This document shows positions 1-64,000 of a stretch of DNA of 64,000 nucleotides, piece by piece (the stretch's first letter is position 1; each line of letters starts with the position of its first letter). The stretch comes from Clostridia bacterium (GTDB lineage: Bacteria; Bacillota_A; Clostridia; Oscillospirales; CAG-272), in assembly GCA_017445115.1 (NCBI GenBank), contig JAFSUU010000122.1:21087-85086 (forward strand), given 5' to 3'. The position numbers and the translations under genes were made by a program. The notes beneath the pieces were generated by a model. The model was not told where the DNA came from. It saw only the letters and a list, made by a program, of their open reading frames with translations, and made no database searches.

Positions 1-230
1 ACGCCGACGTTATCGCCGGTCCGGTCGGGATCGTCATGGCGGATTCTATGCTCGGAGAGATCACGGAGAAAATGGCGTCGGCGGTATCGAGAAGCAGAGC
101 CGAAAAAGTGCTCGTTCCCGTCTCTAAATGTCAGACTCATATCGCGGGAGCTAAGGAAACGTCCCTTTCCGCGCTTATCGACGACGCAGCCGCTAAGATC
201 GAAAGAATACTTGACGGGTGCGTCGAATGA
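1..230 (+). CDS. DUF3842 family protein, 3' part
   Basis: The frame is open from the window edge (reading ADVIAGPVGIVMADSMLGEI) to a TGA stop, so the gene begins outside the window. The visible 76 codons match my memory of the C-terminal half of DUF3842 proteins, small cytosolic Clostridia proteins with a 'GPIGIVxADSMLGEIT' segment followed by 'SRAxKxLxPVxxC'. Function is unknown in the family. The stop lies 60 nt before an ECF transporter S subunit on the same strand, so the two may share a transcript. The in-frame ATG at 36 is internal to the conserved block and is not a likely start. Confidence 0.7.
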   Translation, partial: ADVIAGPVGIVMADSMLGEITEKMASAVSRSRAEKVLVPVSKCQTHIAGAKETSLSALIDDAAAKIERILDGCVE

Positions 231-290
231 TCCCGAAAGTCTTTACAATGATCCGTCCGCTCGGCATCCTTCCCGCTCCGGAGAAACGTT

Positions 291-845
291 ATGGCTGAAA
301 TGACAAAAAACAGAAAAAGACTGATGAAATTGATACTCGCCGCGTTCTTCATTGCGGCGGGGTATCTTCTCCCGTTCATAACGGGACATATACCGACGAT
401 AGGACAGCAGCTCTGCCCGATGCACATTCCCGTTCTTCTCTGCGGCTTTATCTGCGGACCGTTCTGGGGGCTTGCCGTCGGCGCGGTGCTTCCGATCCTT
501 CGCTCGCTGACGCTCGGGATGCCTCCTATGTTTCCGAACGCGTTTGCGATGACGTTCGAGCTGGCGGCTTACGGACTTCTCGCCGGCGTTTTCAGAAAGG
601 TCTTCCCGAGAAAATATCCGTTCCTTTACGCCGAGCTCGTCCTCGCGATGATCGGCGGCCGTCTCGTGTGGGGCTTCGTCAAGTTCGCGATCGCGGGCTT
701 TTCGGCGACGGAATTTCCGTTCTCCGCGTTCATCGCGGGAGTTATCACCGGGTCGATACCGGGGATAATCATTCAGATCGTGCTCATACCTCCGCTCGTA
801 CTCCTTGCGGACAAACTTCTGAAGAAGTATAAACTTGAAGACTGA
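291..845 (+). CDS. ECF-type transporter substrate-binding (S) subunit, substrate unknown
   Basis: A 184-residue, very hydrophobic protein with about five to six membrane segments, the usual size and layout of energy-coupling-factor S components. The long run of Gly/Pro-broken helices (for example GLAVGAVLPILRSLTLG) is typical. Such proteins bind a vitamin or similar micronutrient in the membrane and work with the shared EcfA/A'/T module, which is not in this window. The ATG has a GGAGAAA site just upstream. No riboswitch is visible in front of it, so the substrate cannot be told. A shared transcript with the DUF3842 gene is possible. An alternative is an unrelated small membrane protein. Confidence 0.6.
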   Translation: MAEMTKNRKRLMKLILAAFFIAAGYLLPFITGHIPTIGQQLCPMHIPVLLCGFICGPFWGLAVGAVLPILRSLTLGMPPMFPNAFAMTFELAAYGLLAGVFRKVFPRKYPFLYAELVLAMIGGRLVWGFVKFAIAGFSATEFPFSAFIAGVITGSIPGIIIQIVLIPPLVLLADKLLKKYKLED

Positions 846-854
846 CAGAACGAA

Positions 855-890
855 AAAGGCTTCCGGCAAGACCGGAAGCCTTTTTTGTTT
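855..890. terminator. Bidirectional rho-independent terminator
   Basis: Stem AAAGGCTTCCGG (855-866), five-base loop, then CCGGAAGCCTTT, followed by a T tract; on the other strand it is also followed by Ts. It lies between convergent genes ending at 845 and 903 and can serve both. Confidence 0.85.
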
Positions 891-902
891 TTCTGTGAAA
901 TA

Positions 903-1667
903 TCAGCCGACGACCGTAACGCTCGTTACGTGCGGGTTGGATCCCTCATACCAGTAGAGGAAACCTTCGATGTCGATGACCTGACCGACCTCGAGAGCTT
1001 CAACTGCTTTGTAAACTTCGGTGTCGGAGCCCGTGAGATAGAACTCAACGCAGAAGGCGTACTCAGCGTCGCCGAGAGTTGCCTTGAAGTAAAGGTCGTC
1101 CGTCTTCTCTTCAGCGTTCTTGTATGCGAACGCAGCGCCTGTCTCGTCGTATGCGGCGACTGTCAGACCCTTGAAGGATACGAACTGGTTCTGCTTTGTG
1201 ATGAGTTCTTCCGTGCCGAGAAGAGCGGTAACGTCAAGAGCTTCTGCAACGTAAGTGTCAGCGCCTTCAACGAACTCGAATGTTGCGCCTTCAGCGATCT
1301 CAACTTCTCCGGACCAAGCGGTCTTGAAGCCGGTGATGCGGATCTTCGTTCCGGGTGTGAGCTTTGCGTAGTCCTCTTCGGAGCAAGTCATATTGTATGC
1401 AAAGTAACCGCCGTCTTTATCCTGGAGATAAACGGTAGCTTTGTCTGCCCACCAGCTCTGCTTTGCCTGAACGTATGCTTCAACGACTACCGCGTCGTCA
1501 AGAGCGGCTGCGTCGTATTCAGCGTATGTCATAGCTTTTGCGCCGTCTTCTGTCGTATCGGGAGTCGTGTCGACGTTGCTTTCGGTTTCATTGTTTTCGG
1601 TCGAGCCGCACGCTGTCATAGCAAGAACCATAACGAGAGCGAGAACGATTACGATAAGTTTTTTCAT
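903..1667 (-). CDS. Lipoprotein with OB-fold-like repeats
   Basis: Start chosen at ATG 1667 because it begins a classical lipoprotein signal (MKKLIVIVLALV, lipobox LAMTACGS with Cys20) behind a GAAAGGGG site; the open frame extends 19 codons further upstream without one. After a Thr/Asp/Glu-rich linker come two similar beta-rich modules, each with a 'LTPGTKIRITGF' or 'LEVGQVIDIEGF' turn typical of OB-fold proteins of Clostridia. It is probably anchored outside the membrane. Ligand is unknown. It stands alone between a bidirectional terminator and the sugar transporter operon. The family call is from pattern only. Confidence 0.6.
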   Translation of the reverse strand: MKKLIVIVLALVMVLAMTACGSTENNETESNVDTTPDTTEDGAKAMTYAEYDAAALDDAVVVEAYVQAKQSWWADKATVYLQDKDGGYFAYNMTCSEEDYAKLTPGTKIRITGFKTAWSGEVEIAEGATFEFVEGADTYVAEALDVTALLGTEELITKQNQFVSFKGLTVAAYDETGAAFAYKNAEEKTDDLYFKATLGDAEYAFCVEFYLTGSDTEVYKAVEALEVGQVIDIEGFLYWYEGSNPHVTSVTVVG

Positions 1668-1750
1668 TGTTTTTATACCCCTTTCAAGATACAAACGGGA
1701 ATCACCCCGGAAATAATAACACATCTATAATACACTTTTTTTCGGAAATG

Positions 1751-3328
1751 TCAAGCCCCTGAATGTTTTTTCTTTTTGCTATTAATTTTATTCATCAAAA
1801 CGTATATGCCCATCGCGACCCACGCGGTTCCGATAGCTGCGATGAGTACGACAGAAGCCGCGGGCAGACCTTCGGATTCAACGGTCTTGAGTCTGTAAAG
1901 AGACGCGACGTTTTCGTATAAATTTTCGATATACCCGTCGTCGACGGTCTGGCGGCGCCGAATCGATTTTGTCACTTCTTCTATCAGCTGTCCCGCCGCG
2001 TCGCGAAGGGAAGCAGATCCGTTGAACACGGGAGTTGTGAACGTGTTTTCCGTGTTTTCAAGCAGAAGCTTCGTCGCGTCGAGCTTGACTGAGTAGTGTT
2101 CGTCGCCGTCTTTGCCGGCGCCGGAGAGGTAGTCGACGTAATCGGGATTCACCCTCGCGCTCGTTGTCACCGGGACGTAGCCCTCGGTCTTCGAGTACGC
2201 GATCTGCACGCCGTCCGTCAGAAGGAATTCCGCAAACAGCCATGAGGCGAGCACCTCCTGCTTGTCTTCCTTATTGAAAATACAGACGGAAGGTCCTTGC
2301 GAGATCATTTTCGGCGAGGAAGGGTCGAGCTGAGGAACGGTCATCACCGCGGTCTCAAAATCAACTATCTTCTCCTCTGCGATGTCGACGAGCGGCGCGC
2401 CGGAGCCCATCCAGGTCGAACCCGCAGTACTGTCGACCGCAAAGATACACTGCCCGGCGTTCAAAAAGTTTGCGGGGTACCCCGTGATCTTGAACGTCGA
2501 GAAAGCACCGGCCTTCACGTGATCCGCTATATCGAGCAGAAAGCTTTTTGTGTCGTCGTTGAAGATCAGTATGTCGCCGTCCTCTTCCGAGTACGGGGCG
2601 TCCGCCTGACGCAGATACTGTATCATCATATTGTCCGTGGACTTGTAAATGAAGGGTATCATCACGGTCTGTCCGTTGACGGCGAACGTGCCGTCGGCGT
2701 TCTTTTTCATCGCCGCTTCGGAGACCTCCCAGACGAAGTCCCACGTCAGCGTTTCGGGGAGCGTGTAACCGAGCTTTTCGACAAATGTCTTATTAATGTA
2801 GCACGCCTCGGTCGACCTCATGTACGGCAGCGCGTAGAACGCTCCGCCGAGATATCCTTCTTCGAGAAATTCGGGTATGATCTCATCCTTTGACGGGCAG
2901 TCGAACTTCAGAAGGCTCCCGCCGAGACCGTACTCTTTGTCCGCCATCAGGGCGTCGAGCGGCGCCACGATGTTTTCTCCGGTCATATAAGTCGCGATAT
3001 GGTCGGGGTACGTGATGCACACGTTCGGCGTTGTTTTCGTCGCGATGTTCGTTATGACGTCGTTGTAAATATCGCCGTAATTCGTGTAGAATCTTACGTT
3101 GACCGTGACGTTCGGATAGAGAGCCTCAAAGTCATTTTTGGCTTTTGTATAAATTGCACTCTGGACCTTGTTCGTGTCGTTTTTCGCCCAGAAATTTATA
3201 GTGAAATGCCTCGATTCGTCGAAGCTGTCGGGCACGTCGAAGTCCGAGAGAGCGCTCCTTCCGTGGCAGGAAGCAAAGAAAGTGATAAGGATCGCCGAGA
3301 GGATCAGAAACGAGATGATCTTTTTCAT
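1751..3328 (-). CDS. Sugar ABC transporter extracellular solute-binding lipoprotein
   Basis: Start at ATG 3328 gives a lipoprotein signal (MKKIISFLILSA, lipobox FFASC, Cys21); it overlaps the stop of the upstream permease gene by 4 nt (ATGA). The 525-residue product has the family 1 solute-binding pattern (FTINFWAKN..., the AxYPNVTVNV strand, DHIATYM, YALPYMRSTEACYINK). It should bind an oligosaccharide or glycerol-phosphate-like ligand for the two permeases. Odd points: it is the last gene of the operon rather than the first, and its C-terminus carries a membrane helix (VVLIAAIGTAWVAMGIYVLM) and a Lys-rich tail, which ordinary binding proteins lack. Confidence 0.85.
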   Translation of the reverse strand: MKKIISFLILSAILITFFASCHGRSALSDFDVPDSFDESRHFTINFWAKNDTNKVQSAIYTKAKNDFEALYPNVTVNVRFYTNYGDIYNDVITNIATKTTPNVCITYPDHIATYMTGENIVAPLDALMADKEYGLGGSLLKFDCPSKDEIIPEFLEEGYLGGAFYALPYMRSTEACYINKTFVEKLGYTLPETLTWDFVWEVSEAAMKKNADGTFAVNGQTVMIPFIYKSTDNMMIQYLRQADAPYSEEDGDILIFNDDTKSFLLDIADHVKAGAFSTFKITGYPANFLNAGQCIFAVDSTAGSTWMGSGAPLVDIAEEKIVDFETAVMTVPQLDPSSPKMISQGPSVCIFNKEDKQEVLASWLFAEFLLTDGVQIAYSKTEGYVPVTTSARVNPDYVDYLSGAGKDGDEHYSVKLDATKLLLENTENTFTTPVFNGSASLRDAAGQLIEEVTKSIRRRQTVDDGYIENLYENVASLYRLKTVESEGLPAASVVLIAAIGTAWVAMGIYVLMNKINSKKKKHSGA

Positions 3329-4167
3329 CCTTTCATACCTCCTCTCGAGACGCCCGCCATGATCTGCTTTCTGAAAATAAGGAAGAGGATTATCAGCGGT
3401 ACGGAGATCGCGACGACCGCCGCCATCATGGCGGGAATATTCTCCCTGCCGAATCCGTTCTCGCGTATCTCCTGGATACCGTTCGAGACGAGATAGTAAT
3501 TCGGATCGTCGGTGATGAGGCGCGGCCACACGTATGAGTTCCAGCACTCGATGACCTTGAGAATCGTCACCGTGACGATCGTCGGACGGCAGATCGGCAC
3601 CATGACTTTGAACAGATATTTTATGTCGCCCGTCCCGTCGACTTTAGCCGCGAGATAGAGCTCGTCGGGTATTTGCGAGAAGTTTTCCTTAAGCAGATAG
3701 ATATAGAATACCGAGGTGATCGACGGCAGTATCAGACCGAGGAAAGTGTTTCTCAGTCCGAGGTCGGTCACCGTGACGAAGTTCGTGATTATAACGAGCT
3801 CGTTCGGTATCATCATCAGCGCGAGGAACGCCGTGAAGACGGCGTCGCGCCCCGCAAATTTGAGCCTTGAGAATGCGAACGCGGCGAGAATTATGACCGC
3901 GAGCATAAGCGCCGTCGTCACGACGGTAAAGATAAGGGTGTTCAGAAAATATTTTGCGAGCGGCACCGAGGTGAACGCTTCCTTGAAACTGTCGAACGCG
4001 GGAGACAGGGTGAAGAATTTCGGCACCGTCTCGGACGAATACTCGCCATAGCTCTTGAACGAGGTGAGTATCATCCAGTAGAACGGGAAGAGGACGATTA
4101 TCCCCCACACCGAGAGGAAGAAATATATCACGGCGCTTGACAGCTTGAATTTTCTTTTCTTATTCAT
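3325..4167 (-). CDS. Carbohydrate ABC transporter permease, MalG/UgpE type
   Basis: 280 residues with six predicted membrane helices and the permease EAA loop 'ELYLAAKVDGTGDIKYLFKVMVPICRP' that docks onto the ATPase. Start placed at ATG 4167 because a GAGGAGG site lies 7 nt upstream; an earlier in-frame TTG at 4182 overlaps that site and is rejected. It is one of two inner-membrane subunits of the importer, transcribed after the MalF-type partner (11-nt gap) and before the binding protein (4-nt overlap). Confidence 0.9.
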   Translation of the reverse strand: MNKKRKFKLSSAVIYFFLSVWGIIVLFPFYWMILTSFKSYGEYSSETVPKFFTLSPAFDSFKEAFTSVPLAKYFLNTLIFTVVTTALMLAVIILAAFAFSRLKFAGRDAVFTAFLALMMIPNELVIITNFVTVTDLGLRNTFLGLILPSITSVFYIYLLKENFSQIPDELYLAAKVDGTGDIKYLFKVMVPICRPTIVTVTILKVIECWNSYVWPRLITDDPNYYLVSNGIQEIRENGFGRENIPAMMAAVVAISVPLIILFLIFRKQIMAGVSRGGMKG

Positions 4168-4178
4168 ACCGCGCCTCC

Positions 4179-5072
4179 TCAATCATAGTATACGTGCTTT
4201 TTGCTGACGAGCAGGTTTATGCACGTTATGGTCAGAACTATGGCGAAGAGTATGATCGCCGCCGCCGAAGCGTAGGACGGGTATCCGCCGCTGTTGCCGT
4301 AGAGCATATCGTAGACGTACCCGACTATCGTGTTCATCCCGGAGGCGTTCAGGTCCGTTCCGAAGAGCGCGACGGAATCGCTGTACGCCTTGAACGCGCC
4401 GATAAAGCCGGTGATGATCAGATAGAAGAGCATCGGCGAGATCATCGGCAGAGTTATTTTCATAAAGACGCGGCGGCGCGAAGTTCCGTCTATCGCCGCG
4501 GCGTTATAGTAGTCCTGCTTGACGGAGGCGAGCGCCGACGTCAGAACGAGGATCTTGAACGGAAGGACTATCCACACCGTGTAGAAGCAGAGTACGAACA
4601 TCTTTGCCCAGTACGGTCCGTCAATAAAGTCGACGGAGCTCCCGCCGAAAAGGTTTATCAGTATGTTAACAAGACCCTCGGAGTACGGCGTCTTTTTGAA
4701 AAGGATCATAAAGACGAGACCGACGGCGAGAGTGTTCGTCACGTACGGCAGGAAATACACCGTCTGGAAGAGTTCGCGCAGCTTTTTGATGGAAGAAAGC
4801 CCGAGAGAGATGAGGAGCGCAAGTCCGGTAGACACCGGAACGGTGATGATGACGAGAATAAACGTATTTTTGAGCGCCTGCAGGAAATACGGATCGCGAA
4901 GGACGTACGAAAAGTTGTTGAATCCCGTGCCCGTAAAGCTTTGAGAGGCGAAGTTGTAGCCTTCTTCAAACGAGTACACCACGACGTCGACGAGCGGATA
5001 GACGAGGAACACGCCGACGAACGCGAGCGCAGGCAGAAGGTACAGCCACCCTTTGAGGTTTCTGCTTTTCAT
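4179..5072 (-). CDS. Carbohydrate ABC transporter permease, MalF/UgpA type
   Basis: 297 residues, six membrane helices, opening with 'WLYLLPALAFVGVFLVYP', a hallmark of the MalF/UgpA group, and carrying the EAA-like loop 'DYYNAAAIDGTSRRRVFMKITLP'. It pairs with the following MalG-type subunit. The ATG is 5 nt after the stop of the ATPase gene, so translation is probably coupled. The substrate is not evident from sequence; the cassette as a whole resembles importers for di/oligosaccharides or glycerol-3-phosphate. Confidence 0.9.
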   Translation of the reverse strand: MKSRNLKGWLYLLPALAFVGVFLVYPLVDVVVYSFEEGYNFASQSFTGTGFNNFSYVLRDPYFLQALKNTFILVIITVPVSTGLALLISLGLSSIKKLRELFQTVYFLPYVTNTLAVGLVFMILFKKTPYSEGLVNILINLFGGSSVDFIDGPYWAKMFVLCFYTVWIVLPFKILVLTSALASVKQDYYNAAAIDGTSRRRVFMKITLPMISPMLFYLIITGFIGAFKAYSDSVALFGTDLNASGMNTIVGYVYDMLYGNSGGYPSYASAAAIILFAIVLTITCINLLVSKKHVYYD

Positions 5073-5077
5073 CTTAT

Positions 5078-6166
5078 TTACGCAAGCCTTTCCCCGGTAT
5101 CCGGGTCAAAGATAAAGACTTTGTTTTTCTTCAGATCGAATTTTACGCTCTGTGAGATTCCCGGCGCGTTTCCGGCGTCGATTATCGAACGGATGACCTC
5201 GTTTTCGGAGGCGGGATGAGTCGATACGACGGAGACGTCGCGCCCCATGACCTCGACTCTCTGAAGACCGCAGGTGAAGCGGCCGTTCTCCGAGAGGATA
5301 AAGCCCTCGGGTCGGATGCCGACTGTCACGTTCCCGTCGCGGACGCCTTCTGCTTCAAGGACGTCCTCGTCGCCGATAAAGAGTTTTCCGTCCCTGACAC
5401 GTCCGGAGAATACGTTTATCGGAGGCGTTCCGAGGAATTTTGCGACGAAGAGATCACGCGGGTCGTCGTAGACGTCCTGGGGCGCGCCGATCTGACGTAC
5501 TGCGCCGGAGTTCATAACGACAATGACGTCGCATATACTCATCGCTTCTTCCTGGTCGTGAGTGACAAAGATCGTGGTGATCCCCGTTTCACGCTGGATG
5601 CGGCGGATTTCCTCGCGCGTCTGAAGTCTGAGTCTCGCGTCGAGGTTTGAGAGCGGCTCGTCGAGAAGGAGCACTCTCGGGAGCTTGACTATCGCTCTCG
5701 CGATCGCGACTCTCTGCTGCTGACCGCCGGAGAGTTCCTTCGGCCGTCTGTCGAGAAGCTCCGTTATCTGAACGAGCTTTGCCGCCTCGCTGACTCTTTT
5801 GTCCATCTCCTCGCGCTTGAGCTTATCCTTCCCCTTGAAGTTCTCGAGAGGGAAGCGTATGTTCTGCTCGACGGTGAGGTGGGGGTAGAGCGCATAGTTC
5901 TGGAACACCATTCCGACTCCGCGCTTTTCCGCAGGGAGTTCCGTCACGTCCTCGTCGCCGAAGAAGACCTTTCCCGAGGTCGGTTCAAGCAGTCCGCTTA
6001 TCATATTGAGCGCGGTGCTCTTTCCGCATCCGGAAGGGCCGAGAAGACCGACGAGCTTTCCGTCGGGTATTTCAAAGTTGAGGTCGTCTGCCGCGACGAC
6101 CGTCTCTTTGCTGCCGCGCTTTTTCGAAGGAAATATCTTCGTTAAATTTTTCAGTTCGACTTTCAT
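5078..6166 (-). CDS. ABC transporter ATP-binding protein, MsmK/UgpC type
   Basis: 362 residues. Walker A GPSGCGKST at 43-51, Q-loop VFQNYALYPH, signature LSGGQQQR, Walker B VLLLDEPLSNLD and the switch histidine in FVTHDQ are intact. The C-terminal third is the regulatory TOBE/OB region of the MalK/UgpC branch. It powers the adjacent MalF/MalG-type permeases. Many Clostridia share one MsmK between importers; here the ATPase is within the operon. It starts 9 nt after the thioesterase stop, behind GAGGC. Confidence 0.92.
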   Translation of the reverse strand: MKVELKNLTKIFPSKKRGSKETVVAADDLNFEIPDGKLVGLLGPSGCGKSTALNMISGLLEPTSGKVFFGDEDVTELPAEKRGVGMVFQNYALYPHLTVEQNIRFPLENFKGKDKLKREEMDKRVSEAAKLVQITELLDRRPKELSGGQQQRVAIARAIVKLPRVLLLDEPLSNLDARLRLQTREEIRRIQRETGITTIFVTHDQEEAMSICDVIVVMNSGAVRQIGAPQDVYDDPRDLFVAKFLGTPPINVFSGRVRDGKLFIGDEDVLEAEGVRDGNVTVGIRPEGFILSENGRFTCGLQRVEVMGRDVSVVSTHPASENEVIRSIIDAGNAPGISQSVKFDLKKNKVFIFDPDTGERLA

Positions 6167-6175
6167 CGCTTTGCC

Positions 6176-6901
6176 TCAAATCTTTGTCGAAGTGATTTTG
6201 GCGAGGACGTTGACTTTTCCGTCTTCGCTTCGCACCGTTTTGAAAACATATCCGTCGCCGTCCGAGGATTCGCTGCCGTAGATCTCGAGTTCGCACCCCA
6301 GCGGCGCTTCGTTCAAATATGAAATATCGAGAGACGTGATGCGGCGTCCGTCCCTATCCGGGATGAAATGCCAGAGCATATCGGCGTATCTCGTATTGTT
6401 CATGTGACGGTTCTGATCGACGTCGGTGTAGAAGACCTTTCTCGTACCGAGGAGAGCGGGCTCTCCGGCGAATTCCGGCTTTCTCGGAAGCTCGACGTCG
6501 TTCTCGGTGTCGGAGGCGTAGTTCAGCTCCACGTCGGAGATACGAACGAGTCTTTTGTTATTCAGGTCGCAGAGCGCCCAGACCGATTTGCCTTTTGCCG
6601 CCGGTTTGCCGTCATCGCGCGTCATCTCGTAGCATCTGACGAACGACGCGGCGTGGCCGCCCGCCGCCCAGGTAGAAGAGATCACGTTCTCGTGAGAGCG
6701 CACCGGTTCAAAAAACAGAATTCTCATCCGGCTGAGGATGAACGCAAGTCCGCGCTCGAAAAGTTCATCGTAAGACGGACCGTCGTGCTCCATCTGGCAG
6801 AACGCCGTGTCCTGAAGGTAGCGAAGATACCCGGTCGGCGTGAGAAATCCGTTGTAATCGGTATCGTGGACGTTTATCTTGTATTTTTCGGTTTGTTTCA
6901 T
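6176..6901 (-). CDS. Acyl-ACP thioesterase
   Basis: 241 residues with the double hot-dog layout of the FatA/FatB-like bacterial family: N-terminal 'VHDTDYNGFLTPTGYLRYLQDTA' and second-domain 'DVDQNRHMNNTRYADML', which holds the conserved Asp/Asn/His catalytic cluster. It releases fatty acids from acyl carrier protein in the cytosol. It is the first gene of the sugar-importer operon by position (9 nt to the ATPase gene), with its own AAGGAACGG site; the link between acyl release and sugar import is probably only positional. A terminator separates it from the aldolase upstream. Confidence 0.88.
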   Translation of the reverse strand: MKQTEKYKINVHDTDYNGFLTPTGYLRYLQDTAFCQMEHDGPSYDELFERGLAFILSRMRILFFEPVRSHENVISSTWAAGGHAASFVRCYEMTRDDGKPAAKGKSVWALCDLNNKRLVRISDVELNYASDTENDVELPRKPEFAGEPALLGTRKVFYTDVDQNRHMNNTRYADMLWHFIPDRDGRRITSLDISYLNEAPLGCELEIYGSESSDGDGYVFKTVRSEDGKVNVLAKITSTKI

Positions 6902-6924
6902 TCTTTCCGTTCCTTGCGAAATTA

Positions 6925-6956
6925 AACGTAAAGACCCCTTCCGCTCGGAAGGGGTC
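6925..6956 (-). terminator. Terminator of the aldolase gene
   Basis: GACCCCTTCC (6933-6942), four-base loop, GGAAGGGGTC (6947-6956). Read on the minus strand it follows the aldolase stop and precedes TTTACGTTT, a weak U tract. Confidence 0.75.
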
Positions 6957-6969
6957 AGTTGTGTCTTTA

Positions 6970-7899
6970 TCAGAGTGTGTTCGCCGAGCCGAGCACGTTA
7001 TAGATCTTGTGAAGGACCATCTTTTTGACTTCCTCGCGGCCGACTTTGAGGTATTCTCTGGGGTCGAACGCTTCGGGCTTTGCCGCAAGGACGCGGCGTA
7101 CGCCTGCAGTCATCGCAAGTCTTATGTCGGAGTCGATGTTGATCTTGCAGACCGCAAGTCTTGCCGCCTGGCGGAGAAGTTCTTCCGGAACGCCCTTTGC
7201 GCCGGAGAGGTTGCCGCCGCAGGAGTTGATCTCGTCGACGAGCTCGGGGATGACGGAGGATGCGCCGTGGAGAACTATCGGGAACTCGGGGATTCTCTTC
7301 ATTATCTCCTCAAGGATGTCGAAGCGGAGCTTCGGCTCGCCCTTGAATTTGTAAGCGCCGTGGCTCGTACCGATCGCGATCGCGAGGGAGTCGACGCCGG
7401 TGCGGGAGACGAATTCCTCAACGTCGTCGGGGTTCGTGTAGATCGCGTCGTCGGATGCGACTTTTACGTCGTCCTCGACACCCGCGAGTTTACCGAGCTC
7501 GGCCTCAACCACGACGCCTCTTTCGTGCGCGTAGTCGACGACGCGTCTTGTGATCTCGATGTTCTCTTCAAAAGAATACTTGGAAGCGTCTATCATGACG
7601 GACGTAAATCCGCCGTCGATGCAGGATTTGCAGATATCGAAGTCTGCGCCGTGGTCGAGATGGAGCGCAAAGTCAACGCCGGAATCCTCCGCCGCGGCTT
7701 TTGCAAGAGCCATCAGATACGCGTGCTTCGCGTACTTTCTCGCGCCCGCAGACACCTGAAGGATGACGGGGCTCTTCGCCTCCGCAGCCGCCTCGGTGAT
7801 AGCCTGGATGATCTCCATGTTGTTGATGTTGAAAGCGCCGATGGCGTATCCGCCGGCGTATGCCTTTTTGAACATTTCAGTCGTAGTTACAAGTGCCAT
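6970..7899 (-). CDS. fba: Class II fructose-bisphosphate aldolase
   Basis: 309 residues. Zinc and substrate motifs of class II aldolases are in order: HLDHG near residue 80, VVVEAELG near 130, GTSHGAYK near 180, VLHGASS near 208 and CKINIDSD near 247. It splits fructose-1,6-bisphosphate into glyceraldehyde-3-phosphate and dihydroxyacetone phosphate in glycolysis. Tagatose-bisphosphate or fuculose-phosphate-like activity cannot be excluded from sequence, and the nearby L-fucose isomerase makes that worth keeping in mind. Strong GAGGAGG site before the ATG. Single gene with its own terminator; divergent from the DUF362 gene. Confidence 0.93.
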   Translation of the reverse strand: MALVTTTEMFKKAYAGGYAIGAFNINNMEIIQAITEAAAEAKSPVILQVSAGARKYAKHAYLMALAKAAAEDSGVDFALHLDHGADFDICKSCIDGGFTSVMIDASKYSFEENIEITRRVVDYAHERGVVVEAELGKLAGVEDDVKVASDDAIYTNPDDVEEFVSRTGVDSLAIAIGTSHGAYKFKGEPKLRFDILEEIMKRIPEFPIVLHGASSVIPELVDEINSCGGNLSGAKGVPEELLRQAARLAVCKINIDSDIRLAMTAGVRRVLAAKPEAFDPREYLKVGREEVKKMVLHKIYNVLGSANTL

Positions 7900-8014
7900 G
7901 ATTGCCTCCTCGTCGTCAGACGTATTTATTACACGTATATTTTAACGCGTACGGATGTAAAAATCAACCGTTAAATCAAAAAATCGGAGAATTTAACTTG
8001 ATTGACAAAAAAGA

Positions 8015-8043
8015 TTGAAATTTGCGTTTCATTATGGTACAAT
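8015..8043 (+). promoter_or_regulatory. Promoter of the DUF362 gene
   Basis: TTGAAA (8015-8020), 17-nt spacer, TACAAT (8038-8043), ending 37 nt before the ATG at 8081. An extra TTGACA at 8002 is too far from a -10 box to pair. Confidence 0.65.
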
Positions 8044-8080
8044 AATAACGATAAATTAAAATATGTAATTAAAGGTGATT

Positions 8081-9256
8081 ATGGAAAACTGCGCCGTTTC
8101 GATAGTAAAATGCGGCAGCTATGAAGAGGACGCCGTAAAAGACGCGTTTGACAGGCTGTTTTCCCCGGTAGACGCGCTGAACTTCGTGAAGCCGGGGATG
8201 GTAGTCGCGATCAAGGTCAACCTCGTCTCGGCGATCAAGCCGGAGAAGGCGGCGACGACTCATCCGGCGCTCGTAAAAGAACTCTGCCGTAGGATCGTGT
8301 CGCTCGGGGCGATGCCCGTCGTCGGCGACTCGCCGGGGGGACCTTTCACCGCGATGCATCTCAAAAACGTGTACTCCGTGACCGGTATGACCGAGGTCGA
8401 GGAGGTCGGCGGAAAGCTGAATATGAATTTTGAGAGCACGTTCTGCGAGAGCTATCCCGGCGCGAAAGTACTCAAGAGTTTTTCGTACTGTTCGTGGCTC
8501 GGCGAGGCGGACGCGATAATAAATTTCGCAAAGCTGAAGACTCACGGTATGCTCAGTTTTTCCGCGGCGGCAAAGAATCTATTCGGGACGATCCCGGGGA
8601 TGATCAAGCCGGAATATCACTACCGCTTCCCGAATCCGTCGGACTTTTCCGACATGCTGATAGACATAGACGAATATTTCAAGCCGGCGCTCTCGATAGT
8701 CGACGGCGTCGTCGGTATGGAGGGCAACGGACCGTCGGTGGGCGACCCGAGGGAGATCGGGATCCTCGCGGCGTCGCGCTCTCCTTACGATCTCGACTCC
8801 GTCTGCGCGAGAGTGGTGGGGCTCACCGCCGACCGCGTACCGACGCTTCAGAAGGCGATCGAGCGCGGGCTCGGCAAGGCGGCCGATGAGATCGAAGTCG
8901 TCGGCGACGGAGCAGACGTTCGCATCGGGGATTTTAAAAACATTGAGCGCGCGAACGACATTGAGTTTTTCACCGGGATCCTCGGACTCAAGGGCAAATT
9001 CATAAACCGCATCGCGAAAGCGGCGCTGTCGTCGAGGCCGAAGCTGAATGCCTCGAAGTGCGTCGGGTGCCGCAAGTGCGAGGGGATATGCCCCGCGAAG
9101 GCGATCACGATGAAGCGCTCGAAGCCGAAGATAGACCGGTCGGTCTGCATACGTTGCTTCTGTTGTCAGGAGTTCTGCCCGAAGGGCGCGCTGAAAGTTC
9201 ACCGCCCCGTGATAGCCAGGATCATGACGAAGAGCGGCGCGGGAAAGAAGAAGTAA
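8081..9256 (+). CDS. DUF362 domain protein with two C-terminal [4Fe-4S] clusters
   Basis: 391 residues. The N-terminal 290 residues are the DUF362 domain (KVNLVSAIKPEKAATTHP, GDSPGGPFT, NFAKLKTHGMLSFSAAAKNLFG). The C-terminus is a bacterial ferredoxin module: CVGCRKCEGICP and CIRCFCCQEFCP, eight cysteines for two [4Fe-4S] clusters. Such proteins are thought to be electron carriers or iron-sulphur enzymes of unknown substrate in anaerobes. ATG 8081 follows AAGGTG; the GTG two codons earlier sits inside that site and is rejected. Followed after 58 nt by fucI, without a clear terminator, so the two may be co-transcribed. Confidence 0.85.
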   Translation: MENCAVSIVKCGSYEEDAVKDAFDRLFSPVDALNFVKPGMVVAIKVNLVSAIKPEKAATTHPALVKELCRRIVSLGAMPVVGDSPGGPFTAMHLKNVYSVTGMTEVEEVGGKLNMNFESTFCESYPGAKVLKSFSYCSWLGEADAIINFAKLKTHGMLSFSAAAKNLFGTIPGMIKPEYHYRFPNPSDFSDMLIDIDEYFKPALSIVDGVVGMEGNGPSVGDPREIGILAASRSPYDLDSVCARVVGLTADRVPTLQKAIERGLGKAADEIEVVGDGADVRIGDFKNIERANDIEFFTGILGLKGKFINRIAKAALSSRPKLNASKCVGCRKCEGICPAKAITMKRSKPKIDRSVCIRCFCCQEFCPKGALKVHRPVIARIMTKSGAGKKK

Positions 9257-9314
9257 ACCGCTCCCGGAAAGGGAGTTTCAATAAAATTTTATATTTCCAA
9301 AAGGAGAATACGAT

Positions 9315-11126
9315 ATGGCAAAAAACAGGTACATCGGAGAGTATCCGGTAATCGGCATCCGTCCGACGATCGACGGCAGACGCGGACCTCTGAAGCTTCG
9401 CGAGAGTCTTGAGGATCAGACGATGGGAATGGCGCTTGCGGCGAAGAAACTTTTTGAGGAGAATCTTCGTTATTCAAACGGCGACCCTGTAAAGGTCATC
9501 GTTGCCGACACGACGATAGGACGCGTTCCCGAGAGCGCGGCTTGCGCCGACAAGTTCCGCCGCGCGGGTGTTGACATCACGCTGACGGTCACTCCCTGCT
9601 GGTGTTACGGCTCCGAGACGATGGATATGGATCCCCACACGATCAAAGCGGTTTGGGGCTTCAACGGTACGGAGCGTCCCGGCGCGGTCTATCTCGCTTC
9701 CGTTCTCGCGACACACGCGCAGAAAGGACTTCCCGCGTTCGGCATTTACGGACACGAAGTCCAGGACATCGGCGACGTGACGAACATTCCCGAGGACGTC
9801 AAGGAAAAGCTCCTCAGATTCGGCAGAGCGGCTATCGCGGCTAAAACGATGAGAGGCAAGAGCTATCTTCAGATCGGTTCCGTTACGATGGGTATCGGCG
9901 GTTCGATCATGGATCAGGCGTTCATCGAAGACTATCTCGGCATGAGAGTCGAGTCCGTCGACGAGGTCGAGATCCTCCGCCGTATGGAAGAGGGCATTTA
10001 CGTCAAAGAGGACGTTGAAAAGGCTCTCGAGTGGACGAAGAAGCACTGCAAAGAGGGGCGCGACGACAACCCCGATTTCGTAAAATTCAGCCCCGAACAG
10101 AAAGAGAAGCAGTGGGAGTTCACGATCAAGATGTACTGCATCATCAAGGACCTGATGAACGGCAACCCGAATCTGCCCAAGGGATTTGAAGAAGAGATGG
10201 CGGGACACAACGCTATCGCCGCCGGCTTCCAGGGACAGAGGCAGTGGACAGACCACTGGCCGAACTGCGACTATCCCGAGGCGGTCCTCAACTCGACGTT
10301 CGACTTCACCGGCGCGCGCGAGCCGTACATTCTCGCCACCGAGAACGACATTCTGAACGGCATCGGTATGCTCTTCATGAAGCTGCTCACGAACAGAGCT
10401 CAGATCTTCGCAGACGTTCGCACGTACTGGTCGCCTTCCGCGGTCAAGAGAGTTGCGAACTACGATCTTGAGGGCAAAGCTGCCGAGAACGGCGGTATTC
10501 TCCATCTGCTCAACTCCGGCGCGGCATGTCTTGACGCCTGCGGTGAAGCTACGGACGAGAACGGCAACCACGTTATGAAGCAGTGGTGGGACGTCACCGA
10601 GGAAGATATCGAGAAGATGAGCGCCGCGACCGTTTGGTGCGAGGCAGGCTTCGACAACTTCCGCGGAGGCGGATTCTCAAGCCATTACGTGACGAGAGCG
10701 GAAATGCCCGTCACAATGATAAGACTCAATCTCGTCAAAGGTCTCGGTCCGGCGCTTCAGATCGCCGAGGGCTGGTCCGTCAAGCTTCCTGACGAAGTCA
10801 CCGACGTTCTTATGGAACGCACTAACCCGACGTGGCCCTGCACGTGGTTCGCTCCGCGCTGCAACGGCATCAAGGGCGATCCGTTCGAGGACGCTTACAG
10901 CCTTATGAACAACTGGGGCGCTAACCATGGCGCGATCAGCTACGGTCACATCGGAGCAGACCTCATCACGCTCTGCTCGATGCTCCGCATCCCGATCTCG
11001 CTCCACAACGTCCCCGTGACGGATATCTTCCGTCCCGCTTCCTTCAACCTCTTCGGTATGGACAAAGAGGGCCAGGACTACAGAGCGTGCGCCGCTTACG
11101 GCCCGCTGTATAAGAGCATTAATTAA
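9315..11126 (+). CDS. fucI: L-fucose isomerase
   Basis: 603 residues, full length for the family (about 590-600). Conserved blocks include [11 protein letters not shown] at the N-terminus, [33 protein letters not shown], the metal-binding [12 protein letters not shown] / FADVRTYW region and [12 protein letters not shown] near the C-terminus. It converts L-fucose to L-fuculose (and often D-arabinose to D-ribulose) with Mn2+. Strong AAAAGGAG site. Fuculokinase and fuculose-phosphate aldolase genes are not in the window, although a class II aldolase lies 1.4 kb upstream on the other strand. Fucose from mucin glycans fits a gut lifestyle. Confidence 0.95.
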
Positions 11127-11142
11127 GAGATGAGTATATTAT

Positions 11143-11176
11143 GCGGGGGATGCTTTTTGAAAAAAGCATCCCCCGC
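11143..11176. repeat. G-rich 16-bp hairpin (repeat copy 1)
   Basis: GCGGGGGATGCTTTTT paired with AAAAAGCATCCCCCGC across two bases. It follows fucI but has no U tract, so it is not a classical terminator. A related hairpin with the same GCGGGGGA/TCCCCCGC ends and the same neighbour (CCCTTC-AAAACTTT type) is inverted at 28223-28254. Confidence 0.75.
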
Positions 11177-11211
11177 ACCTCCCTTCAAAAACTTTGGAAA
11201 AGGTCTTTTCA

Positions 11212-11317
11212 TCCGACGCAACGCGTCGGATATCATCTGACCGCAGGGCAGATATCATGCCGGCAGCCTCGCTGCCGGTATATCATATTTCAAAGCGTCA
11301 GCTTTGGAATATATCAT
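11212..11317. repeat. Hairpin-linker array A (ATATCAT type)
   Basis: Four copies of ATATCAT (11230, 11252, 11280, 11311) separate small inverted repeats such as TCCGACGC/GCGTCGGA, CCGGCAGC/GCTGCCGG and CAAAGC/GCTTTG with 3-4 nt loops. The hairpin sequences differ; only the linker is constant. Nothing else is seen in 11127-11439. Confidence 0.75.
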
Positions 11318-11439
11318 TTTCCGGGCGATAAATAATTGCTGAATAAACTCACTATCAGCAAAACACCGCCATGCTGTCACGAAAAGACATAAACCGTCTA
11401 CTGTCTTATTTGTTTTAGCTTATATAGAGGTTTCAATTG

Positions 11440-12555
11440 ATGAAAAACTATTACACCGTTAAAATTGAATGTGACAAAGAGGTAAAACTAATTGACATAG
11501 TCAATTACGTCGATAACCATTTTGACTACGACAGAAGACTGTTTGAGATATTTGGATTAAAGCCTAATAACATAAAGTCAAAGAGAATTAATGAAATGTA
11601 TGAGCGTCTTGGACTCGAAAAGTATTCGTACTCATATATTCTTCCTCACTTAAGAAACCCGGACTATCCGTTGTTTTCCAGATATCCCGGCTCGGTATGG
11701 CACAGCATTTCTAATCTTGATGATAATTGGAAAAACGGTAATCCCACCTGCCACGAAAGCATAGACGAAGATAAGTTTTCAGAAATAATAGATTTGTGTC
11801 AAAACATGAAAGGAACTCATTACACCTCGTTTATGGTTGGAATGGACGAGATCAAATGGGAAGGCTCTGCGGTAGAAAAGGGCACTCACGGATACGAAAT
11901 TGCGAAGACTGCTTATGATATCGGTGAAGGATATCTTTCGAACAGTGTTATAATAACAAAGACTCCAATTAACAAACCTAACTTGATCGTTTATTTTTCG
12001 TGTGAAAGTAAATATAGAGAGCTCGATTGCGTCAAGCAACTGATTGCATTTCTCGGAAAAATCAAATATGAAAAAGAGATCTTTGCACCGTCTGACGAAA
12101 AAGAACGCGAGGTATGGAATAAGACGAGGGAGATTGTTGAACGCCGCATCAATAAATATAAAGTTTTGAGTTTAGATTTGCCGCAGACTGTCCCGAACAA
12201 GTTGAAAAAGCCTTCGATTGAAGAAGCTCTTCACCCCGAAGGAAGAATCAATATAAAAAAACTCGAAAAGGAAATGCTCTGCACAGACGGCTGGGAACAA
12301 AAAAGCAATGATTCCCACTATAAAAAAGCAGTAACGAGCAAGATCATCGGCGGGATTGAATATAAAATGTGCCTTGACTCTTTGCGCGGCGGACATTACA
12401 TCCACATATGGTTTTCATGTTCTTCTAAATATTTTGAATATCATCTTTACAGCGGATATTCAGATTCTCTTATTGACGAGGAACAGGCGGTTTTATTCAT
12501 AAAAAACGCAGATTATTTAAGAGAAAAGTTCCTCGAAATAATGACAGACAAATAA
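11440..12555 (+). CDS. Hypothetical protein (unknown)
   Basis: I do not recognise this 371-residue protein. It is soluble, rich in Lys, Glu, Tyr and Trp, without signal peptide or membrane helix. Two regions look internally alike: 'LIVYFSCESKYRELDC' near the middle and 'IHIWFSCSSKYFEYHL' near the end, suggesting a duplicated beta-rich domain. ATG 11440 is preferred over TTG 11437 (TAGAGG upstream). The DNA is clearly more AT-rich than fucI or the ribosomal operon, and codon choice differs (many ATA, TTA, AAT), a sign of recent acquisition. It lies 54 nt before another orphan gene and near a toxin-antitoxin pair. Confidence 0.65.
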   Translation: MKNYYTVKIECDKEVKLIDIVNYVDNHFDYDRRLFEIFGLKPNNIKSKRINEMYERLGLEKYSYSYILPHLRNPDYPLFSRYPGSVWHSISNLDDNWKNGNPTCHESIDEDKFSEIIDLCQNMKGTHYTSFMVGMDEIKWEGSAVEKGTHGYEIAKTAYDIGEGYLSNSVIITKTPINKPNLIVYFSCESKYRELDCVKQLIAFLGKIKYEKEIFAPSDEKEREVWNKTREIVERRINKYKVLSLDLPQTVPNKLKKPSIEEALHPEGRINIKKLEKEMLCTDGWEQKSNDSHYKKAVTSKIIGGIEYKMCLDSLRGGHYIHIWFSCSSKYFEYHLYSGYSDSLIDEEQAVLFIKNADYLREKFLEIMTDK

Positions 12556-12609
12556 GACACGGTGTGCCGTCCTCTGTCTTACGAAAGGGGAAACATATGG
12601 GGTATTAAG

Positions 12610-13314
12610 ATGAATTATTACGGCAGTGAACAATTTAAAAAATTCGACGAAGAAGAAAACGAGGCAGTCTTTTCACACATTGATTTTTCTATGCCTTATG
12701 AAAATAAACGACTCGACGGTGGCTATGTACTGCAAAGGTATTATTATGCGAAAGAAAGCAGAAACCCGTTTATTGCACAGCGCGATGGGGAAGTATGCAG
12801 GCTGTACAAGGATTCTGAGCTGGCTTTCGAGTGGAAGTGCTATGGCGAGCGTTCAAACTTCGATATTATTGATCATTCAAACGGGAAAAAGTATCTGGTC
12901 TTCAAAGAAGCATTGTACGGATACGGTGTTTTTGACTTTGAAACTGGTGAAGCTGTTCATTATCTTCCGTGGGAATCGTATCAGTCCGGAGACGACTTTA
13001 ATGAGACGTTTATATGGGTGAAATTACATTATGACAAAAGCAGCGATCTTCTCGCAGTTGTGGGCTGCTATTGGGCAGCACCGTATTCGGTCATCGTCCT
13101 CGATTTCAGCGATCCTATGAAGATCGTCGAACAGGACAGGTGGCTCGATCTAAGCGAGGTAGGGGAAGAATACCTGAAACCCGTGGAAGAGAATAAGTCG
13201 TATGTTTGCTATCCTATAGATTTTGTTTCATGGGAAAAAGACCGTATTGTATGCAGTTCGTTTGAAATTGAGAAGAATAAGTTGTTCGATCTGATAAAGA
13301 AAGAAAAGCAATAA
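12610..13314 (+). CDS. Hypothetical protein (unknown)
   Basis: 234 residues, not recognised. No signal or membrane segment; acidic, aromatic-rich, with beta-propeller-like strands (KYLVFKEALYGYGVFDFETGEAVHYLP, DLLAVVGCYWAAPYSVIVLDF). ATG 12610 is used because the GTG-initiated extension at 12562 runs through the intergenic AAAGGGG stretch; an ATG at 12597 leads straight to a stop. It follows the previous orphan closely, so the pair may be an operon. Size and context would fit an immunity-type protein, but this is only a guess. Confidence 0.6.
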   Translation: MNYYGSEQFKKFDEEENEAVFSHIDFSMPYENKRLDGGYVLQRYYYAKESRNPFIAQRDGEVCRLYKDSELAFEWKCYGERSNFDIIDHSNGKKYLVFKEALYGYGVFDFETGEAVHYLPWESYQSGDDFNETFIWVKLHYDKSSDLLAVVGCYWAAPYSVIVLDFSDPMKIVEQDRWLDLSEVGEEYLKPVEENKSYVCYPIDFVSWEKDRIVCSSFEIEKNKLFDLIKKEKQ

Positions 13315-13333
13315 CATCGTTTCGCGTTGTAAG

Positions 13334-13368
13334 ACAGGGGGAGGCTTTATTTCTTATCCCTGTTTTCG
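13334..13368 (+). terminator. Probable terminator
   Basis: ACAGGG (13334-13339) and CCCTGT (13358-13363) with an 18-nt loop, then TTTCG; it closes the two-gene unit ending at 13314. Confidence 0.5.
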
Positions 13369-13403
13369 TTTGTATACTTTTCTTTGTTTATTGCATATCT
13401 TTA

Positions 13404-13438
13404 TTGACATCGGGACATAATTGTGATACAATAATGTC
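13404..13438 (+). promoter_or_regulatory. Promoter and palindromic operator of the toxin-antitoxin pair
   Basis: TTGACA (13404-13409), 17 nt, TACAAT (13427-13432). The -10 box is buried in an inverted repeat: GACATAATTGT (13414-13424), GAT, ACAATAATGTC (13428-13438), 10 of 11 positions pairing. This is the expected layout for autorepression by a Phd/YefM-type antitoxin. Confidence 0.75.
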
Positions 13439-13457
13439 ACGAAAGGAGATGTACGTT

Positions 13458-13718
13458 ATGCCTCAAATTATTCCGATCAGAGATTTAAAAAAGACAAGCG
13501 AGTTGTCTCAAATGTGTAAAAACGCCACCGAGCCGATCTTTATCACAAAAAACGGCTACGGCGATATGGTTATTATGAGTATGGAAATGTACGAAAAGAA
13601 GATGTATATGCTCGACGTGTACGCGAAGCTTGACGCCGCCGAGGAGCAGGTTCAGCAAGGAAAGGTACTTGACGCCGATGAAGGTTTGAAGAGTATCCGG
13701 GAAAAGTACAATGTATAG
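13458..13718 (+). CDS. Type II antitoxin, Phd/YefM family
   Basis: 86 residues: 'IIPIRDLKKTSELSQMCKNATEPIFITKNGYGDMVIMSMEMYE' is the Phd/YefM DNA-binding N-terminal fold, followed by an acidic C-terminal toxin-binding tail. ATG 13458 has GAAAGGAG at the right distance; the frame's earlier starts lie inside the operator. It should neutralise the downstream ParE/RelE-like toxin and repress its own promoter. Its last codons overlap the toxin start by 8 nt. Confidence 0.88.
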   Translation: MPQIIPIRDLKKTSELSQMCKNATEPIFITKNGYGDMVIMSMEMYEKKMYMLDVYAKLDAAEEQVQQGKVLDADEGLKSIREKYNV

Positions 13719-14019
13719 AATTCTGATTACCGAGCTTGCCGGGAGAGATCTGGACGCGATTGTAGAATACATAGCCGTTCAGTTGTCAAATCCGATTGCG
13801 GCGGGCGATCTGCTTGACGAAGTGGACAAGTGCTATTCTAATCTTCGCTCAAACCCGTTCATTTACGCAAAGAGCGCGGACGCGCGTCTGGAAAAGGCAG
13901 GATACCGCAAGGCGTTGATCAAGAACTATATTCTTTTCTTCAAGGTGTTTGAGGACGAGAAAAGAGTTATCGTTTACCGGATCATCTACGGAGCAAGAGA
14001 CTACCAAAAGCTTCTATAA
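13711..14019 (+). CDS. Type II toxin, RelE/ParE superfamily
   Basis: 102 residues. 'ELAGRDLDAIVEYIAVQLSNPIAAGDLLDEV' and 'RKALIKNYILFFKVFEDEKRVIVYRIIYGARDYQKLL' are the typical start and end of this fold; the C-terminal 'YGARDYxxLL' is common to the family. Depending on subgroup it would cleave mRNA on the ribosome or poison gyrase; sequence alone does not decide. Start overlaps the antitoxin gene, and a strong terminator follows. Confidence 0.88.
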   Translation: MYRILITELAGRDLDAIVEYIAVQLSNPIAAGDLLDEVDKCYSNLRSNPFIYAKSADARLEKAGYRKALIKNYILFFKVFEDEKRVIVYRIIYGARDYQKLL

Positions 14020-14023
14020 GGAT

Positions 14024-14052
14024 CGGGAGGCTCGCGCCTCCCGTTTATTTTT
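14024..14052 (+). terminator. Terminator of the toxin-antitoxin operon
   Basis: CGGGAGGC (14024-14031), TCGC loop, GCCTCCCG (14036-14043), then TTTATTTTT. Confidence 0.88.
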
Positions 14053-14062
14053 GCTTAACTTA

Positions 14063-14123
14063 ATGAATTGACGCTTTGCTTTATGAATCCGTTTCGCCAT
14101 GAATTGACGGCAAGCCGTCATGA
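14063..14123. repeat. Hairpin-linker array B (ATGAATT type)
   Basis: ATGAATTG at 14063 and 14099 with an ATGAATC copy at 14083, separating small inverted repeats; the clearest is TGACGGC/GCCGTCA (14105-14120). The linker matches that of array G near 63.1 kb. Confidence 0.6.
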
Positions 14124-14232
14124 TATTTTGAGCCGGCGTTATGCATATAGGGCAGTACGAGGGAAAAACCGCTATATATTGTCAACGGGTTTTTGACCGG
14201 CTCCCTATAAATATATTTATTATAAAAAAGTA

Positions 14233-14261
14233 TTGACAAGCCGTATTTTTTATGTTATACT
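14233..14261 (+). promoter_or_regulatory. Promoter of the rpmG-secE-nusG-rplKA operon
   Basis: TTGACA (14233-14238), 17-nt spacer, TATACT (14256-14261), a near-consensus housekeeping promoter about 118 nt before rpmG. Confidence 0.85.
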
Positions 14262-14332
14262 GTCATCACCTCGTTTGGAGGGTTCTTTTTTTGCGCGCCG
14301 TAATCGCGCAGCGCCCTCATTGAGGGAGGTAC

Positions 14333-14367
14333 AATTTCACAGGGTAGAAAACCCTGAATTTCACAGG
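14333..14367 (+). promoter_or_regulatory. Leader hairpin flanked by direct repeats before rpmG
   Basis: Two copies of AATTTCACAGG (14333-14343, 14357-14367) flank and overlap the hairpin CAGGG-TAGAAAA-CCCTG (14340-14356). The second copy runs into the rpmG ribosome site. Further small hairpins precede it in the leader. A role in translational control is possible but not shown. Confidence 0.5.
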
Positions 14368-14378
14368 AGGTGCCGAAT

Positions 14379-14528
14379 ATGAGAGTAAAGGTCACTCTCG
14401 CGTGCAGCGAGTGCAAGCAGAGAAATTACGACACGAAGAAAAACAAGAAAAACGATCCCGACAGACTTGAGATGAACAAGTACTGCCGCTTCTGCCGTAA
14501 GCACACCCTGCACAGAGAAACAAAGTGA
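14379..14528 (+). CDS. rpmG: 50S ribosomal protein L33
   Basis: 49 residues: [20 protein letters not shown] at the start and [15 protein letters not shown] at the end. The two CxxC pairs of the zinc-binding form of L33 are present. ATG follows AGGAGGTG. It is the usual first gene before secE-nusG in Clostridia. Part of the large ribosomal subunit near the E site. Confidence 0.97.
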
Positions 14529-14543
14529 GAAAGGAGAAAAGAA

Positions 14544-14810
14544 ATGGCTGATAAAGAAGTAAAAGAAGTCAAGGAAGTTGCCAAAAAGGAAGCTCCCAAG
14601 AAGGTTAAGAGGCCCTCTGTTTTCTCCAGATTTGCTGCATGGCTCAGAAGCTGCAAATCCGAAATGAAAAAGGTCGTGTGGGCAAGCTGGTCGTCTGTCA
14701 GAAGCAACACGATCGTAGTCCTCGTATGCATAGTCGTCGTCAGCGCCGTCATCGGTCTTGTCGACTATCTGTTCTCGCAGGGCTTCACGATCCTCGGAAA
14801 ACTGATTTGA
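14544..14810 (+). CDS. secE: Preprotein translocase subunit SecE
   Basis: 88 residues: a Lys/Glu-rich charged N-terminus, the conserved amphipathic helix 'FRFAAWLRSCKSEMKKVVW'-type segment and one C-terminal membrane helix (TIVVLVCIVVVSAVIGLVDYLF). It clamps SecY in the Sec channel. Good AAGGAG site, 15 nt after rpmG; 16 nt before nusG. Longer charged N-terminus than the minimal Gram-positive SecE (about 60 residues). Confidence 0.95.
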   Translation: MADKEVKEVKEVAKKEAPKKVKRPSVFSRFAAWLRSCKSEMKKVVWASWSSVRSNTIVVLVCIVVVSAVIGLVDYLFSQGFTILGKLI

Positions 14811-14826
14811 TCGGCGGATCGTCAAC

Positions 14827-15378
14827 ATGAGCGATATCAATGAAATGAATCTCGGTCCGAGATGGTACGTCGTTCACACGTACTCCGGATATGAGAACAA
14901 AGTAAAAACAAATCTCGAAAAGATCATCGAAAACCGTCATCTCGAACATCTTATCTATAACGTCGTTATCCCGACCGAAACGATAGTCGAGAAAAAGGGA
15001 GACGAGGAAAAGATCATCGAAAGCAAGCTTTTCCCCGCTTACGTTCTCGTAAAGATGACGATGACCGATGAGAGCTGGCACGTCGTCAGAAATATCACCG
15101 GCGTGACGGGCTTCGTCGGTCCCGGAAGCCGTCCCGTTCCCCTCACGGAAGAGGAGGTCGCCGCTCTTATTACGGAAGAGCACGTCACAGAGGTCGCCGC
15201 ACTCAAAGTCGGAGACCGCGTCGCCATTATCGGCGGAATGTTTGCCGCGTTCAATTACGTCGGCGAGCTCTCCGAGATTTCCGAAAACGGCGAGGACGCA
15301 ACCGTCATGGTCTCAACGCCCGGACGCGTTATGCCCGTCAAGCTTAACGTCAAGGACATCAAAAAAGTCGAAGAGTGA
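14827..15378 (+). CDS. nusG: Transcription termination/antitermination protein NusG
   Basis: 183 residues. NGN domain (RWYVVHTYSGYENKVKTNLEK ... ESKLFPAYVLVKM) and C-terminal KOW domain (VGDRVAIIGGMFAAFNYVGELSEI). It binds RNA polymerase and couples to ribosome or Rho. The KOW tip usually reads 'xDGPFAxFxG'; here it is IGGMFAAFNY, a modest divergence. Middle gene of the operon. Confidence 0.95.
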   Translation: MSDINEMNLGPRWYVVHTYSGYENKVKTNLEKIIENRHLEHLIYNVVIPTETIVEKKGDEEKIIESKLFPAYVLVKMTMTDESWHVVRNITGVTGFVGPGSRPVPLTEEEVAALITEEHVTEVAALKVGDRVAIIGGMFAAFNYVGELSEISENGEDATVMVSTPGRVMPVKLNVKDIKKVEE

Positions 15379-15473
15379 TCCTTCGGGGGTAAGGCTCCCC
15401 TCAAAAGCCGTCGTGGGAGGAAGAAAATTTTTGAATCTTCCGTCATAAACCACACATGGAGGTATTTTTTACT

Positions 15474-15899
15474 ATGGCAAAGAAAATCATAGGCTACATT
15501 AAACTGCAGCTCCCTGCAGGTAAAGCTACTCCTCAGCCGCCTGTAGGTCCGGCTCTCGGTCAGTACGGTCTTGCAATCCCGAACTTCACAAAAGAGTTCA
15601 ACGAGAGAACAAAGAACGATATCGGCCTTATCATCCCGGTAGTTATCACGGTCTATGCTGACCGTTCGTTCTCCTTCATCACGAAGACCCCGCCCGCAGC
15701 CGTTCTCATCAAGAAGGCTTGCGGAATCGAGACCGCATCCGCTACTCCGAACAAAGTCAAAGTTGCTACCATCACGAAAGAGCAGATCAAGACGATCGCC
15801 GAGACGAAGATGAAGGACCTCAACGCAGGTTCTCTCGAAGCAGCTATGAGCATGATCGCCGGCACGGCGCGCTCCATGGGCGTGACCGTTGCGGACTAA
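15474..15899 (+). CDS. rplK: 50S ribosomal protein L11
   Basis: 141 residues, exact family length, starting [20 protein letters not shown] and ending in the rRNA-binding C-terminal domain ([14 protein letters not shown]). ATG 15474 is chosen; an in-frame ATG at 15456 overlaps the GGAGG site. The 95-nt gap after nusG holds small hairpins (for example GGGG-TAAGGCT-CCCC near 15390), a possible leader for ribosomal-protein feedback, unproven. Confidence 0.97.
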
Positions 15900-15911
15900 G
15901 GAGGCAGCGCA

Positions 15912-16604
15912 ATGTTTAAGGGCAAGAAATATAAGGACAGCGTAAAGCTGATCGAAAAATCCAAACTCTACGATCCCGAAGAGGCGATCGGACTCGTATG
16001 CCAGACTTCCAAGGCGAAGTTTGACGAGACGATAGAGATCCACATCCGTCTCGGCGTTGACTCCCGTCACGCAGACCAGCAGGTCCGTGGTGCGGTCGTT
16101 CTCCCGAACGGTACCGGTAAAACTGTTCGTACCCTCGTTTTTGCGAAGGGCGACAAAGCTGACGCGGCTCGCGAAGCGGGCGCTGATTACGTCGGCGACG
16201 TAGATTACGTTGAAAAGATCCAGAAAGAAAACTGGTTCGAGTTCGACGTTGTCATCGCATCCCCCGATATGATGGGCGTTATCGGCCGTCTCGGTAAGAT
16301 CCTCGGTCCTAAAGGACTTATGCCTAACCCGAAGGCCGGCACGGTCACTCCCGATGTTGCCCGCGCGGTCGTTGAGGCTAAAGCAGGTAAGATCGAGTAC
16401 CGTCTCGACAAGACGAACATCATTCACTGCCCGATAGGCAAGGCTTCCTTCGGTCCCGAAAAGCTGATGGAAAACTTCAATACTCTCGTCGGCGCTGTCA
16501 TTAAGGCAAAACCGGCGGCTGCAAAGGGTCAGTATATCAAGAGCTGCGTCGTGGCTTCCACGATGGGCCCCGGCATCAGAGTAAACGGTGCGAAACTCGG
16601 CTGA
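15912..16604 (+). CDS. rplA: 50S ribosomal protein L1
   Basis: 230 residues with the L1 signature '[31 protein letters not shown]'. It forms the L1 stalk and in many bacteria represses the rplKA mRNA. It starts 12 nt after rplK behind GGAGG. Unusually, rplJ-rplL do not follow; a terminator and an rRNA methyltransferase gene do. Confidence 0.97.
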
Positions 16605-16617
16605 AGCTGAATGTGAA

Positions 16618-16653
16618 GGGAGACTGTGTCATCACGGTCTCCCTATATTTTTA
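16618..16653 (+). terminator. Terminator of the ribosomal operon
   Basis: GGGAGAC (16618-16624) pairs with GTCTCCC (16637-16643); the inner GTG/CAC extends the stem; tail TATATTTTTA. Confidence 0.85.
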
Positions 16654-16673
16654 TCGGAAGGCAGAACGGCTTT

Positions 16674-17990
16674 ATGATAATGCACGGCGACGTATTGACG
16701 CTTGAGATCACAGAAACGAATATGCTCGGAAACGGCGTCGCGAAAGTTGACGGCGCGGTAGTTTTTTGCCGCGGCGCGATAGAGGGCGACGTTGTGACGG
16801 CGCTCGTCACCGACGTAAAGAAGAATTTCGCCGAGGCAAGACGTCTTGAAGTCATCGTCCCGTCACCCTACAGACGCGAGGCGCGCTGTCCGTATGCTGC
16901 CGTGTGCGGAGGCTGTGAGTTCGACGGCGTCGACCCCGAATATGAGAAATCGGTCAAGGCTAAGGGCATTTCCGCGTCGTTCAGAAGAGAGGGCATCAGA
17001 ATAGATCCGCCCGAGGTCGTCTCCTGCGGCACGGAGGGCTACAGAAACAAAGCGGTTTTCCATTTTGACGAAACGGGAAAGTGCGGTTTTTTTGCCGCGG
17101 AAACTCACGAGTTCGTGAAAATCGAAAAATGCTTTTTGTGCGACGACAAAATCAATGAAATAAAAAACACGGTCGAAGAGATTTTATCGGGCGAAAAAGA
17201 GCTCTCTCCGTCCGATCTTACGTATCTATATATAAGATATATGAAGGAAACCGACGAAGCGTCGGTCGCGATAGGCTATACCGGGGACGCCAATCTTGCG
17301 GATTTTGCAAAAAAGCTCGCCAGAAAACTGCCGTACGTTAAGTGCGTCGTCCGCGGTGAAAAAAGCTCTCCCGAGGCGAAGGACGAACGTTTCGAGCTCC
17401 TCTTCGGAAAAGAAGAGATTTCCGCGCGCGCAGCATCACTTGACTTTTCCGTGTCGCCGGCGTCGTTCTTTCAGGTTAACGTTGACGGCGCATGCGAGAT
17501 CGCAAAAGCCGTCGTCCGTTTTGCAGGTCTTATGGACGGCGAGCGCGCCGCCGACATTTACTGCGGCGCGGGACTTTTCGGTTTGACTCTCGCCAAAAAC
17601 GCCCCCGGCGCCGAGGTCTACGGAATTGAGCTTAACGCCGACGCGGTGCGCCACGCGAACGAAAACGCGAAGAGAAACGGTATCAAAAACGCATTCTTCA
17701 TGCAGGGCGACAGCTCCGAGCTCGCGTCAAAGGCGGGCATAGACTCGCTTGACGCCGCAGTCGTCGACCCTCCGCGCACCGGACTGTCAAAAAAGACCGT
17801 CTGTGAGCTTCTTGAACTCTCTCCGAAGCGCATAGTTTACGTGTCGTGCAATCCGTCCACTCTCGCGAGAGACGTAAAACTTCTGTCCGAAAAATACGCA
17901 CTTTGCGACGCAGTCGGTATAGATCTTTTCGGCAGGACGAAACACTGCGAAGTCGTCGCGATGTTATCGCGGCACTTCGCGTCGAGATAA
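16674..17990 (+). CDS. rlmD: 23S rRNA (uracil-5-)-methyltransferase, RlmD/RumA type
   Basis: 438 residues. N-terminal TRAM domain, then the iron-sulphur motif CPYAAVCGGCEF near residue 80, the SAM-binding ADIYCGAGLFGLTLAK, DPPRTGLSKK and the nucleophile motif YVSCNPSTLARD near the C-terminus. It makes m5U in rRNA (U1939 in E. coli; Gram-positive homologues may be RlmCD with two targets). Start set at ATG 16674, 13 nt after GGAAGG; the GTG frame start at 16626 lies in the terminator. Its stop abuts hairpin array C. Confidence 0.9.
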   Translation: MIMHGDVLTLEITETNMLGNGVAKVDGAVVFCRGAIEGDVVTALVTDVKKNFAEARRLEVIVPSPYRREARCPYAAVCGGCEFDGVDPEYEKSVKAKGISASFRREGIRIDPPEVVSCGTEGYRNKAVFHFDETGKCGFFAAETHEFVKIEKCFLCDDKINEIKNTVEEILSGEKELSPSDLTYLYIRYMKETDEASVAIGYTGDANLADFAKKLARKLPYVKCVVRGEKSSPEAKDERFELLFGKEEISARAASLDFSVSPASFFQVNVDGACEIAKAVVRFAGLMDGERAADIYCGAGLFGLTLAKNAPGAEVYGIELNADAVRHANENAKRNGIKNAFFMQGDSSELASKAGIDSLDAAVVDPPRTGLSKKTVCELLELSPKRIVYVSCNPSTLARDVKLLSEKYALCDAVGIDLFGRTKHCEVVAMLSRHFASR

Positions 17991-18066
17991 ATCCGCGCTG
18001 CGGATTTTCGATATACGCTTCGCGTTCGATATACCCCTTCGGGGTTCGATATATCGCTTCGCGATA
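17991..18066. repeat. Hairpin-linker array C (TTCGATATA type)
   Basis: Starts at the base after the rlmD stop. Hairpins ATCCGC/GCGGAT, ACGC/GCGT, ACCCC/GGGGT and TATCGC/GCGATA, three of them with a TTC loop (UUCG-like), are separated by TTCGATATA at 18007, 18025 and 18045. Each hairpin is perfectly paired though its bases differ from the next. Confidence 0.8.
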
Positions 18067-18089
18067 AGAAACGGAGTGAGGCCATAACT

Positions 18090-18791
18090 ATGGCGGAAAA
18101 GAAAAACGAACCGCGCGGAACGACGGTATATGAGAGACTTGCCGCATGCGGCGATGAAAAATACAGAGGGTTTCAAAGCAAGCTCGTTCCGAATATCCCG
18201 AATGAGACGATGATCGGCGTCAGAACGCCCGATATGCGAAGGATCGCGAAGGAGATAAAAGGTACAAAAGAGGCGGAAGAATTTCTTTCGGTGCTTCCGC
18301 ACAAATACTACGAAGAGAACCTCGTACACTTCTTCCTTATCGCGATGATAAAGGACTTTGACGAATGCGTGAAGGCGGTTGAGACTTTTCTGCCGTACGT
18401 CGACTGCTGGCCGGTGTGCGACCAGTCAAGCCCGAAGGTCTTTGCGAAAAATCACGAGAAACTTCTTCCGCTCATCAGAAAATGGATCGGATCGGATCAT
18501 GTGTATACCGCCAGATTCGGGATCAGGATGCTGATGAACGAATTTCTCGGAGAAGATTTCAAACCTGAGTATCTCGAATGGGTCGCGTCGGTAAAAGGTG
18601 ACGATTATTATATAAAAATGATGGTCGCGTGGTACTTTGCGACCGCGCTGGCAAAGAGATACGACGAGAGCGTTTTGTATATCGATGAGCGGCGGCTTGA
18701 ACCATGGACGCACGGCAAGGCGATACAGAAGGCGATCGAGAGCTTCCGGGTAACCGACGAACATAAGGAATATCTGAAGACACTTAGATAA
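18090..18791 (+). CDS. AlkD-like DNA alkylation repair protein
   Basis: 233 residues, all-helical HEAT-like family (DNA alkylation repair enzyme). Recognisable blocks: VPNIPNETMIGVRTPDMRRIAKEI, LPYVDCWPVCDQSS, FGIRMLMNEFL and AWYFATALAKRY, which contain the aromatic and acidic residues lining the DNA cleft. Predicted to excise 3- or 7-alkylated purines. GGAGTGAGG precedes the ATG. Confidence 0.88.
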   Translation: MAEKKNEPRGTTVYERLAACGDEKYRGFQSKLVPNIPNETMIGVRTPDMRRIAKEIKGTKEAEEFLSVLPHKYYEENLVHFFLIAMIKDFDECVKAVETFLPYVDCWPVCDQSSPKVFAKNHEKLLPLIRKWIGSDHVYTARFGIRMLMNEFLGEDFKPEYLEWVASVKGDDYYIKMMVAWYFATALAKRYDESVLYIDERRLEPWTHGKAIQKAIESFRVTDEHKEYLKTLR

Positions 18792-18828
18792 TCGTTACAA
18801 AAACTTTGAAACAAAATAAAGAAGAAAA

Positions 18829-19278
18829 ATGACAGACAACTATACTTTTATAACTCTTCGGGACCGTCCCGAGCTAAAAAAATCCGCCGCGGAATGGTTC
18901 TGCTCGAAGTGGGGAGTCCCGGCGGAAGAATACCTTAAATGCATTACGCCGTACCTTGAGGGCGAGACCGAGTACGGCTGGTATCTCTGCCTTTCGGACG
19001 AGAAGATCGTCGGCGGGCTCGGCGTGATAGAAAACGATTTTCATGACAGGACCGACCTGTCTCCAAACGTTTGCGCGGTGTTTACCGAAGAGGAGCACCG
19101 GGGACGCGGGATCGCGGGGAGACTGCTGGGTAACGCCGTGGAAGACCTGCGGTCGCACGGAATATCTCCCGTTTATCTCGCGACGGACCACGTCGGTTTT
19201 TACGAGCGCTACGGGTGGGAGTACGTCTGCCCGGTCGGGTGCTGCGACGGCGAGTCGAGGATGTATATTCATAAGTGA
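18829..19278 (+). CDS. GNAT family N-acetyltransferase
   Basis: 149 residues; acetyl-CoA motif A 'CAVFTEEEHRGRGIAGRLLGNAVEDL' with the (R/Q)xxGxG/A pyrophosphate loop, then 'GISPVYLATDHVGFYERYGW' (motif B). Substrate unknown. It starts 37 nt after the AlkD-like gene with a weak purine-rich site, and ends 59 nt before the pyrophosphatase gene. Confidence 0.88.
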   Translation: MTDNYTFITLRDRPELKKSAAEWFCSKWGVPAEEYLKCITPYLEGETEYGWYLCLSDEKIVGGLGVIENDFHDRTDLSPNVCAVFTEEEHRGRGIAGRLLGNAVEDLRSHGISPVYLATDHVGFYERYGWEYVCPVGCCDGESRMYIHK

Positions 19279-19337
19279 TCCTGCGGTAGAATTGACAATA
19301 TTGACTTTGAACGGAAACTCCGTGAAAGGAGCGAACA

Positions 19338-21002
19338 ATGGAAGAATATAAGAAAGATGAAATACTGATAACCGGGCATCTGAATCCCGACACGGACTCG
19401 ATCTGCGCCGCGATAGCATACGCCGATCTGAAAAGCAAGTCCGCGGAGGGGAATTTCGTCGCCTGCAGGGCGGGGAAAGTATCCGCGGAGACGAAGTGGG
19501 TGCTCCGCCGTTTCGGGCTTGACTCGCCGCGTCTTCTGACCGATGTCTCTCCTCAGCTCGGCGACGCCGAGATAAGGAGAGTGCGCGGTATAAAGCGCGA
19601 GCTTTCGGTGCGCGGAGCCTGGAACATCATGCACAACAACGATATCTCAACGCTTCCGATAATCGACGACGAGAGAAGACTTATCGGACTTATCTCGCTG
19701 AGAGACCTTGCGATGGCGTTCATGGACAGCTTCAGCAGTCACGCGCTGATCGTATCCGACACGAGCTACGCGAGCATCGCCGAAACTCTTAAGGGAGAGG
19801 TGATCCTCGGCGATCCTTCGGGAGTTATGAAGGGCGGCAGGATCCACGTTGCGGCGGGCGACACCGAAATGATAAAAGAGATGATAAAGCCCGGCGATCT
19901 CGTTATCACGTCGAACCGCGAGGAGGCTCAGATGGCGGCGGTCGAGCTCGGCGCGCAGTGCGTCGTCGTCACGACGTTCGCCGACGTCAGCGAAGAGGTG
20001 AGAAACGCCGCCGAGAGAAAAGGATGCGTTCTTATCTCGACGTCGTACGATACGTATAAAACGGCATATTACATCAATCAGAGCGTGCCGATCGGGCACT
20101 ATATGACGAACGACGAGTTCACGAGCTTCACGCTTCAGACTCCCGTCGAGGAAGTCCTCAGCGTGATGAGCCGCACGAGACACGCGTATTTTCCGGTGCT
20201 CGACGAGAACGGGCGTTATTACGGCCTCGTTTCAAAGCGAAACATGCTCGGAAGACGCAGAAAACGCCTGATACTCGTCGACCACAACGAGCGTTCGCAG
20301 TGCGTTCCCGGCTGGGAGGAAGCGGATATCCAGGAGATAATCGACCACCACAGAGTCGGCGGGCTCCAGACGATAAGTCCGATATTCTTCAGAAATCAGC
20401 CGCTCGGGAGCACCTGCACAATAATCGCCGAAATGTACGGTGAGGCGGGGATCGAGATACCGAAAAATATCGCCGGGGCTATGCTTTGCGCGATACTGTC
20501 GGACACGCTTATGTTCCGCTCGCCGACCTGCACCGAAACCGACCGTGCTCGTGCGAATATGCTCGCCGCGATCGCCGGCGTGGATATTGACGAGACGGCG
20601 AAGTCGATGTTTGAAGCGGGCGAGGATCTTGAGGGAAAGACCGCGGAGGAACTGCTCCACCAGGACTACAAGATATTCTCGGCGTACGATACGCGCATCG
20701 GCGTCAGCCAGTCGATGTTCTTCAGTCCGCACGCGATAGAGAAGGCAACGGCGATCGTCAAGGATTCTCTCGCCGCGGCAAAGAGCGCGGACGACATCCG
20801 CTATTACTACTATCTTCTGACCGATATCAACGATCAGAACTGCGTCGTGCTCTGCGCCGACAAAGCCGCCGAAGATCTGCTTCGCGAGTCGTTCGGACTG
20901 CCGGATGAAGCTCCTCTCGTTCTGAAAGGCGTCGTATCGCGCAAAAAGCAGTTCATCCCCGCGGTGATCGAAGCGCTCCGCCGACGCGCGGAAGAAGACT
21001 GA
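19338..21002 (+). CDS. Manganese-dependent inorganic pyrophosphatase with CBS-DRTGG insert
   Basis: 554 residues, family II pyrophosphatase of the regulated type. DHH domain start TGHLNPDTDSICAAIAYADL; then CBS motif (NDISTLPIIDDERRLIGLISLRDL), a DRTGG domain (about residues 190-300), second CBS half (VEEVLSVMSRTRHAYFPVLDENGRYYGLVSKRN), then DHH continuation with VDHNERSQ, IDHHRVGG and the C-terminal DHHA2 domain. It hydrolyses PPi; CBS-DRTGG enzymes bind adenine nucleotides that tune activity. GAAAGGAG site. Confidence 0.92.
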   Translation: MEEYKKDEILITGHLNPDTDSICAAIAYADLKSKSAEGNFVACRAGKVSAETKWVLRRFGLDSPRLLTDVSPQLGDAEIRRVRGIKRELSVRGAWNIMHNNDISTLPIIDDERRLIGLISLRDLAMAFMDSFSSHALIVSDTSYASIAETLKGEVILGDPSGVMKGGRIHVAAGDTEMIKEMIKPGDLVITSNREEAQMAAVELGAQCVVVTTFADVSEEVRNAAERKGCVLISTSYDTYKTAYYINQSVPIGHYMTNDEFTSFTLQTPVEEVLSVMSRTRHAYFPVLDENGRYYGLVSKRNMLGRRRKRLILVDHNERSQCVPGWEEADIQEIIDHHRVGGLQTISPIFFRNQPLGSTCTIIAEMYGEAGIEIPKNIAGAMLCAILSDTLMFRSPTCTETDRARANMLAAIAGVDIDETAKSMFEAGEDLEGKTAEELLHQDYKIFSAYDTRIGVSQSMFFSPHAIEKATAIVKDSLAAAKSADDIRYYYYLLTDINDQNCVVLCADKAAEDLLRESFGLPDEAPLVLKGVVSRKKQFIPAVIEALRRRAEED

Positions 21003-21024
21003 TAAAACTCTGGAGGTGATATAA

Positions 21025-22212
21025 ATGTTCGGAAAAGATAAGAAAGAAAAAATAGATAAGATCGAATCGTTTGAAAAGGTCACGCTGAAGATATCCGGTA
21101 TGAGACATACCGAAGAATACGAGGCGGTGACGCTGAAAGACATCGCCGAGCTTTCGAGTTACGAGACGCGTTATTCAAATGGCAGCGAAGAGAGGGTGCT
21201 TAGAAAAAGAGCGAATCTCGCTCCGGATGTTTTCGTCTCGCTGATGAACGAGTGCGGCTTCGCGTCGTGGAACGATTTTTCCGGAGTCAATTCAAAAGTA
21301 CTCGACGGCTATATGTTTACGCTCACGGCAACGGTCAACGGCGGAAAGCGTATTTATGCTCACGGCTCGAACAAGAGCCCGCGCGGCTATCACGATTTTG
21401 TAAACGGTATGGATAAGCTGCTTGACGAATACAGAGCGGAAGAGTACGACGAACCATATCAGGACGTGAACGCCAAGGTCATCGACCGCTGGATCGAAGA
21501 AGGCTGGGAGTGGGGACAGCCGATCAGCCATGAGGAATTCCAAAAGGCGGCTCGCGGCGTCTGGGGCGTTAAGCTGACGCCGACAAAGTACGTTCCGCAC
21601 GGCTGGTTCGGAGATCTGTCGGGTAAAACGCTCCTCGGACTCGCATCCGGCGGCGGTCAGCAGATCCCCGTGTTCGCGGCGCTCGGCGCAAACTGCACCG
21701 TGCTCGACTATTCCGAACGTCAGATACAGAGCGAGATCGACGTCGCGAAGAGAGAGGGATATGAGGTCGAGACGATAAGAGCCGATATGACGAAACCTCT
21801 TCCGTTCGACGACGGGACGTTCGACATCATCTTTCACCCGGTCTCGAACATCTATATCAAGGAGGTAGAACCTGTCTGGCGCGAGTGCTACCGCGTTCTG
21901 AAGCCGGGCGGCGTCCTGATCGCGGGACTTGACAACGGTATCAACTTCTTGTTCGACGGTGAAGACGAAAGATACGTCGTGAACTCGCTTCCGTTCGATC
22001 CGATCCTAAACTCGGAACATATGAGACAGCTCAAAGAATCAGACTGCGGCATTCAGTTCTCCCATACGCTCGAGGAGCAGATAGGAGGTCAGCTAAAGGC
22101 GGGCTTCCGGCTGACCGATCTCTACGAGGACACGAACGGAGAGGGAAGGCTCCGCGATATGAACATACCGTCGTTCATCGCAACGAGAGCGGTCAAGGAG
22201 GAAGCGCGGTGA
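21025..22212 (+). CDS. SAM-dependent methyltransferase with an extra N-terminal domain
   Basis: 395 residues in two parts. Residues about 145-395 are a class I methyltransferase (LSGKTLLGLASGGGQQIPVFAALGANCTVLDYSE, then LPFDDGTFDIIFHPVSN and the post-motif YRVLKPGGVLIAG); stand-alone relatives normally begin at the 'VIDRWIEEGWEWGQPISHEEF' segment. Residues 1-140 form a separate domain (SGMRHTEEYEAV..., FASWNDFSGVN..., FTLTATVNGGKRIYAHGSNKSPRGYHDFV), resembling a small beta-rich domain found alone in Clostridia proteins. Substrate unknown. The stop overlaps the next start by 4 nt. Confidence 0.8.
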   Translation: MFGKDKKEKIDKIESFEKVTLKISGMRHTEEYEAVTLKDIAELSSYETRYSNGSEERVLRKRANLAPDVFVSLMNECGFASWNDFSGVNSKVLDGYMFTLTATVNGGKRIYAHGSNKSPRGYHDFVNGMDKLLDEYRAEEYDEPYQDVNAKVIDRWIEEGWEWGQPISHEEFQKAARGVWGVKLTPTKYVPHGWFGDLSGKTLLGLASGGGQQIPVFAALGANCTVLDYSERQIQSEIDVAKREGYEVETIRADMTKPLPFDDGTFDIIFHPVSNIYIKEVEPVWRECYRVLKPGGVLIAGLDNGINFLFDGEDERYVVNSLPFDPILNSEHMRQLKESDCGIQFSHTLEEQIGGQLKAGFRLTDLYEDTNGEGRLRDMNIPSFIATRAVKEEAR

Positions 22213-22679
22213 AGATCAGAAGGGCAGAGACGGCGGATGTTCCGAGAGTCATGGTTCTTCTTTCGGAAGTGCTTGAGATCCACGCGGCGATCCGTCCCGA
22301 TATTTTCGTCCCCGGAACGACGAAATATACGGAGGAAGAACTCGCCGAAAAGTTCAAAAACGATGAAACGCCGGTCTACGTCGCCGATATTGACGGCGTC
22401 GTCGCAGGATACGTGTTCTGCGTCGTGAGGGAGAGAAAAAGCACCGGATATATGACGCGATCGAAAAGTCTTTATATCGACGATCTTTGCGTTGACGGCG
22501 GATGCCGCGGAAAAGGGATAGGAAAAGCTTTATTCGATTTCGCGGTCGGTGAAGCGAAAAGGCTCGGATGCGGCAGCGTCACTCTCGCGGTATGGGAAGG
22601 AAACGACGGAGCTTATTCGTTTTATAAAAAGATGGGCATGAAGCCCAAAGAGACCATAATGGAGTATATTCCGGAATAA
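22209..22679 (+). CDS. GNAT family N-acetyltransferase
   Basis: 156 residues. GTG start at 22209 overlaps the methyltransferase stop (GTGA), so it is translationally coupled. 'LYIDDLCVDGGCRGKGIGKALFDFAVGEAKRLGC' is motif A, 'LAVWEGNDGAYSFYKKMGM' motif B. The N-terminus MKIRRAETADVPRVMVLLSEVLEIH is typical. Probably modifies a small molecule or protein amine; target unknown. Confidence 0.9.
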   Translation: MKIRRAETADVPRVMVLLSEVLEIHAAIRPDIFVPGTTKYTEEELAEKFKNDETPVYVADIDGVVAGYVFCVVRERKSTGYMTRSKSLYIDDLCVDGGCRGKGIGKALFDFAVGEAKRLGCGSVTLAVWEGNDGAYSFYKKMGMKPKETIMEYIPE

Positions 22680-22692
22680 GTGCTTATGAACA

Positions 22693-22732
22693 AGCGGAGA
22701 GACGGTGAAAAACATTTCTCCGCTTTTTTGTT
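22693..22732 (+). terminator. Rho-independent terminator
   Basis: AGCGGAGA (22693-22700) and TCTCCGCT (22717-22724) with a T tract; ends the unit from AlkD to the second acetyltransferase. Confidence 0.85.
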
Positions 22733-22826
22733 TTCCTTCACTTCGGAGATCCCGCCTTATAAAAGTTAATGAACTGTTAAGCAACCGTTATTATATTTAG
22801 ATATTTGGTTAAAATTTTTTCTTGCA

Positions 22827-22855
22827 TTGACAAATTTTATAATATGTAATATAAT
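22827..22855 (+). promoter_or_regulatory. Promoter of the riboswitch/cyclase transcript
   Basis: TTGACA (22827-22832), 17 nt, TATAAT (22850-22855), perfect consensus, about 20 nt before the riboswitch. Confidence 0.88.
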
Positions 22856-22871
22856 AGAATAAATTAATATT

Positions 22872-22966
22872 TCGGCAAACCCGGAGAAATCCGGCGACGC
22901 AAAGCTATAGGGCCTCAAATGGCAGCCAGTTGCAATCCATTCAGTATTTGCCTGCCGCAATACTGA
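22872..22966 (+). promoter_or_regulatory. Cyclic di-GMP-I (GEMM) riboswitch
   Basis: GGCAAA, a CCGGA-GAAA-TCCGG hairpin with GNRA loop (22881-22894), GACGCAAAGC receptor (22896-22905), AGGGCCT and GGCAGCCAGTTGC match the class I c-di-GMP aptamer in order. A further hairpin (TCAGTATT/AATACTGA, 22941-22966) lies between aptamer and terminator and may be part of the switch. The downstream gene makes or senses c-di-GMP (GGDEF), so feedback is likely. The sign (on or off) is not decided by inspection. Confidence 0.88.
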
Positions 22967-22993
22967 TCTTTAACGGCAGAAGTATGTCATCAC

Positions 22994-23025
22994 GCCGCGA
23001 GAGCTTTGCGACTCGCGGCATTTTT
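22994..23025 (+). terminator. Expression-platform terminator of the riboswitch
   Basis: GCCGCGAG (22994-23001), ten-base loop, CTCGCGGC (23012-23019), then ATTTTTA, ending about 57 nt before the cyclase ATG. It indicates transcriptional control. Confidence 0.8.
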
Positions 23026-23081
23026 ATCGAACTTGCAGCGTAGGCAGTTATTATTATAACGTTTTTAAGGGAATCTACGAC

Positions 23082-24641
23082 ATGAAGAAAGAAATCAACG
23101 GAGCGAAAAGAGAGGGCGGCTCGGTCAAGCGGCCGATACAGCGAACGGTGCTGCTTCGCGGCGGTTTGCTGATGCTTCTTCTTTGCATATTGTTCTTGGG
23201 AGTATCGTATTATACGTTTTCGAGGACGTTGTACCGGAATTTCAACGATAAGCTGGATACCGTGATCACATACGTCGAGAATCAGGCGGATCCCGACGAC
23301 CTTGCAAACTGCGTCAAGACAGGCGTTAAATCGGAAAAGTATCTGCAGTACCAGAAGTTCCTAAACACGATCGTTGACGACCTCAGACTCGACTATCTGT
23401 ATATCGTCATTCCCGAGGAGACGGTGCTCGTCAACGTGATCTCCGCGACGAGCGCGGCGGAGTTTGCCGAGGGAGCAGTCGATATGGAAGTGAACGAGGC
23501 GACGGACGCGTATACGCCGGAGGAGCTTCAAAGATACCGCTCGTTCTGGGATTCCGACAAAATCAATTATTTCGAGGAGACGTCTGATTACGGCGCGTTC
23601 TACACCGCGTGCAAACCGATGAGGGATTCAAACGGTGAGACGGTCGGTCTGATCTGCGTCGACCTTTCCTCCGAAATGGTACACGGCAAACTCAACAACG
23701 TGCTTATGTTCAGCGCGATCTTCGCCGTGTTGTCCGTCGGCGGCTTCGGCGTTCTCGTTATCACCTGGCTCAGAAAGAAAGTCACCAACCCGATACTCGC
23801 TCTTGAGGTCAGCACCCGTGAATACGCTAAGAAGAGCCGCGGCGCAAAGAGAACGAACGAACTCAGCTACAACAGCCCGAACATAACTTCCGAAAACGAG
23901 GTGCAGTCTCTCGGAGAAGCGATAACTCAGATGACCGAGGATATCCGCGTGTATGTCGACGACGCGCTCACCGCGGAAAGAAGAGCCGATCAGGCGGAGC
24001 AGGAAAGTCAGCGGCTCGCGCTCGAAGCGGAAGCGACAAGAAAGATCTCGGAACTTTCAAATTCGCTTGTGAACCTTATCAGCAACATCCCCGCCATGAC
24101 GTATACGAAAGATATCGAGACCGGAAAGTATCTCGCCTGCAACCGCAAGTTTGCCGCTTATGCAAACAAAACGAGCCCCGAGGAAGTCGAAGGGCTTACC
24201 GACTACGATTTATTTGAAAAAGCGACTGCAGACAGTTTTGCGGAATACGACAAGCGGATGCTCGAAATGGACGGCCCGTACATATACTTTGAAGAGGCAA
24301 CGGATCCGTCCGGCAATCCCAGACAGTTCCAGACGACCAAGCTGAAATACGTCAACACTTCCGGCAAAACTTGCGTTCTCGGTATGAGCGTGGACGTCAC
24401 CGAGATGATGAAGCTCAGAGCGGAATCGGAACGCGCCAAGGAAGCTTACGAGGAGGCAAAGAGCGCCAGCGTGACGTATTCCAATATCGCCCGCGCGCTG
24501 TCTCTCGACTACACTTACCTCTACTACATTAATCTCGAAACGGATGAATTCATAGAATACCATTCCGATAAAAAGACGAGAACCTTTCCGTCGAAAGACG
24601 CGGTCCCGATTTCTTCGGCGAGAGCAGAAGAGAAGCTATGA
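23082..24641 (+). CDS. Diguanylate cyclase, N-terminal fragment (sensor, HAMP, PAS)
   Basis: 519 residues read from ATG 23082 (AAGGGA upstream). Membrane helix at about 26-46 (LLRGGLLMLLLCILFLGVSYY), an extracellular sensor of about 170 residues, second helix near 215-235 (VLMFSAIFAVLSVGGFGVLVI), HAMP-like segment (WLRKKVTNPILAL), coiled coil, then one PAS (VNLISNIPAMTYTKDIETGKYLACN...) and the start of another. The frame stops inside that second PAS. Comparison with the following PAS repeat shows the continuation lies in the next frame, so a 1-nt shift between about 24585 and 24612 has split the gene. Confidence 0.8.
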   Translation: MKKEINGAKREGGSVKRPIQRTVLLRGGLLMLLLCILFLGVSYYTFSRTLYRNFNDKLDTVITYVENQADPDDLANCVKTGVKSEKYLQYQKFLNTIVDDLRLDYLYIVIPEETVLVNVISATSAAEFAEGAVDMEVNEATDAYTPEELQRYRSFWDSDKINYFEETSDYGAFYTACKPMRDSNGETVGLICVDLSSEMVHGKLNNVLMFSAIFAVLSVGGFGVLVITWLRKKVTNPILALEVSTREYAKKSRGAKRTNELSYNSPNITSENEVQSLGEAITQMTEDIRVYVDDALTAERRADQAEQESQRLALEAEATRKISELSNSLVNLISNIPAMTYTKDIETGKYLACNRKFAAYANKTSPEEVEGLTDYDLFEKATADSFAEYDKRMLEMDGPYIYFEEATDPSGNPRQFQTTKLKYVNTSGKTCVLGMSVDVTEMMKLRAESERAKEAYEEAKSASVTYSNIARALSLDYTYLYYINLETDEFIEYHSDKKTRTFPSKDAVPISSARAEEKL

Positions 24642-25777
24642 CGCTGCTCCATGAGGACGACCGCGATATGTTCGTCGGCGTGTTCCACAAGGAAAATATC
24701 TTAAATACCATCGACGAGCGCGGCTCGTTCACGCTCACGTACAGGATGCAAATTGACGGCGAGCCGGTATATCTCAATATGAAGGCGACCAGGATGAAGG
24801 GTGACGATAACCATCTGATCATCGGCATCAACAACGTTGACGAGCAGATGAAGTATCAGGAAGCGATCGAGCGCATCAAAGAAGAGCAGATCACTTACAC
24901 GAGGATCAGCGCCCTGTCCGGCGACTACATCTGTATTTATACGGTCAATCCCGAAACGGATCATTACATAGAGTACAGTGCGACTAAAGATTACGAAGGA
25001 CTGGGCCTTGCCAAAGAGGGAGACGATTTCTTTGTGAGATCCGTCGAAGAGAGCGCTTCAAGTCTCTACAGTGAGGATCGTGAAAGGTTTGTCAACGTTT
25101 TCACAAAAGAAAACGTGATGAAAGAGATCAAAGAAAACGGGCTTTTCGTTCTCGATTACAGGCTCGTGCTCGAGGGCAATCCGGTGTACGTCAGCCTTAA
25201 AGCCGCGATGATCGATGAAAAGGACGGCCCGCAGCTGATCGTTGGTGTCGTCAATATTGACAAACAGGTCAAACGCGACGAAGAATACGCGTATAACCTC
25301 TCTGTCGAGAGAAACAAAGCGAACATTGATGCGCTGACCGGAGTAAAGAACAAACACGCGTACGTTGACGTCGAGACCGGCATCAACCGCAGCCTTGAAG
25401 AAGGCGAGGACGTAGAATTCGCGCTCGTCGTATTCGACGTGAACGAACTGAAGAAGGTCAACGATACGATGGGACACCGCGAAGGTGACGAACTCATACA
25501 AAGCGCCTGCTCGGTGATCTGCGGCATATTCAAGCACAGCCCCGTGTTCCGTATCGGCGGAGATGAATTTGCGGTAATCGCGCAAGGGCAGGATTACGAC
25601 AATATCGACGCTCTCGTTGAAGAGATCGCGGAGGCGAACAGAGTGAACGGCGCCGAAGGAAAGGTCATCGTCGCTTGCGGTATGGCGAAGTACAACGGCG
25701 AGAGAAGCGTATCCGGCGTGTTCGAACGCGCGGACGCGCAGATGTATAAAAATAAGAAGGAGCTGAAAGGCGTCTGA
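24638..25777 (+). CDS. Diguanylate cyclase, C-terminal fragment (PAS, GGDEF)
   Basis: 379 residues from ATG 24638, but the coding frame actually reaches back to about 24605 (reading DFFGESRREA before MTLL), which aligns with DDFFVRSVEESASS of the next PAS repeat. So this is the rest of the preceding gene, not an independent one. It holds the end of one PAS, a complete PAS (ISALSGDYICIYTVNPETDHYIEY...) and a GGDEF domain (DALTGVKNKHAY ... FRIGGDEFAVIA) with intact active site; the RxxD inhibitory site is not present before GGDEF. The apparent ATGA overlap with the upstream stop could allow coupled translation, but the split PAS argues for mutation or sequence error. Confidence 0.8.
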   Translation: MTLLHEDDRDMFVGVFHKENILNTIDERGSFTLTYRMQIDGEPVYLNMKATRMKGDDNHLIIGINNVDEQMKYQEAIERIKEEQITYTRISALSGDYICIYTVNPETDHYIEYSATKDYEGLGLAKEGDDFFVRSVEESASSLYSEDRERFVNVFTKENVMKEIKENGLFVLDYRLVLEGNPVYVSLKAAMIDEKDGPQLIVGVVNIDKQVKRDEEYAYNLSVERNKANIDALTGVKNKHAYVDVETGINRSLEEGEDVEFALVVFDVNELKKVNDTMGHREGDELIQSACSVICGIFKHSPVFRIGGDEFAVIAQGQDYDNIDALVEEIAEANRVNGAEGKVIVACGMAKYNGERSVSGVFERADAQMYKNKKELKGV

Positions 25778-25795
25778 TATGCCGGAAAGCTCACA

Positions 25796-25823
25796 GCGCC
25801 GCGTCTCGTCCGGGACGCGGCGC
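25796..25823 (+). terminator. Hairpin after the cyclase gene
   Basis: GCGCCGCGTC (25796-25805) and GACGCGGCGC (25814-25823), followed by an A/T-rich but weak T tract. Probable terminator. Confidence 0.6.
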
Positions 25824-25856
25824 ATAAAATTTATAACGTACGGAAGGTATGACAAA

Positions 25857-26159
25857 TTGAAAAGAGTAAGGATAACCGCGGTCCGCGCGGCGGATTATAA
25901 AGACCTTCAGGAGAGGTACGAGAACCCGATAGAGCATACCTGCGATGTCAAAGTCGGCGACGTTTTTGTGTCGAAAGACGGGGAGCGCCCGGAGGATCTT
26001 TGCCCGTCGGCGTGGGAATCGATGGAGAAATTCGTAAGGGAGCTCGCCGAAGGAGGCGGGAATTTCTTCGACGGATGGATGAAGGATCCGCAAACCGCTA
26101 TGATCTCGTGCAACGACGGATTCCGCCCGGTCAGCTTTTTTATCGAAACGGTCGACTGA
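25857..26159 (+). CDS. TIGR04076 family protein
   Basis: 100 residues if started at TTG 25857, where GGAAGG lies 9 nt upstream and the protein begins L/M-KRVRITAVRAADYKDL, matching the family's usual 'MKKVKITVLRxxxxxDL'. The 26 codons before it run through a terminator and are rejected. Other family features: CPSAWESMEKFVRELAEGGNF-like core and 'TAMISCNDGFRPVSFFIE' at the end. Function unknown; small cytosolic protein of anaerobes. Confidence 0.75.
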   Translation: MKRVRITAVRAADYKDLQERYENPIEHTCDVKVGDVFVSKDGERPEDLCPSAWESMEKFVRELAEGGGNFFDGWMKDPQTAMISCNDGFRPVSFFIETVD

Positions 26160-26233
26160 AGATTTGAAAAATGATTTTTGAAATACATAATATTTCATAA
26201 ATCACGCATATTTATTTCTAAAAGGGCTTGATT

Positions 26234-26264
26234 TTGCAATTTTTTTGTGATAAACTGTTATAGT
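26234..26264 (+). promoter_or_regulatory. Possible gdhA promoter
   Basis: TTGCAA (26234-26239), 19 nt, TATAGT (26259-26264). An alternative is TTGATT (26228-26233), 17 nt, TAAACT (26251-26256). Neither is perfect. Confidence 0.4.
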
Positions 26265-26286
26265 AAATTCAATATTATATTTTTAA

Positions 26287-27654
<1,368 letters not shown>

Positions 27655-27656
27655 GT

Positions 27657-27790
27657 GCGCGATCTGACGGCAACACCGAAAAAAGACGGGCAAGACTTAA
27701 TTCAATTTGCAAAAAACTGATATAATCAGCAAGCGCGGCGAAAGCGTATCGAACACTTTCGCCGCGTCTTTTTTCTTTGCGCGTTCGCGC
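27657..27790. repeat. Intergenic repeat element, copy 1
   Basis: Begins 2 nt after the gdhA stop with a 28-nt sequence (27657-27684, GCGCGATCTGACGGCAACAC...) found exactly again at 27923. About 50 AT-rich nt follow, then a hairpin GGCGAAAG/CTTTCGCC and a T tract. The hairpin can serve as the gdhA terminator. The stem differs from copy 2 while the frame around it is shared. Confidence 0.65.
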
Positions 27791-27834
27791 CCCTTGACGT
27801 AGGCAACTACGCCTGACGGGTCGTGAACGCGCAA
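27777..27834. repeat. Large palindrome between repeat copies
   Basis: TTGCGCGTTC (27777-27786) pairs with GAACGCGCAA (27825-27834); inside lies CGTAG-GCAA-CTACG. The rest of 27835-27922 is C/T-rich with short self-pairing pieces (TTCGGC/GCCGAA) and holds no supported gene. Confidence 0.55.
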
Positions 27835-27922
27835 TCTTGCTCGCCATCTCATCGCTCTCTATTTCGGCTTGCTCTCGTTCGTTTCGCTGCCTCGCGCTTC
27901 GCCGAAGGTGTGCGAATCAGGA

Positions 27923-28046
27923 GCGCGATCTGACGGCAACACCGAAAAAACAGGCGCAAACGATATTTGATTTGCAATAATCGTTAGTTAACAAAGCGGC
28001 GCACATTCAGTACAGGACTGAATGTGCGCCGTGTTTTTCTTTCGTC
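27923..28046. repeat. Intergenic repeat element, copy 2
   Basis: Exact 28-nt direct repeat of copy 1 at 27923-27950 (266 nt away), then a diverged AT-rich stretch, then a 14-bp hairpin GGCGCACATTCAGT/ACTGAATGTGCGCC and TGTTTTTC. Same layout as copy 1 with a different hairpin. No ORF is supported in 27655-28273. Confidence 0.65.
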
Positions 28047-28094
28047 GATCAGCACCCTCGACGTAGGTAAGCATACTGACGATGTCAGTGTGCG

Positions 28095-28193
28095 ATGATA
28101 TAGATCCGCTGAGCGGATCTGCGATATACGGCTGATGCCGTATGATATATTGCTTCGCAATATGATATACGCGACCGGGAAACCGGCCGCGTA
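28095..28193. repeat. Hairpin-linker array D (ATGATATA type)
   Basis: Linkers ATGATATA at 28095, 28142, 28162 and GCGATATA at 28121. Hairpins: AGATCCGC/GCGGATCT, ACGGC/GCCGT, ATTGC/GCAAT and CGCGACCGG/CCGGCCGCG. On the minus strand the linker reads TATATCAT, the same as array A. Confidence 0.75.
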
Positions 28194-28222
28194 TTTTAAT
28201 GTTCAGAAAGTTTGGAAAGGGG

Positions 28223-28254
28223 TGCGGGGGAGCCTTTTCAAAGGCTCCCCCGCA
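28223..28254. repeat. G-rich 15-bp hairpin (repeat copy 2, inverted)
   Basis: TGCGGGGGAGCCTTT pairs with AAAGGCTCCCCCGCA. Same outer sequence as 11143-11176 and likewise beside a hairpin-linker array and a GAAAGTTTGGAAAGGGG-type flank, but in mirror order. It could also terminate the minus-strand operon start side; no U tract is clear. Confidence 0.7.
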
Positions 28255-28273
28255 TATTCATTTAATTTAATTC

Positions 28274-30316
28274 TTATTTCAAAAACTTCAGCGCGCCGGT
28301 GGGACATTCGTCAACGCAAAGGTGACAGTCGGCGCATCCGGCGATCTTGTCGGGCGTGTCGAACTCCGGCTTGATGACTGACGAGAATCCGCGTCCGACG
28401 ATGCCGAGCAACCCCTTCTTCGCGACCTCGTCGCAAACTCTGTAGCAAAGACCGCAAAGGATGCACTTCGCGGGATTTCTCTCAATGACGACGAGCTTCT
28501 GCTCGACCGGAGCGACGTTCTTTGCGCCGGCGAGACGCTCGGGATGAACTTCGTAAGCGTCGGCGTATTTAATAAGCTTGCACTCGCCGTAATCGTGACA
28601 TCCGCAAGAGAGACAGCGCTTCGCTTCTTTTCTTGCAACGTCCTCTGAAAGCCCGAGATAGATCTCGTCGAAATCGTTCTTTCTCTCGGCGGCGTCACGC
28701 GTCGGCATGACAGCCCTTGGGAGCTTTTCGCGGTCGGCGAACGTTTCGGGCGTTACAACGCGCTCCGAAACGAACGGCTTTCTGTAAGGAACGGTGTTTC
28801 CGGCGAGATAGCTGTCAATAACGGCAGCAGCCTTGTTTGCCTCGCCTATCGCCTCAATAGCAATAGATGCGCCGCGGTTCGTCGCGTCGCCGCCGGCAAA
28901 GACGCCGTCAAGCGACGTGCGGAAAGTCGTCTCATCCGCCGCGATAGTTCCTTTTTTCGTCTTTTCAAGCTCGTCGAAGCCTCCGGCGGAGATCGTCTGA
29001 CCGATAGCCGCGATGACAGTGTCGACGTCAACGTATTCGAATTTTCCTTCGACAGGAACGGGAGAGCGGCGTCCGGAAGCGTCCGGTTCGCCGAGCTCCA
29101 TGACTTGAAGCTTCACCGTCTTGACTTTTCCGTCCTCGTCAATGATCTCAGCGGGATTCGTGAGGAACTTGAACTCGACGCCCTCTTCGATAGCTTCTTC
29201 TATCTCAATATCCTCGGCGGGCATTTCGGCTCTCGTACGTCTGTAAATGACGTAAACGTTTTCAGCGCCGAGACGTACCGCACTGCGGCAGGCGTCCATC
29301 GCCGTGTTGCCGCCGCCGACTACAGCGACGCGCTTGCCGATCTCGGGCTTATCTCCGTCGCCGGAATTGTAGAACGAAACTTTGCGTAAGAAATCGATAC
29401 CTCCGAGAACACCCTCAAGCTCTTCGCCAGGGCATCTTATCGAACTGCTTTTCCACGCGCCTATCGCAACGTACACCGCGTCAAACTTTTCGCGAAGTTC
29501 GGAAAGCGTCGCGTCGCGACCGATCTTGAAGTTGTTCACCATCTTGACGCCGAGGTCTTCGATCTCTTTGACCTCGCGGTCGACGATACTCTTCGGAAGA
29601 CGGTACGCGGGGATCCCGTAGCGGAGCATACCGCCCATCTTCGGCATCGCGTCGTATACCGTCACCGAGTGACCTTTGACGCGAAGGAAATATGCCGCGG
29701 TGAGACCTGCGGGACCGCCGCCGATGACGGCGACGCTCTTTCCGGTCTCGGGCGCGATCTCCGGGCGGAACGTGTCTTTTTCAAGGTCGCGGTCAGCCGC
29801 GAAGTATTTTAATCTCGCGATCGAGATAGGCTCCTCGACCATTTTTCTGCGGCACGCCTTTTCGCACGGATGCGGGCAGACTCTGCCGATAGAAGCGGGA
29901 AGAGGAAGTTTGTCTTTTATGAGTTTTACCGCGGCGTGATCGTCGCCGTCGGCGATGAGCTTTACGTAGCCCTGGCAGTCTGTTCCGGCGGGACAGTTCA
30001 GCGAGCACGGACCGCGGCAGTCGCCGTCGTGGTCGCTCATCAGAAGCTCGAGAGCTATCTTTCTCGAATGTCTGACGCGCTCCGTGTCTGTCCTGACGAC
30101 CATTCCCTCTGCCGCCTTCGTGGCGCAGGAGCGGAACAGTTTCGGCGAACCTTCGATCTCTACCGTGCAAAGACCGCACGCGCCGTAAACCTTGACAATG
30201 TTGCTCTGGCAGAGAGTCGGTATTTCGATCCCGGCACTCTTCGCCGCCGCAAGGACCGTGTCGCCCTCGTGACATACGACTTCAATACCGTTGATAGTAA
30301 GTTTGATCTCGTTCAT
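28274..30316 (-). CDS. FAD/NAD(P) oxidoreductase subunit, GltD-NuoG fusion (Stn/Nfn-like)
   Basis: 680 residues. Order of parts: N-terminal [2Fe-2S] domain (TLCQSNIVKVYGACGLCTVEI ... RSC), a NuoG-type His/Cys cluster (SDHDGDCRGPCSLNC), the GltD-type cluster CPHPCEKACRR, FAD motif VAVIGGGPAGLTAAYF near 215, NAD(P) motif VAVVGGGNTAMDA near 350, and two C-terminal [4Fe-4S] motifs (CILCGLCYRVC, CADCHLCVDECP). ATG 30316 follows AAGGAG. With the NuoF- and NuoE-like genes just upstream it matches the three-subunit Sporomusa-type electron-bifurcating transhydrogenase (Stn), linking NADPH, NADH and ferredoxin. That function is inferred; a different bifurcating oxidoreductase is possible. Confidence 0.82.
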   Translation of the reverse strand: MNEIKLTINGIEVVCHEGDTVLAAAKSAGIEIPTLCQSNIVKVYGACGLCTVEIEGSPKLFRSCATKAAEGMVVRTDTERVRHSRKIALELLMSDHDGDCRGPCSLNCPAGTDCQGYVKLIADGDDHAAVKLIKDKLPLPASIGRVCPHPCEKACRRKMVEEPISIARLKYFAADRDLEKDTFRPEIAPETGKSVAVIGGGPAGLTAAYFLRVKGHSVTVYDAMPKMGGMLRYGIPAYRLPKSIVDREVKEIEDLGVKMVNNFKIGRDATLSELREKFDAVYVAIGAWKSSSIRCPGEELEGVLGGIDFLRKVSFYNSGDGDKPEIGKRVAVVGGGNTAMDACRSAVRLGAENVYVIYRRTRAEMPAEDIEIEEAIEEGVEFKFLTNPAEIIDEDGKVKTVKLQVMELGEPDASGRRSPVPVEGKFEYVDVDTVIAAIGQTISAGGFDELEKTKKGTIAADETTFRTSLDGVFAGGDATNRGASIAIEAIGEANKAAAVIDSYLAGNTVPYRKPFVSERVVTPETFADREKLPRAVMPTRDAAERKNDFDEIYLGLSEDVARKEAKRCLSCGCHDYGECKLIKYADAYEVHPERLAGAKNVAPVEQKLVVIERNPAKCILCGLCYRVCDEVAKKGLLGIVGRGFSSVIKPEFDTPDKIAGCADCHLCVDECPTGALKFLK

Positions 30317-30330
30317 CACCGTCTCTCCTT

Positions 30331-32082
<1,752 letters not shown>

Positions 32083-32083
32083 T

Positions 32084-32581
32084 TTATGCCTCCTCCTTTG
32101 TTTCTTTTGCAAGTGAGGTGAGAATTTCCTTCACTTTAGCAGGAGTGAGCGAGCCGTATGTCGATCCGTTGATCATCATTACGGGAGACAGACTGCAGCA
32201 GCCGAGACACGCAACGTGAGTCAGCGTGAAGAGCCCGTCGTCGGTCGTCTCGCCGTCTCTTATTCCTATCGTTTCGTATACGGCGTCGGCGATCCTCTCA
32301 GAGCCGTTGACGTGGCACGCGGTGCCCTGGCACAGAAGGATCAGATACTTGCCGACCGGCTTGAATCTGAACTGAGTGTAGAACGTGGCGACTCCGAGAA
32401 CTTTTGCGGGAGTCGAGCCGACGCGGTCGGCGATATGATAAAGCGCTTCGGTCGGGAGATAACCGTATATCTCCTGCGCTTTCTGAAGGATCGTGATAAG
32501 ACTTCCGGGTACGTCGGCGTATTCTTTGAGAACACCGTCGAGAAGCGAGAGATCGCACCCTTTGCCGGAACAGCAGCACAT
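32084..32581 (-). CDS. NuoE/HydC-like [2Fe-2S] subunit
   Basis: 165 residues, thioredoxin-like [2Fe-2S] protein: GYLPTEALYHIADRVGSTPAKVLGVATFYTQFRFKPVGKY..., cluster ligands CQGTAC and CLGCC. The N-terminus is unusual, MCCCSGKGCD, five extra cysteines within ten residues that may add a metal site. First gene of the three-gene complex operon, with AAGGGG before the ATG and a good promoter. Confidence 0.92.
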   Translation of the reverse strand: MCCCSGKGCDLSLLDGVLKEYADVPGSLITILQKAQEIYGYLPTEALYHIADRVGSTPAKVLGVATFYTQFRFKPVGKYLILLCQGTACHVNGSERIADAVYETIGIRDGETTDDGLFTLTHVACLGCCSLSPVMMINGSTYGSLTPAKVKEILTSLAKETKEEA

Positions 32582-32613
32582 AGCGTTGCACCCCTTTGAA
32601 AATATTTACTAAC

Positions 32614-32642
32614 ATTATAATACAATGATCGCTTTAATGCAA
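32614..32642 (-). promoter_or_regulatory. Promoter of the bifurcating-complex operon
   Basis: On the minus strand: TTGCAT (32642-32637), 17 nt, TATAAT (32619-32614), ending 33 nt before the NuoE-like ATG. Confidence 0.8.
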
Positions 32643-32736
32643 GGGATTTTCAAAAAAGTTGCATAAATATTATTAATAGTGCCAAACAGACTTCTTTGGT
32701 GAATTTGCGACAAGCGACGCTGAATTATTATGCGAT

Positions 32737-32765
32737 TTGACAAGTTCGGAAGAGTATGGTATAAT
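32737..32765 (+). promoter_or_regulatory. Promoter of the LicC-like gene
   Basis: TTGACA (32737-32742), 17 nt, TATAAT (32760-32765); about 30 nt before the ATG. Confidence 0.88.
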
Positions 32766-32794
32766 TATTCGAAATACAAATCGGAGAAAGAGAT

Positions 32795-33508
32795 ATGAAA
32801 AACGAAATAGCAATACTGATGGCGGCGGGGCTCGGAACGAGAATGGCTCCGCTGACGGAAAAGACGCCGAAGCCGCTCGTAAAGGTGTTCGGCAAGTCTA
32901 TGATAGAAACGGTGATCGACGGCCTTATCGGACGCGGGGTAAAGCACATTTACGTCGTCGTCGGTTATAAAAAAGAACAGTTCGAACATCTGACCGGAAA
33001 ATACGGCAACTTGACCCTGATAGAGAACAAAGAGTATATGGAGGTCAACAATATCTCCTCGATACACGCCGCGATCCCGGTCATGGGCAAAGAGGACTGC
33101 TTTATATGCGAGGCGGATCTTTACGTGTCCGATCCTTCGATCTTCAAAGCAGAGCTCGATCATTCCTGCTATTACGGAAAGATGGTTAAAGGTCACAGCG
33201 ACGACTGGGTATTCGAGCAGGACGGGACGGGAAGGATCACGAGAGTCGGCAAATACGGCGACGATTGTTTCAATATGTGCGGCGTTGCGTGGTTCAAAGC
33301 CGCGGATGCGAAGAAGGTCGCCGACGCGATCGAGGAGGCGTACCGTCATCCCGGAACGTACGAAACGCTGTTCTGGGACGATATCGTAAATCAGGAGATA
33401 AAGAATATCGATCTCACCGTCCACGAGGTATTTCACGATCAGATAGTCGAGATCGACTCGGTAAAGGAGCTCTCCGTGGTCGATCCGAATTATAAAGAAT
33501 ATAATTAA
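32795..33508 (+). CDS. Nucleotidyltransferase, LicC/phosphocholine cytidylyltransferase-like
   Basis: 237 residues. NTP-binding signature MAAGLGTRMAPLTEKTPKPLVKVFGKSMIE at the start, ENKEYMEVNNISSIHAA and the metal-binding CEADLYV aspartate near residue 110. It is a sugar-1-phosphate-type fold; LicC enzymes make CDP-choline for surface phosphocholine. The exact substrate is not certain. Single-gene unit with its own promoter. Confidence 0.8.
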   Translation: MKNEIAILMAAGLGTRMAPLTEKTPKPLVKVFGKSMIETVIDGLIGRGVKHIYVVVGYKKEQFEHLTGKYGNLTLIENKEYMEVNNISSIHAAIPVMGKEDCFICEADLYVSDPSIFKAELDHSCYYGKMVKGHSDDWVFEQDGTGRITRVGKYGDDCFNMCGVAWFKAADAKKVADAIEEAYRHPGTYETLFWDDIVNQEIKNIDLTVHEVFHDQIVEIDSVKELSVVDPNYKEYN

Positions 33509-33519
33509 TTAAAAAAGTA

Positions 33520-33548
33520 TTGCGTTTTCAAATTATTTATGTTATTAT
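33520..33548 (+). promoter_or_regulatory. Promoter of the pheST transcript
   Basis: TTGCGT (33520-33525), 17 nt, TATTAT (33543-33548), just ahead of the T-box leader. Confidence 0.7.
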
Positions 33549-33559
33549 ATATTGTCAAA

Positions 33560-33792
33560 GGCAATGACGGAGACGGAGATGCGGAGTCCGCGTTTTCAGA
33601 GAGGGAGGCGCTTGCTGTGAGCCGCCCATCGCGCCGCTAATCATTTCACTCCCGAGCCTGCCGGGTGATACGTAGTCCGGCACGGGTGAGACCGTTATAT
33701 CTTGCAAGAGTGCCGGCGGATCTTCGCCGGAATTCGGGTGGTACCGCGGAGTATTGTTGCCCCGTCCCGTTGCGGACGGGGTATTATATTTC
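33560..33792 (+). promoter_or_regulatory. T-box leader of pheST
   Basis: The T-box sequence GGGTGGTACCGCGG is at 33736-33749, followed by a terminator stem CCCCGTCC (33760-33767) / GGACGGGG (33774-33781) and a TATTATATTT tail. Stem I elements include GACGGAGA and CAGAGAGGG. A TTC (33645-33647) on the 3' side of stem I is the likely specifier codon, fitting phenylalanine. Uncharged tRNA-Phe should stabilise the antiterminator and switch the operon on. Confidence 0.92.
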
Positions 33793-33838
33793 CCCGACAG
33801 AAAAATAATAAAATTGACATAGCAAAAAGGAGAAGGAA

Positions 33839-34870
33839 ATGAAGGAAATTCTTCAAAAAATCAAAGCGGAAGCGATGGAAGCGCTCTCGGCTCCCGCCGC
33901 AGATCTTGAAGCCATCAGGATCAAGTATCTCGGCAAAAAGGGAGAACTGACCGGCGTGCTTCGCGGAATGGGACAGCTTTCCCCCGAGGAAAGACCGAAG
34001 ATCGGTCAGATCGCAAACGAGGTCCGCGCCGAGATCGAGGCGATGCTCCAGAAGAAAAAAGAGGAGTTCGAGCTCAAAGCGTTCGGAGTCTCTCCCGATT
34101 TTGACTACACAGCTCCCGGAGACGAGGTAAAAGCCGGCGGCCTGCACCCGATAACTCAGATGTGCTACGACCTCAACGATGCGTTTCGTTCCATGGGATT
34201 TGAGATATTCGGCGGTCCCGAGATAACGAGCGAATACTACGCTTTCGACAACCTCAATTTCCCTCCGAACCATCCGGCGAGAGAGAGCATGGATACGTAT
34301 TGGCTCGAAGGACACGACTCCGGAAGCGCCGCGGACAAGCTTTGCCTGCGCCCTCACCTCACCGGGGACAGCGTCCGTTATATGCAGACTCATAAACCGC
34401 CGTACCGCTTCGTATATCCCGGCCACGTTTACAGAAACGAGACGACAGACGCACGTCACGAGCGCGCGTTCTTCCAGTATGAAGCGCTTATAGTCGACCA
34501 CGATTTCACCTTTACCGCAGGTAAAGTGATGATAAAATCCATTTTGTCAAAAGTGTTCGGACGCGACGTACCGGTCAGAATGAGAGCGGGGTTCTTCCCG
34601 TTTGTCGAACCCGGATTTGAAATAGACATGGGTTGTCTCGTCTGCGGCGGAAAAGGCTGCAGCGTCTGCAAGCACGTCGGCTGGATAGAGATCATGCCCG
34701 GCGGCACACCTCATCCGAACGTACTCCGCGCGGCGGGGCTTGACCCGGATGAATATACGGGATTCTATGTGAACATCGGTCTTGACAGACTCGTCATGAT
34801 GCGCTACGGCGTCGACGACGTCCGTCTCTTCCACGGGACCGATCTAAAATTCCTCAAACAATTCCATTGA
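33839..34870 (+). CDS. pheS: Phenylalanine--tRNA ligase, alpha subunit
   Basis: 343 residues, class II synthetase catalytic subunit: N-terminal coiled coil, GGLHPITQMCYDLNDAFRSMGFEIFGGPEIT (motif 1), TDARHERAFFQYEALIVD (motif 2), GLDRLVMMRYGVDDVR (motif 3). A small cysteine group 'GCLVCGGKGCSVCKHVGW' in the C-terminal part is common in Clostridia. Starts 16 nt before pheT's gene; controlled by the T-box. Confidence 0.97.
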   Translation: MKEILQKIKAEAMEALSAPAADLEAIRIKYLGKKGELTGVLRGMGQLSPEERPKIGQIANEVRAEIEAMLQKKKEEFELKAFGVSPDFDYTAPGDEVKAGGLHPITQMCYDLNDAFRSMGFEIFGGPEITSEYYAFDNLNFPPNHPARESMDTYWLEGHDSGSAADKLCLRPHLTGDSVRYMQTHKPPYRFVYPGHVYRNETTDARHERAFFQYEALIVDHDFTFTAGKVMIKSILSKVFGRDVPVRMRAGFFPFVEPGFEIDMGCLVCGGKGCSVCKHVGWIEIMPGGTPHPNVLRAAGLDPDEYTGFYVNIGLDRLVMMRYGVDDVRLFHGTDLKFLKQFH

Positions 34871-34885
34871 GAGGAGGACAAGACC

Positions 34886-37327
34886 ATGAAATTATCACTT
34901 AACTGGATCAAAGATTTTGTCCGTCTCCCCGACGGAATGGATCTGAAAAAACTCGCATACGATCTTACGATGAGAACGGTCGAAGTCGAGGACGTCGAAG
35001 AAGTCGCGCGCCGCTTTGACGGTATCGTCGTAGGTGAAATTAAGGAAGTCCTGCCCCATCCGAACGCCGACAAGCTCCGCATCTGCAAGGTGGACGTCGG
35101 TACGGGCGACATAAAAGACATCGTCTGCGGCGGAAGCAACCTCGAGGCGGGAATGAAGGTCGTCGTCGCGTGCCCCGGCGCTTACGTCCGTTGGCACGGA
35201 GAGGGCGAACCCGTCGAGATCAAAAACGCAAAGCTCCGCGGAGTTGAAAGCTTCGGCATGATCTGCGCAGCGGTCGAGATAGGAATGGAAGATCTCTTCC
35301 CGGCGAAGGACGACCACGAAATAGTCGACCTCACAGGCTTCGACGCTCCCGCGGGAACTCCCGTTGCGACGGCACTCGGCATCGACGACTTCGTTCTTGA
35401 AATAGACAACAAATCGATGACCAACCGCCCCGACCTCTGGGGACATTACGGGATCGCGAGAGAGCTTTCGGCGATCTACGATCTTCCGCTTGAAAAGATC
35501 GACGCGTACGTTCCCGAAACGGAAACGCCGTTCGACGTCAGGATCATCGACAACGAGCGCTGCCCGAGATACATCGGCTCGAAGATAGAGGGGCTTTCGG
35601 TAAAACCCGCTCCGTTCAAAATGCAAAGCCGCCTGTGGCTCGTCGGTCTTCGCCCGATAAACGCTCTCGTCGACGTGACGAACTACGTCATGCTCGCGGT
35701 CGGTCAGCCGACTCACGTTTTCGACGCGGATCACATCAAGGATCACATAGAAGTCCGCCGCGCAGCAGCGTGCGAAAAGCTTCAGCTTCTCAACGACAAG
35801 GAACTTGAACTCTCGGAGGACGACCTCGTAATTGCCGACGCCGAAGGCGCGGTCGCGCTCGCCGGAGTTATGGGCGGCGCGAAGGATTCCGTCCTTCCCG
35901 ATACTGATTCGGTCATCCTCGAGGTGGCGAACTTCGAGTCAAGAGGCGTTCGCCGCACGGCGCTCCGCTACGACAACAGGACCGAGTCCTCGGCAAGATA
36001 TGAAAAAGCGATAGATCCGGAAAGATGCGATCTCGCGCTTTCCGTTGCGATGAAGCTCTTCAAAGAGCTTTATCCCGATATGAAGGTCACGGCTTTCTCG
36101 GACAAATATCCCGTGAAGCTCGTGAGAAAAGAAGTCGACGTTCCGCTCGAATGGCTCGACCGCCGTCTCGGCATGAGGATCCCCAAGGAGATCGTGGAGC
36201 GCAAGCTCGGCGCGATGGGATTCGATGTCGAATACACGGACACGTATATGAAGGTCACGGTCCCCACGTGGAGATCGACCGGCGACGTCGGCATCAAAGC
36301 GGATATTATGGAAGAAGTAGCCCGTATGTACGGCTACGACAACTTCGAGCCGACCAATATCACGACCACGTTCGAAGGCGCGATCAACCAGCTCGGCGAA
36401 GACCTTGTAAGACGTATCAAAGAGTATCTTGCGATCAGATGCGATATGCAGGAGATCTTCACGTATCCCTGGATGAGCGAGGAATTCGTGACCGCTCTCT
36501 TCCCGACGACGGACGGCATCCTCGCACTTTCAACTCCTCCGTCACCTGAGGAAAAGTATTTACGTTCGTCGCTTCTCCCGAATATCTGCCGCGCGATAGT
36601 TAAGAACGAGCACGATTTTGATGCGTTCGATATTTTCGAGGAAGCGAAAGTATTTCTCGACCGCGATTATACGGAAGAATATCCCGGCGAAAAACTGCCG
36701 CGTCAGGAGCGCCGCCTCGGCTGCGCGTTCGCGGCTCGCCCGGAAAATGCCGAGCGTCTGTTCTACCGTGCAAAGGGCGTTATCGGTTCGATGCCGAGAT
36801 ACACTCACATGGAGGGCTTCACGTTCGAACGAATTGAAAAACCGTGCTGGGCTGATGAGACCGCATGGCTCAATATCTGCGTTGACGGCAAGCGTATCGG
36901 CGACCTCGCTCTTCTTTCGAGAAGAGCCGCGGCGGGATGCGGGATTAAAGTCTTATCCGCCGTACTCGTCGAACTTGACCTCGGCGCGCTTGTCCCGTTC
37001 AAATCGAGAACGAACCGCTTTGAGCACATCTCCGAGTTCCCGGAGAACACGTTCGACATCTCGTTCCTCGTCGATTCATCGGTCAAATGGGAGACGATGA
37101 AGAGCTCCATCCTCGGAAAGAACACCGAAGGCGATCTGCTCCGCGACGTACTCTTTATCGACGAGTACAGAGGACGCCAGATCCCCGACGGAAAGAAATC
37201 CGTCACAGTGCGTCTCGTGATCGGCTCGAATGATAAGACGCTCACCGGAGCGGAGATCGAGAAGGTAGCTGACGCGGTCATGAGAAAAATATCTCACGTT
37301 CTCGGCGCCGACGTGCGAACGAAATAA
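34886..37327 (+). CDS. pheT: Phenylalanine--tRNA ligase, beta subunit
   Basis: 813 residues, normal size. N-terminal tRNA-binding EMAPII-like domain (VVGEIKEVLPHPNADKLRICKVDVG), B3/B4 editing region, B5 domain, class II-like core (MEEVARMYGYDNFEPTN) and C-terminal FDX-ACB anticodon-binding domain (ISEFPENTFDISFLVD). Forms the alpha2beta2 enzyme with PheS. GAGAGGAGG site. Confidence 0.97.
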   Translation: MKLSLNWIKDFVRLPDGMDLKKLAYDLTMRTVEVEDVEEVARRFDGIVVGEIKEVLPHPNADKLRICKVDVGTGDIKDIVCGGSNLEAGMKVVVACPGAYVRWHGEGEPVEIKNAKLRGVESFGMICAAVEIGMEDLFPAKDDHEIVDLTGFDAPAGTPVATALGIDDFVLEIDNKSMTNRPDLWGHYGIARELSAIYDLPLEKIDAYVPETETPFDVRIIDNERCPRYIGSKIEGLSVKPAPFKMQSRLWLVGLRPINALVDVTNYVMLAVGQPTHVFDADHIKDHIEVRRAAACEKLQLLNDKELELSEDDLVIADAEGAVALAGVMGGAKDSVLPDTDSVILEVANFESRGVRRTALRYDNRTESSARYEKAIDPERCDLALSVAMKLFKELYPDMKVTAFSDKYPVKLVRKEVDVPLEWLDRRLGMRIPKEIVERKLGAMGFDVEYTDTYMKVTVPTWRSTGDVGIKADIMEEVARMYGYDNFEPTNITTTFEGAINQLGEDLVRRIKEYLAIRCDMQEIFTYPWMSEEFVTALFPTTDGILALSTPPSPEEKYLRSSLLPNICRAIVKNEHDFDAFDIFEEAKVFLDRDYTEEYPGEKLPRQERRLGCAFAARPENAERLFYRAKGVIGSMPRYTHMEGFTFERIEKPCWADETAWLNICVDGKRIGDLALLSRRAAAGCGIKVLSAVLVELDLGALVPFKSRTNRFEHISEFPENTFDISFLVDSSVKWETMKSSILGKNTEGDLLRDVLFIDEYRGRQIPDGKKSVTVRLVIGSNDKTLTGAEIEKVADAVMRKISHVLGADVRTK

Positions 37328-37382
37328 TGTGCCCGAAAAACGAAAGCAGTTCCAAACGAAATCATCAAAAAGGAGTTACGTT

Positions 37383-37943
37383 ATGAAAACGACTTATGAA
37401 ATGAATATCGCCGGTCTCGACCGTTCCCTTCCGCTCTGCCCTCTGAATGACGAGCTGAAGATCGCCGCTTTCGTCATATTCGGCGATCCCGAGCTGACGA
37501 CCGCCTGCGCCGAAAAGCTCAACTCCCTCGCGCCCGAATACGACTACGCTATCACCGCGGAGTCAAAGGGCATACCGATAGTTCACGAGATGGCGCGTCT
37601 CGACGGGAACCGCAAATATTTTCTCGCAAGAAAGAAACCGAAGCTCTATATGAACGGCGTGTTTGAAGTGACAGTCCGTTCCATCACTACCGAGGGGGAG
37701 CAGAAACTTTATCTCGACGGCGCCGACGCCAAACTTATGAAGGGCAAAAAGATACTTCTCGTCGACGACGTTATATCCACCGGAGAATCACTTGCCGCGC
37801 TTGAAAAGCTCGTCAACGAAGCGGGCGGGATCGTCTGCGGAAGAATGGCGATCCTCGCCGAGGGCGACGCCGCTTCCCGCGACGATATTATATATCTGGA
37901 GAAGCTTCCTCTGTTCAACAAAGAGGGCGAGCCTCTCGCATGA
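37383..37943 (+). CDS. Phosphoribosyltransferase, adenine/xanthine type
   Basis: 186 residues from ATG 37383 (AAAAGGAG upstream). PRPP-binding motif ILLVDDVISTGESL near residue 130, AITAESKGIPIVHEMARL in the hood region. Closest in pattern to the Apt/Xpt purine salvage group. Base specificity uncertain. Follows pheT with a 55-nt gap and precedes trkA. Confidence 0.85.
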   Translation: MKTTYEMNIAGLDRSLPLCPLNDELKIAAFVIFGDPELTTACAEKLNSLAPEYDYAITAESKGIPIVHEMARLDGNRKYFLARKKPKLYMNGVFEVTVRSITTEGEQKLYLDGADAKLMKGKKILLVDDVISTGESLAALEKLVNEAGGIVCGRMAILAEGDAASRDDIIYLEKLPLFNKEGEPLA

Positions 37944-38004
37944 CAAAACCGTCCGGTAAGGTCGGAAAACGCCGCTTTTGCGGATCAAGAAAAGGGTATT
38001 GTTT

Positions 38005-39366
38005 ATGAAGATAATTATTGTCGGATGCGGCAAAGTGGGCGAAGCAGTTGCCGGCGTGCTTTGCAGCGAAGGACACGATATCTGCGTGATAGACAACCAA
38101 AAGAGCGTCATCGACCGCGTGACTTATACTTATGACGTCAAGGGTATATGCGGCGACGGAACACTTTATGAAGTGCTCTCCGAAGCCGGTGCCGCGTCAG
38201 CTGATATGATAGTCGCGACGGCGACGAGCGACGAGGTCAACCTGCTCTCATGCATCATCGCCAAGGATATGGGAACGGTGAGATGCATCGCGAGAGTGCG
38301 CGACCCGAAGCAGAACGCTCACGCTGTTTATCTCAGCCAACATCTCGGAATATCCATGACCGTCAACCCCGAGCTTCTCGCTTCGCGCGAGGCGGCGAGG
38401 CTTATCCTCATGCCGTCGGCTATGGAGGTCGACACGTTCGCGCGCGGAAGGATCGACATGGTTCAGATAAAGCTGACCGACACGTCTCCTATGTGCGGCG
38501 TTCCGCTTGTCAACCTGAAAAGCGTTATCCAGTCAAGGATCCTTGTGTGCGCGATCCAGCGTCCGGGAGTCGAAGAAGCGCTTATTCCGACAGGTAATTT
38601 CGTTCCCGAATCCGGCGACAAAGTGTACCTGACCGCGACGCCGAAGGAGATGGGTACGTTCTTCAGAGAGATGGGGCTTGAGACTCACAAGATCAAGAGC
38701 ACGCTTCTCATCGGAGGAGGTAAGATCTCGTATTATCTCGCTGAAGCGCTCCAGGCTTCCGGCATCAAAGTCAAAATAATCGAAAAGAGCCGCGAAAGAT
38801 GTCTTGAACTCGCGGCGATGCTTCCCAAGACGACGATAATCTGCGCCGACGGCATTGACCAGAGCCAGCTTGACGAAGAGGGCGTCAAGAATTACGACAG
38901 CCTTGTCGCGCTGACCGGCATAGACGAGGACAACGTCATTGTTTCCCTTTACGCAAAGCTGATAGGGGTGCCGAAGGTCATCACAAAGATCAATAAGCCT
39001 GAACTCAAAGCCATGGCGGAAAAAGTCGGTATTGAGTGCGTGATCTCGCCCAAGCAGTTGACTCAGGAAGTCATGCTGACGTACGTCAGATCCGCGGAGA
39101 AGACGGGCAGCAGTAAGATCCGCACGCTCTACAGAGTTGCGGACGATAAGGCGGAGGCGATGGAGTTCGTCGTCGACGCTAAGAGCCGTGCCGCAGACAT
39201 TCCTCTTGCAGAGCTCAAAACAAAGAAGAATCTTATCATTGCCGGAATCATCAGGCAGGGAAAGGTCATATTCCCCGGCGGTTCCGACACGATAAAGCAG
39301 GGCGATATCGTCATCGTCGTCACGACGAACAGATTTATCAACGAGCTTGACGGTATCCTTGAATAA
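38005..39366 (+). CDS. trkA: Trk potassium uptake regulatory protein TrkA
   Basis: 453 residues with two RCK_N-RCK_C repeats: first NAD-binding loop MKIIIVGCGKVGEAVA, second LLIGGGKISYYLAEAL near residue 225. Cytosolic peripheral subunit that gates TrkH by NAD/ATP. ATG 38005 follows AAAGGG. Directly followed by trkH, as usual in Clostridia. Confidence 0.95.
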   Translation: MKIIIVGCGKVGEAVAGVLCSEGHDICVIDNQKSVIDRVTYTYDVKGICGDGTLYEVLSEAGAASADMIVATATSDEVNLLSCIIAKDMGTVRCIARVRDPKQNAHAVYLSQHLGISMTVNPELLASREAARLILMPSAMEVDTFARGRIDMVQIKLTDTSPMCGVPLVNLKSVIQSRILVCAIQRPGVEEALIPTGNFVPESGDKVYLTATPKEMGTFFREMGLETHKIKSTLLIGGGKISYYLAEALQASGIKVKIIEKSRERCLELAAMLPKTTIICADGIDQSQLDEEGVKNYDSLVALTGIDEDNVIVSLYAKLIGVPKVITKINKPELKAMAEKVGIECVISPKQLTQEVMLTYVRSAEKTGSSKIRTLYRVADDKAEAMEFVVDAKSRAADIPLAELKTKKNLIIAGIIRQGKVIFPGGSDTIKQGDIVIVVTTNRFINELDGILE

Positions 39367-39386
39367 CAGGAACAGGAGATGATCGT

Positions 39387-40883
39387 TTGAATTTAAAGAG
39401 AATACTTTTCTTCACCGGTCGTATCCTTGTCGTATTTTCGGTGCTGATGCTTCTCCCTGTCATTGTCGCTTTGATCTACGGAGAGTACGGAAGGATACTT
39501 CCGTTCGTCATTCCTGCGTCTGCGGCGTGCCTCGCGGGGTCCGCGTGTATGTTCCTTCGACCGGAAGGAAAGTACAAAGCGAGCGAGGGATTTACGATAA
39601 CCGCGCTCTCATGGGTGCTGATCTCCGTTTTCGGCTGCCTTCCGTTCGTGATAAGCGGCGAGATACCGAATTTCATCGACGCGTTTTTTGAAACTGTGTC
39701 GGGATTCACGACGACAGGAGCAAGTATCATCGGAAAGACGACGACGTCGTCGGCTGTCGGCGGGCTCGTGGAGAATATGGCGAGGTCGCTTCTGTTCTGG
39801 CGTTCTTTCACTCACTGGATCGGAGGTATGGGCGTTCTCGCGTTCGGCATCGCGCTCTTCCCGGGCATGAAGGGAAAAGGCGACGAATCGGGAAGCGAAG
39901 CGCATATCCTGCGCGCCGAATCCCCCGGGCCGACCTACGGCAAGCTCGTGTCAAAACTCCGTTTCAACACGAGGATTCTTTACGGTATTTATCTCGGTCT
40001 TACCGTTCTTGAAATACTCTTTCTTATATTCGGCGGAATGCCGGTCTTCGACAGCGTCGTGCATTCGTTCGCGACCGCCGGAACCGGAGGCTTCAGTATT
40101 TTCGCCGACGGCGTCATGCATTATAACAACGCGTATTACGAAATGGTAATGGCGGTGTTTATGGTGCTGTTCGGAGCAAATTTCAACGTATATTATTTTA
40201 TGCTGATAAGGCGCTTCTCCTCGGCGTTCAAAAACGAGGAGGTCAAGTGGTATTTCGGAATAATCGGCGCCGCCACCGCGACTATCATGATAAATACGAT
40301 GGTCCGCGGGGTCTATACGACGTTCGGAGAGGCGTTCAGGCATTCGTTCTTCCAGACCGCGTCGATAATGACCACGACCGGATTTGCCTCTGCCGACTTC
40401 ACTCTCTGGCCGGCGATGTCGCAGGTCATTCTGGTGCTTCTGATGTTCATCGGAGCCTGCGCGGGATCCACCGGCGGCGGGCTTAAAGTCTCGCGTCTTT
40501 TGATCCTTATCAAAGCCGCGATCAGAGAGGTGAGACGTTCCGTAAAGCCGAAGAGCGTTCACCTCGTCACCTGCGATGGTGAAGTGGTTGAACACCAGGT
40601 CATAATGAACGTGTGCGGATATTTTATCGTTTACGTTCTGCTCACCGCCGTGTCGACACTGATAGTTTCATTCGACGGATTTGACACCACGACGTCTTTC
40701 ACGTCGGTCGTCGCCTGCTTCAACAATATCGGACCGGGCCTCGGAAAAGTCGGACCGCTCGGAACGTACGCGGGCTATTCGGTCGTATCGAAACTGACTC
40801 TGTCGTTCGATATGCTCTTCGGAAGGCTTGAAATATTCCCGCTCCTGATAGCGCTTGCGCCGTCCGCGTGGAGAAATAAATAA
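39387..40883 (+). CDS. trkH: Trk potassium uptake transmembrane protein TrkH
   Basis: 498 residues, about ten membrane segments with four pore loops: FFETVSGFTTTGASI, FATAGTGGFSIF, TASIMTTTGFASADF and FNNIGPGLG. Start is TTG 39387: AGGAG at 39374-39378 is correctly spaced and MNLKRILFFTGRILVVF reads like the family's N-terminus; the nearby ATG (39379) is out of frame and stops at once. Functions with TrkA. Confidence 0.95.
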   Translation: MNLKRILFFTGRILVVFSVLMLLPVIVALIYGEYGRILPFVIPASAACLAGSACMFLRPEGKYKASEGFTITALSWVLISVFGCLPFVISGEIPNFIDAFFETVSGFTTTGASIIGKTTTSSAVGGLVENMARSLLFWRSFTHWIGGMGVLAFGIALFPGMKGKGDESGSEAHILRAESPGPTYGKLVSKLRFNTRILYGIYLGLTVLEILFLIFGGMPVFDSVVHSFATAGTGGFSIFADGVMHYNNAYYEMVMAVFMVLFGANFNVYYFMLIRRFSSAFKNEEVKWYFGIIGAATATIMINTMVRGVYTTFGEAFRHSFFQTASIMTTTGFASADFTLWPAMSQVILVLLMFIGACAGSTGGGLKVSRLLILIKAAIREVRRSVKPKSVHLVTCDGEVVEHQVIMNVCGYFIVYVLLTAVSTLIVSFDGFDTTTSFTSVVACFNNIGPGLGKVGPLGTYAGYSVVSKLTLSFDMLFGRLEIFPLLIALAPSAWRNK

Positions 40884-40893
40884 AAGATTTTTC

Positions 40894-40933
40894 GCGGGAG
40901 AATGCGCCAAAATTCTCCCGCTGAAATTTTTTT
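40894..40933 (+). terminator. Terminator after trkH
   Basis: GCGGGAGAAT (40894-40903), eight-base loop, ATTCTCCCGC (40912-40921), tail TGAAATTTTTTT. Confidence 0.88.
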
Positions 40934-40989
40934 GAAAAAAGGCTTGCATTTTTCAAAGCCTTATGGTATACTTAATAAGCTATCGATCC

Positions 40990-41064
40990 GGCCCGTTGGT
41001 CAAGAGGCTAAGACATCGCCCTCTCACGGCGAAAACATGGGTTCGATTCCCGTACGGGTCACCA
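40990..41064 (+). tRNA. tRNA-Glu (CTC)
   Basis: Acceptor GGCCCGT/ACGGGTC, D arm TGGTCAAGAGGCTAAGACA, anticodon stem TCGCC/GGCGA with loop CTCTCAC (anticodon CTC, reads GAG), T arm TGGGTTCGATTCCCG, CCA encoded at 41062-41064. A complete normal tRNA, in contrast with the CCA-less tRNA-like RNA at 43906. Confidence 0.96.
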
Positions 41065-41069
41065 GCAAA

Positions 41070-41110
41070 GAAACCGCTTTTGTCTTTCGGACAAAAGCGG
41101 TTTCTTTGTT
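41070..41110 (+). terminator. Terminator of tRNA-Glu
   Basis: Perfect 15-bp stem GAAACCGCTTTTGTC (41070-41084) / GACAAAAGCGGTTTC (41090-41104) followed by TTTG. Confidence 0.88.
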
Positions 41111-41113
41111 GTG

Positions 41114-41333
41114 TTTGTGTCCGTAGGGCACAACTTCTTTTTTCGCGTCAGCGAAAACATCGTTTGACAGGGCAAAGCCCTGTCAACATCGTTCGGTCTG
41201 ACGACCGGCAAAAAATATGCGGACACAAAACGATGTTACGCCGTTGGCGCAAACGATGTTGCCTTGCGGCAAACGATGTGCTCCTTCGGAGCAATGATGT
41301 TACGGCTCCGCCGTTGATCACGCCTGCTGGCGT
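41114..41333. repeat. Hairpin-linker array E (AACATCGTT / AACGATGTT type)
   Basis: Linker AACATCGTT at 41156 and 41185, and its reverse complement AACGATGTT (or one-base variants) at 41229, 41252, 41272 and 41293. Between them lie perfect small hairpins: TTTCGC/GCGAAA, TGACAGGGC/GCCCTGTCA, CGGTC/GACCG, GCC/GGC, GCTCC/GGAGC, ACGG/CCGT, ACGCC/GGCGT. The first half is further closed by TTTGTGTCCG (41114) / CGGACACAAA (41220). No gene is seen in 41111-41533. Confidence 0.8.
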
Positions 41334-41413
41334 ATTGAAAAACGTATATCATTTATTAATACAGCTGTTTTGAGATGAGTTTTCCTTGCAAAACCCTCAA
41401 AGGCCAACTCCTC

Positions 41414-41454
41414 CGCGGTCAGACGCCGGATACGCGTCTGACCGCGATTTTTTG
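41414..41454 (+). terminator. Terminator-like hairpin upstream of the RNA-repair cassette
   Basis: CGCGGTCAGACGC (41414-41426) pairs with GCGTCTGACCGCG (41434-41446), tail ATTTTTTG. Its core GGTCAGACGC...GCGTCTGACC is nearly the exact reverse complement of the hairpin after rtcB (47422-47448). Confidence 0.8.
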
Positions 41455-41495
41455 AAAAAAGAGCTGTAAAGTACTTTTTATTGGACAGCAGTTTG

Positions 41496-41504
41496 TGATA
41501 TAAT
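41496..41504 (+). promoter_or_regulatory. Extended -10 promoter of the WYL operon
   Basis: TGATATAAT (TGn plus TATAAT) 29 nt before the WYL start; no good -35 box at 17 nt, so activation or an extended -10 mechanism is likely. Confidence 0.6.
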
Positions 41505-41533
41505 GATAATACTGAAGGAAGGAGGATAGAGTC

Positions 41534-42787
41534 ATGGCTTACAGCGAGCTGATCAAGAGCTTTGAGAAGATCCGTAACTATATGCGGGAATTCTACGTTT
41601 ACGGGTTCAAAAGTCGCGATGAATACACTAAGAAAAGCGCGCGTTCCTACGACGATGAGCGCCGCAGGATCGAGAGCTATCTCGGCGACTATATGAGATT
41701 CAGGCAGACACCCGAAGGAAAGAACGTATTTCTGTCGATAGACAGCAGGACGGCTCGCCGCAATCCGTTGTATCGTGCGTGGGGAGCGAAGAGCTTTACG
41801 GACGGAGACATCACGCTCCACTTCATCCTGTTCGATATACTCTGTTCGCCGGACATATCGCTCACTCTGTCGGAGATCACGGAGAAGATAGACACATATC
41901 TTTCGGTATTTGAAGATCCGAAATGCTTCGATGAATCGACGGTCAGAAAGAAGCTCAAAGAATACGTAAACGAAGGGATAATAGTCGCTGAAAAGTGCGG
42001 CAGAACGGTTTATTACAGACGCGCGGATGACGTGCCTGCGCTGCCTCGCGAAGCGACAGGCTTTTTCTCCGAAGTCGCGCCGTGCGGTGTGGTCGGATCG
42101 TTCATTCTTGATAAAGAAGGAAAACGAGACGGGCCCTTCGCATTCAAGCATCACTACATAACGTCCGCGATGGACAGCGGAATCCTCCTCGAGCTCTTTG
42201 AGGCGATGAACGAAAAGCGGTACATTACTATCGAAAATGAATTGAAACGAAAGGAAAAGATAAAAGAGTTCAACGTCGTTCCGCTTCAGATAAGGATAAG
42301 CGTTCAAAGCGGAAGACAGTATCTTATGGCTTACCTGCCGAGCGTAAAGCGGGTGACTTCGTTCAGAGTAGACAGAATACTATCTGTCAAGGCCGGCGAG
42401 GTATGCAAAGATTATGATTCTCACCGTGAAAAGATCGAAAGAATGGCGGATAATCTCTGGGGAGTCAGCACGCAAAGCACTTCTGGCGACCGCCTCGAGC
42501 ACATAGATTTCACCGTCGTATATTCGGATCGGGAACAATTCATTCACAACCGCCTCGAGCGTGAAAAAAGATGCGGTACGGTCGAGCGGATCGATGACAG
42601 CACGTCGAAATTTTCGGCAGACGTCTATGACGCGCGAGAACTTATGCCGTGGATCAGGACTTTTATCTGCAGAATAACCGAACTTCACTGCTCGAATAAA
42701 GCGGTTGAAGATCATTTCATGGACGACTTCAACCGGATGTGCGAGATGTACGGAGTTGAAGGAGGTGAGATGAGTGATATTCAGTGA
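41534..42787 (+). CDS. WYL domain regulator 1
   Basis: 417 residues, soluble. N-terminal ~170 residues look like a winged-helix region (FILFDILCSPDISLTLSEITEKIDTYLSVF..., STVRKKLKEYVNEGIIVAEKCGRTVYYRR). The middle and C-terminus form the WYL region (EFNVVPLQIRISVQSGRQYLMAYLPSVKRVTSFRVDRILSVKAGE), with a WCX-like end. WYL proteins bind nucleic acid or nucleotide ligands and regulate stress and defence operons. GGAAGGAGG site. Overlaps WYL gene 2. By position it should control the RNA array, DUF2828 and rtcB downstream. Confidence 0.8.
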   Translation: MAYSELIKSFEKIRNYMREFYVYGFKSRDEYTKKSARSYDDERRRIESYLGDYMRFRQTPEGKNVFLSIDSRTARRNPLYRAWGAKSFTDGDITLHFILFDILCSPDISLTLSEITEKIDTYLSVFEDPKCFDESTVRKKLKEYVNEGIIVAEKCGRTVYYRRADDVPALPREATGFFSEVAPCGVVGSFILDKEGKRDGPFAFKHHYITSAMDSGILLELFEAMNEKRYITIENELKRKEKIKEFNVVPLQIRISVQSGRQYLMAYLPSVKRVTSFRVDRILSVKAGEVCKDYDSHREKIERMADNLWGVSTQSTSGDRLEHIDFTVVYSDREQFIHNRLEREKRCGTVERIDDSTSKFSADVYDARELMPWIRTFICRITELHCSNKAVEDHFMDDFNRMCEMYGVEGGEMSDIQ

Positions 42788-43685
42788 ACTGTACGGCGCG
42801 TATTACAATGCGGTAGCCGCACTTTTACGAGAGGCGTCGGATAAGGCCCTTTGTCAAAAAGAGATGCGCGAGATCGTTGAAAGATACGCGTTCGCGGAGA
42901 GTACTCTTTCGATCATTCCCGCGATAGAGGAAGAAAGATGGCAGCTTATGAAGGACGGCCGGAGCATCCTGAAACATGCGCCGACGATGCCTCTTACGAC
43001 TCTCCAGAAAAGATGGATGAAGGCGATCTCTCTCGATCCGAGGATCAAGCTGTTCACGGGAGACGAGGACCTGTTTCCCGACGTCGAGCCGCTGTTCAGG
43101 AAAGAGGATATTTACGTTTACGATAGATATTCTGACGGAGATCCGTACGAGGACGAGGGGTATAAAAATCGATTCAGAAAGATACTTGAAGCGATAAATA
43201 ACAAAACGCCTCTTTCGCTGAATCTTGTCAACAGAGTTGGAAACCCGATCTATATGGTCATGGTCCCGGAATATCTCGAGTATTCCGAGAAAGATGATAA
43301 ATTCCGGCTGATCGGGACGGGTAACAGATACGGCGGAACAATTAATCTCGCGCGTGTAGTCGACTGCAAACCGTATAAAAAAGAATTCAGGTATACAAAG
43401 CCGGTGATAACGCGGACGTCTGAAAAAACGGTAGTGTTTGAAGTGACCGACGACAGAAACGCTCTCGAACGGGCGATGCTCCATTTTGCTCATTTCGAAA
43501 AGAGCGCGGAAAGGATCGATAACAACAAATATCGCGTGTCGCTCAAGTATGACAAGTACGACGAAACAGAGATCGTCATCAGGATACTTTCCTTCGGACC
43601 GATGATAAAAGTCATCTCACCGGATTCGTTTACGGAGTTGATAAAAGAAAGACTGAAAAAACAAAAAAGTTGCGGGCTCGGATGA
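42774..43685 (+). CDS. WYL domain regulator 2
   Basis: 303 residues. GTG start 42774, seven nt after GGAGG, overlapping gene 1 by 14 nt. Helical N-terminus (ALCQKEMREIVERYAFAESTLSIIPAIEEERWQLM), then a WYL-like beta region (NNKTPLSLNLVNRVGNPIYMVMVPEYLEYSEKDDKFRLIGTGNR...INLARVVDC) and a WCX-like C-terminus. WYL identity is weaker than in gene 1. The two probably form a heteromer. A strong terminator overlaps its last codons. Confidence 0.7.
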   Translation: MIFSELYGAYYNAVAALLREASDKALCQKEMREIVERYAFAESTLSIIPAIEEERWQLMKDGRSILKHAPTMPLTTLQKRWMKAISLDPRIKLFTGDEDLFPDVEPLFRKEDIYVYDRYSDGDPYEDEGYKNRFRKILEAINNKTPLSLNLVNRVGNPIYMVMVPEYLEYSEKDDKFRLIGTGNRYGGTINLARVVDCKPYKKEFRYTKPVITRTSEKTVVFEVTDDRNALERAMLHFAHFEKSAERIDNNKYRVSLKYDKYDETEIVIRILSFGPMIKVISPDSFTELIKERLKKQKSCGLG

Positions 43686-43703
43686 GTTCGCAACTTTTTT
43701 TCC
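43663..43703 (+). terminator. Terminator of the WYL operon
   Basis: AAAAAAGTTGCG (43663-43674) pairs with CGCAACTTTTTT (43689-43700); it begins inside the WYL gene 2 end and separates it from the RNA array. Confidence 0.88.
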
Positions 43704-43723
43704 GTGATTTTCCTTTTTGACGT

Positions 43724-43732
43724 TGATACAAT
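43724..43732 (+). promoter_or_regulatory. Probable promoter of the RNA array and repair genes
   Basis: TGATACAAT (extended -10 TGn + TACAAT) 10 nt before the first unit. The -35 region is poor (GTGATT at 43704), again suggesting an activator. Confidence 0.55.
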
Positions 43733-43742
43733 AGCAGACAGA

Positions 43743-43827
43743 AAGACGCCCACAGCAATCTGTTCTGACATTAACGAACTGCCCTTGCGGGATTGTGTTC
43801 GAGGACTTGCCGAAAGGAGGCGTCTTG
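43743..43827 (+). ncRNA. Array RNA unit 1
   Basis: Closing stem AAGACGCC (43743-43750) / GGCGTCTT (43819-43826), ACAGCAA box at 43752-43758, final G after CTT. The middle includes CCC-TTGC-GGG (near 43783-43792). 85 nt. No ORF. It opens an array whose members share ends but not middles. Confidence 0.75.
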
Positions 43828-43832
43828 AAGTA

Positions 43833-43898
43833 AAGGCACGGACAGCAACGTGATCCACCACTACTAACTTAAAAATGATCATCGGAAAACGTGCCTTG
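43833..43898 (+). ncRNA. Array RNA unit 2
   Basis: Stem AAGGCACG (43833-43840) / CGTGCCTT (43890-43897), ACAGCAA at 43842-43848. Shortest unit, 66 nt. The middle has TGATC/GATCA around an AU-rich loop containing CTTAAAA, the usual loop of tRNA-Leu(UAA), though without a proper stem. Confidence 0.75.
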
Positions 43899-43905
43899 TC
43901 AATAT

Positions 43906-43976
43906 GCGCCGGTAGCTCAGCGGTTGAGTGGGGACTAAAAATCCCCGTGAGGCAGGTCCGACTCCTGCACGGCGCA
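43906..43976 (+). ncRNA. tRNA-like RNA with AAA anticodon, no CCA
   Basis: A complete 71-nt cloverleaf: acceptor GCGCCG/CGGCGC with a G-A seventh pair, D arm GCTC/GAGT, anticodon stem GGGGA/TCCCC with loop CTAAAAA (anticodon AAA), five-base variable region, T arm GCAGG/CCTGC. Deviations from a working tRNA: T loop TCCGACT has C where pseudouridine 55 should be, anticodon AAA is almost unknown in bacteria, and no CCA follows (the window's tRNA-Glu encodes one). It sits between units 2 and 4 in the same spacing and lacks the AAGGC/CAGCAA ends. Best read as a tRNA mimic or degenerate tRNA. Confidence 0.75.
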
Positions 43977-43980
43977 ATAT

Positions 43981-44067
43981 AAGGCGCACACAGCAAACTA
44001 TGTGAGCACGGGACTTCTAATCCCGGAGGCTGGCGGAATAATATTCCGAGCAACAAACTGCGCCTTG
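43981..44067 (+). ncRNA. Array RNA unit 4, Arg(UCU)-like anticodon arm
   Basis: Stem AAGGCGCA (43981-43988) / TGCGCCTT (44059-44066), ACAGCAA at 43990. Inside, GAGCA then CGGGA-CTTCTAA-TCCCG, a canonical anticodon arm with UCU, and a second hairpin CGGAAT-AAT-ATTCCG closed by GCT/AGC. The GAGCA...GACTTCTAATC text matches ordinary tRNA-Arg(UCU). Confidence 0.8.
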
Positions 44068-44078
44068 TCCGACTCAAT

Positions 44079-44095
44079 GAGGCGATGGCCTCTTG
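44079..44095 (+). other. Mini-hairpin between units 4 and 5
   Basis: GAGGC-GATG-GCCTC followed by TTG: the same outer form as a unit (stem then TTG) with no interior. Possibly a collapsed unit. Confidence 0.4.
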
Positions 44096-44099
44096 AATA

Positions 44100-44178
44100 A
44101 AGGCACCTTCCAGCAAATTCGTTCTCCATTAGTCTGTTATTCCAGACATTTCGGGCTTGAACACCCGGGGGTGCCTTG
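44100..44178 (+). ncRNA. Array RNA unit 5
   Basis: Stem AAGGCACC (44100-44107) / GGTGCCTT (44170-44177), box variant CCAGCAA (44110-44116). Two inner hairpins: GTCTG-TTATTC-CAGAC and CGGG-CTTGAACA-CCCG, the latter like a T arm (TTGAA). 79 nt. Confidence 0.75.
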
Positions 44179-44191
44179 TAAACACAATAAA

Positions 44192-44272
44192 AAGATGCAG
44201 GCAGCAAAGTATTTGTCAGGTAAGTTCTGACCCAAACCGTTTACCGGTTTGAAATTCCAAAAACGCATCTTG
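44192..44272 (+). ncRNA. Array RNA unit 6
   Basis: Stem AAGATGC (44192-44198) / GCATCTT (44265-44271), box GCAGCAA (44201-44207). Inner hairpins GTCAG-GTAAGTT-CTGAC (seven-base loop like an anticodon arm) and AAACCG-TTTAC-CGGTTT. The base change G to A in the stem 5' strand (AAGAT) is matched by C to T on the 3' strand (TCTT), a compensatory change. Confidence 0.75.
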
Positions 44273-44276
44273 TAAA

Positions 44277-44366
44277 AAGGCGCATACAGCAATATTTGGT
44301 GTTAGCAGGGGACTTGTAAACCCCCGTCGCTGGCGGAAGCATTTCCGTTAATCAAACTGCGCCTTG
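44277..44366 (+). ncRNA. Array RNA unit 7, Thr(UGU)-like anticodon arm
   Basis: Stem AAGGCGCA (44277-44284) / TGCGCCTT (44358-44365), ACAGCAA at 44286. Anticodon-like arm GGGG-ACTTGTAAA-CCCC with loop CTTGTAA (UGU), then GCTGGCGGAA-GCAT-TTCCG, a module shared with unit 4 (GCTGGCGGAATAATATTCCG). Confidence 0.8.
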
Positions 44367-44376
44367 TTCTGACAAA

Positions 44377-44455
44377 AAGGTACGTGCAGCAAAGCATATT
44401 CTTGCGCAAGACAACGATCTTAAACGGACGGCATGCAAAGCCGTAACGTACCTTG
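44377..44455 (+). ncRNA. Array RNA unit 8, Cys(GCA)-like anticodon arm
   Basis: Stem AAGGTACG (44377-44384) / CGTACCTT (44447-44454), box GCAGCAA (44386-44392). Inner palindrome CTTGCGCAAG and an arm ACGGC-ATGCAAA-GCCGT, seven-base loop with GCA in the anticodon position. Confidence 0.75.
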
Positions 44456-44460
44456 AAATA

Positions 44461-44568
44461 AAGGCACCGACAGCAACTGTAATCTCTGAAGCCGGCAAAA
44501 AAGTACGGCAGGTGACTGAAAATCACTGTGCAGGACTTATATAGTCCGCGGAAACAAACGGTGCCTTG
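44461..44568 (+). ncRNA. Array RNA unit 9, Phe(GAA)-like cloverleaf
   Basis: Longest unit, 108 nt. Stem AAGGCACCG (44461-44469) / CGGTGCCTT (44559-44567), ACAGCAA at 44470. Three inner arms in cloverleaf order: GCCG/CGGC (D-like), GTGA-CTGAAAA-TCAC with the exact tRNA-Phe anticodon loop (GAA), and GGACT-TATAT-AGTCC. The ACAGCAA box overlaps the stem end. 33 nt separate it from the DUF2828 gene with no terminator, so array and genes are probably one transcript. Confidence 0.8.
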
Positions 44569-44601
44569 TAATTTGATTTTAATGCAAAAGGAGTGATTCT
44601 A

Positions 44602-46077
44602 ATGCTGGAATACATAAAGAATGAAGCAAACATGACGTTAACCGAAAACGGAGCGGCGACATACGAGTCCACGGGCTCGGAATGTCTCGACCTCTTTGCG
44701 ACCATCGGTGCCCTGCGCCGTGCGAGCGATGAAGAAATCATAACCAGATTTGTCCGTGCATACACCGAAAATCCCGACACAGCAATGAAGATGCTCTTCT
44801 TTGCAAGAGATATCAGGGGAGGCCTCGGCGAGAGACGCGTATTCAGAGTGATACTCAACTGGCTGGCAGCAAATGAGCCTGCGTCGGTAAAAAAGAATCT
44901 TGAATACGTCGCAGAATACGGACGCTATGACGATCTGCTCTCACTGATCGGTACTCCTTGTGAAAAGGAAGCAATCGACGTAATCAGAGCTCAGTTTATC
45001 AAGGATACGGAAGCTCTCGAGAGCGAAGGTAACGTTTCTCTTCTGGCAAAGTGGCTTCCTTCCGTCAACGCATCGAACTCCGGGACAAAGGCGCTCGGTA
45101 AAAAGATCGCAAAGGCGCTCAGTTTCTCTGAAGCTGAGTACAGAAAGGCCCTGAGTGCGCTTCGTGCAAAAATACGCATCATAGAGAACAATCTCAGAGA
45201 AAAGGATTATTCTTTTGATTACGAAAAGCAGCCGTCCCGGGCTATGTTCAAGTACAAAAAAGCGTTCATCCGCAACGACAGTAAGCGCTATAACGAATTC
45301 ATAAACGCTGTCGCCGCCGGGAGTAAGACGCTTCACGCAGAAAACGTCTCTCCTTACGAGCTCGTTGAGCCGTATCTGTTACCGCATTGGTACGGAGGTA
45401 AGGATATCACCCCGGCCGAAAAGGAAGTTCTGAATGCAACCTGGGCGTCCATTCCTGACTTCGGCAGTGATGAAAACGCAATTGCAGTGATCGATACGTC
45501 CGGATCGATGTACTGTTGCTCAAATCCCGTACCCGCCGCTGTTGCTCTTTCGCTCGGACTGTATTTTGCAGAGCACAATACCGGCGCGTTCAAAAATCAT
45601 TTTATAGAATTTTCCGCACGTCCTCAGCTCATAGAGATCAAAGGTGAAACCTTTGCCGACAGACTTCGCTATGTTACCTCGTTCAACGAGATAGCAAACA
45701 CGAACCTTGAAGCCGTATTTGATTTGATCCTGAATGCCGCGGTGAAGAACAACGTTTCTCAGAACGAACTTCCCGCAAAGCTTGTGATCATTTCCGATAT
45801 GGAATTTGACCGGTGCGTCAACAACGCGTCGGCAGTAAACTTCCAAAACGCGAAGAAGAAGTATGAATCACATGGCTATACTCTTCCCAAGATCGTATTC
45901 TGGAACGTCGCAAGCCGTAACCGTCAGCAGCCGGTAACACAAAACGAACAAGGCGTAGCGTTGATCTCGGGTGTGACCCCGCGCATCTTCTCCATGGTTG
46001 CAGGCGGGATTCTTTCCCCGTTTGCATTAATGATGGAAGTGCTCGGGAGCGAGCGCTATGCTAAAATAGCTGCGTAG
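44602..46077 (+). CDS. DUF2828 / Ro60-like TROVE-vWA protein
   Basis: 491 residues from ATG 44602 (AAAAGGAG upstream; GTG 44593 overlaps that site). The N-terminal helical part (NGAATYESTGSECLDLFATIGALRRASDEEIITRFVRAY..., FFARDIRGGLGERRVFRVIL, GRYDDLL) has the HEAT-repeat features of TROVE domains. A von Willebrand A domain follows, with MIDAS motif DTSGS at 298-302 and ISDMEFD near 400. Ro60 proteins bind Y RNAs and misfolded RNA ends; DUF2828 is, to my knowledge, a distant relative. The RNA array just upstream is the obvious ligand candidate, and rtcB follows. Ro60 relationship is from pattern, not a search. Confidence 0.75.
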   Translation: MLEYIKNEANMTLTENGAATYESTGSECLDLFATIGALRRASDEEIITRFVRAYTENPDTAMKMLFFARDIRGGLGERRVFRVILNWLAANEPASVKKNLEYVAEYGRYDDLLSLIGTPCEKEAIDVIRAQFIKDTEALESEGNVSLLAKWLPSVNASNSGTKALGKKIAKALSFSEAEYRKALSALRAKIRIIENNLREKDYSFDYEKQPSRAMFKYKKAFIRNDSKRYNEFINAVAAGSKTLHAENVSPYELVEPYLLPHWYGGKDITPAEKEVLNATWASIPDFGSDENAIAVIDTSGSMYCCSNPVPAAVALSLGLYFAEHNTGAFKNHFIEFSARPQLIEIKGETFADRLRYVTSFNEIANTNLEAVFDLILNAAVKNNVSQNELPAKLVIISDMEFDRCVNNASAVNFQNAKKKYESHGYTLPKIVFWNVASRNRQQPVTQNEQGVALISGVTPRIFSMVAGGILSPFALMMEVLGSERYAKIAA

Positions 46078-46083
46078 AAAAGG

Positions 46084-46115
46084 CGGGCGGATCGATCATG
46101 GATCCGCCCGTTCTT
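46084..46115 (+). terminator. Hairpin between DUF2828 and rtcB
   Basis: CGGGCGGATC (46084-46093) pairs with GATCCGCCCG (46101-46110), then TTCTT. Weak terminator or mRNA-stabilising hairpin setting the ratio of the two proteins. Confidence 0.6.
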
Positions 46116-46130
46116 GAAAGGAGAAATAAT

Positions 46131-47399
46131 ATGTTTGACATAAAAGGAAAAGTGAATACCGCGGTCTGCTACGCGCGAGTCGTTGAAGACGACGCGATCG
46201 AACAGATACGGAGAATGTGCGACTACGAGCTCACAGAGGGCTCCCGGGTCCGCATCATGCCCGACGTGCATTTCGGCAAGGGTTGCACTATCGGAACTAC
46301 AATGACTGTCACGGACAAAGCTTGCCCCAACATTGTCGGCGTCGATATCGGCTGCGGAATGTATACCGTAAAGCTTGAAAATAAAGAACTCAATTTTGAA
46401 AAAATCGACGAAGCCGCGCACTATATACCCTCCGGGATGAATACGTGGGAAGGCCGGATCGAGCGATTCGACTTAACAGTGCTTAAGTGTTACCGTTCCC
46501 TCAATCACTCGAAAAGACTTGAACGGTCACTCGGGACCCTCGGCGGAGGAAACCACTTTATCGAGATAGATAAAGCGTCGGACGGAACGTTCTATCTCGT
46601 GATCCACTCCGGAAGCCGGAATCTCGGCAAGCAGGTCGCGGAGATCTACCAGCAGCTCGCAATAGACCTTCACGCGGGCAAGGAAGATTACTTCGCAAAG
46701 AGAGATGAAATCATAACCACTTATAAAGCGGAGGGAAGGCGTACCGAGATACAAACTGCTCTGAAAAAACTCGAAAAGGAATACAAAAAGAAGATGCCTG
46801 ACGTGCCTGAAGATCTCTGCTGGCTGTACGGCACATTTCTCGATGACTATCTCCATGACGTCGAGATCTGTCAGAGATTCGCGCGCCGGAGCCGCGAGCT
46901 GATGGCCGAGATCATACTCGACCGGACAGGTATGACGGCATCCGAATCCTTCCACACAATACACAACTATATCGATACGGACGAGATGATTCTTCGCAAA
47001 GGCGCGATCGCAGCGCACGCGGGCGAAAAGGTGCTGATACCTATCAACATGCGCGACGGGTCCGTCATCGCAGTCGGCAGGGGGAACCCCGAATGGAACT
47101 TCTCCGCGCCTCACGGAGCCGGACGCATCATGTCCCGCAGCAAAGCAAGAGACGTGATCGATATAGAAGCGTATAAAGCGGCGATGGAGGGTATCTATAC
47201 GACTTCCGTCAACGAACAGACTCTTGACGAAGCTCCTATGGCGTATAAGTCGATAGACGATATAATCGACGTCATCAGAGATTCGGTCGATATTCTTGAC
47301 ATCATGAAGCCGGTGTATAATTTCAAGGCCGCGGAGGACGATCTTCCCTGGAAGAAAAGGAAGAGAAACGGTGATGAAATGTCGGAAGAAGATCTATAA
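46131..47399 (+). CDS. rtcB: RNA-splicing ligase RtcB
   Basis: 422 residues from ATG 46131 (GAAAGGAG upstream). All catalytic blocks present: MPDVHFGKGCTIGT, VDIGCGM (Cys75), GGGNHF (His142), HSGSRN (His159), HTIHNY (275-280) and SAPHGAGRIMSR, where His328 is the residue guanylylated by GTP. RtcB joins 2',3'-cyclic phosphate ends to 5'-OH ends using Mn2+ and GTP, repairing tRNAs cut by anticodon nucleases. Pairing with a Ro60-like protein and structured RNAs parallels the rsr-Y RNA-rtcBA operon of Salmonella; here WYL proteins stand where RtcR would be. Confidence 0.93.
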   Translation: MFDIKGKVNTAVCYARVVEDDAIEQIRRMCDYELTEGSRVRIMPDVHFGKGCTIGTTMTVTDKACPNIVGVDIGCGMYTVKLENKELNFEKIDEAAHYIPSGMNTWEGRIERFDLTVLKCYRSLNHSKRLERSLGTLGGGNHFIEIDKASDGTFYLVIHSGSRNLGKQVAEIYQQLAIDLHAGKEDYFAKRDEIITTYKAEGRRTEIQTALKKLEKEYKKKMPDVPEDLCWLYGTFLDDYLHDVEICQRFARRSRELMAEIILDRTGMTASESFHTIHNYIDTDEMILRKGAIAAHAGEKVLIPINMRDGSVIAVGRGNPEWNFSAPHGAGRIMSRSKARDVIDIEAYKAAMEGIYTTSVNEQTLDEAPMAYKSIDDIIDVIRDSVDILDIMKPVYNFKAAEDDLPWKKRKRNGDEMSEEDL

Positions 47400-47421
47400 A
47401 AAGACAATTAATAATTCCTAA

Positions 47422-47461
47422 GGTCAGACGCCTATCCGGCGTCTGACCGCATTTTTTATTT
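47422..47461 (+). terminator. Terminator of the RNA-repair cassette
   Basis: GGTCAGACGCC (47422-47432), TATCC loop, GGCGTCTGACC (47438-47448), tail GCATTTTTTATTT. Confidence 0.88.
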
Positions 47462-47466
47462 CCCCC

Positions 47467-47495
47467 TTGACAACCGTCACAATTTGTGCTACAAT
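47467..47495 (+). promoter_or_regulatory. Promoter of the AbrB-ABC operon
   Basis: TTGACA (47467-47472), 17 nt, TACAAT (47490-47495). Confidence 0.85.
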
Positions 47496-47531
47496 GTAAG
47501 AAAAGTAAGAAAAGTAAGAAAAGTAAGAAAT
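47496..47531 (+). repeat. Four tandem 9-nt repeats at the transcript start
   Basis: GTAAGAAAA repeated at 47496, 47505, 47514 and 47523 (last copy ends in T), directly after the -10 box. The position suits an operator for the AbrB-like product of the first gene. Confidence 0.75.
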
Positions 47532-47550
47532 TTCGGAAAGGGGTTTTCGG

Positions 47551-47772
47551 ATGAAAGTCATTCAGAACGACAGATTTATCGTCAGCGTGAAGGTAGGTCC
47601 GAAGGGGCAGATCACGGTTCCGGTCGAGGCGAGAAAGATGTTCGACATTAAAGAGGGCGATACGCTGATGGTGATGGGCGACAAGTCGAGGGGCGGCGTC
47701 GCGCTTATGAAAGCTGACGAGTTTTATAATATGATGGGAGGCGCGTTCGATGTCGGCGATAAGAACGGTTGA
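47551..47772 (+). CDS. AbrB/MazE/SpoVT family DNA-binding protein
   Basis: 73 residues with the swapped-hairpin motif 'VKVGPKGQITVPVEARKMFDIKEGDTLMVMGDKSRGGVALMKADEF'. A dimeric transition-state type regulator. GAAAGGGG upstream of the ATG. It overlaps the ABC ATPase gene by 23 nt; such AbrB-ABC pairs are common in Clostridia and suggest autoregulation of the exporter. Confidence 0.9.
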   Translation: MKVIQNDRFIVSVKVGPKGQITVPVEARKMFDIKEGDTLMVMGDKSRGGVALMKADEFYNMMGGAFDVGDKNG

Positions 47773-48481
47773 TCTCAGAAAAGAATACAAGGACGTCGTT
47801 GCGGTCGAGGGGTTGAACCTTGAGATACGCGAGGGGGAGCTGTTTTCACTTCTCGGCGTGAACGGTGCCGGAAAGACGACTACGGTAAAAATGCTGACCG
47901 GACTTGTCAAGCCGACGTCCGGCGATGCTTATATCCTCGGAAACTCTGTGCTGACGGAGCACGAGGCGGTAAAAGAAGCGGTCGACGTTTCGATGCAGGA
48001 GACGTCGATAGCGCGCAAACTGACGGTCGGGGAAAACATTGAGTTTTACGCGGAGCTTAACGGTCAGAGCGCGGACGAGATCGAGGAGACGAAAAGATAC
48101 GTCAATTCGACGTTCGGGCTCGATGAGGTCAAAGACAAGCGCGCGGGAAAGCTTTCGGGCGGCTGGCAGAGGAAGCTGTCGATAGCGCTGGCGCTCGTAT
48201 CTCATCCGAAGGTACTTTTTCTCGACGAGCCGACGCTCGGCCTTGACGTAATTGCGAGAAGAGAGCTCTGGAAGACGATCTCCGCTTTGAAAGGGAGGAT
48301 GACGATAGTCCTCACAACTCACTATATGGAGGAGGCGGAGGCGCTCTCCGACCGCATCGGTATCATGAAAGACGGACGGTTGATGTTCGTCGGCACGAAG
48401 GAGGAGCTTTTTGCCGCCACCGGCAAGCAGAACGTTGAGAACGCGTTTATCGAAGTCGTTTCCGGGGGGTGTGCGTTATGA
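47750..48481 (+). CDS. ABC transporter ATP-binding protein (exporter)
   Basis: 243 residues. Walker A LLGVNGAGKTTTVKML, Q-loop VSMQETSIARKLTV, signature LSGGWQRKL, Walker B VLFLDEPTLGLD, switch TTHYMEEAE: the antibiotic/multidrug ABC-2 type ATPase. Substrate unknown. Overlaps both neighbours (23 nt with AbrB, 4 nt with the permease). Confidence 0.92.
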   Translation: MSAIRTVDLRKEYKDVVAVEGLNLEIREGELFSLLGVNGAGKTTTVKMLTGLVKPTSGDAYILGNSVLTEHEAVKEAVDVSMQETSIARKLTVGENIEFYAELNGQSADEIEETKRYVNSTFGLDEVKDKRAGKLSGGWQRKLSIALALVSHPKVLFLDEPTLGLDVIARRELWKTISALKGRMTIVLTTHYMEEAEALSDRIGIMKDGRLMFVGTKEELFAATGKQNVENAFIEVVSGGCAL

Positions 48482-49230
48482 ACGGATCGTTTGGACGGAT
48501 CAAGGCTTTAACAAAAAGGAATCTTAAAGAGATAGTAAGAGATCCTCTGTCGCTGATCTTTATGCTGGCGATGCCTCTCGTGATGGAGATACTGTTTTAT
48601 CTTCTGTTCCACGAGATGACGTCTCAGTTCGGGATGAAATACCTTGCGCCCGGGATCGTTGTGTTCTCGCAGACGTTTCTGACTCTGTTCACCGGGCTCC
48701 TTATCTCCATCGACCGCGGAAGCGCATTTTTGACGAGGCTTTACGTTTCAAAGACGAAGCCGTATGAATTCATTTTGTCGTACGCTCTCGCGGTGATACC
48801 GATAACGCTGTTTCAGTCGATCCTGTTCTTCGCTGCCGGCGGTATTATAGACAGTTCGATCTTCGGCGTCGGTATGATTTGGTGCATCCTGCTCTCCGTC
48901 GTGACTTCGCTCTTCTTCATCGGGCTCGGAATCTTGTTCGGCTCGCTGTGTGGAGAGAGATCGGTCGGCGGAGTTTCGTCCGTGATAATCACCGGGCAGT
49001 CGCTGCTTAGCGGCATGTGGTTCCCGGTAGACGGGCTCGGCGGCGGTATGCTCACGGTTATGAAGATCCTTCCTTTCAAAAACGCGACAGATCTTATGCA
49101 GAACGTTCTGAACGGCGTGAACGATCGCTTTGCAGACTTTTGGCTGCCGCTCATAATAGTTTCAGCTTACGCCGCGGTGATCTTTGTCGTTGCGTGCGCG
49201 GTATTCAAACACAAAATGATCGAAAAATAA
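48478..49230 (+). CDS. ABC-2 type transporter permease
   Basis: 250 residues from ATG 48478 (ATGA overlap; GGGGGGTG upstream). Six membrane helices; NLKEIVRDPLSLIFMLAMPLVMEILFY near the N-terminus and SVIITGQSLLSGMWFPVDGL in the second half are typical of ABC-2 exporters. Works with the preceding ATPase; cargo unknown. Confidence 0.9.
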   Translation: MNGSFGRIKALTKRNLKEIVRDPLSLIFMLAMPLVMEILFYLLFHEMTSQFGMKYLAPGIVVFSQTFLTLFTGLLISIDRGSAFLTRLYVSKTKPYEFILSYALAVIPITLFQSILFFAAGGIIDSSIFGVGMIWCILLSVVTSLFFIGLGILFGSLCGERSVGGVSSVIITGQSLLSGMWFPVDGLGGGMLTVMKILPFKNATDLMQNVLNGVNDRFADFWLPLIIVSAYAAVIFVVACAVFKHKMIEK

Positions 49231-49282
49231 TCTTAAGCTCGCCGTATAATTGATAATATATCTTCCCAAAACGCCGAAAGTA

Positions 49283-49291
49283 TGATATACT
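49283..49291 (+). promoter_or_regulatory. Extended -10 promoter
   Basis: TGATATACT (TGn + TATACT), with TTCCCA (49263-49268) as a weak -35; 33 nt before the ATG at 49324. Confidence 0.55.
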
Positions 49292-49323
49292 GAAAAAAAC
49301 GAGATCCTCTTTTCGGGAGAATT

Positions 49324-50421
49324 ATGAAGTATTATACGTACAGCGGCAAAAAAAGCCAGAGCCGGTTCAAGAGCAACAGAAAACAGCTGATAATCAGGAT
49401 CACTGCGATAGTGTCTGCGGTGGTCCTTTCGGTCGCGTTTGCTCTTATACTCGGGAATTATCTGAAGAAAAAGCTTGAGAACGCTCCGCTGTCCGATGAA
49501 CCGATAGATTCCATCATCGATACGTCAAGCGCCGACGACGGGACGAGCGGGATCGGATTTGTCAAAAACGACCGCAGCACCGAAGAGCTGTCGGCGGTTT
49601 TCGGCTGTCTCGATCTCGAGGGATGCCCCGATGCGGCAAGCGCTGAGAGATTCGTCATATCGCTGAGAGACGCCGGATACACCGGGATCATCTTTAACGT
49701 AAAGCGCGACGGAGGCAAGTACGCGTACGTATCAAACGCCGTGACGGAGCTGTCAAATATCACGTCACAGGGCGGCGCGGTGTCTTACGATATTCTGTCT
49801 TCTGCGGTAAATTCCGCCTCTGTCAGAGGTATGAGGAGCGCCGCGTATATCGACGTCGGAGACGTGTTCACGGCGTCGGAAGACGGAAAAGTCGGCGTCA
49901 CGCTCGACCGCGCGGTGGTGAAAGAGCTTTCCGCCATGGGATTTTCCGAGATCGTTTTCGGGGGGCTCGCCGACGATTGCGAGATCACAACCGGTTTTGT
50001 AAAGGAACTGTACGGCTATTTTTCGCATCTCAGGACTGAATGTGAAAACGTCGATTTCGGTCTCGTGATCGATCCGCTCGTGCTTGAAGATCCGGGAAAG
50101 ACTCCGGCGCTTGAGCTGGTCTTCAGATTCATCGACTTTTTCGCGTTTGACCTTCGCGACGTCACGGCTTTCGGGGACGGAGCGATCGCAGCGCTTCTTG
50201 ACAATTTCGGGGGAAGCTTCAGCGCGTATTCGATACTGACTCTCACAGACGGAGGCAGTGTTGAGACGATAACGAATACAGCGTCAGTATTCTCATCGAA
50301 GAATCATCTTAACGTGGCTTTTCTGACACCGCGGCATGACTATTCAGACGGTTCGGACTACTCGAAAAAGATCAATACTTATTCTGTATTTAATATTGAC
50401 AACGGGAACGGTGACAGCTGA
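49324..50421 (+). CDS. Membrane-anchored protein with glycoside-hydrolase-like (DUF4015-like) domain
   Basis: 365 residues: short basic N-terminus, one membrane helix (IVSAVVLSVAFALILGNYL, about 33-51), acidic linker, then an extracellular domain with 'AERFVISLRDAGYTGIIFNVKRDGGKYAYVSN' and a later 'RMRSAAYIDVGDVF', 'FSEIVFGGLADDCEI', resembling the TIM-barrel of DUF4015 putative glycosidases. I cannot identify catalytic acids with confidence; it may be inactive. First of three tightly joined genes ending with comF. Confidence 0.6.
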   Translation: MKYYTYSGKKSQSRFKSNRKQLIIRITAIVSAVVLSVAFALILGNYLKKKLENAPLSDEPIDSIIDTSSADDGTSGIGFVKNDRSTEELSAVFGCLDLEGCPDAASAERFVISLRDAGYTGIIFNVKRDGGKYAYVSNAVTELSNITSQGGAVSYDILSSAVNSASVRGMRSAAYIDVGDVFTASEDGKVGVTLDRAVVKELSAMGFSEIVFGGLADDCEITTGFVKELYGYFSHLRTECENVDFGLVIDPLVLEDPGKTPALELVFRFIDFFAFDLRDVTAFGDGAIAALLDNFGGSFSAYSILTLTDGGSVETITNTASVFSSKNHLNVAFLTPRHDYSDGSDYSKKINTYSVFNIDNGNGDS

Positions 50422-51491
50422 TGGCTCTCTTTCACGAGGGGTTTCTTGCCGCTGCGTCCGGATTTACCGATTCGCATTTTCCATTGCTTTACTGTGACGG
50501 AGATCTGACGGTAGTGGATATGAATTCTGCTGCAAATGCGGCGTTCGGAAACAAATTCAGGCTTGCTGATATGACAAAATATTTGTCGGAGGAAGACACG
50601 GCGAACGTGTTCGCCATGCTTTATTCCTGCGCCAAATTCGGAGAATACGACGGTGCTTTCGTCACCGCAAAGACACACGGAGCGAGGGAGTTTACATGGA
50701 CTCTTGTCGCTCCGCGTTCTTTTCTCGGAGAGGTGTTTGCGGAATTCAGGCTCTTCCGGACGAAGCGTGAGATGCTCTCCTCTCGCGAGAGCAAAGCCTT
50801 GATCTTTCCCGTCGTGCCGTCGATCCCTGTTTATTCGAACAAAAGCGGCAGAGAGGGAAGCGCGTTGATCGGCATAGAATTAGAAAGGACTTTCGCTTAC
50901 AATATGCTGACCAATTTATACAGCTCGGCGCTGGAAGACAGTCCTCCGGAGATGCTTGATCTCGCAAAAACCGCGAAGAGGATCATCGCGGAAGCGACAA
51001 ATTATTTCAATTTCAACAGATTGAAGTGGACTCTCAAAAATACTCAAGAAGACATGACGGCCTGTCCTCTCGTCAGCCGCAGATGTTTTATAAACATGAT
51101 CGCTCTTGTCGTTTCGGTTTTCTCGGATATTTCCGGCGACGGTCTGGCGTCGCTTGAATTTGAGGCGGAAAGCGGCGGTATCAGGATGAATTTCATGACA
51201 AAGATGCGCGCGAGGGACGTAATATTTGTCGGAGATTTCAATTTGTCCTTGCTCGGAAAAATGTTTTCCGGCGTAGGAAGCCGTACTTCGGTTCTCTCGT
51301 TTATATGCAGCGCCTATGGGGCGGGGTATTACGCCAAAGTGAAAGACGGCGACGTTCTGATCCTTTCTCTCGTATTTTCAAAAGACGGAGTCGAAGAGAG
51401 CTTCGAGGTAAAACATACCGACCGGTTCGATATGAACGCAATGAGAGAGTCCGCAAAGCTGATACGCTGTCTCGGAGGATTTGAAAAATGA
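50421..51491 (+). CDS. Hypothetical PAS/histidine-kinase-like protein
   Basis: 356 residues, start ATG overlapping the previous stop (TGATG). The first ~110 residues look like a PAS domain (LLYCDGDLTVVDMNSAANAAFG). The middle is helical (NMLTNLYSSALEDSPPEMLDLAKTAKRIIAEATNYF). The end (SRRCFINMIALVVSVFSDISGDGLASLEFEAESGGIRMNF...) recalls the start of a HATPase domain, but the N, G1 and G2 boxes are not seen, so any kinase would be degenerate. No membrane helix. Function unknown. Confidence 0.55.
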   Translation: MALFHEGFLAAASGFTDSHFPLLYCDGDLTVVDMNSAANAAFGNKFRLADMTKYLSEEDTANVFAMLYSCAKFGEYDGAFVTAKTHGAREFTWTLVAPRSFLGEVFAEFRLFRTKREMLSSRESKALIFPVVPSIPVYSNKSGREGSALIGIELERTFAYNMLTNLYSSALEDSPPEMLDLAKTAKRIIAEATNYFNFNRLKWTLKNTQEDMTACPLVSRRCFINMIALVVSVFSDISGDGLASLEFEAESGGIRMNFMTKMRARDVIFVGDFNLSLLGKMFSGVGSRTSVLSFICSAYGAGYYAKVKDGDVLILSLVFSKDGVEESFEVKHTDRFDMNAMRESAKLIRCLGGFEK

Positions 51492-52261
51492 GAAAACAGC
51501 TTTCGGATATATACGAACTGCTTACCGTTTCAAAGTGTCCGTCGTGCGGCGCCGTCACAAAACGTTCGGGTACGTTTTGCCCGGATTGCCTTGAAAAATA
51601 TACTGCCGAAAGGGCGGCGGAGTGTCCGTTCTGCAAGATGGCGGCGGACGTCTGCGTCTGCAGCGTCAGAGATCTGTACTTTTGCCGGGAGCTCGACGGC
51701 ACGATGAAGTCTCTTCTGTTTTATATGCCGGAAAACAAGGTGTTTTCGAGGGCGCTCAAGAGCTTGAAATACTCTTCCGACCGCGGAGTTGAAAAGCTTT
51801 TTGCCAGAGAGCTTGCGAGAGAGGTGCTTCTCCTTTTCAAAAAGCACGGCGAATTTTCGGAGGACTGGAGCGTCACGTTTCCGCCGCGACGGAAAAACGC
51901 GGTGAAGCGTTACGGATTCGATCAGTCAAAGGGACTTGCAAGGCGTCTTTCAAAGTACACCGGGATGACTTTTGAAAAGGTGTTTTCAAGGAAGGGAAAG
52001 ACGGCGCAAAAAACTCTCGGCGCTGCCGAGAGGGAGAGAAACGCCGCGTCTTCGTTCGCTGTAAAGAAGAGAGCGGAGATATCAGGTAAAAAGTATATTA
52101 TCATCGACGACGTTGTGACTTCCGGTTCGACCGTAAAAGCGTGTCAGACACTTCTTTTGTCGCACGGTGCGAAGTGTGCTTTCGTTCTATCGGTTGCCAA
52201 AACTCCAATGCGCGGCGCGGGGTTTGACTCCGGGCTGAAATACAGAAAAACAAAAAAATAA
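51488..52261 (+). CDS. comF: ComF family phosphoribosyltransferase-like protein
   Basis: 257 residues. N-terminal zinc finger with CPSCGAV, CPDC, CPFC and CVCS, a 'SLLFYMPENKVFSRALKSLKYSSDR' segment and C-terminal PRT motif YIIIDDVVTSGSTVKA. ComF helps DNA uptake or ssDNA handling in competence. ATGA overlap with the previous gene. Last gene of the operon. Confidence 0.9.
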   Translation: MRKQLSDIYELLTVSKCPSCGAVTKRSGTFCPDCLEKYTAERAAECPFCKMAADVCVCSVRDLYFCRELDGTMKSLLFYMPENKVFSRALKSLKYSSDRGVEKLFARELAREVLLLFKKHGEFSEDWSVTFPPRRKNAVKRYGFDQSKGLARRLSKYTGMTFEKVFSRKGKTAQKTLGAAERERNAASSFAVKKRAEISGKKYIIIDDVVTSGSTVKACQTLLLSHGAKCAFVLSVAKTPMRGAGFDSGLKYRKTKK

Positions 52262-52274
52262 AAGCGCGTGTGAA

Positions 52275-52524
52275 TGCCGACTGTTCTAAAGGACAGTCGG
52301 CAGCGATATTTGCCCTTTGGGCAAGCGATATACACCTTCGGTGTTCGATATGTGCCTTCGGCACGCGATATGTTCGCTTTGCGAACGAGGGCAAATATCA
52401 TATCGCATTCGTTTATGGACGATATATTTCGTCCATAAACGAATATATCGAGGCGGCAAAGCCGCTATATCGAGTTTTGCATATATGCAAAACATATCGC
52501 CTTTGGAATTTGCATACAAATTCC
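52275..52524. repeat. Hairpin-linker array F (CGATAT / ATATCG type)
   Basis: Left half linkers (G)CGATAT at 52304, 52326, 52346 and 52366; right half linkers ATATCG at 52445, 52467 and 52494. Hairpins include TGCCGACTGT/ACAGTCGGCA, ACACC/GGTGT, GTGCC/GGCAC, GTTCGC/GCGAAC, a central 13-bp stem (52410-52422 / 52429-52441), GCGGC/GCCGC, GTTTTGCAT/ATGCAAAAC and GGAATTTG/CAAATTCC. The linker switches strand across the central stem. No gene in 52262-52636. Confidence 0.8.
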
Positions 52525-52546
52525 CTGCTTGCGCCGATATGCGACA

Positions 52547-52598
52547 AAAAACCGACTGAAATAAGTTTATTTCCTTACTTCAGCCGGTTTTTCATTTT
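52547..52598. terminator. Bidirectional terminator between comF and the SLOG gene
   Basis: AAAACCGACTGAAATAAG pairs, with two A-C mismatches, with CTTACTTCAGCCGGTTTT, flanked by A and T tracts. It lies between convergent genes. Confidence 0.75.
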
Positions 52599-52636
52599 CT
52601 GCCCTTAAGAGCGCCTTGTGAACGCGCTTTTTTGAT

Positions 52637-53131
52637 TTATTCTGAGACTTTCGAGGAAAGATTGACTACTGAAACCCCGACTTCATTCGCATATTTTACC
52701 GTGTTGGAAGTGCCGCCGGATCTTCCGTCGAAATATGCGATGCAGAGCGAAGACATATCCACCATCATCCTGTTTCGCTTCATCATACACTTTGAATCGT
52801 AGAATTCCTGTACGTATATGATCTCGTCGGCTTCTTCTTTCATTTTCCGGTATTCGTTTATATCGGGAAGGCTTTTCCACAGCTTTGTCTGATCTCTGCA
52901 CGGCAGAACGAGACAAAGCGTCACGGGACGCCCGGCTTTCCGAAACGCGATCACGCGATCCGCGGCGAGTTTGTCGAATCCGAGCGCTCCGCCGGCGACA
53001 AATCTGCCGTATCCTTTTTCAACGCACCGCTCGATGATGACGTCGAGCTTCGCTGTGACGGCATCTTTCTCGCCGGCAGGTATTATTCTGTGACCGGTAA
53101 AGCAGACGGTCTTGCCATTCAACTGATCCAT
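52637..53131 (-). CDS. SLOG family protein (DUF1273/YpsA-like)
   Basis: 164 residues, Rossmann-like SLOG fold: KTVCFTGHRIIPAGEKD at the N-terminus, GYGRFVAGGALGFDKLAADRVIAFRKAG, and SLCIAYFDGRSGGTSNTVKYANEVG near the end, which forms the nucleotide-binding GGTxxT loop. Proteins of this group bind nucleotides or nucleotide-like second messengers; the role is unknown. AAGGAG precedes the ATG at 53131. Confidence 0.88.
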   Translation of the reverse strand: MDQLNGKTVCFTGHRIIPAGEKDAVTAKLDVIIERCVEKGYGRFVAGGALGFDKLAADRVIAFRKAGRPVTLCLVLPCRDQTKLWKSLPDINEYRKMKEEADEIIYVQEFYDSKCMMKRNRMMVDMSSLCIAYFDGRSGGTSNTVKYANEVGVSVVNLSSKVSE

Positions 53132-53216
53132 CAGGCGCTCCTTCCCGCGTTTTTATATATTTTATCACGACATAAAGCTTAATAGCAACCCCCGGGAACG
53201 ATATTGACAGAATATT

Positions 53217-53912
53217 TCATTCTGCGCCGAAGAAAGCCATCGCATCCGCAAGCCCTCCGACCTCGTCGATCAGTCCGCATTCCACGGCTTCTTTGCCGTC
53301 GATTATTGAACCGGTATCGGTCGCTATCTGATCGGTCCGCATCAGCATTTCGCGGAATTTTTCCTCCGTCACGTTCGAGTGACCTGTCACGAATTTCACT
53401 ATCCTGTCCTGCATACGCTCGAAATAATAATAGGTTTGAGGAACTCCGACGACGGTGCCGCTCATTCTGACCGGATGTATCGTCATCGTGGCTGAAGGAA
53501 CTATGAAAGAGCGTTTTGCGGACACCGCGAGAGGGACGCCTATCGAATGACCGCCCCCGAGAACGAGAGACACGGTCGGCTTCGACATACTCGATACCAT
53601 CTCCGCGATCGCGAGCCCCGCTTCAACGTCTCCTCCCATCGTGTTGAGGATGAGCAGCATCCCATCCACGTTGTCGCTCTGTTCGACGGCGACGATCTGC
53701 GGTATCACGTGCTCGTATCTTGTGGCTTTCTGTCCTTCTCCGAGCAGGTAATGACCTTCGATCTGACCGATTATCGATATGCAGTGGATCGTTTTTCCGT
53801 GCCCTGTCGCGGTGACGCTCCCGCTTTTGAAGACCTCGTCGAGGTCCGACGGAGACGCCGCCTCCGAGGTGTCTTCTCTCTTTTCTTCGTCAAGTTCATT
53901 GCCGTTTTTCAT
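53217..53912 (-). CDS. ClpP-family serine protease, TepA type
   Basis: 231 residues. '[63 protein letters not shown]' holds the catalytic Ser (GGGHSIG) and His (TIHP) of ClpP-like peptidases; the flanks match TepA/translocation-enhancing proteins. N-terminus is charged and without a signal. Likely degrades peptides in the cytosol near the membrane. GGAGGTC just before the ATG at 53912. Confidence 0.85.
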
Positions 53913-54030
53913 TTTGACCTCCGGATCGCTTTGTTTTGTTTATTATCCTACATCCCGCCGGCGATTATTCTTTTATATGAAATCACCTAAAAATCGCCCT
54001 CACTAATTGACGATATGGTCCATTTATCTC

Positions 54031-55400
<1,370 letters not shown>

Positions 55401-55422
55401 TATAATTCCGAACAATGATCAA

Positions 55423-55458
55423 AAAGGACCGCGGCAACGCGGTCCTTTGATTTTCTCC
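55423..55458 (+). terminator. Enolase terminator
   Basis: AAAGGACCGCG (55423-55433), GCAA loop, CGCGGTCCTTT (55438-55448), tail GATTTTCT. Confidence 0.88.
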
Positions 55459-55519
55459 GGATAATTCGTTTTTATAGTATAAATATACTGAGCGCAAGAA
55501 AAAATAATATATAATATTA

Positions 55520-55548
55520 TTGACAAAGCGAAACAAGTGTGTTATGAT
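55520..55548 (+). promoter_or_regulatory. Promoter of the surface protein gene
   Basis: TTGACA (55520-55525), 17 nt, TATGAT (55543-55548), 44 nt before the ATG. Confidence 0.8.
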
Positions 55549-55592
55549 AAAGATGTATATTTAGATTCTAATGATCATGCGAGGTATAGATC

Positions 55593-56555
55593 ATGAAAAA
55601 ATTTATCTCTATTATTACAGCAGTTTTTATGCTCGCTTCGATACTGACTGTCGCGGTATTTGCTGGCTATCCCAGCCCGGGCAATAACTATACGGTCACG
55701 GTCAGCTCCAACAACACCGCTTACGGTACCGCGTCAGCTAACCCGCTCTCCGTTCCTCAGGGCGAGACAACTACTCTTACCGCTACTCCTGAAAACGGAT
55801 ACCGGTTTGCAGGCTGGACTCTTTCAAGCGGTACGGTTGACGGAGTTTATGACGCTTCAAGCGCAACTATTATCGTAAAGCCTACGAGCGATGTTTCTTT
55901 CGTTGCTAACTTTGAGGCGATCCCTGCCGTAACCTACAACGTTACTGTAAGCGTTGACGGTGTCGGCGGTACTGCATCAGCCAACCCGGCTGCTGTTGAA
56001 GAAGGCGAAGCATCGACAGTTTCCGCTGTCGCGGAAAACGGATATGAATTTGACACATGGGTAGTCGTATCCGGATCTTTTGACTACGGCACAGGCAACA
56101 TCACCAGCGCTACGATCGTAATTGAACCGCACAGCGACGTTGTTCTCAAAGCCAAATTCAAAGTGGCAACGCCCCCCGTTACCGATCATTACGACGTAAC
56201 GGCAGAAGCTGAGACAGGCGGTGACGTATCCGTCAATCCCGCGTCTGTTCCCGTCGGCGAGATAACCACGATAACTGCAACTCCCGGAGAAGGCTACAAG
56301 TTCAACGGCTGGACCGCAGACGGTGAATTTGAATGGGTCGACGGTGATGCAAACAAACCCGTTATCGTCGTCAGACCTCTTTCGGACGTCAAGTTTACTG
56401 CTCACTTCGTAAAAGATGAAGGGAGCGAACCCGGTCCCGTATCTCCTGAGACAGGATATGAAACGAGAGCTGTGTCTTTTGTGATAGTTTCTGCGCTCGT
56501 TATTTCCGCAGCTGCGGCAGTTTATACCGGAAAGAAACATTTCGGCGATAAATAA
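55593..56555 (+). CDS. Secreted surface protein with three InlB/Flg_new-type repeats
   Basis: 320 residues. Signal peptide (MKKFISIITAVFMLASILTVAVFA), then three ~80-residue repeats, each with 'YxVTVxxxxxGTASANPxxVxxGExxTxTAxxENGYxFxGW' and a closing V-x-F-x-A-x-F strand, typical of bacterial surface repeat domains. The end reads SPETGYE, a hydrophobic helix and KKHFGDK, a cell-wall-sorting-like signal of the (S/N)PxTG form. A class B sortase is the next gene, so it is the likely substrate. Repeats may bind host or cell-wall ligands; unproven. Confidence 0.8.
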   Translation: MKKFISIITAVFMLASILTVAVFAGYPSPGNNYTVTVSSNNTAYGTASANPLSVPQGETTTLTATPENGYRFAGWTLSSGTVDGVYDASSATIIVKPTSDVSFVANFEAIPAVTYNVTVSVDGVGGTASANPAAVEEGEASTVSAVAENGYEFDTWVVVSGSFDYGTGNITSATIVIEPHSDVVLKAKFKVATPPVTDHYDVTAEAETGGDVSVNPASVPVGEITTITATPGEGYKFNGWTADGEFEWVDGDANKPVIVVRPLSDVKFTAHFVKDEGSEPGPVSPETGYETRAVSFVIVSALVISAAAAVYTGKKHFGDK

Positions 56556-56581
56556 GCTGAAAGCTGAATAAGCAAAAAAAC

Positions 56582-56630
56582 AAAGGCCCCGGTTATCTGT
56601 TCCGTGAGAATAATAACCGAGGTCTTTTTG
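56582..56630 (+). terminator. Terminator of the surface protein gene
   Basis: AAAGGCC and CGGTTAT (56582-56596) pair with ATAACCG and GGTCTTT (56613-56627), followed by TT. Read-through to the sortase gene is possible. Confidence 0.7.
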
Positions 56631-56647
56631 CCTGAGGAGGACTCCTT

Positions 56648-57478
56648 TTGGGAAACGAAAAGAAAAACAACAGAGCAAAGATCGCGTTTTATATATCCGT
56701 CACGATCTTCATACTGATACTGATAGCTTGCGCAATTTACCTTGTGAAGTGTACTCCGCTCTTTAGCCACGGCGCGGAAACGGAGACAGCGTACGGAGCG
56801 GAAAGCGTGTCTGAGCCTCCGGTGACCGAGACTGATCCCGGTACCGAAAGCAACGGCACCGAGGAGATCGAGACAAAGCCGGAACTGCCGTCCAATCCCG
56901 TGAATTTTTCAAAGCAATGGGCGCTGAACGACGATATTTACGCATGGATATACATTCCGGGTACCAACGTCAACTATCCGATACTTCAAAGTGACGTCGA
57001 CGATCTGTATTATCTCAGACGGGGCGTGGACGAAGAATACGATATCTCCGGGGTTATTTTTACACAGTCGTGCAACAAGAAAGATTTTACCGATCCGGTC
57101 ACCTTGATCTACGGACACAATATGTCGGAATACGGAACGATGTTCGCGACGCTCCACAATTTTGAAAACGAGGAGTTTTTCAATAAAAACGAAAAATTCT
57201 ATATTTACGCTCCCGGTCATATCTATACGTATCGCATAGTATCCGCGTACAGATATGATGACAGGCATATAATGAATACGTTCAATTTCAGGGACAGCGC
57301 TGTCGTTCGCGAGTATTTCGATTACGTTATGAATCCGACGATGATCCCTCAGAACGTCAGGGAAGGAGTCGAACTCAAAGACGACGACCGTCTCGTAGTG
57401 CTCAGCACCTGTATGGAGGATAACAATTACAGATATCTCGTCAACGGCGTGCTCATCGATGATCAAAGGACAAAATAA
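56648..57478 (+). CDS. Class B sortase
   Basis: 276 residues. TTG start at 56648 with GAGGAGG seven nt upstream. One N-terminal membrane helix (FYISVTIFILILIACAIYLV), Glu/Thr-rich linker, then the sortase domain: WIYIPGTNVNYPILQ, catalytic His157 (LIYGHN), Cys255 (LSTCM) and Arg262 (NNYRYLVNG). It should join surface proteins to peptidoglycan; the preceding gene encodes a plausible substrate and the next an LCP enzyme. Confidence 0.93.
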   Translation: MGNEKKNNRAKIAFYISVTIFILILIACAIYLVKCTPLFSHGAETETAYGAESVSEPPVTETDPGTESNGTEEIETKPELPSNPVNFSKQWALNDDIYAWIYIPGTNVNYPILQSDVDDLYYLRRGVDEEYDISGVIFTQSCNKKDFTDPVTLIYGHNMSEYGTMFATLHNFENEEFFNKNEKFYIYAPGHIYTYRIVSAYRYDDRHIMNTFNFRDSAVVREYFDYVMNPTMIPQNVREGVELKDDDRLVVLSTCMEDNNYRYLVNGVLIDDQRTK

Positions 57479-57483
57479 AAACG

Positions 57484-58608
57484 ATGGATAACGAAAATAA
57501 CGTCTCAGGACCCGCTGAATCCGATGAAGTGACGGAAAAAGCGGAAAATACGGAAAAGACGAAAAAGAAAAAAGGCAAAGTTTTGATAAAAGTTTTGCTG
57601 ACGGTTCTTGTCGTCATACTGTCACTTGCCGCTACCCTCGTCGGCACGTATTTCATTCTTCGCGCGATCGGAAAGAGCCATTTTCATCCCGCTGTCATGA
57701 AGATCGACGAGATCAAGACAGTGGATAACGTCGTCGCTTACGATGAGGGAAAAACTCTGAAATACAACGGCAAAACTTATAAATATAATGAAGACATTAT
57801 ATTCCTCGCGTTTATGGGCGTTGATAAAAACGAGCTTGATTCCGAAGAAGGAGTTGCTCACAGCGCCGGTCAATCCGACACGAATATGCTTATAGCCGTC
57901 GACACAGAGAGCGGTAAAATGTCGCTTGTGATAATACCGCGCGATGCGATGGCTGAAGTAAATATTTATGACGCGGAGGGCAAGCAGGTCGGTATCACAA
58001 AGATTCAGCTCTGTCTCGCATATTCTTACGGAGACGGAAGAGAAACGAGCTGTGAAAACGTAATAAAGTCCATGGAAAGACTTCTTTACGGTATCGAGAT
58101 CAACAATTATTTCTCTCTTGACCTCAAAGGTATCGGAGCGCTGAACGACGCCGTCGGAGGGGTAGAGGTCGTATGTCTTGAGACCATAAAGAATTTCTGC
58201 TATGAAGGAGAAGTAAAAACTCTCAGGGGCAGACAGGCGCAGAAATACGTTCAGATCAGAGATACCTCGACGTTCAATTCGGACTCTCTCAGACGCGCAA
58301 GACAGGTGCAGTATGCCAAAGCGTTCGCCGTCAAAGCGTTCGCGGCGATCAAAGAGGACTTTTCGATGGCGGCTGATCTGTATTCGATCGCTTCCGATTA
58401 CTCATGCACTAACTTTGATATAACGAGGTTCACATATCTCGTTTCGGTCATAATCGATAAATACGATTCGTTTTCGATAAGCGAGGACGATATTTACGTT
58501 TTGCCGGGAGAAGCTAAAATGGGCGAGACGTATATGGAAGTCGAGCTTGACAGAGAAGCGGTGTTTGAGACAATACTAAAGGTATTTTATAAGGAAGTCA
58601 ATGAATGA
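57484..58608 (+). CDS. LytR-CpsA-Psr (LCP) family cell-wall ligase
   Basis: 374 residues. Charged cytosolic N-terminus, membrane helix (VLIKVLLTVLVVILSLAATLVGTYFIL), then the LCP domain: QSDTNMLIAVDTESGKMSLVIIPRDAMAEV with the key Asp/Arg, KIQLCLAYSYGDG, GVEVVCLE and RDTSTFNSDSLRRARQVQYAKAF. LCP proteins attach teichoic acids or capsule to peptidoglycan. Starts 5 nt after the sortase stop. Confidence 0.93.
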   Translation: MDNENNVSGPAESDEVTEKAENTEKTKKKKGKVLIKVLLTVLVVILSLAATLVGTYFILRAIGKSHFHPAVMKIDEIKTVDNVVAYDEGKTLKYNGKTYKYNEDIIFLAFMGVDKNELDSEEGVAHSAGQSDTNMLIAVDTESGKMSLVIIPRDAMAEVNIYDAEGKQVGITKIQLCLAYSYGDGRETSCENVIKSMERLLYGIEINNYFSLDLKGIGALNDAVGGVEVVCLETIKNFCYEGEVKTLRGRQAQKYVQIRDTSTFNSDSLRRARQVQYAKAFAVKAFAAIKEDFSMAADLYSIASDYSCTNFDITRFTYLVSVIIDKYDSFSISEDDIYVLPGEAKMGETYMEVELDREAVFETILKVFYKEVNE

Positions 58609-58613
58609 AAAAA

Positions 58614-58640
58614 CAGCGGCGAGTCAACGACACGCCGCTG
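58614..58640. terminator. Bidirectional terminator
   Basis: CAGCGGCG (58614-58621) pairs with CGCCGCTG (58633-58640), A tract before and T-rich after, between convergent genes. Confidence 0.75.
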
Positions 58641-58659
58641 TTGTATTCTGTTTTACTGC

Positions 58660-59370
58660 TTACGCAGGGCGTCTGCCGCTGATAAATCTCGGAGTCCAGT
58701 AAGCGCTGTCCATATTCTGAAGCGCCGTCGGTTTTTCCGGTCTGTTGCAGGCGATAAACTTGCCGTCGCCGACGTAGATCCCGACGAACTCCGCAGGACC
58801 GCCTATCTCGTTTGCGAATACCGCGATATCTCCGGGCAGCATCTCTTCTCTCTTGAGACCTTTGCCGTAGGTCGCCATTCCTCCGGCGAGTCTCGGTATC
58901 TCGTATCCGTTCTGTTTGTATACGTAGTAGACAAAGCTTGAATTGTCGAATTTATCCGGCCCCTGACCGCCGAACTCAAACGTTGTTCCAATGAGGCTTT
59001 GCGCAAGCGCAACTATTGCTTTCGCGGTATCGCTTACAGGCTCGTTGCCTTCTCCGCGCGCCTCGGTTTCAGTTTCCGTCTCAGTCTCGGTCTCGGTTTC
59101 AGTCTCAGTCTCAGTCTCGGTCTCTGTTTCAGTTTCGGTTTCGGTTTCCGTTTCAGTTTCGGTTTCCGTTTCGGAGTCCGGCACTGTTTCCGTATCCTTT
59201 TCCGTGTCGCTCACAGTTTCAAAGACCGGCTCGGTTTCAGTTGACTTTTCCGTGTCCGTTCCGGCTGTCATCCACGAAGCGTCCGGGGTCTTTTCGTTTC
59301 CGCAGCTTGCAAGAATAAATGAGATCATCAACACGGTCAATACAACGGATAAAACTCTTTTCAGTTTCAT
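58660..59370 (-). CDS. NlpC/P60-like lipoprotein with catalytic residues replaced
   Basis: 236 residues from ATG 59370 (GGAGGTG upstream), lipobox ILASC with Cys23. A Thr/Glu linker includes about 18 Thr-Glu dipeptides in a row. The C-terminal ~120 residues align with NlpC/P60 endopeptidases (AKAIVALAQSLIGTTFEFGG..., VYYVYKQNGYEIPR, MLPGDIAVF, VGIYVGDGKFIA). However the catalytic 'FDCSG' reads FDNSS, and the His before VGIYVG is Phe. So Cys and His are both lost: probably a peptidoglycan-binding pseudoenzyme. DNA around 58945 confirms AAT in the Cys position. Confidence 0.82.
   Translation of the reverse strand: MKLKRVLSVVLTVLMISFILASCGNEKTPDASWMTAGTDTEKSTETEPVFETVSDTEKDTETVPDSETETETETETETETETETETETETETETETETETETEARGEGNEPVSDTAKAIVALAQSLIGTTFEFGGQGPDKFDNSSFVYYVYKQNGYEIPRLAGGMATYGKGLKREEMLPGDIAVFANEIGGPAEFVGIYVGDGKFIACNRPEKPTALQNMDSAYWTPRFISGRRPA
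59062..59173. repeat. Hexamer-based microsatellite coding (Thr-Glu)n
   Basis: About 112 nt of GTTTC/GTCTC-type hexamers (plus strand) inside the NlpC-like gene. Third positions vary, so the repeat is partly degenerate, but it could still expand or contract in 6-nt steps without breaking the frame. Confidence 0.8.
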
Positions 59371-59495
59371 AAAAATCACCTCCGGAACATTTTTCGATAT
59401 TATTATACACCAAGGTTTTGCTAAATGCAACCGGATATGGAGAATAATGGCGATTAATAAAATATGATCAAGTTTGGCAGATCGAGCGAAAAAGT

Positions 59496-59524
59496 CTCAC
59501 AAATGCCGTTTTTCGGTGTATAAT
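59496..59524 (+). promoter_or_regulatory. Probable promoter of the large ABC exporter gene
   Basis: CTCACA (59496-59501), 17 nt, TATAAT (59519-59524), 75 nt before the ATG. Confidence 0.55.
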
Positions 59525-59598
59525 AATATATATTGAACGTTTTTTGAGAATTACATAGAATTGAATTGATATCCGGGAAAACCGGGCAGGGTGGAAAA

Positions 59599-62500
59599 AT
59601 GCTTCAGATCAAGAATATCAGCAAAACATACAGGACCGGCTCGCTGACTCAGCGCGCCTTAGACGACGTTTCACTGAGCCTCAGAGACAGCGAATTTGTC
59701 GCGATACTCGGTCAGAGCGGCTCCGGGAAGACGACGCTTCTCAACGTCATAGGAGGACTCGACCGCTACGACGAGGGAGACCTCCTGATCAACGGCGTCT
59801 CGACAAAAAAATACAAAAGCCGCGACTGGGACGCATACCGCAATCATTCGGTCGGATTTGTTTTTCAGAGCTATAACCTCATACCGCATCAGAACATTCT
59901 CGCAAACGTAGAGCTTGCGCTCACCATCGGAGGTGTTTCGAAACGCGAGCGGACAGCGAGGGCAAAAGAGGCGCTTGACAAAGTCGGTCTCACGGAGCAT
60001 ATCCACAAAAAGCCTTCTCAGCTTTCCGGCGGTCAGATGCAGCGCGTCGCGATAGCGCGCGCCCTTGTGAACGATCCGGACATTCTTCTCGCAGACGAGC
60101 CGACCGGTGCGCTCGACAGTGAAACGAGTATACAGGTCATGGATCTTCTGAAAGAGGTCGCGAGCGACAGACTTGTCGTTATGGTGACTCACAACCCGGA
60201 ACTTGCTGAAAAATACGCAACGAGGATCGTACGCCTTAAAGACGGACAGATAATTTCGGACAGCGATCCGTATGAACCGGACGGAGCGGAAAAGACGCAT
60301 AAAGCAGGCAAATCGGGGATGTCGTTTATTACCGCGCTCAATCTCAGCCTGAAGAATCTGTGGACCAAAAAAGTCAGGACGCTTCTCGTCGCGTTCGCAG
60401 GTTCTATCGGCATCATCGGGATCGCGATGATCCTTTCCATGTCAAACGGCGCGAACGTATATATCAGAAATATCCAGGAGGATACGCTTAAGAGTTATCC
60501 TCTTCAGATAACGAAGACCAGCTTCGATATCTCGTCGCTTATTTCTCCGCGAGCCGAGCGTTCAAAAGACAGCGGCGACGACGGGGAAGAAGGCGTCGTC
60601 AGGGAATGGCGCGCCGTGACATCGATGTTCTCGCGCGTCTCGACCAACGACCTCAAGAGTCTGAAACAGTATCTTGACAGCGGCGTGACGAATATAAACG
60701 ATTTCGTCCAGGCGATAGAATACGATTACAACGTAACACCGCAAATATTCTCTTACCGCAACGGTACGGTGCGTCAGGTAAATCCCGACCGTACGTTTTC
60801 AGCTCTCGGATTTTCGGCGACGGACACGATGAGCAGCCTTATGACGAGCTTCAGCAGTACGAGCAGTTTCTTTGGTCTGCCCGCCGATCCCGATCTTTAC
60901 GTCGATCAGTACGAAGTCAAGGCGGGGCGCTGGCCGGAGAATTACAATGAATGTGTGCTCTTTCTGTCCGACACAGGTTATGTCGCAGATCTGACACTTT
61001 ATACTCTCGGACTTAAAGACCCGGCTGACCTTGACGAAATGGTAAAAGCGTTCGCGGAAGGATACGCGAGCAACGTCAAGCTCACGACGAGAAAATACTC
61101 GTACGACGAGTTTCTCGGAATAACGTTCAAGCTCGTCGATCCGTCGAGTTGGTACGTTTACGATAAAGATTACGGGATATGGACGGACCGCTCCGGCGAC
61201 GAAGCGTTTATGAAAAGACTGGTTGAGAACGGTGAAGATCTGACTGTCGTCGGAGTAGTACAGCCCGCCGAGGGAGTCGACAATACGTCGATGAAGATGG
61301 GCATCGGATACCCCGCGTCGCTGACGCTTCATATGATCGAAAACGCTTCGAAGACGGAGATCGTAAAACAGCAGCTCGACGATCCCGAAACGGACGTCTT
61401 CACCGGCATAAAGTTCGGCGAGACGAATAACAACGGTTCGTTCGATCTGTCCGCGCTTTTCACGGTAAACGAAGATGCGCTCGGAAAACTGTTTTCGTTC
61501 GATCCTTCGTCGTTCTCGCCTGACAGCATACCGCTCGATATGTCTTCATTAAATCTGTCAGGGCTCGATCTGTCGTCTCTCATCGACCTTTCGGCTCTCG
61601 GAAATATCAAGCTTCCGGACCTTGATACAGAGGACTTTATCTCACTGCTCGGAAGTCTGAAATTCAATTTCAATGAAGAAGATCTGTCAAAACTGTTCAG
61701 TGATCTTGCCTCCGGACTTGCGGAGTACGCCGCGAAAGATCCCTCGACCGATTTTTCGAGATTTCCCGAATCTATCTCCGAATATCTTTCGTCCGGCGAA
61801 GCGATGAGGACTCTCAGAGAGGAGATCACAAAGGCGTTTGAGGAAAACGGCGCAGCACTCGTCACCACAGACGATGTTTCGGAGATAGCGCGAAGCATAA
61901 CCGACGGTTTTCCGGAATACGCGGAAGAGCGCGAGGCGGAAGGACTCACTTTGGCGCAGCTCCTTTACGACTATCTCAATACGGATGAAGTAAAAGGGAT
62001 CGTCGCCGACTCCGCCGACAGAATACGCGCGAAGATCGCTGGATTTACGATAAACGAGGACCAGGCGAAAGTGATCACCGCCGCGCTTTACGATTCGTAC
62101 GTGAAATACGCGTCGGAAAATTCGCTTCCCGAGCCGTCGTCCCTCACCGCGGTCATGATCGAGTATATGAATTCCGACGAAGCGAGAAAAATGATCACAG
62201 ACGCGGTATCAAAGATGGTCGACACGTCAGGGCTTGAGAGAAAGATATCGGAACTCATGGCAGAATACACGAGCGCCGCCGCGCCGCAGATAGAGGAAGC
62301 GGCAAAAGGGCTTGTCGGAGATCTTATGAAAAATCTCTCGGGTACACTCGGCAAAGTCATCAACGACGCGGTATCAAAGATGGCGTCGAACCTGACCGAT
62401 ACGTTCAAATTCGATCCCAAAATGCTTTCCGAGGCGGTCACGTTCAATATGTCGGCGGAAGAGCTCCGCGATATGATGACGACTCTTCTCACCGGTGAGA

Positions 62501-63129
62501 CCGGAAGCTTTGAGACGAACCTCAAAAAGCTCGGGTACGCGGATCTTTCCGACCCCGCGTCGGTCACGATATATCCCACCGACTTCAACGGAAAGACCGA
62601 GGTCAAGAATATCCTCGACGCTTACAACAGTAAAATGGAAGACGCAGGGGAGAGCGAAAAGGTCATAGTGTATACGGATCTCGTCGATACGCTTATGAGC
62701 TCCGTAACGGATATAATCAACGCTATCAGCTATATACTCATCGCCTTCGTCGCGATCTCTCTCGTCGTGTCTTCCGTTATGATCGGAGTCATAACGTATA
62801 TAAGTGTTCTCGAGAGGAAGAAGGAGATCGGTATCCTGCGCGCGATCGGCGCGTCGAAGCGGAACGTTTCCAACGTCTTCAACGCCGAAACGTTTATCAT
62901 CGGGCTGCTTGCCGGTGTGCTCGGTATCGTAATAACGCTGATACTTCTCATCCCGGCGAACTATCTCATCCATACGCTGTCGGGGCAGACAGGTATCAAC
63001 GCCATCCTGCCTCCGGTCGCGGCGATACTGCTAATTCTGCTCAGCGTGCTGCTGACGCTGATAGGCGGCATAATCCCGTCGCGCAAGGCGGCAAAATCGG
63101 ATCCCGTCGAGGCGCTGAGAAGCGAATGA
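59599..63129 (+). CDS. ABC transporter, fused ATPase and FtsX-like permease (MacB type)
   Basis: 1176 residues from ATG 59599 (GGGTGGA upstream). Residues 1-230: ATPase of the MacB/LolD group (Walker A GQSGSGKTT, LSGGQMQRVAIARALV, ADEPTGALD). First membrane helix near 275-295 (LLVAFAGSIGIIGIAMILSM), then a very long external region of about 730 residues rich in Ser/Asp/Leu and coiled-coil-like segments (PLDMSSLNLSGLDLSSLIDL...), then three helices near 1050-1165 (ISYILIAFVAISLVVSSVMIGVITYISVLERKKEIGILRAIGASK). Likely a mechanotransmitter or peptide exporter. Its stop lies inside the first hairpin of array G. Confidence 0.88.
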   Translation: MLQIKNISKTYRTGSLTQRALDDVSLSLRDSEFVAILGQSGSGKTTLLNVIGGLDRYDEGDLLINGVSTKKYKSRDWDAYRNHSVGFVFQSYNLIPHQNILANVELALTIGGVSKRERTARAKEALDKVGLTEHIHKKPSQLSGGQMQRVAIARALVNDPDILLADEPTGALDSETSIQVMDLLKEVASDRLVVMVTHNPELAEKYATRIVRLKDGQIISDSDPYEPDGAEKTHKAGKSGMSFITALNLSLKNLWTKKVRTLLVAFAGSIGIIGIAMILSMSNGANVYIRNIQEDTLKSYPLQITKTSFDISSLISPRAERSKDSGDDGEEGVVREWRAVTSMFSRVSTNDLKSLKQYLDSGVTNINDFVQAIEYDYNVTPQIFSYRNGTVRQVNPDRTFSALGFSATDTMSSLMTSFSSTSSFFGLPADPDLYVDQYEVKAGRWPENYNECVLFLSDTGYVADLTLYTLGLKDPADLDEMVKAFAEGYASNVKLTTRKYSYDEFLGITFKLVDPSSWYVYDKDYGIWTDRSGDEAFMKRLVENGEDLTVVGVVQPAEGVDNTSMKMGIGYPASLTLHMIENASKTEIVKQQLDDPETDVFTGIKFGETNNNGSFDLSALFTVNEDALGKLFSFDPSSFSPDSIPLDMSSLNLSGLDLSSLIDLSALGNIKLPDLDTEDFISLLGSLKFNFNEEDLSKLFSDLASGLAEYAAKDPSTDFSRFPESISEYLSSGEAMRTLREEITKAFEENGAALVTTDDVSEIARSITDGFPEYAEEREAEGLTLAQLLYDYLNTDEVKGIVADSADRIRAKIAGFTINEDQAKVITAALYDSYVKYASENSLPEPSSLTAVMIEYMNSDEARKMITDAVSKMVDTSGLERKISELMAEYTSAAAPQIEEAAKGLVGDLMKNLSGTLGKVINDAVSKMASNLTDTFKFDPKMLSEAVTFNMSAEELRDMMTTLLTGETGSFETNLKKLGYADLSDPASVTIYPTDFNGKTEVKNILDAYNSKMEDAGESEKVIVYTDLVDTLMSSVTDIINAISYILIAFVAISLVVSSVMIGVITYISVLERKKEIGILRAIGASKRNVSNVFNAETFIIGLLAGVLGIVITLILLIPANYLIHTLSGQTGINAILPPVAAILLILLSVLLTLIGGIIPSRKAAKSDPVEALRSE

Positions 63130-63258
63130 CGCGATCCTCGCGTCATTCGCGCAATGAATTGCTCTTCAATGCTCTGAAGAGCAATTCAATTCATGACGGT
63201 TCGCCGTCAATTCACGGAGCGAAGCGAGAATTCATGACGCGAAGCGTCAATTCATTCA
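63122..63258. repeat. Hairpin-linker array G (AATTCAT type)
   Basis: First hairpin GCGAATGACGCGA (63122-63134) / TCGCGTCATTCGC (63138-63150) includes the ABC gene stop. Further hairpins TTGCTCTTCA/TGAAGAGCAA, TGACGG/CCGTCA and TGACGC/GCGTCA are separated by AATGAATT, AATTCAT or AATTCA, the same linker type as array B. Confidence 0.75.
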
Positions 63259-63268
63259 GATATACAAA

Positions 63269-63297
63269 AGCGGGCTCAACCGAGCCCGCTGTTTTTT
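63269..63297. terminator. Rho-independent terminator
   Basis: AGCGGGCTC (63269-63277), AACC loop, GAGCCCGCT (63282-63290), tail GTTTTTT; also has a short T run on the minus strand, so it can serve the convergent lipoprotein gene. Confidence 0.85.
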
Positions 63298-63303
63298 AAG
63301 TTA

Positions 63304-63786
63304 TTAAGATATGGAACCGTTCACTGATTTGTTCAGTAAGTCAAAGGTTCTAAACTCAAAAACCATATTATTTGTGAGTTCAACAACTACTAAATGTGCA
63401 TCGTTAGTTATATATACCGGAGTATAAAATCCGCTGCCGATGTCTGCGTGCGGCTCTCCTATTGCATCTGTTAATTCTTTGAAATCAGTATTCAAGAATT
63501 TGTCGAGATCGGTATCTTTTAAAAGCGTTATTCCGCCGTCTTTCAAGCATTGTCTGTCTGATGAAAACTCTACTATATTCTGTATCTTTTCGGAATAATC
63601 TTTTATAATGACGTAATATGTATCGTCAACCTTATATACTACTAACGTATTTAAATATTGAAACGGAGTATTACCGTCTATATTTATATCAAATTCATCT
63701 CCTACATTGACGTTGAAGCTTTTTGAACAAGAGGTTAAACATAAAATTGTCAAAACTAACAATGATAAAGCAAGTAATCTTTTCAT
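63304..63786 (-). CDS. Small lipoprotein, unknown function
   Basis: 160 residues from ATG 63786 behind GGAGATT; the earlier frame part is untranslated. Signal MKRLLALSLLVLTILCLTSCSK with lipobox Cys20. The mature part is beta-rich (VVYKVDDTYYVIIKDYSEKIQNIVEF, YTPVYITNDAHLVVVELTNNMVFEF). Not recognised. DNA is AT-richer than the window average. Its upstream region is cut off by an IS end about 77 nt away. Confidence 0.65.
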   Translation of the reverse strand: MKRLLALSLLVLTILCLTSCSKSFNVNVGDEFDINIDGNTPFQYLNTLVVYKVDDTYYVIIKDYSEKIQNIVEFSSDRQCLKDGGITLLKDTDLDKFLNTDFKELTDAIGEPHADIGSGFYTPVYITNDAHLVVVELTNNMVFEFRTFDLLNKSVNGSIS

Positions 63787-63862
63787 AATAATCTCCATTT
63801 TGCCTCTGTGAAGACGGGTGACGGCTAAAGAAAAAACGTCCAAAAGGTTTTGAGAGGTCTGA

Positions 63863-64000
63863 TGTGACCCCGAAAGTTTAGACAGAATCAAATATTAAGT
63901 TATTAGTGAATGAGTTCGGAATTGAACCGGGCTCATTTCTTTTAGTTTAGTAGAGATTCTCTCGTTGTTGTAGTAGTGGATATAATTCTTTAATTCATCA
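63863..64000 (-). mobile_element. IS3-family insertion sequence, one end
   Basis: A terminal sequence TGTGACCCCGAAAGTTTAGA (from 63863) of the type seen at IS3-family ends, followed by the 3' end of a transposase gene on the minus strand. The rest is beyond the window. Confidence 0.75.
63895..64000 (-). CDS. IS3-family transposase OrfB, C-terminal part
   Basis: Read on the minus strand from the window edge: DELKNYIHYYNNERISTKLK then EMSPVQFRTHSLIT and TAA at 63895. 'YIHYYNNERIxxKLKxMSPVxxRxxS' is the classic C-terminus of IS3/IS150 integrase-type transposases. The DDE residues lie outside the window. Confidence 0.85.
   Translation of the reverse strand, partial: DELKNYIHYYNNERISTKLKEMSPVQFRTHSLIT

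Follow-up and report, generated by a model that had tools for sequence, protein, structure and literature searches.

An array of predicted Y-RNA-like small RNAs next to genes for a predicted Ro60-fold protein and the RNA ligase RtcB in a Clostridia bacterium

Introduction

Bacterial Y RNAs are mostly known as single RNAs, and their purpose is unclear. What, then, should we make of a locus where noncoding DNA (43743-44568), placed between two regulator genes and the genes of a DUF2828 protein and of RtcB, holds not one but eight short RNA-like units and a full cloverleaf? This arrangement is found in a Clostridia bacterium, within a stretch of 64,000 nucleotides that was analysed as a whole and that we name the window. 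All features located below lie on its + strand. A sequence-only reading had seen there tRNA mimics, a Ro60-like protein and a repair ligase. Here we ask what the units have in common, what holds them, and what they may be for.

The genes of the locus

Two WYL genes had been announced, and both were recovered: the first (41534-42787) matches Pfam WYL (1.2e-8), while the second (42774-43685), with no Pfam match, is recognized by the PADLOC WYL model (2.5e-7). Upstream homologues of these genes exist in 67 and 69 of 80 relatives, respectively. The open reading frame of DUF2828 spans 44593-46077, with an ATG at 44602, so that the gene is placed at 44602-46077. It is followed by rtcB (46098-47399; Pfam RtcB, 2.6e-59). 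Alignment of its product to a solved RtcB covers DIGCGM, GGGNHF, HSGSRNLG and PHGAGR, which we take to be the active-site motifs. The pairing of DUF2828 with rtcB, proposed from the window, is thus sound there by Pfam and by alignment, but it is not universal: RtcB is near DUF2828 in 64 of 80 relative loci. In 8 loci with enough sequence to show one, the 6 kb downstream contained no match to RtcB, and similarity to the window's RtcB revealed none in 80 viral loci. In some loci, rtcB lies upstream of the array.

Eight units with a common handle

A stem of 7-9 bp (consensus AARRYRC/GYRYYUUG) closes each unit, and ACAGCAA follows it. We name this combination the handle. CAGCAA occurs eight times in the array, at 43753-44471. 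A covariance model, R2, was derived from 35 units taken in other records, to the exclusion of the window's own. Over the 64 kb, on both strands and at E ≤ 1, it matched exactly the eight units and nothing else: unit 1 (43743-43827, E 9.5e-5), unit 2 (43833-43898, 1.6e-6), unit 3 (43981-44067, 8.7e-5), unit 4 (44100-44178), a variant with CCAGCAA and an 8 bp stem that is the weakest of the eight (0.022), unit 5 (44192-44272, 1.5e-4), unit 6 (44277-44366, 1.4e-5), unit 7 (44377-44455, 6.5e-4) and unit 8 (44461-44568, 6.3e-5). Unit 6 belongs to repeat families D9 and D11, unit 8 to D9. A short hairpin (44076-44097, -9.2 kcal/mol) separates units 3 and 4. Together with the tRNA call described below for the cloverleaf, by ARAGORN and Rfam, these matches bear out the composition that had been read from the letters, eight short units and one full cloverleaf.

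Folding was compared with that of dinucleotide shuffles: eight of nine elements had z values between -2.2 and -4.2, unit 1 reaching just -1.4. Among 80 relatives, a stem score of at least 7 was found at 246 of 288 CAGCAA sites, and at 18 of 288 after shuffling. The rows of set A6, namely 24 of the 38 listed short bacterial units and 11 viral or phage ones, were picked by a stem rule. Because they were chosen for pairing, the pair counts drawn from them lean towards structure and are not independent. The family of the array RNAs is absent from Rfam 15. Its members do display a feature by which Y RNAs, in the broad sense, are recognized: a terminal stem in which the 5′ and 3′ ends pair, along with an unpaired element that is conserved. 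Many of the heads that these stems carry are plain hairpins.

Other types of repeats were considered and set aside. Type III toxin-antitoxin RNA repeats do not suit units whose interiors differ and whose next gene has a predicted Ro60 fold. As for integron attC sites or CRISPR repeats, the stem ends and ACAGCAA are all that the units share, as judged by eye. The tie with DUF2828 and the orientation on one strand speak against miniature transposons.

A promoter between the WYL genes and the array

The sequence-only reading had stated that no terminator separates the array from the genes. This holds on the downstream side: a pattern scan gave no terminator-like site from the array through DUF2828 to rtcB, the next one on the + strand being the hairpin at 47422-47448, after rtcB. 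It does not hold upstream, where WYL gene 2 ends in a hairpin with a T run, likely a terminator (43663-43705), made of a 17-nt inverted repeat (43663-43679/43684-43700, 88% complementary). The hairpin is missing from the list of the pattern scan and was found as an inverted repeat. A conserved promoter follows (43699-43732), with TTTCCGTGAT at 43699-43708 and TACAAT at 43727-43732. Its TTTCCGTGAT motif is present in 63 of 70 loci, and in 61 of the 70 a -10 element accompanies it at a single, constant distance (shuffles, 0.5%). The window has one copy of the motif, at unit 1. Since the hairpin with its T run and this promoter lie between them, the WYL genes are, by their sequence context, a transcription unit separate from the array. 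TTTCCGTGAT is likely a WYL operator at the -35 position.

A predicted Ro60 fold for DUF2828

At E ≤ 0.001, Pfam finds only DUF2828 and DUF7788 in the window protein, and keeps these families apart from Ro60/TROVE. A profile search against PDB sequences at E ≤ 1 did not match DUF2828 to Ro60 either (1yvr, 2nvo, 9l5y). The likeness is one of predicted structure. With 72 sequences (A3), the AlphaFold model of DUF2828 reached a pLDDT of 88.9, as compared to 61.6 with 16 close relatives alone, and structure comparison revealed a HEAT ring with a vWA domain, as in Ro60. D298, S300 and S302 of the vWA metal-site motif DxSxS are invariant in the 72 sequences. The assignment of DUF2828 as Ro60-like, made initially from the sequence, agrees with this predicted fold (TROVE + vWA). 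The array thus adjoins the gene of a predicted Ro60-fold protein, a second property expected of Y RNAs in the broad sense; and if DUF2828 folds as Ro60, the units are most simply understood as Y-RNA-like RNAs set in arrays.

Are the heads tRNA-like?

The cloverleaf (43905-43977) is a free tRNA-like element with AAA at the anticodon position, detected by ARAGORN, by Rfam (tRNA, 39 bits for a cut-off of 29) and by model R1 (35 bits). It ends in GCGCAATATA, with no encoded CCA, which could be added later. The eight units behave differently: none was scored as a tRNA by ARAGORN, Rfam or R1. Their tRNA-likeness would rest on three anticodon-arm-like hairpins, CGGGA-CTTCTAA-TCCCG in unit 3, GGGGA-CTTGTAA-ACCCC in unit 6 and GGTGA-CTGAAAA-TCACT in unit 8, and on the relatives. 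By a strict count the array holds two such hairpins, a number that 1 of 2000 shuffles reaches. When the window is tiled with 77 stretches as long as the array, 2 of them hold that number too.

In relatives, at least 42 units enclose a tRNA core with the order D-anticodon-T within the handle, the acceptor arm and CCA being missing. The anticodon arms there have stems of 5 bp that covary and loops that have diversified, and the T arms covary too. Both the R1 cores and the rows of A4 (28 of the 42 cores) were selected with a tRNA model, so that their pair counts also lean towards structure. The initial proposal of tRNA-like units with varying anticodon arms is therefore borne out by these cores, not by the window's eight units, which escape scoring as tRNAs. 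What stays constant is the handle and not a tRNA body. ARAGORN called a tRNA in 18 of 244 units and saw none in the other 226.

A 7-nt loop is lacking in 9 of the 42 cores, and U33 in 9 of the remaining 33, so that the anticodon loop does not stay faithful in every core, which counts against bait. Conservation in the cores is stronger for the T and D features than for this loop, as one would expect if the heads were adaptors rather than bait for nucleases, the main rival to the reading that we prefer. The units would then be tethers similar to the Y RNA of Deinococcus, with heads that link the Ro60 ring to PNPase or tRNA-modifying enzymes, different heads making different RNA-decay or quality-control machines. 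The abundance of plain hairpins among the heads goes along with it, and so does YrlA, whose basal stem tethers Rsr and whose tRNA-like domain is both a binding site for PNPase and a substrate of the modifying enzymes DusA and TruB (PMC8394870). Yet adaptors alone explain neither the covarying 5-bp anticodon stems with their diversified loops nor the proximity of RtcB in 64 of 80 loci, and we see this account as possible but rather doubtful. YrlA was reported to be no substrate of the Salmonella nuclease (PMC7790460), a point which counts against the bait reading.

Could the anticodons name an enemy? In a test of natural identity, A36 or U36 predominates (25 of 33), an excess too slight, in our view, to identify the nuclease targeted. 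Phe-type loops would suit nucleases that cut between two adenines, and ordinary tRNAs would suit them equally.

Complete tRNA-Phe genes with CCA lie within the arrays of loci L015, L018, L070 and L052, and DUF2828 phages have large tRNA clusters. Hence the idea of a reserve cassette: spare tRNAs, often Phe, that can serve in translation and are stored next to a repair ligase, while the remaining units would be decayed copies. This is very improbable: the handle is strongly conserved while the cores have lost acceptor arm and CCA, and the free tRNAs found between units, some with CCA, are a minority of the elements.

Spread across Clostridia and phages

The absence of comparable arrays beside other DUF2828 genes had been named in advance as what would count against the sequence-only reading. 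Such arrays were found. Among Clostridia loci where WYL2 is matched upstream, all 69 have the handle upstream of DUF2828; among phage-type DUF2828 loci, 58 of 80 do. A scan of 196 genomes met it in 12, every one a DUF2828 genome, and always adjoining DUF2828. One genome without DUF2828 (G396) gave a single R2 match (E 9.7e-4), which looks like chance. Under stricter filters some DUF2828 genomes gave no R2 match: 6 of 18 in the order sample, and in the phylum sample 2 of 7. The idea of a multi-member array carries over as well, with eight units in the window and up to nine per locus elsewhere. Anaerotignum lactatifermentans DSM 14214 (L038), a cultured host, has the same locus. DUF2828 itself occurs in 682 of 50,697 phage records, and FADO, a phage of Bacillus subtilis, carries the gene. 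Phage loci also hold tRNAs with the handle motif inside the anticodon loop; the long phage tRNAs are a hand-picked set of 30 among the matches listed (300 of 464), 8 of them without CAGCAA. The forms of Listeria phages and mycobacteriophages escaped our strict unit rule, and their motifs were found by reading the DNA.

The last unit ends less than 50 nt from the start of DUF2828 in 58 of 78 sources, as if the array were mainly a long 5′ leader that DUF2828 binds, controlling its own expression and that of rtcB. The free tRNAs between units would agree with this, the tRNA features being remnants of tRNA genes that served for processing. Such a cis-acting leader, however, has no need of up to nine units per locus, nor of phage units located several kb from DUF2828 or downstream of it, nor of an rtcB gene preceding the array, and we hold it to be unlikely.

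A proposed explanation

We propose that 43743-44568 is an array of eight predicted small noncoding Y-RNA-like RNAs, and give the explanation as a whole a confidence of about 0.6. Its parts are not equally firm. That the units form a Y-RNA-like RNP is highly probable, and the handle is likely, from sequence conservation, the docking site of the predicted Ro60-fold DUF2828. The heads are probably meant to be read as tRNAs. That they are bait for nucleases is the reading we prefer; it is plausible, if tentative. The scenario would unfold as follows. Upon sensing of RNA damage, the WYL proteins would act on the TTTCCGTGAT promoter, and the array transcript would be cut into single RNAs, the embedded tRNAs being likely processing points. 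DUF2828 would grip each RNA at its handle, exposing a head that, having retained the mimicry of D, T and anticodon arms while losing acceptor arm and CCA, might engage tRNA-directed enzymes. Together, heads that differ in their anticodon arms would lure anticodon-cutting nucleases away from the real tRNAs, and RtcB would reseal both cut baits and cut tRNAs. More speculatively still, and we would not count on it, bacteria and phages might maintain a set of tRNA look-alikes, open to expansion, that dock on Ro60 and differ in their anticodon arms, switched on by WYL damage sensors and resealed by RtcB, as a general bait panel against anticodon-cutting nucleases in three layouts, with the handle at the acceptor end, in the anticodon loop or around a permuted tRNA.

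Hundreds of copies of one handle with different heads make it possible to read, and to test, which part is fixed, for docking, and which is varied, facing tRNA enzymes. If true, the bait reading would explain the recurring company of Ro60, Y RNAs, RtcB and tRNA fragments, and would add a tRNA-protection system of phages and gut bacteria not described in the literature searched. Even with adaptors, a large RNA family tied to DUF2828 is missing from Rfam 15. The literature searched contained neither a pairing of DUF2828 with RtcB nor an array of Y RNAs; earlier mention is possible in Burroughs and Aravind (2016), Chen et al. (2014) and Sim et al. (2020).

Comparison with known systems

Phages provide near relatives. 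Y RNAs in mycobacteriophages were reported by Chen et al. (2014), as cited in PMC12282133. The 'Ro-like RNA binding protein' of JoeDirt (mycobacteriophage cluster L) is a DUF2828 protein (38% identity), with three ACAGCAA motifs just downstream of its gene, one of them around a YrlA-like permuted tRNA; compared with the window, it has three RNAs, no WYL gene and no such promoter motif. Listeria phage CKA15 encodes the Rsr-like CKA15_055 and makes abundant unannotated RNAs, for which the authors suggest upstream Y RNAs; the excerpted text of PMC12282133 assigns these RNAs no identity and describes no tRNA-headed array, in contrast with the window. LP-124, a relative of CKA15, has three ACAGCAA units just upstream of its DUF2828 gene.

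YrlA (RF02553), the partner of Rsr, is a small modular RNA: its paired ends form a basal stem, its head resembles a tRNA, and its gene neighbours that of a Ro60-fold protein and often rtcB (PMC8394870; PMC7790460). The window's units are likewise modular, closed by a basal stem, and next to a Ro60-fold gene and rtcB. They are not YrlA: RF02553 has no match in the window, nor in 43600-44620 at E ≤ 5, and exceeds its cut-off in none of 8 records, sub-threshold matches being uninformative as 13 of 14 control genomes give them too. YrlA has permuted D, T and acceptor arms and no anticodon arm (RF02553 alignment; PMC8394870); no such T-acceptor-D domain was found in the window units or in the relatives' cores. 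In the relatives' heads, by contrast, the D, T and anticodon arms remain and the acceptor is gone; their handle has ACAGCAA, and up to nine units stand in tandem. Finally, the Salmonella rsr-yrlBA-rtcBA operon, like the present locus, unites a Ro60 protein, Y RNAs and RtcB. Its regulator is the sigma-54 activator RtcR, with a CARF domain, whereas the two genes upstream here are WYL genes; the Ro protein here is DUF2828, and the RNAs are many more, and more varied.

The locus and its repeated unit

Every part that a sequence-only reading had assigned to 41534-47399 is present: two WYL genes, a non-coding array of 830 nt, a DUF2828 gene and rtcB. WYL gene 1 matches the Pfam WYL family, and WYL gene 2 the PADLOC WYL model only. 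The gene for DUF2828, a protein of predicted Ro60 fold, starts at the ATG at 44602, within an ORF listed from 44593, and the rtcB product aligns with solved RtcB across conserved segments. The array, read as eight units plus a cloverleaf, does contain eight CAGCAA sites and one tRNA-like cloverleaf, tRNA being the sole Rfam family that exceeds its cut-off there. A small hairpin followed by UUG, at 44076-44097 between units 3 and 4, may be a decayed unit or a spacer. Elsewhere in the window lie two Gut-1 RNAs (Rfam RF01706; 28093-28173 and 52301-52376), barely above cut-off, a T-box leader (33555-33772), a c-di-GMP-I riboswitch (22864-22937) and a tRNA-Glu gene (40990-41064).

The eight units, predicted small RNAs, share one order: a stem strand AARRYRC, N(N)ACAGCAA, some 40 to 85 nt of interior, and finally the complementary strand with CUUG. 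We term the terminal stem with ACAGCAA the handle, and the interior the head. Comparison with 80 related loci from Clostridia-type genomes (81 sources with the window) gave 244 units under a strict rule, in 78 of the sources, and a relaxed rule gave 280 units in the 80 loci, with none in shuffled sequence and one on the reverse strand. Wherever a WYL2 match lies upstream (69 loci), the WYL2-DUF2828 interval holds at least one unit (69/69), at least two in 60 and nine at most. A handle-unit covariance model derived from 35 short units, window units left out, retrieved from the 64-kb window (E<=1) the eight array units and no other match.

The handle accompanies DUF2828

Within one order (196 genomes), this model matched in 12 genomes, all of them among the 18 with DUF2828, and every match lies on the contig of DUF2828, directly upstream of its gene. 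The 178 genomes of the order without DUF2828 gave no match, though RtcB is present in 50 of them; RtcB is found in 14 of the 18 DUF2828 genomes. A phylum sample of 398 genomes yielded matches in six, five of which belong to its seven DUF2828 genomes; the sixth has one weak match and lacks DUF2828. In 80 viral contigs whose DUF2828 protein has about 40% identity, 92 units were found on the coding strand, one on the other and none in shuffles, and 58 of the 80 loci carry at least one. The motif also occurs in Bacillus phage vB_BcoS-136, Enterococcus phage EF1, Listeria phage LP-124 and mycobacteriophage JoeDirt; it was not found in Escherichia phage CL1 under the strict rule. A handle that stays constant while DUF2828 drifts to 40% identity is how a binding site would be expected to look, and we infer that DUF2828 binds it.

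Heads with tRNA cores and anticodon arms

By ARAGORN, most units are not tRNAs (18 of 244 are). A tRNA model built from 40 real tRNAs found a tRNA core, usually without acceptor positions, in no fewer than 42 units, spread over 37 loci, in a sample of 50 loci plus the window that we chose among loci matching in a first search with the tRNA model. In 28 of these 42 cores, covariation of the handle, anticodon stem and T stem exceeds that of 500/500 shuffles and lies far above slid controls; two anticodon-stem pairs have changed on both sides in 14/28 and 15/28 sequences. The anticodon loop has 7 nt in 33 cores, with U33 in 24 and a purine at 37 in 29, and other sizes, plain tetraloops among them, in the remaining nine. 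Seventeen different triplets occur among the 33 loops, most commonly AAA, CAU, UAU, GAA and UCG, and in six of the seven loci with at least two such loops the triplets all differ. None of the window's eight units scored as tRNA with ARAGORN, Rfam or the tRNA model; units 3, 6 and 8 each have a hairpin resembling an anticodon arm, with a CU-NNN-AA loop (triplets UCU, UGU and GAA); in the free cloverleaf the triplet is AAA.

Predicted transcription and release

WYL gene 2 ends in a hairpin with a T run (43663-43705). Directly behind this hairpin comes TTTCCGTGAT. In 61 of 70 loci a -10 hexamer stands behind this motif, always at the same spacing; the motif alone is found in 63 of the 70, and the shuffle rate is 0.5%. 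It has one copy in the window, and 5 of 60 loci have it upstream of WYL gene 1; we infer that the WYL proteins bind it. The window's -10 ends 10 nt ahead of unit 1, which would therefore form the 5' end of the transcript. A pattern scan bears out that no terminator separates array and genes, the + strand having no terminator-like site from the promoter down to 47422, and DUF2828 starts 50 nt or less from the end of the last unit in 58 of 78 sources. Free tRNAs adjoin units without spacer in several arrays, so that tRNA processing would release the units. Complete tRNA-Phe(GAA) genes, CCA encoded, are embedded next to units in the arrays of L015 (5789-5864), L018 (5794-5869), L070 (5796-5871) and L052 (4979-5054). 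The arrays of L025, L031 and L036, upstream of DUF2828 and with no WYL1 match, stand right behind tRNA gene clusters with 4, 28 and 26 ARAGORN calls, respectively.

Phage layouts

Among 30 long tRNA-model matches (110 to 154 nt) that we picked from phage loci, 22, in 12 loci, carry CAGCAA mid-element, in the anticodon loop behind a hairpin, the tRNA body being otherwise complete. Bodies with the loop replaced by hairpin and ACAGCAA lie at L085 5236 and 5434; L113 5232, 5559 and 5679; L126 4798, 5419 and 5748; L087 5224, 5544 and 5666; L096 5366; L121 5731; L145 5001; and L081 2750 and 2881. This insertion is a circular permutation of the handle. A trio of handle-bearing bodies, one resembling tRNA-Gly, recurs in several phages. 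In matches of 144-154 nt (L091 2913-3058, L097 74-227, L125 3254-3405, L108 5108-5251), inspection by eye suggests that the anticodon loop of one tRNA houses a second tRNA-like element. JoeDirt (L161 6440-6720) has three ACAGCAA motifs downstream of its Ro-like gene, and one handle there encloses a YrlA-like permuted tRNA (39.8 bits; below the cut-off of 69). Core units, anticodon-loop insertions and this permuted tRNA are therefore three layouts in which a tRNA body is joined to one handle. Upstream of DUF2828, LP-124 (L162 4459-5010) has a ROOL-like RNA scoring 87.4 bits (E 3.3e-16), under its cut-off of 99.1, which may be the counterpart of an abundant unannotated RNA in the related phage CKA15.

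Proposed working and known systems

RtcB seals RNA ends produced by metal-independent RNases. In Salmonella, according to one study, rsr-yrlBA-rtcBA is switched on by 5' tRNA halves with a cyclic phosphate, the cuts separating two adenines within the anticodon loops of tRNAs for Trp, Tyr, Cys, Phe and fMet (PMC7790460). WYL and CARF proteins are predicted sensors of nucleotide signals (PMC4012209). Because of these three points we favour a damage-induced RNP in which DUF2828 would display tRNA-like heads as bait and RtcB would carry out repair. The main rival makes the units adaptors, as Y RNAs are known to be for PNPase (PMC8394870); bait and adaptor can both hold.

Neither Rfam 15 nor the literature searched, with partial coverage, yielded the ACAGCAA handle family or tandem arrays of it, or any mention of anticodon-armed heads, a WYL-linked promoter or phage tRNA anticodon-loop insertions. 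One transcriptome study of phages proposes that a Listeria phage has Y RNAs lying upstream of its Rsr-like gene (PMC12282133). Already known are Y RNAs that contain tRNA-like domains, phage Ro60 proteins and rsr-Y RNA-rtcB operons.
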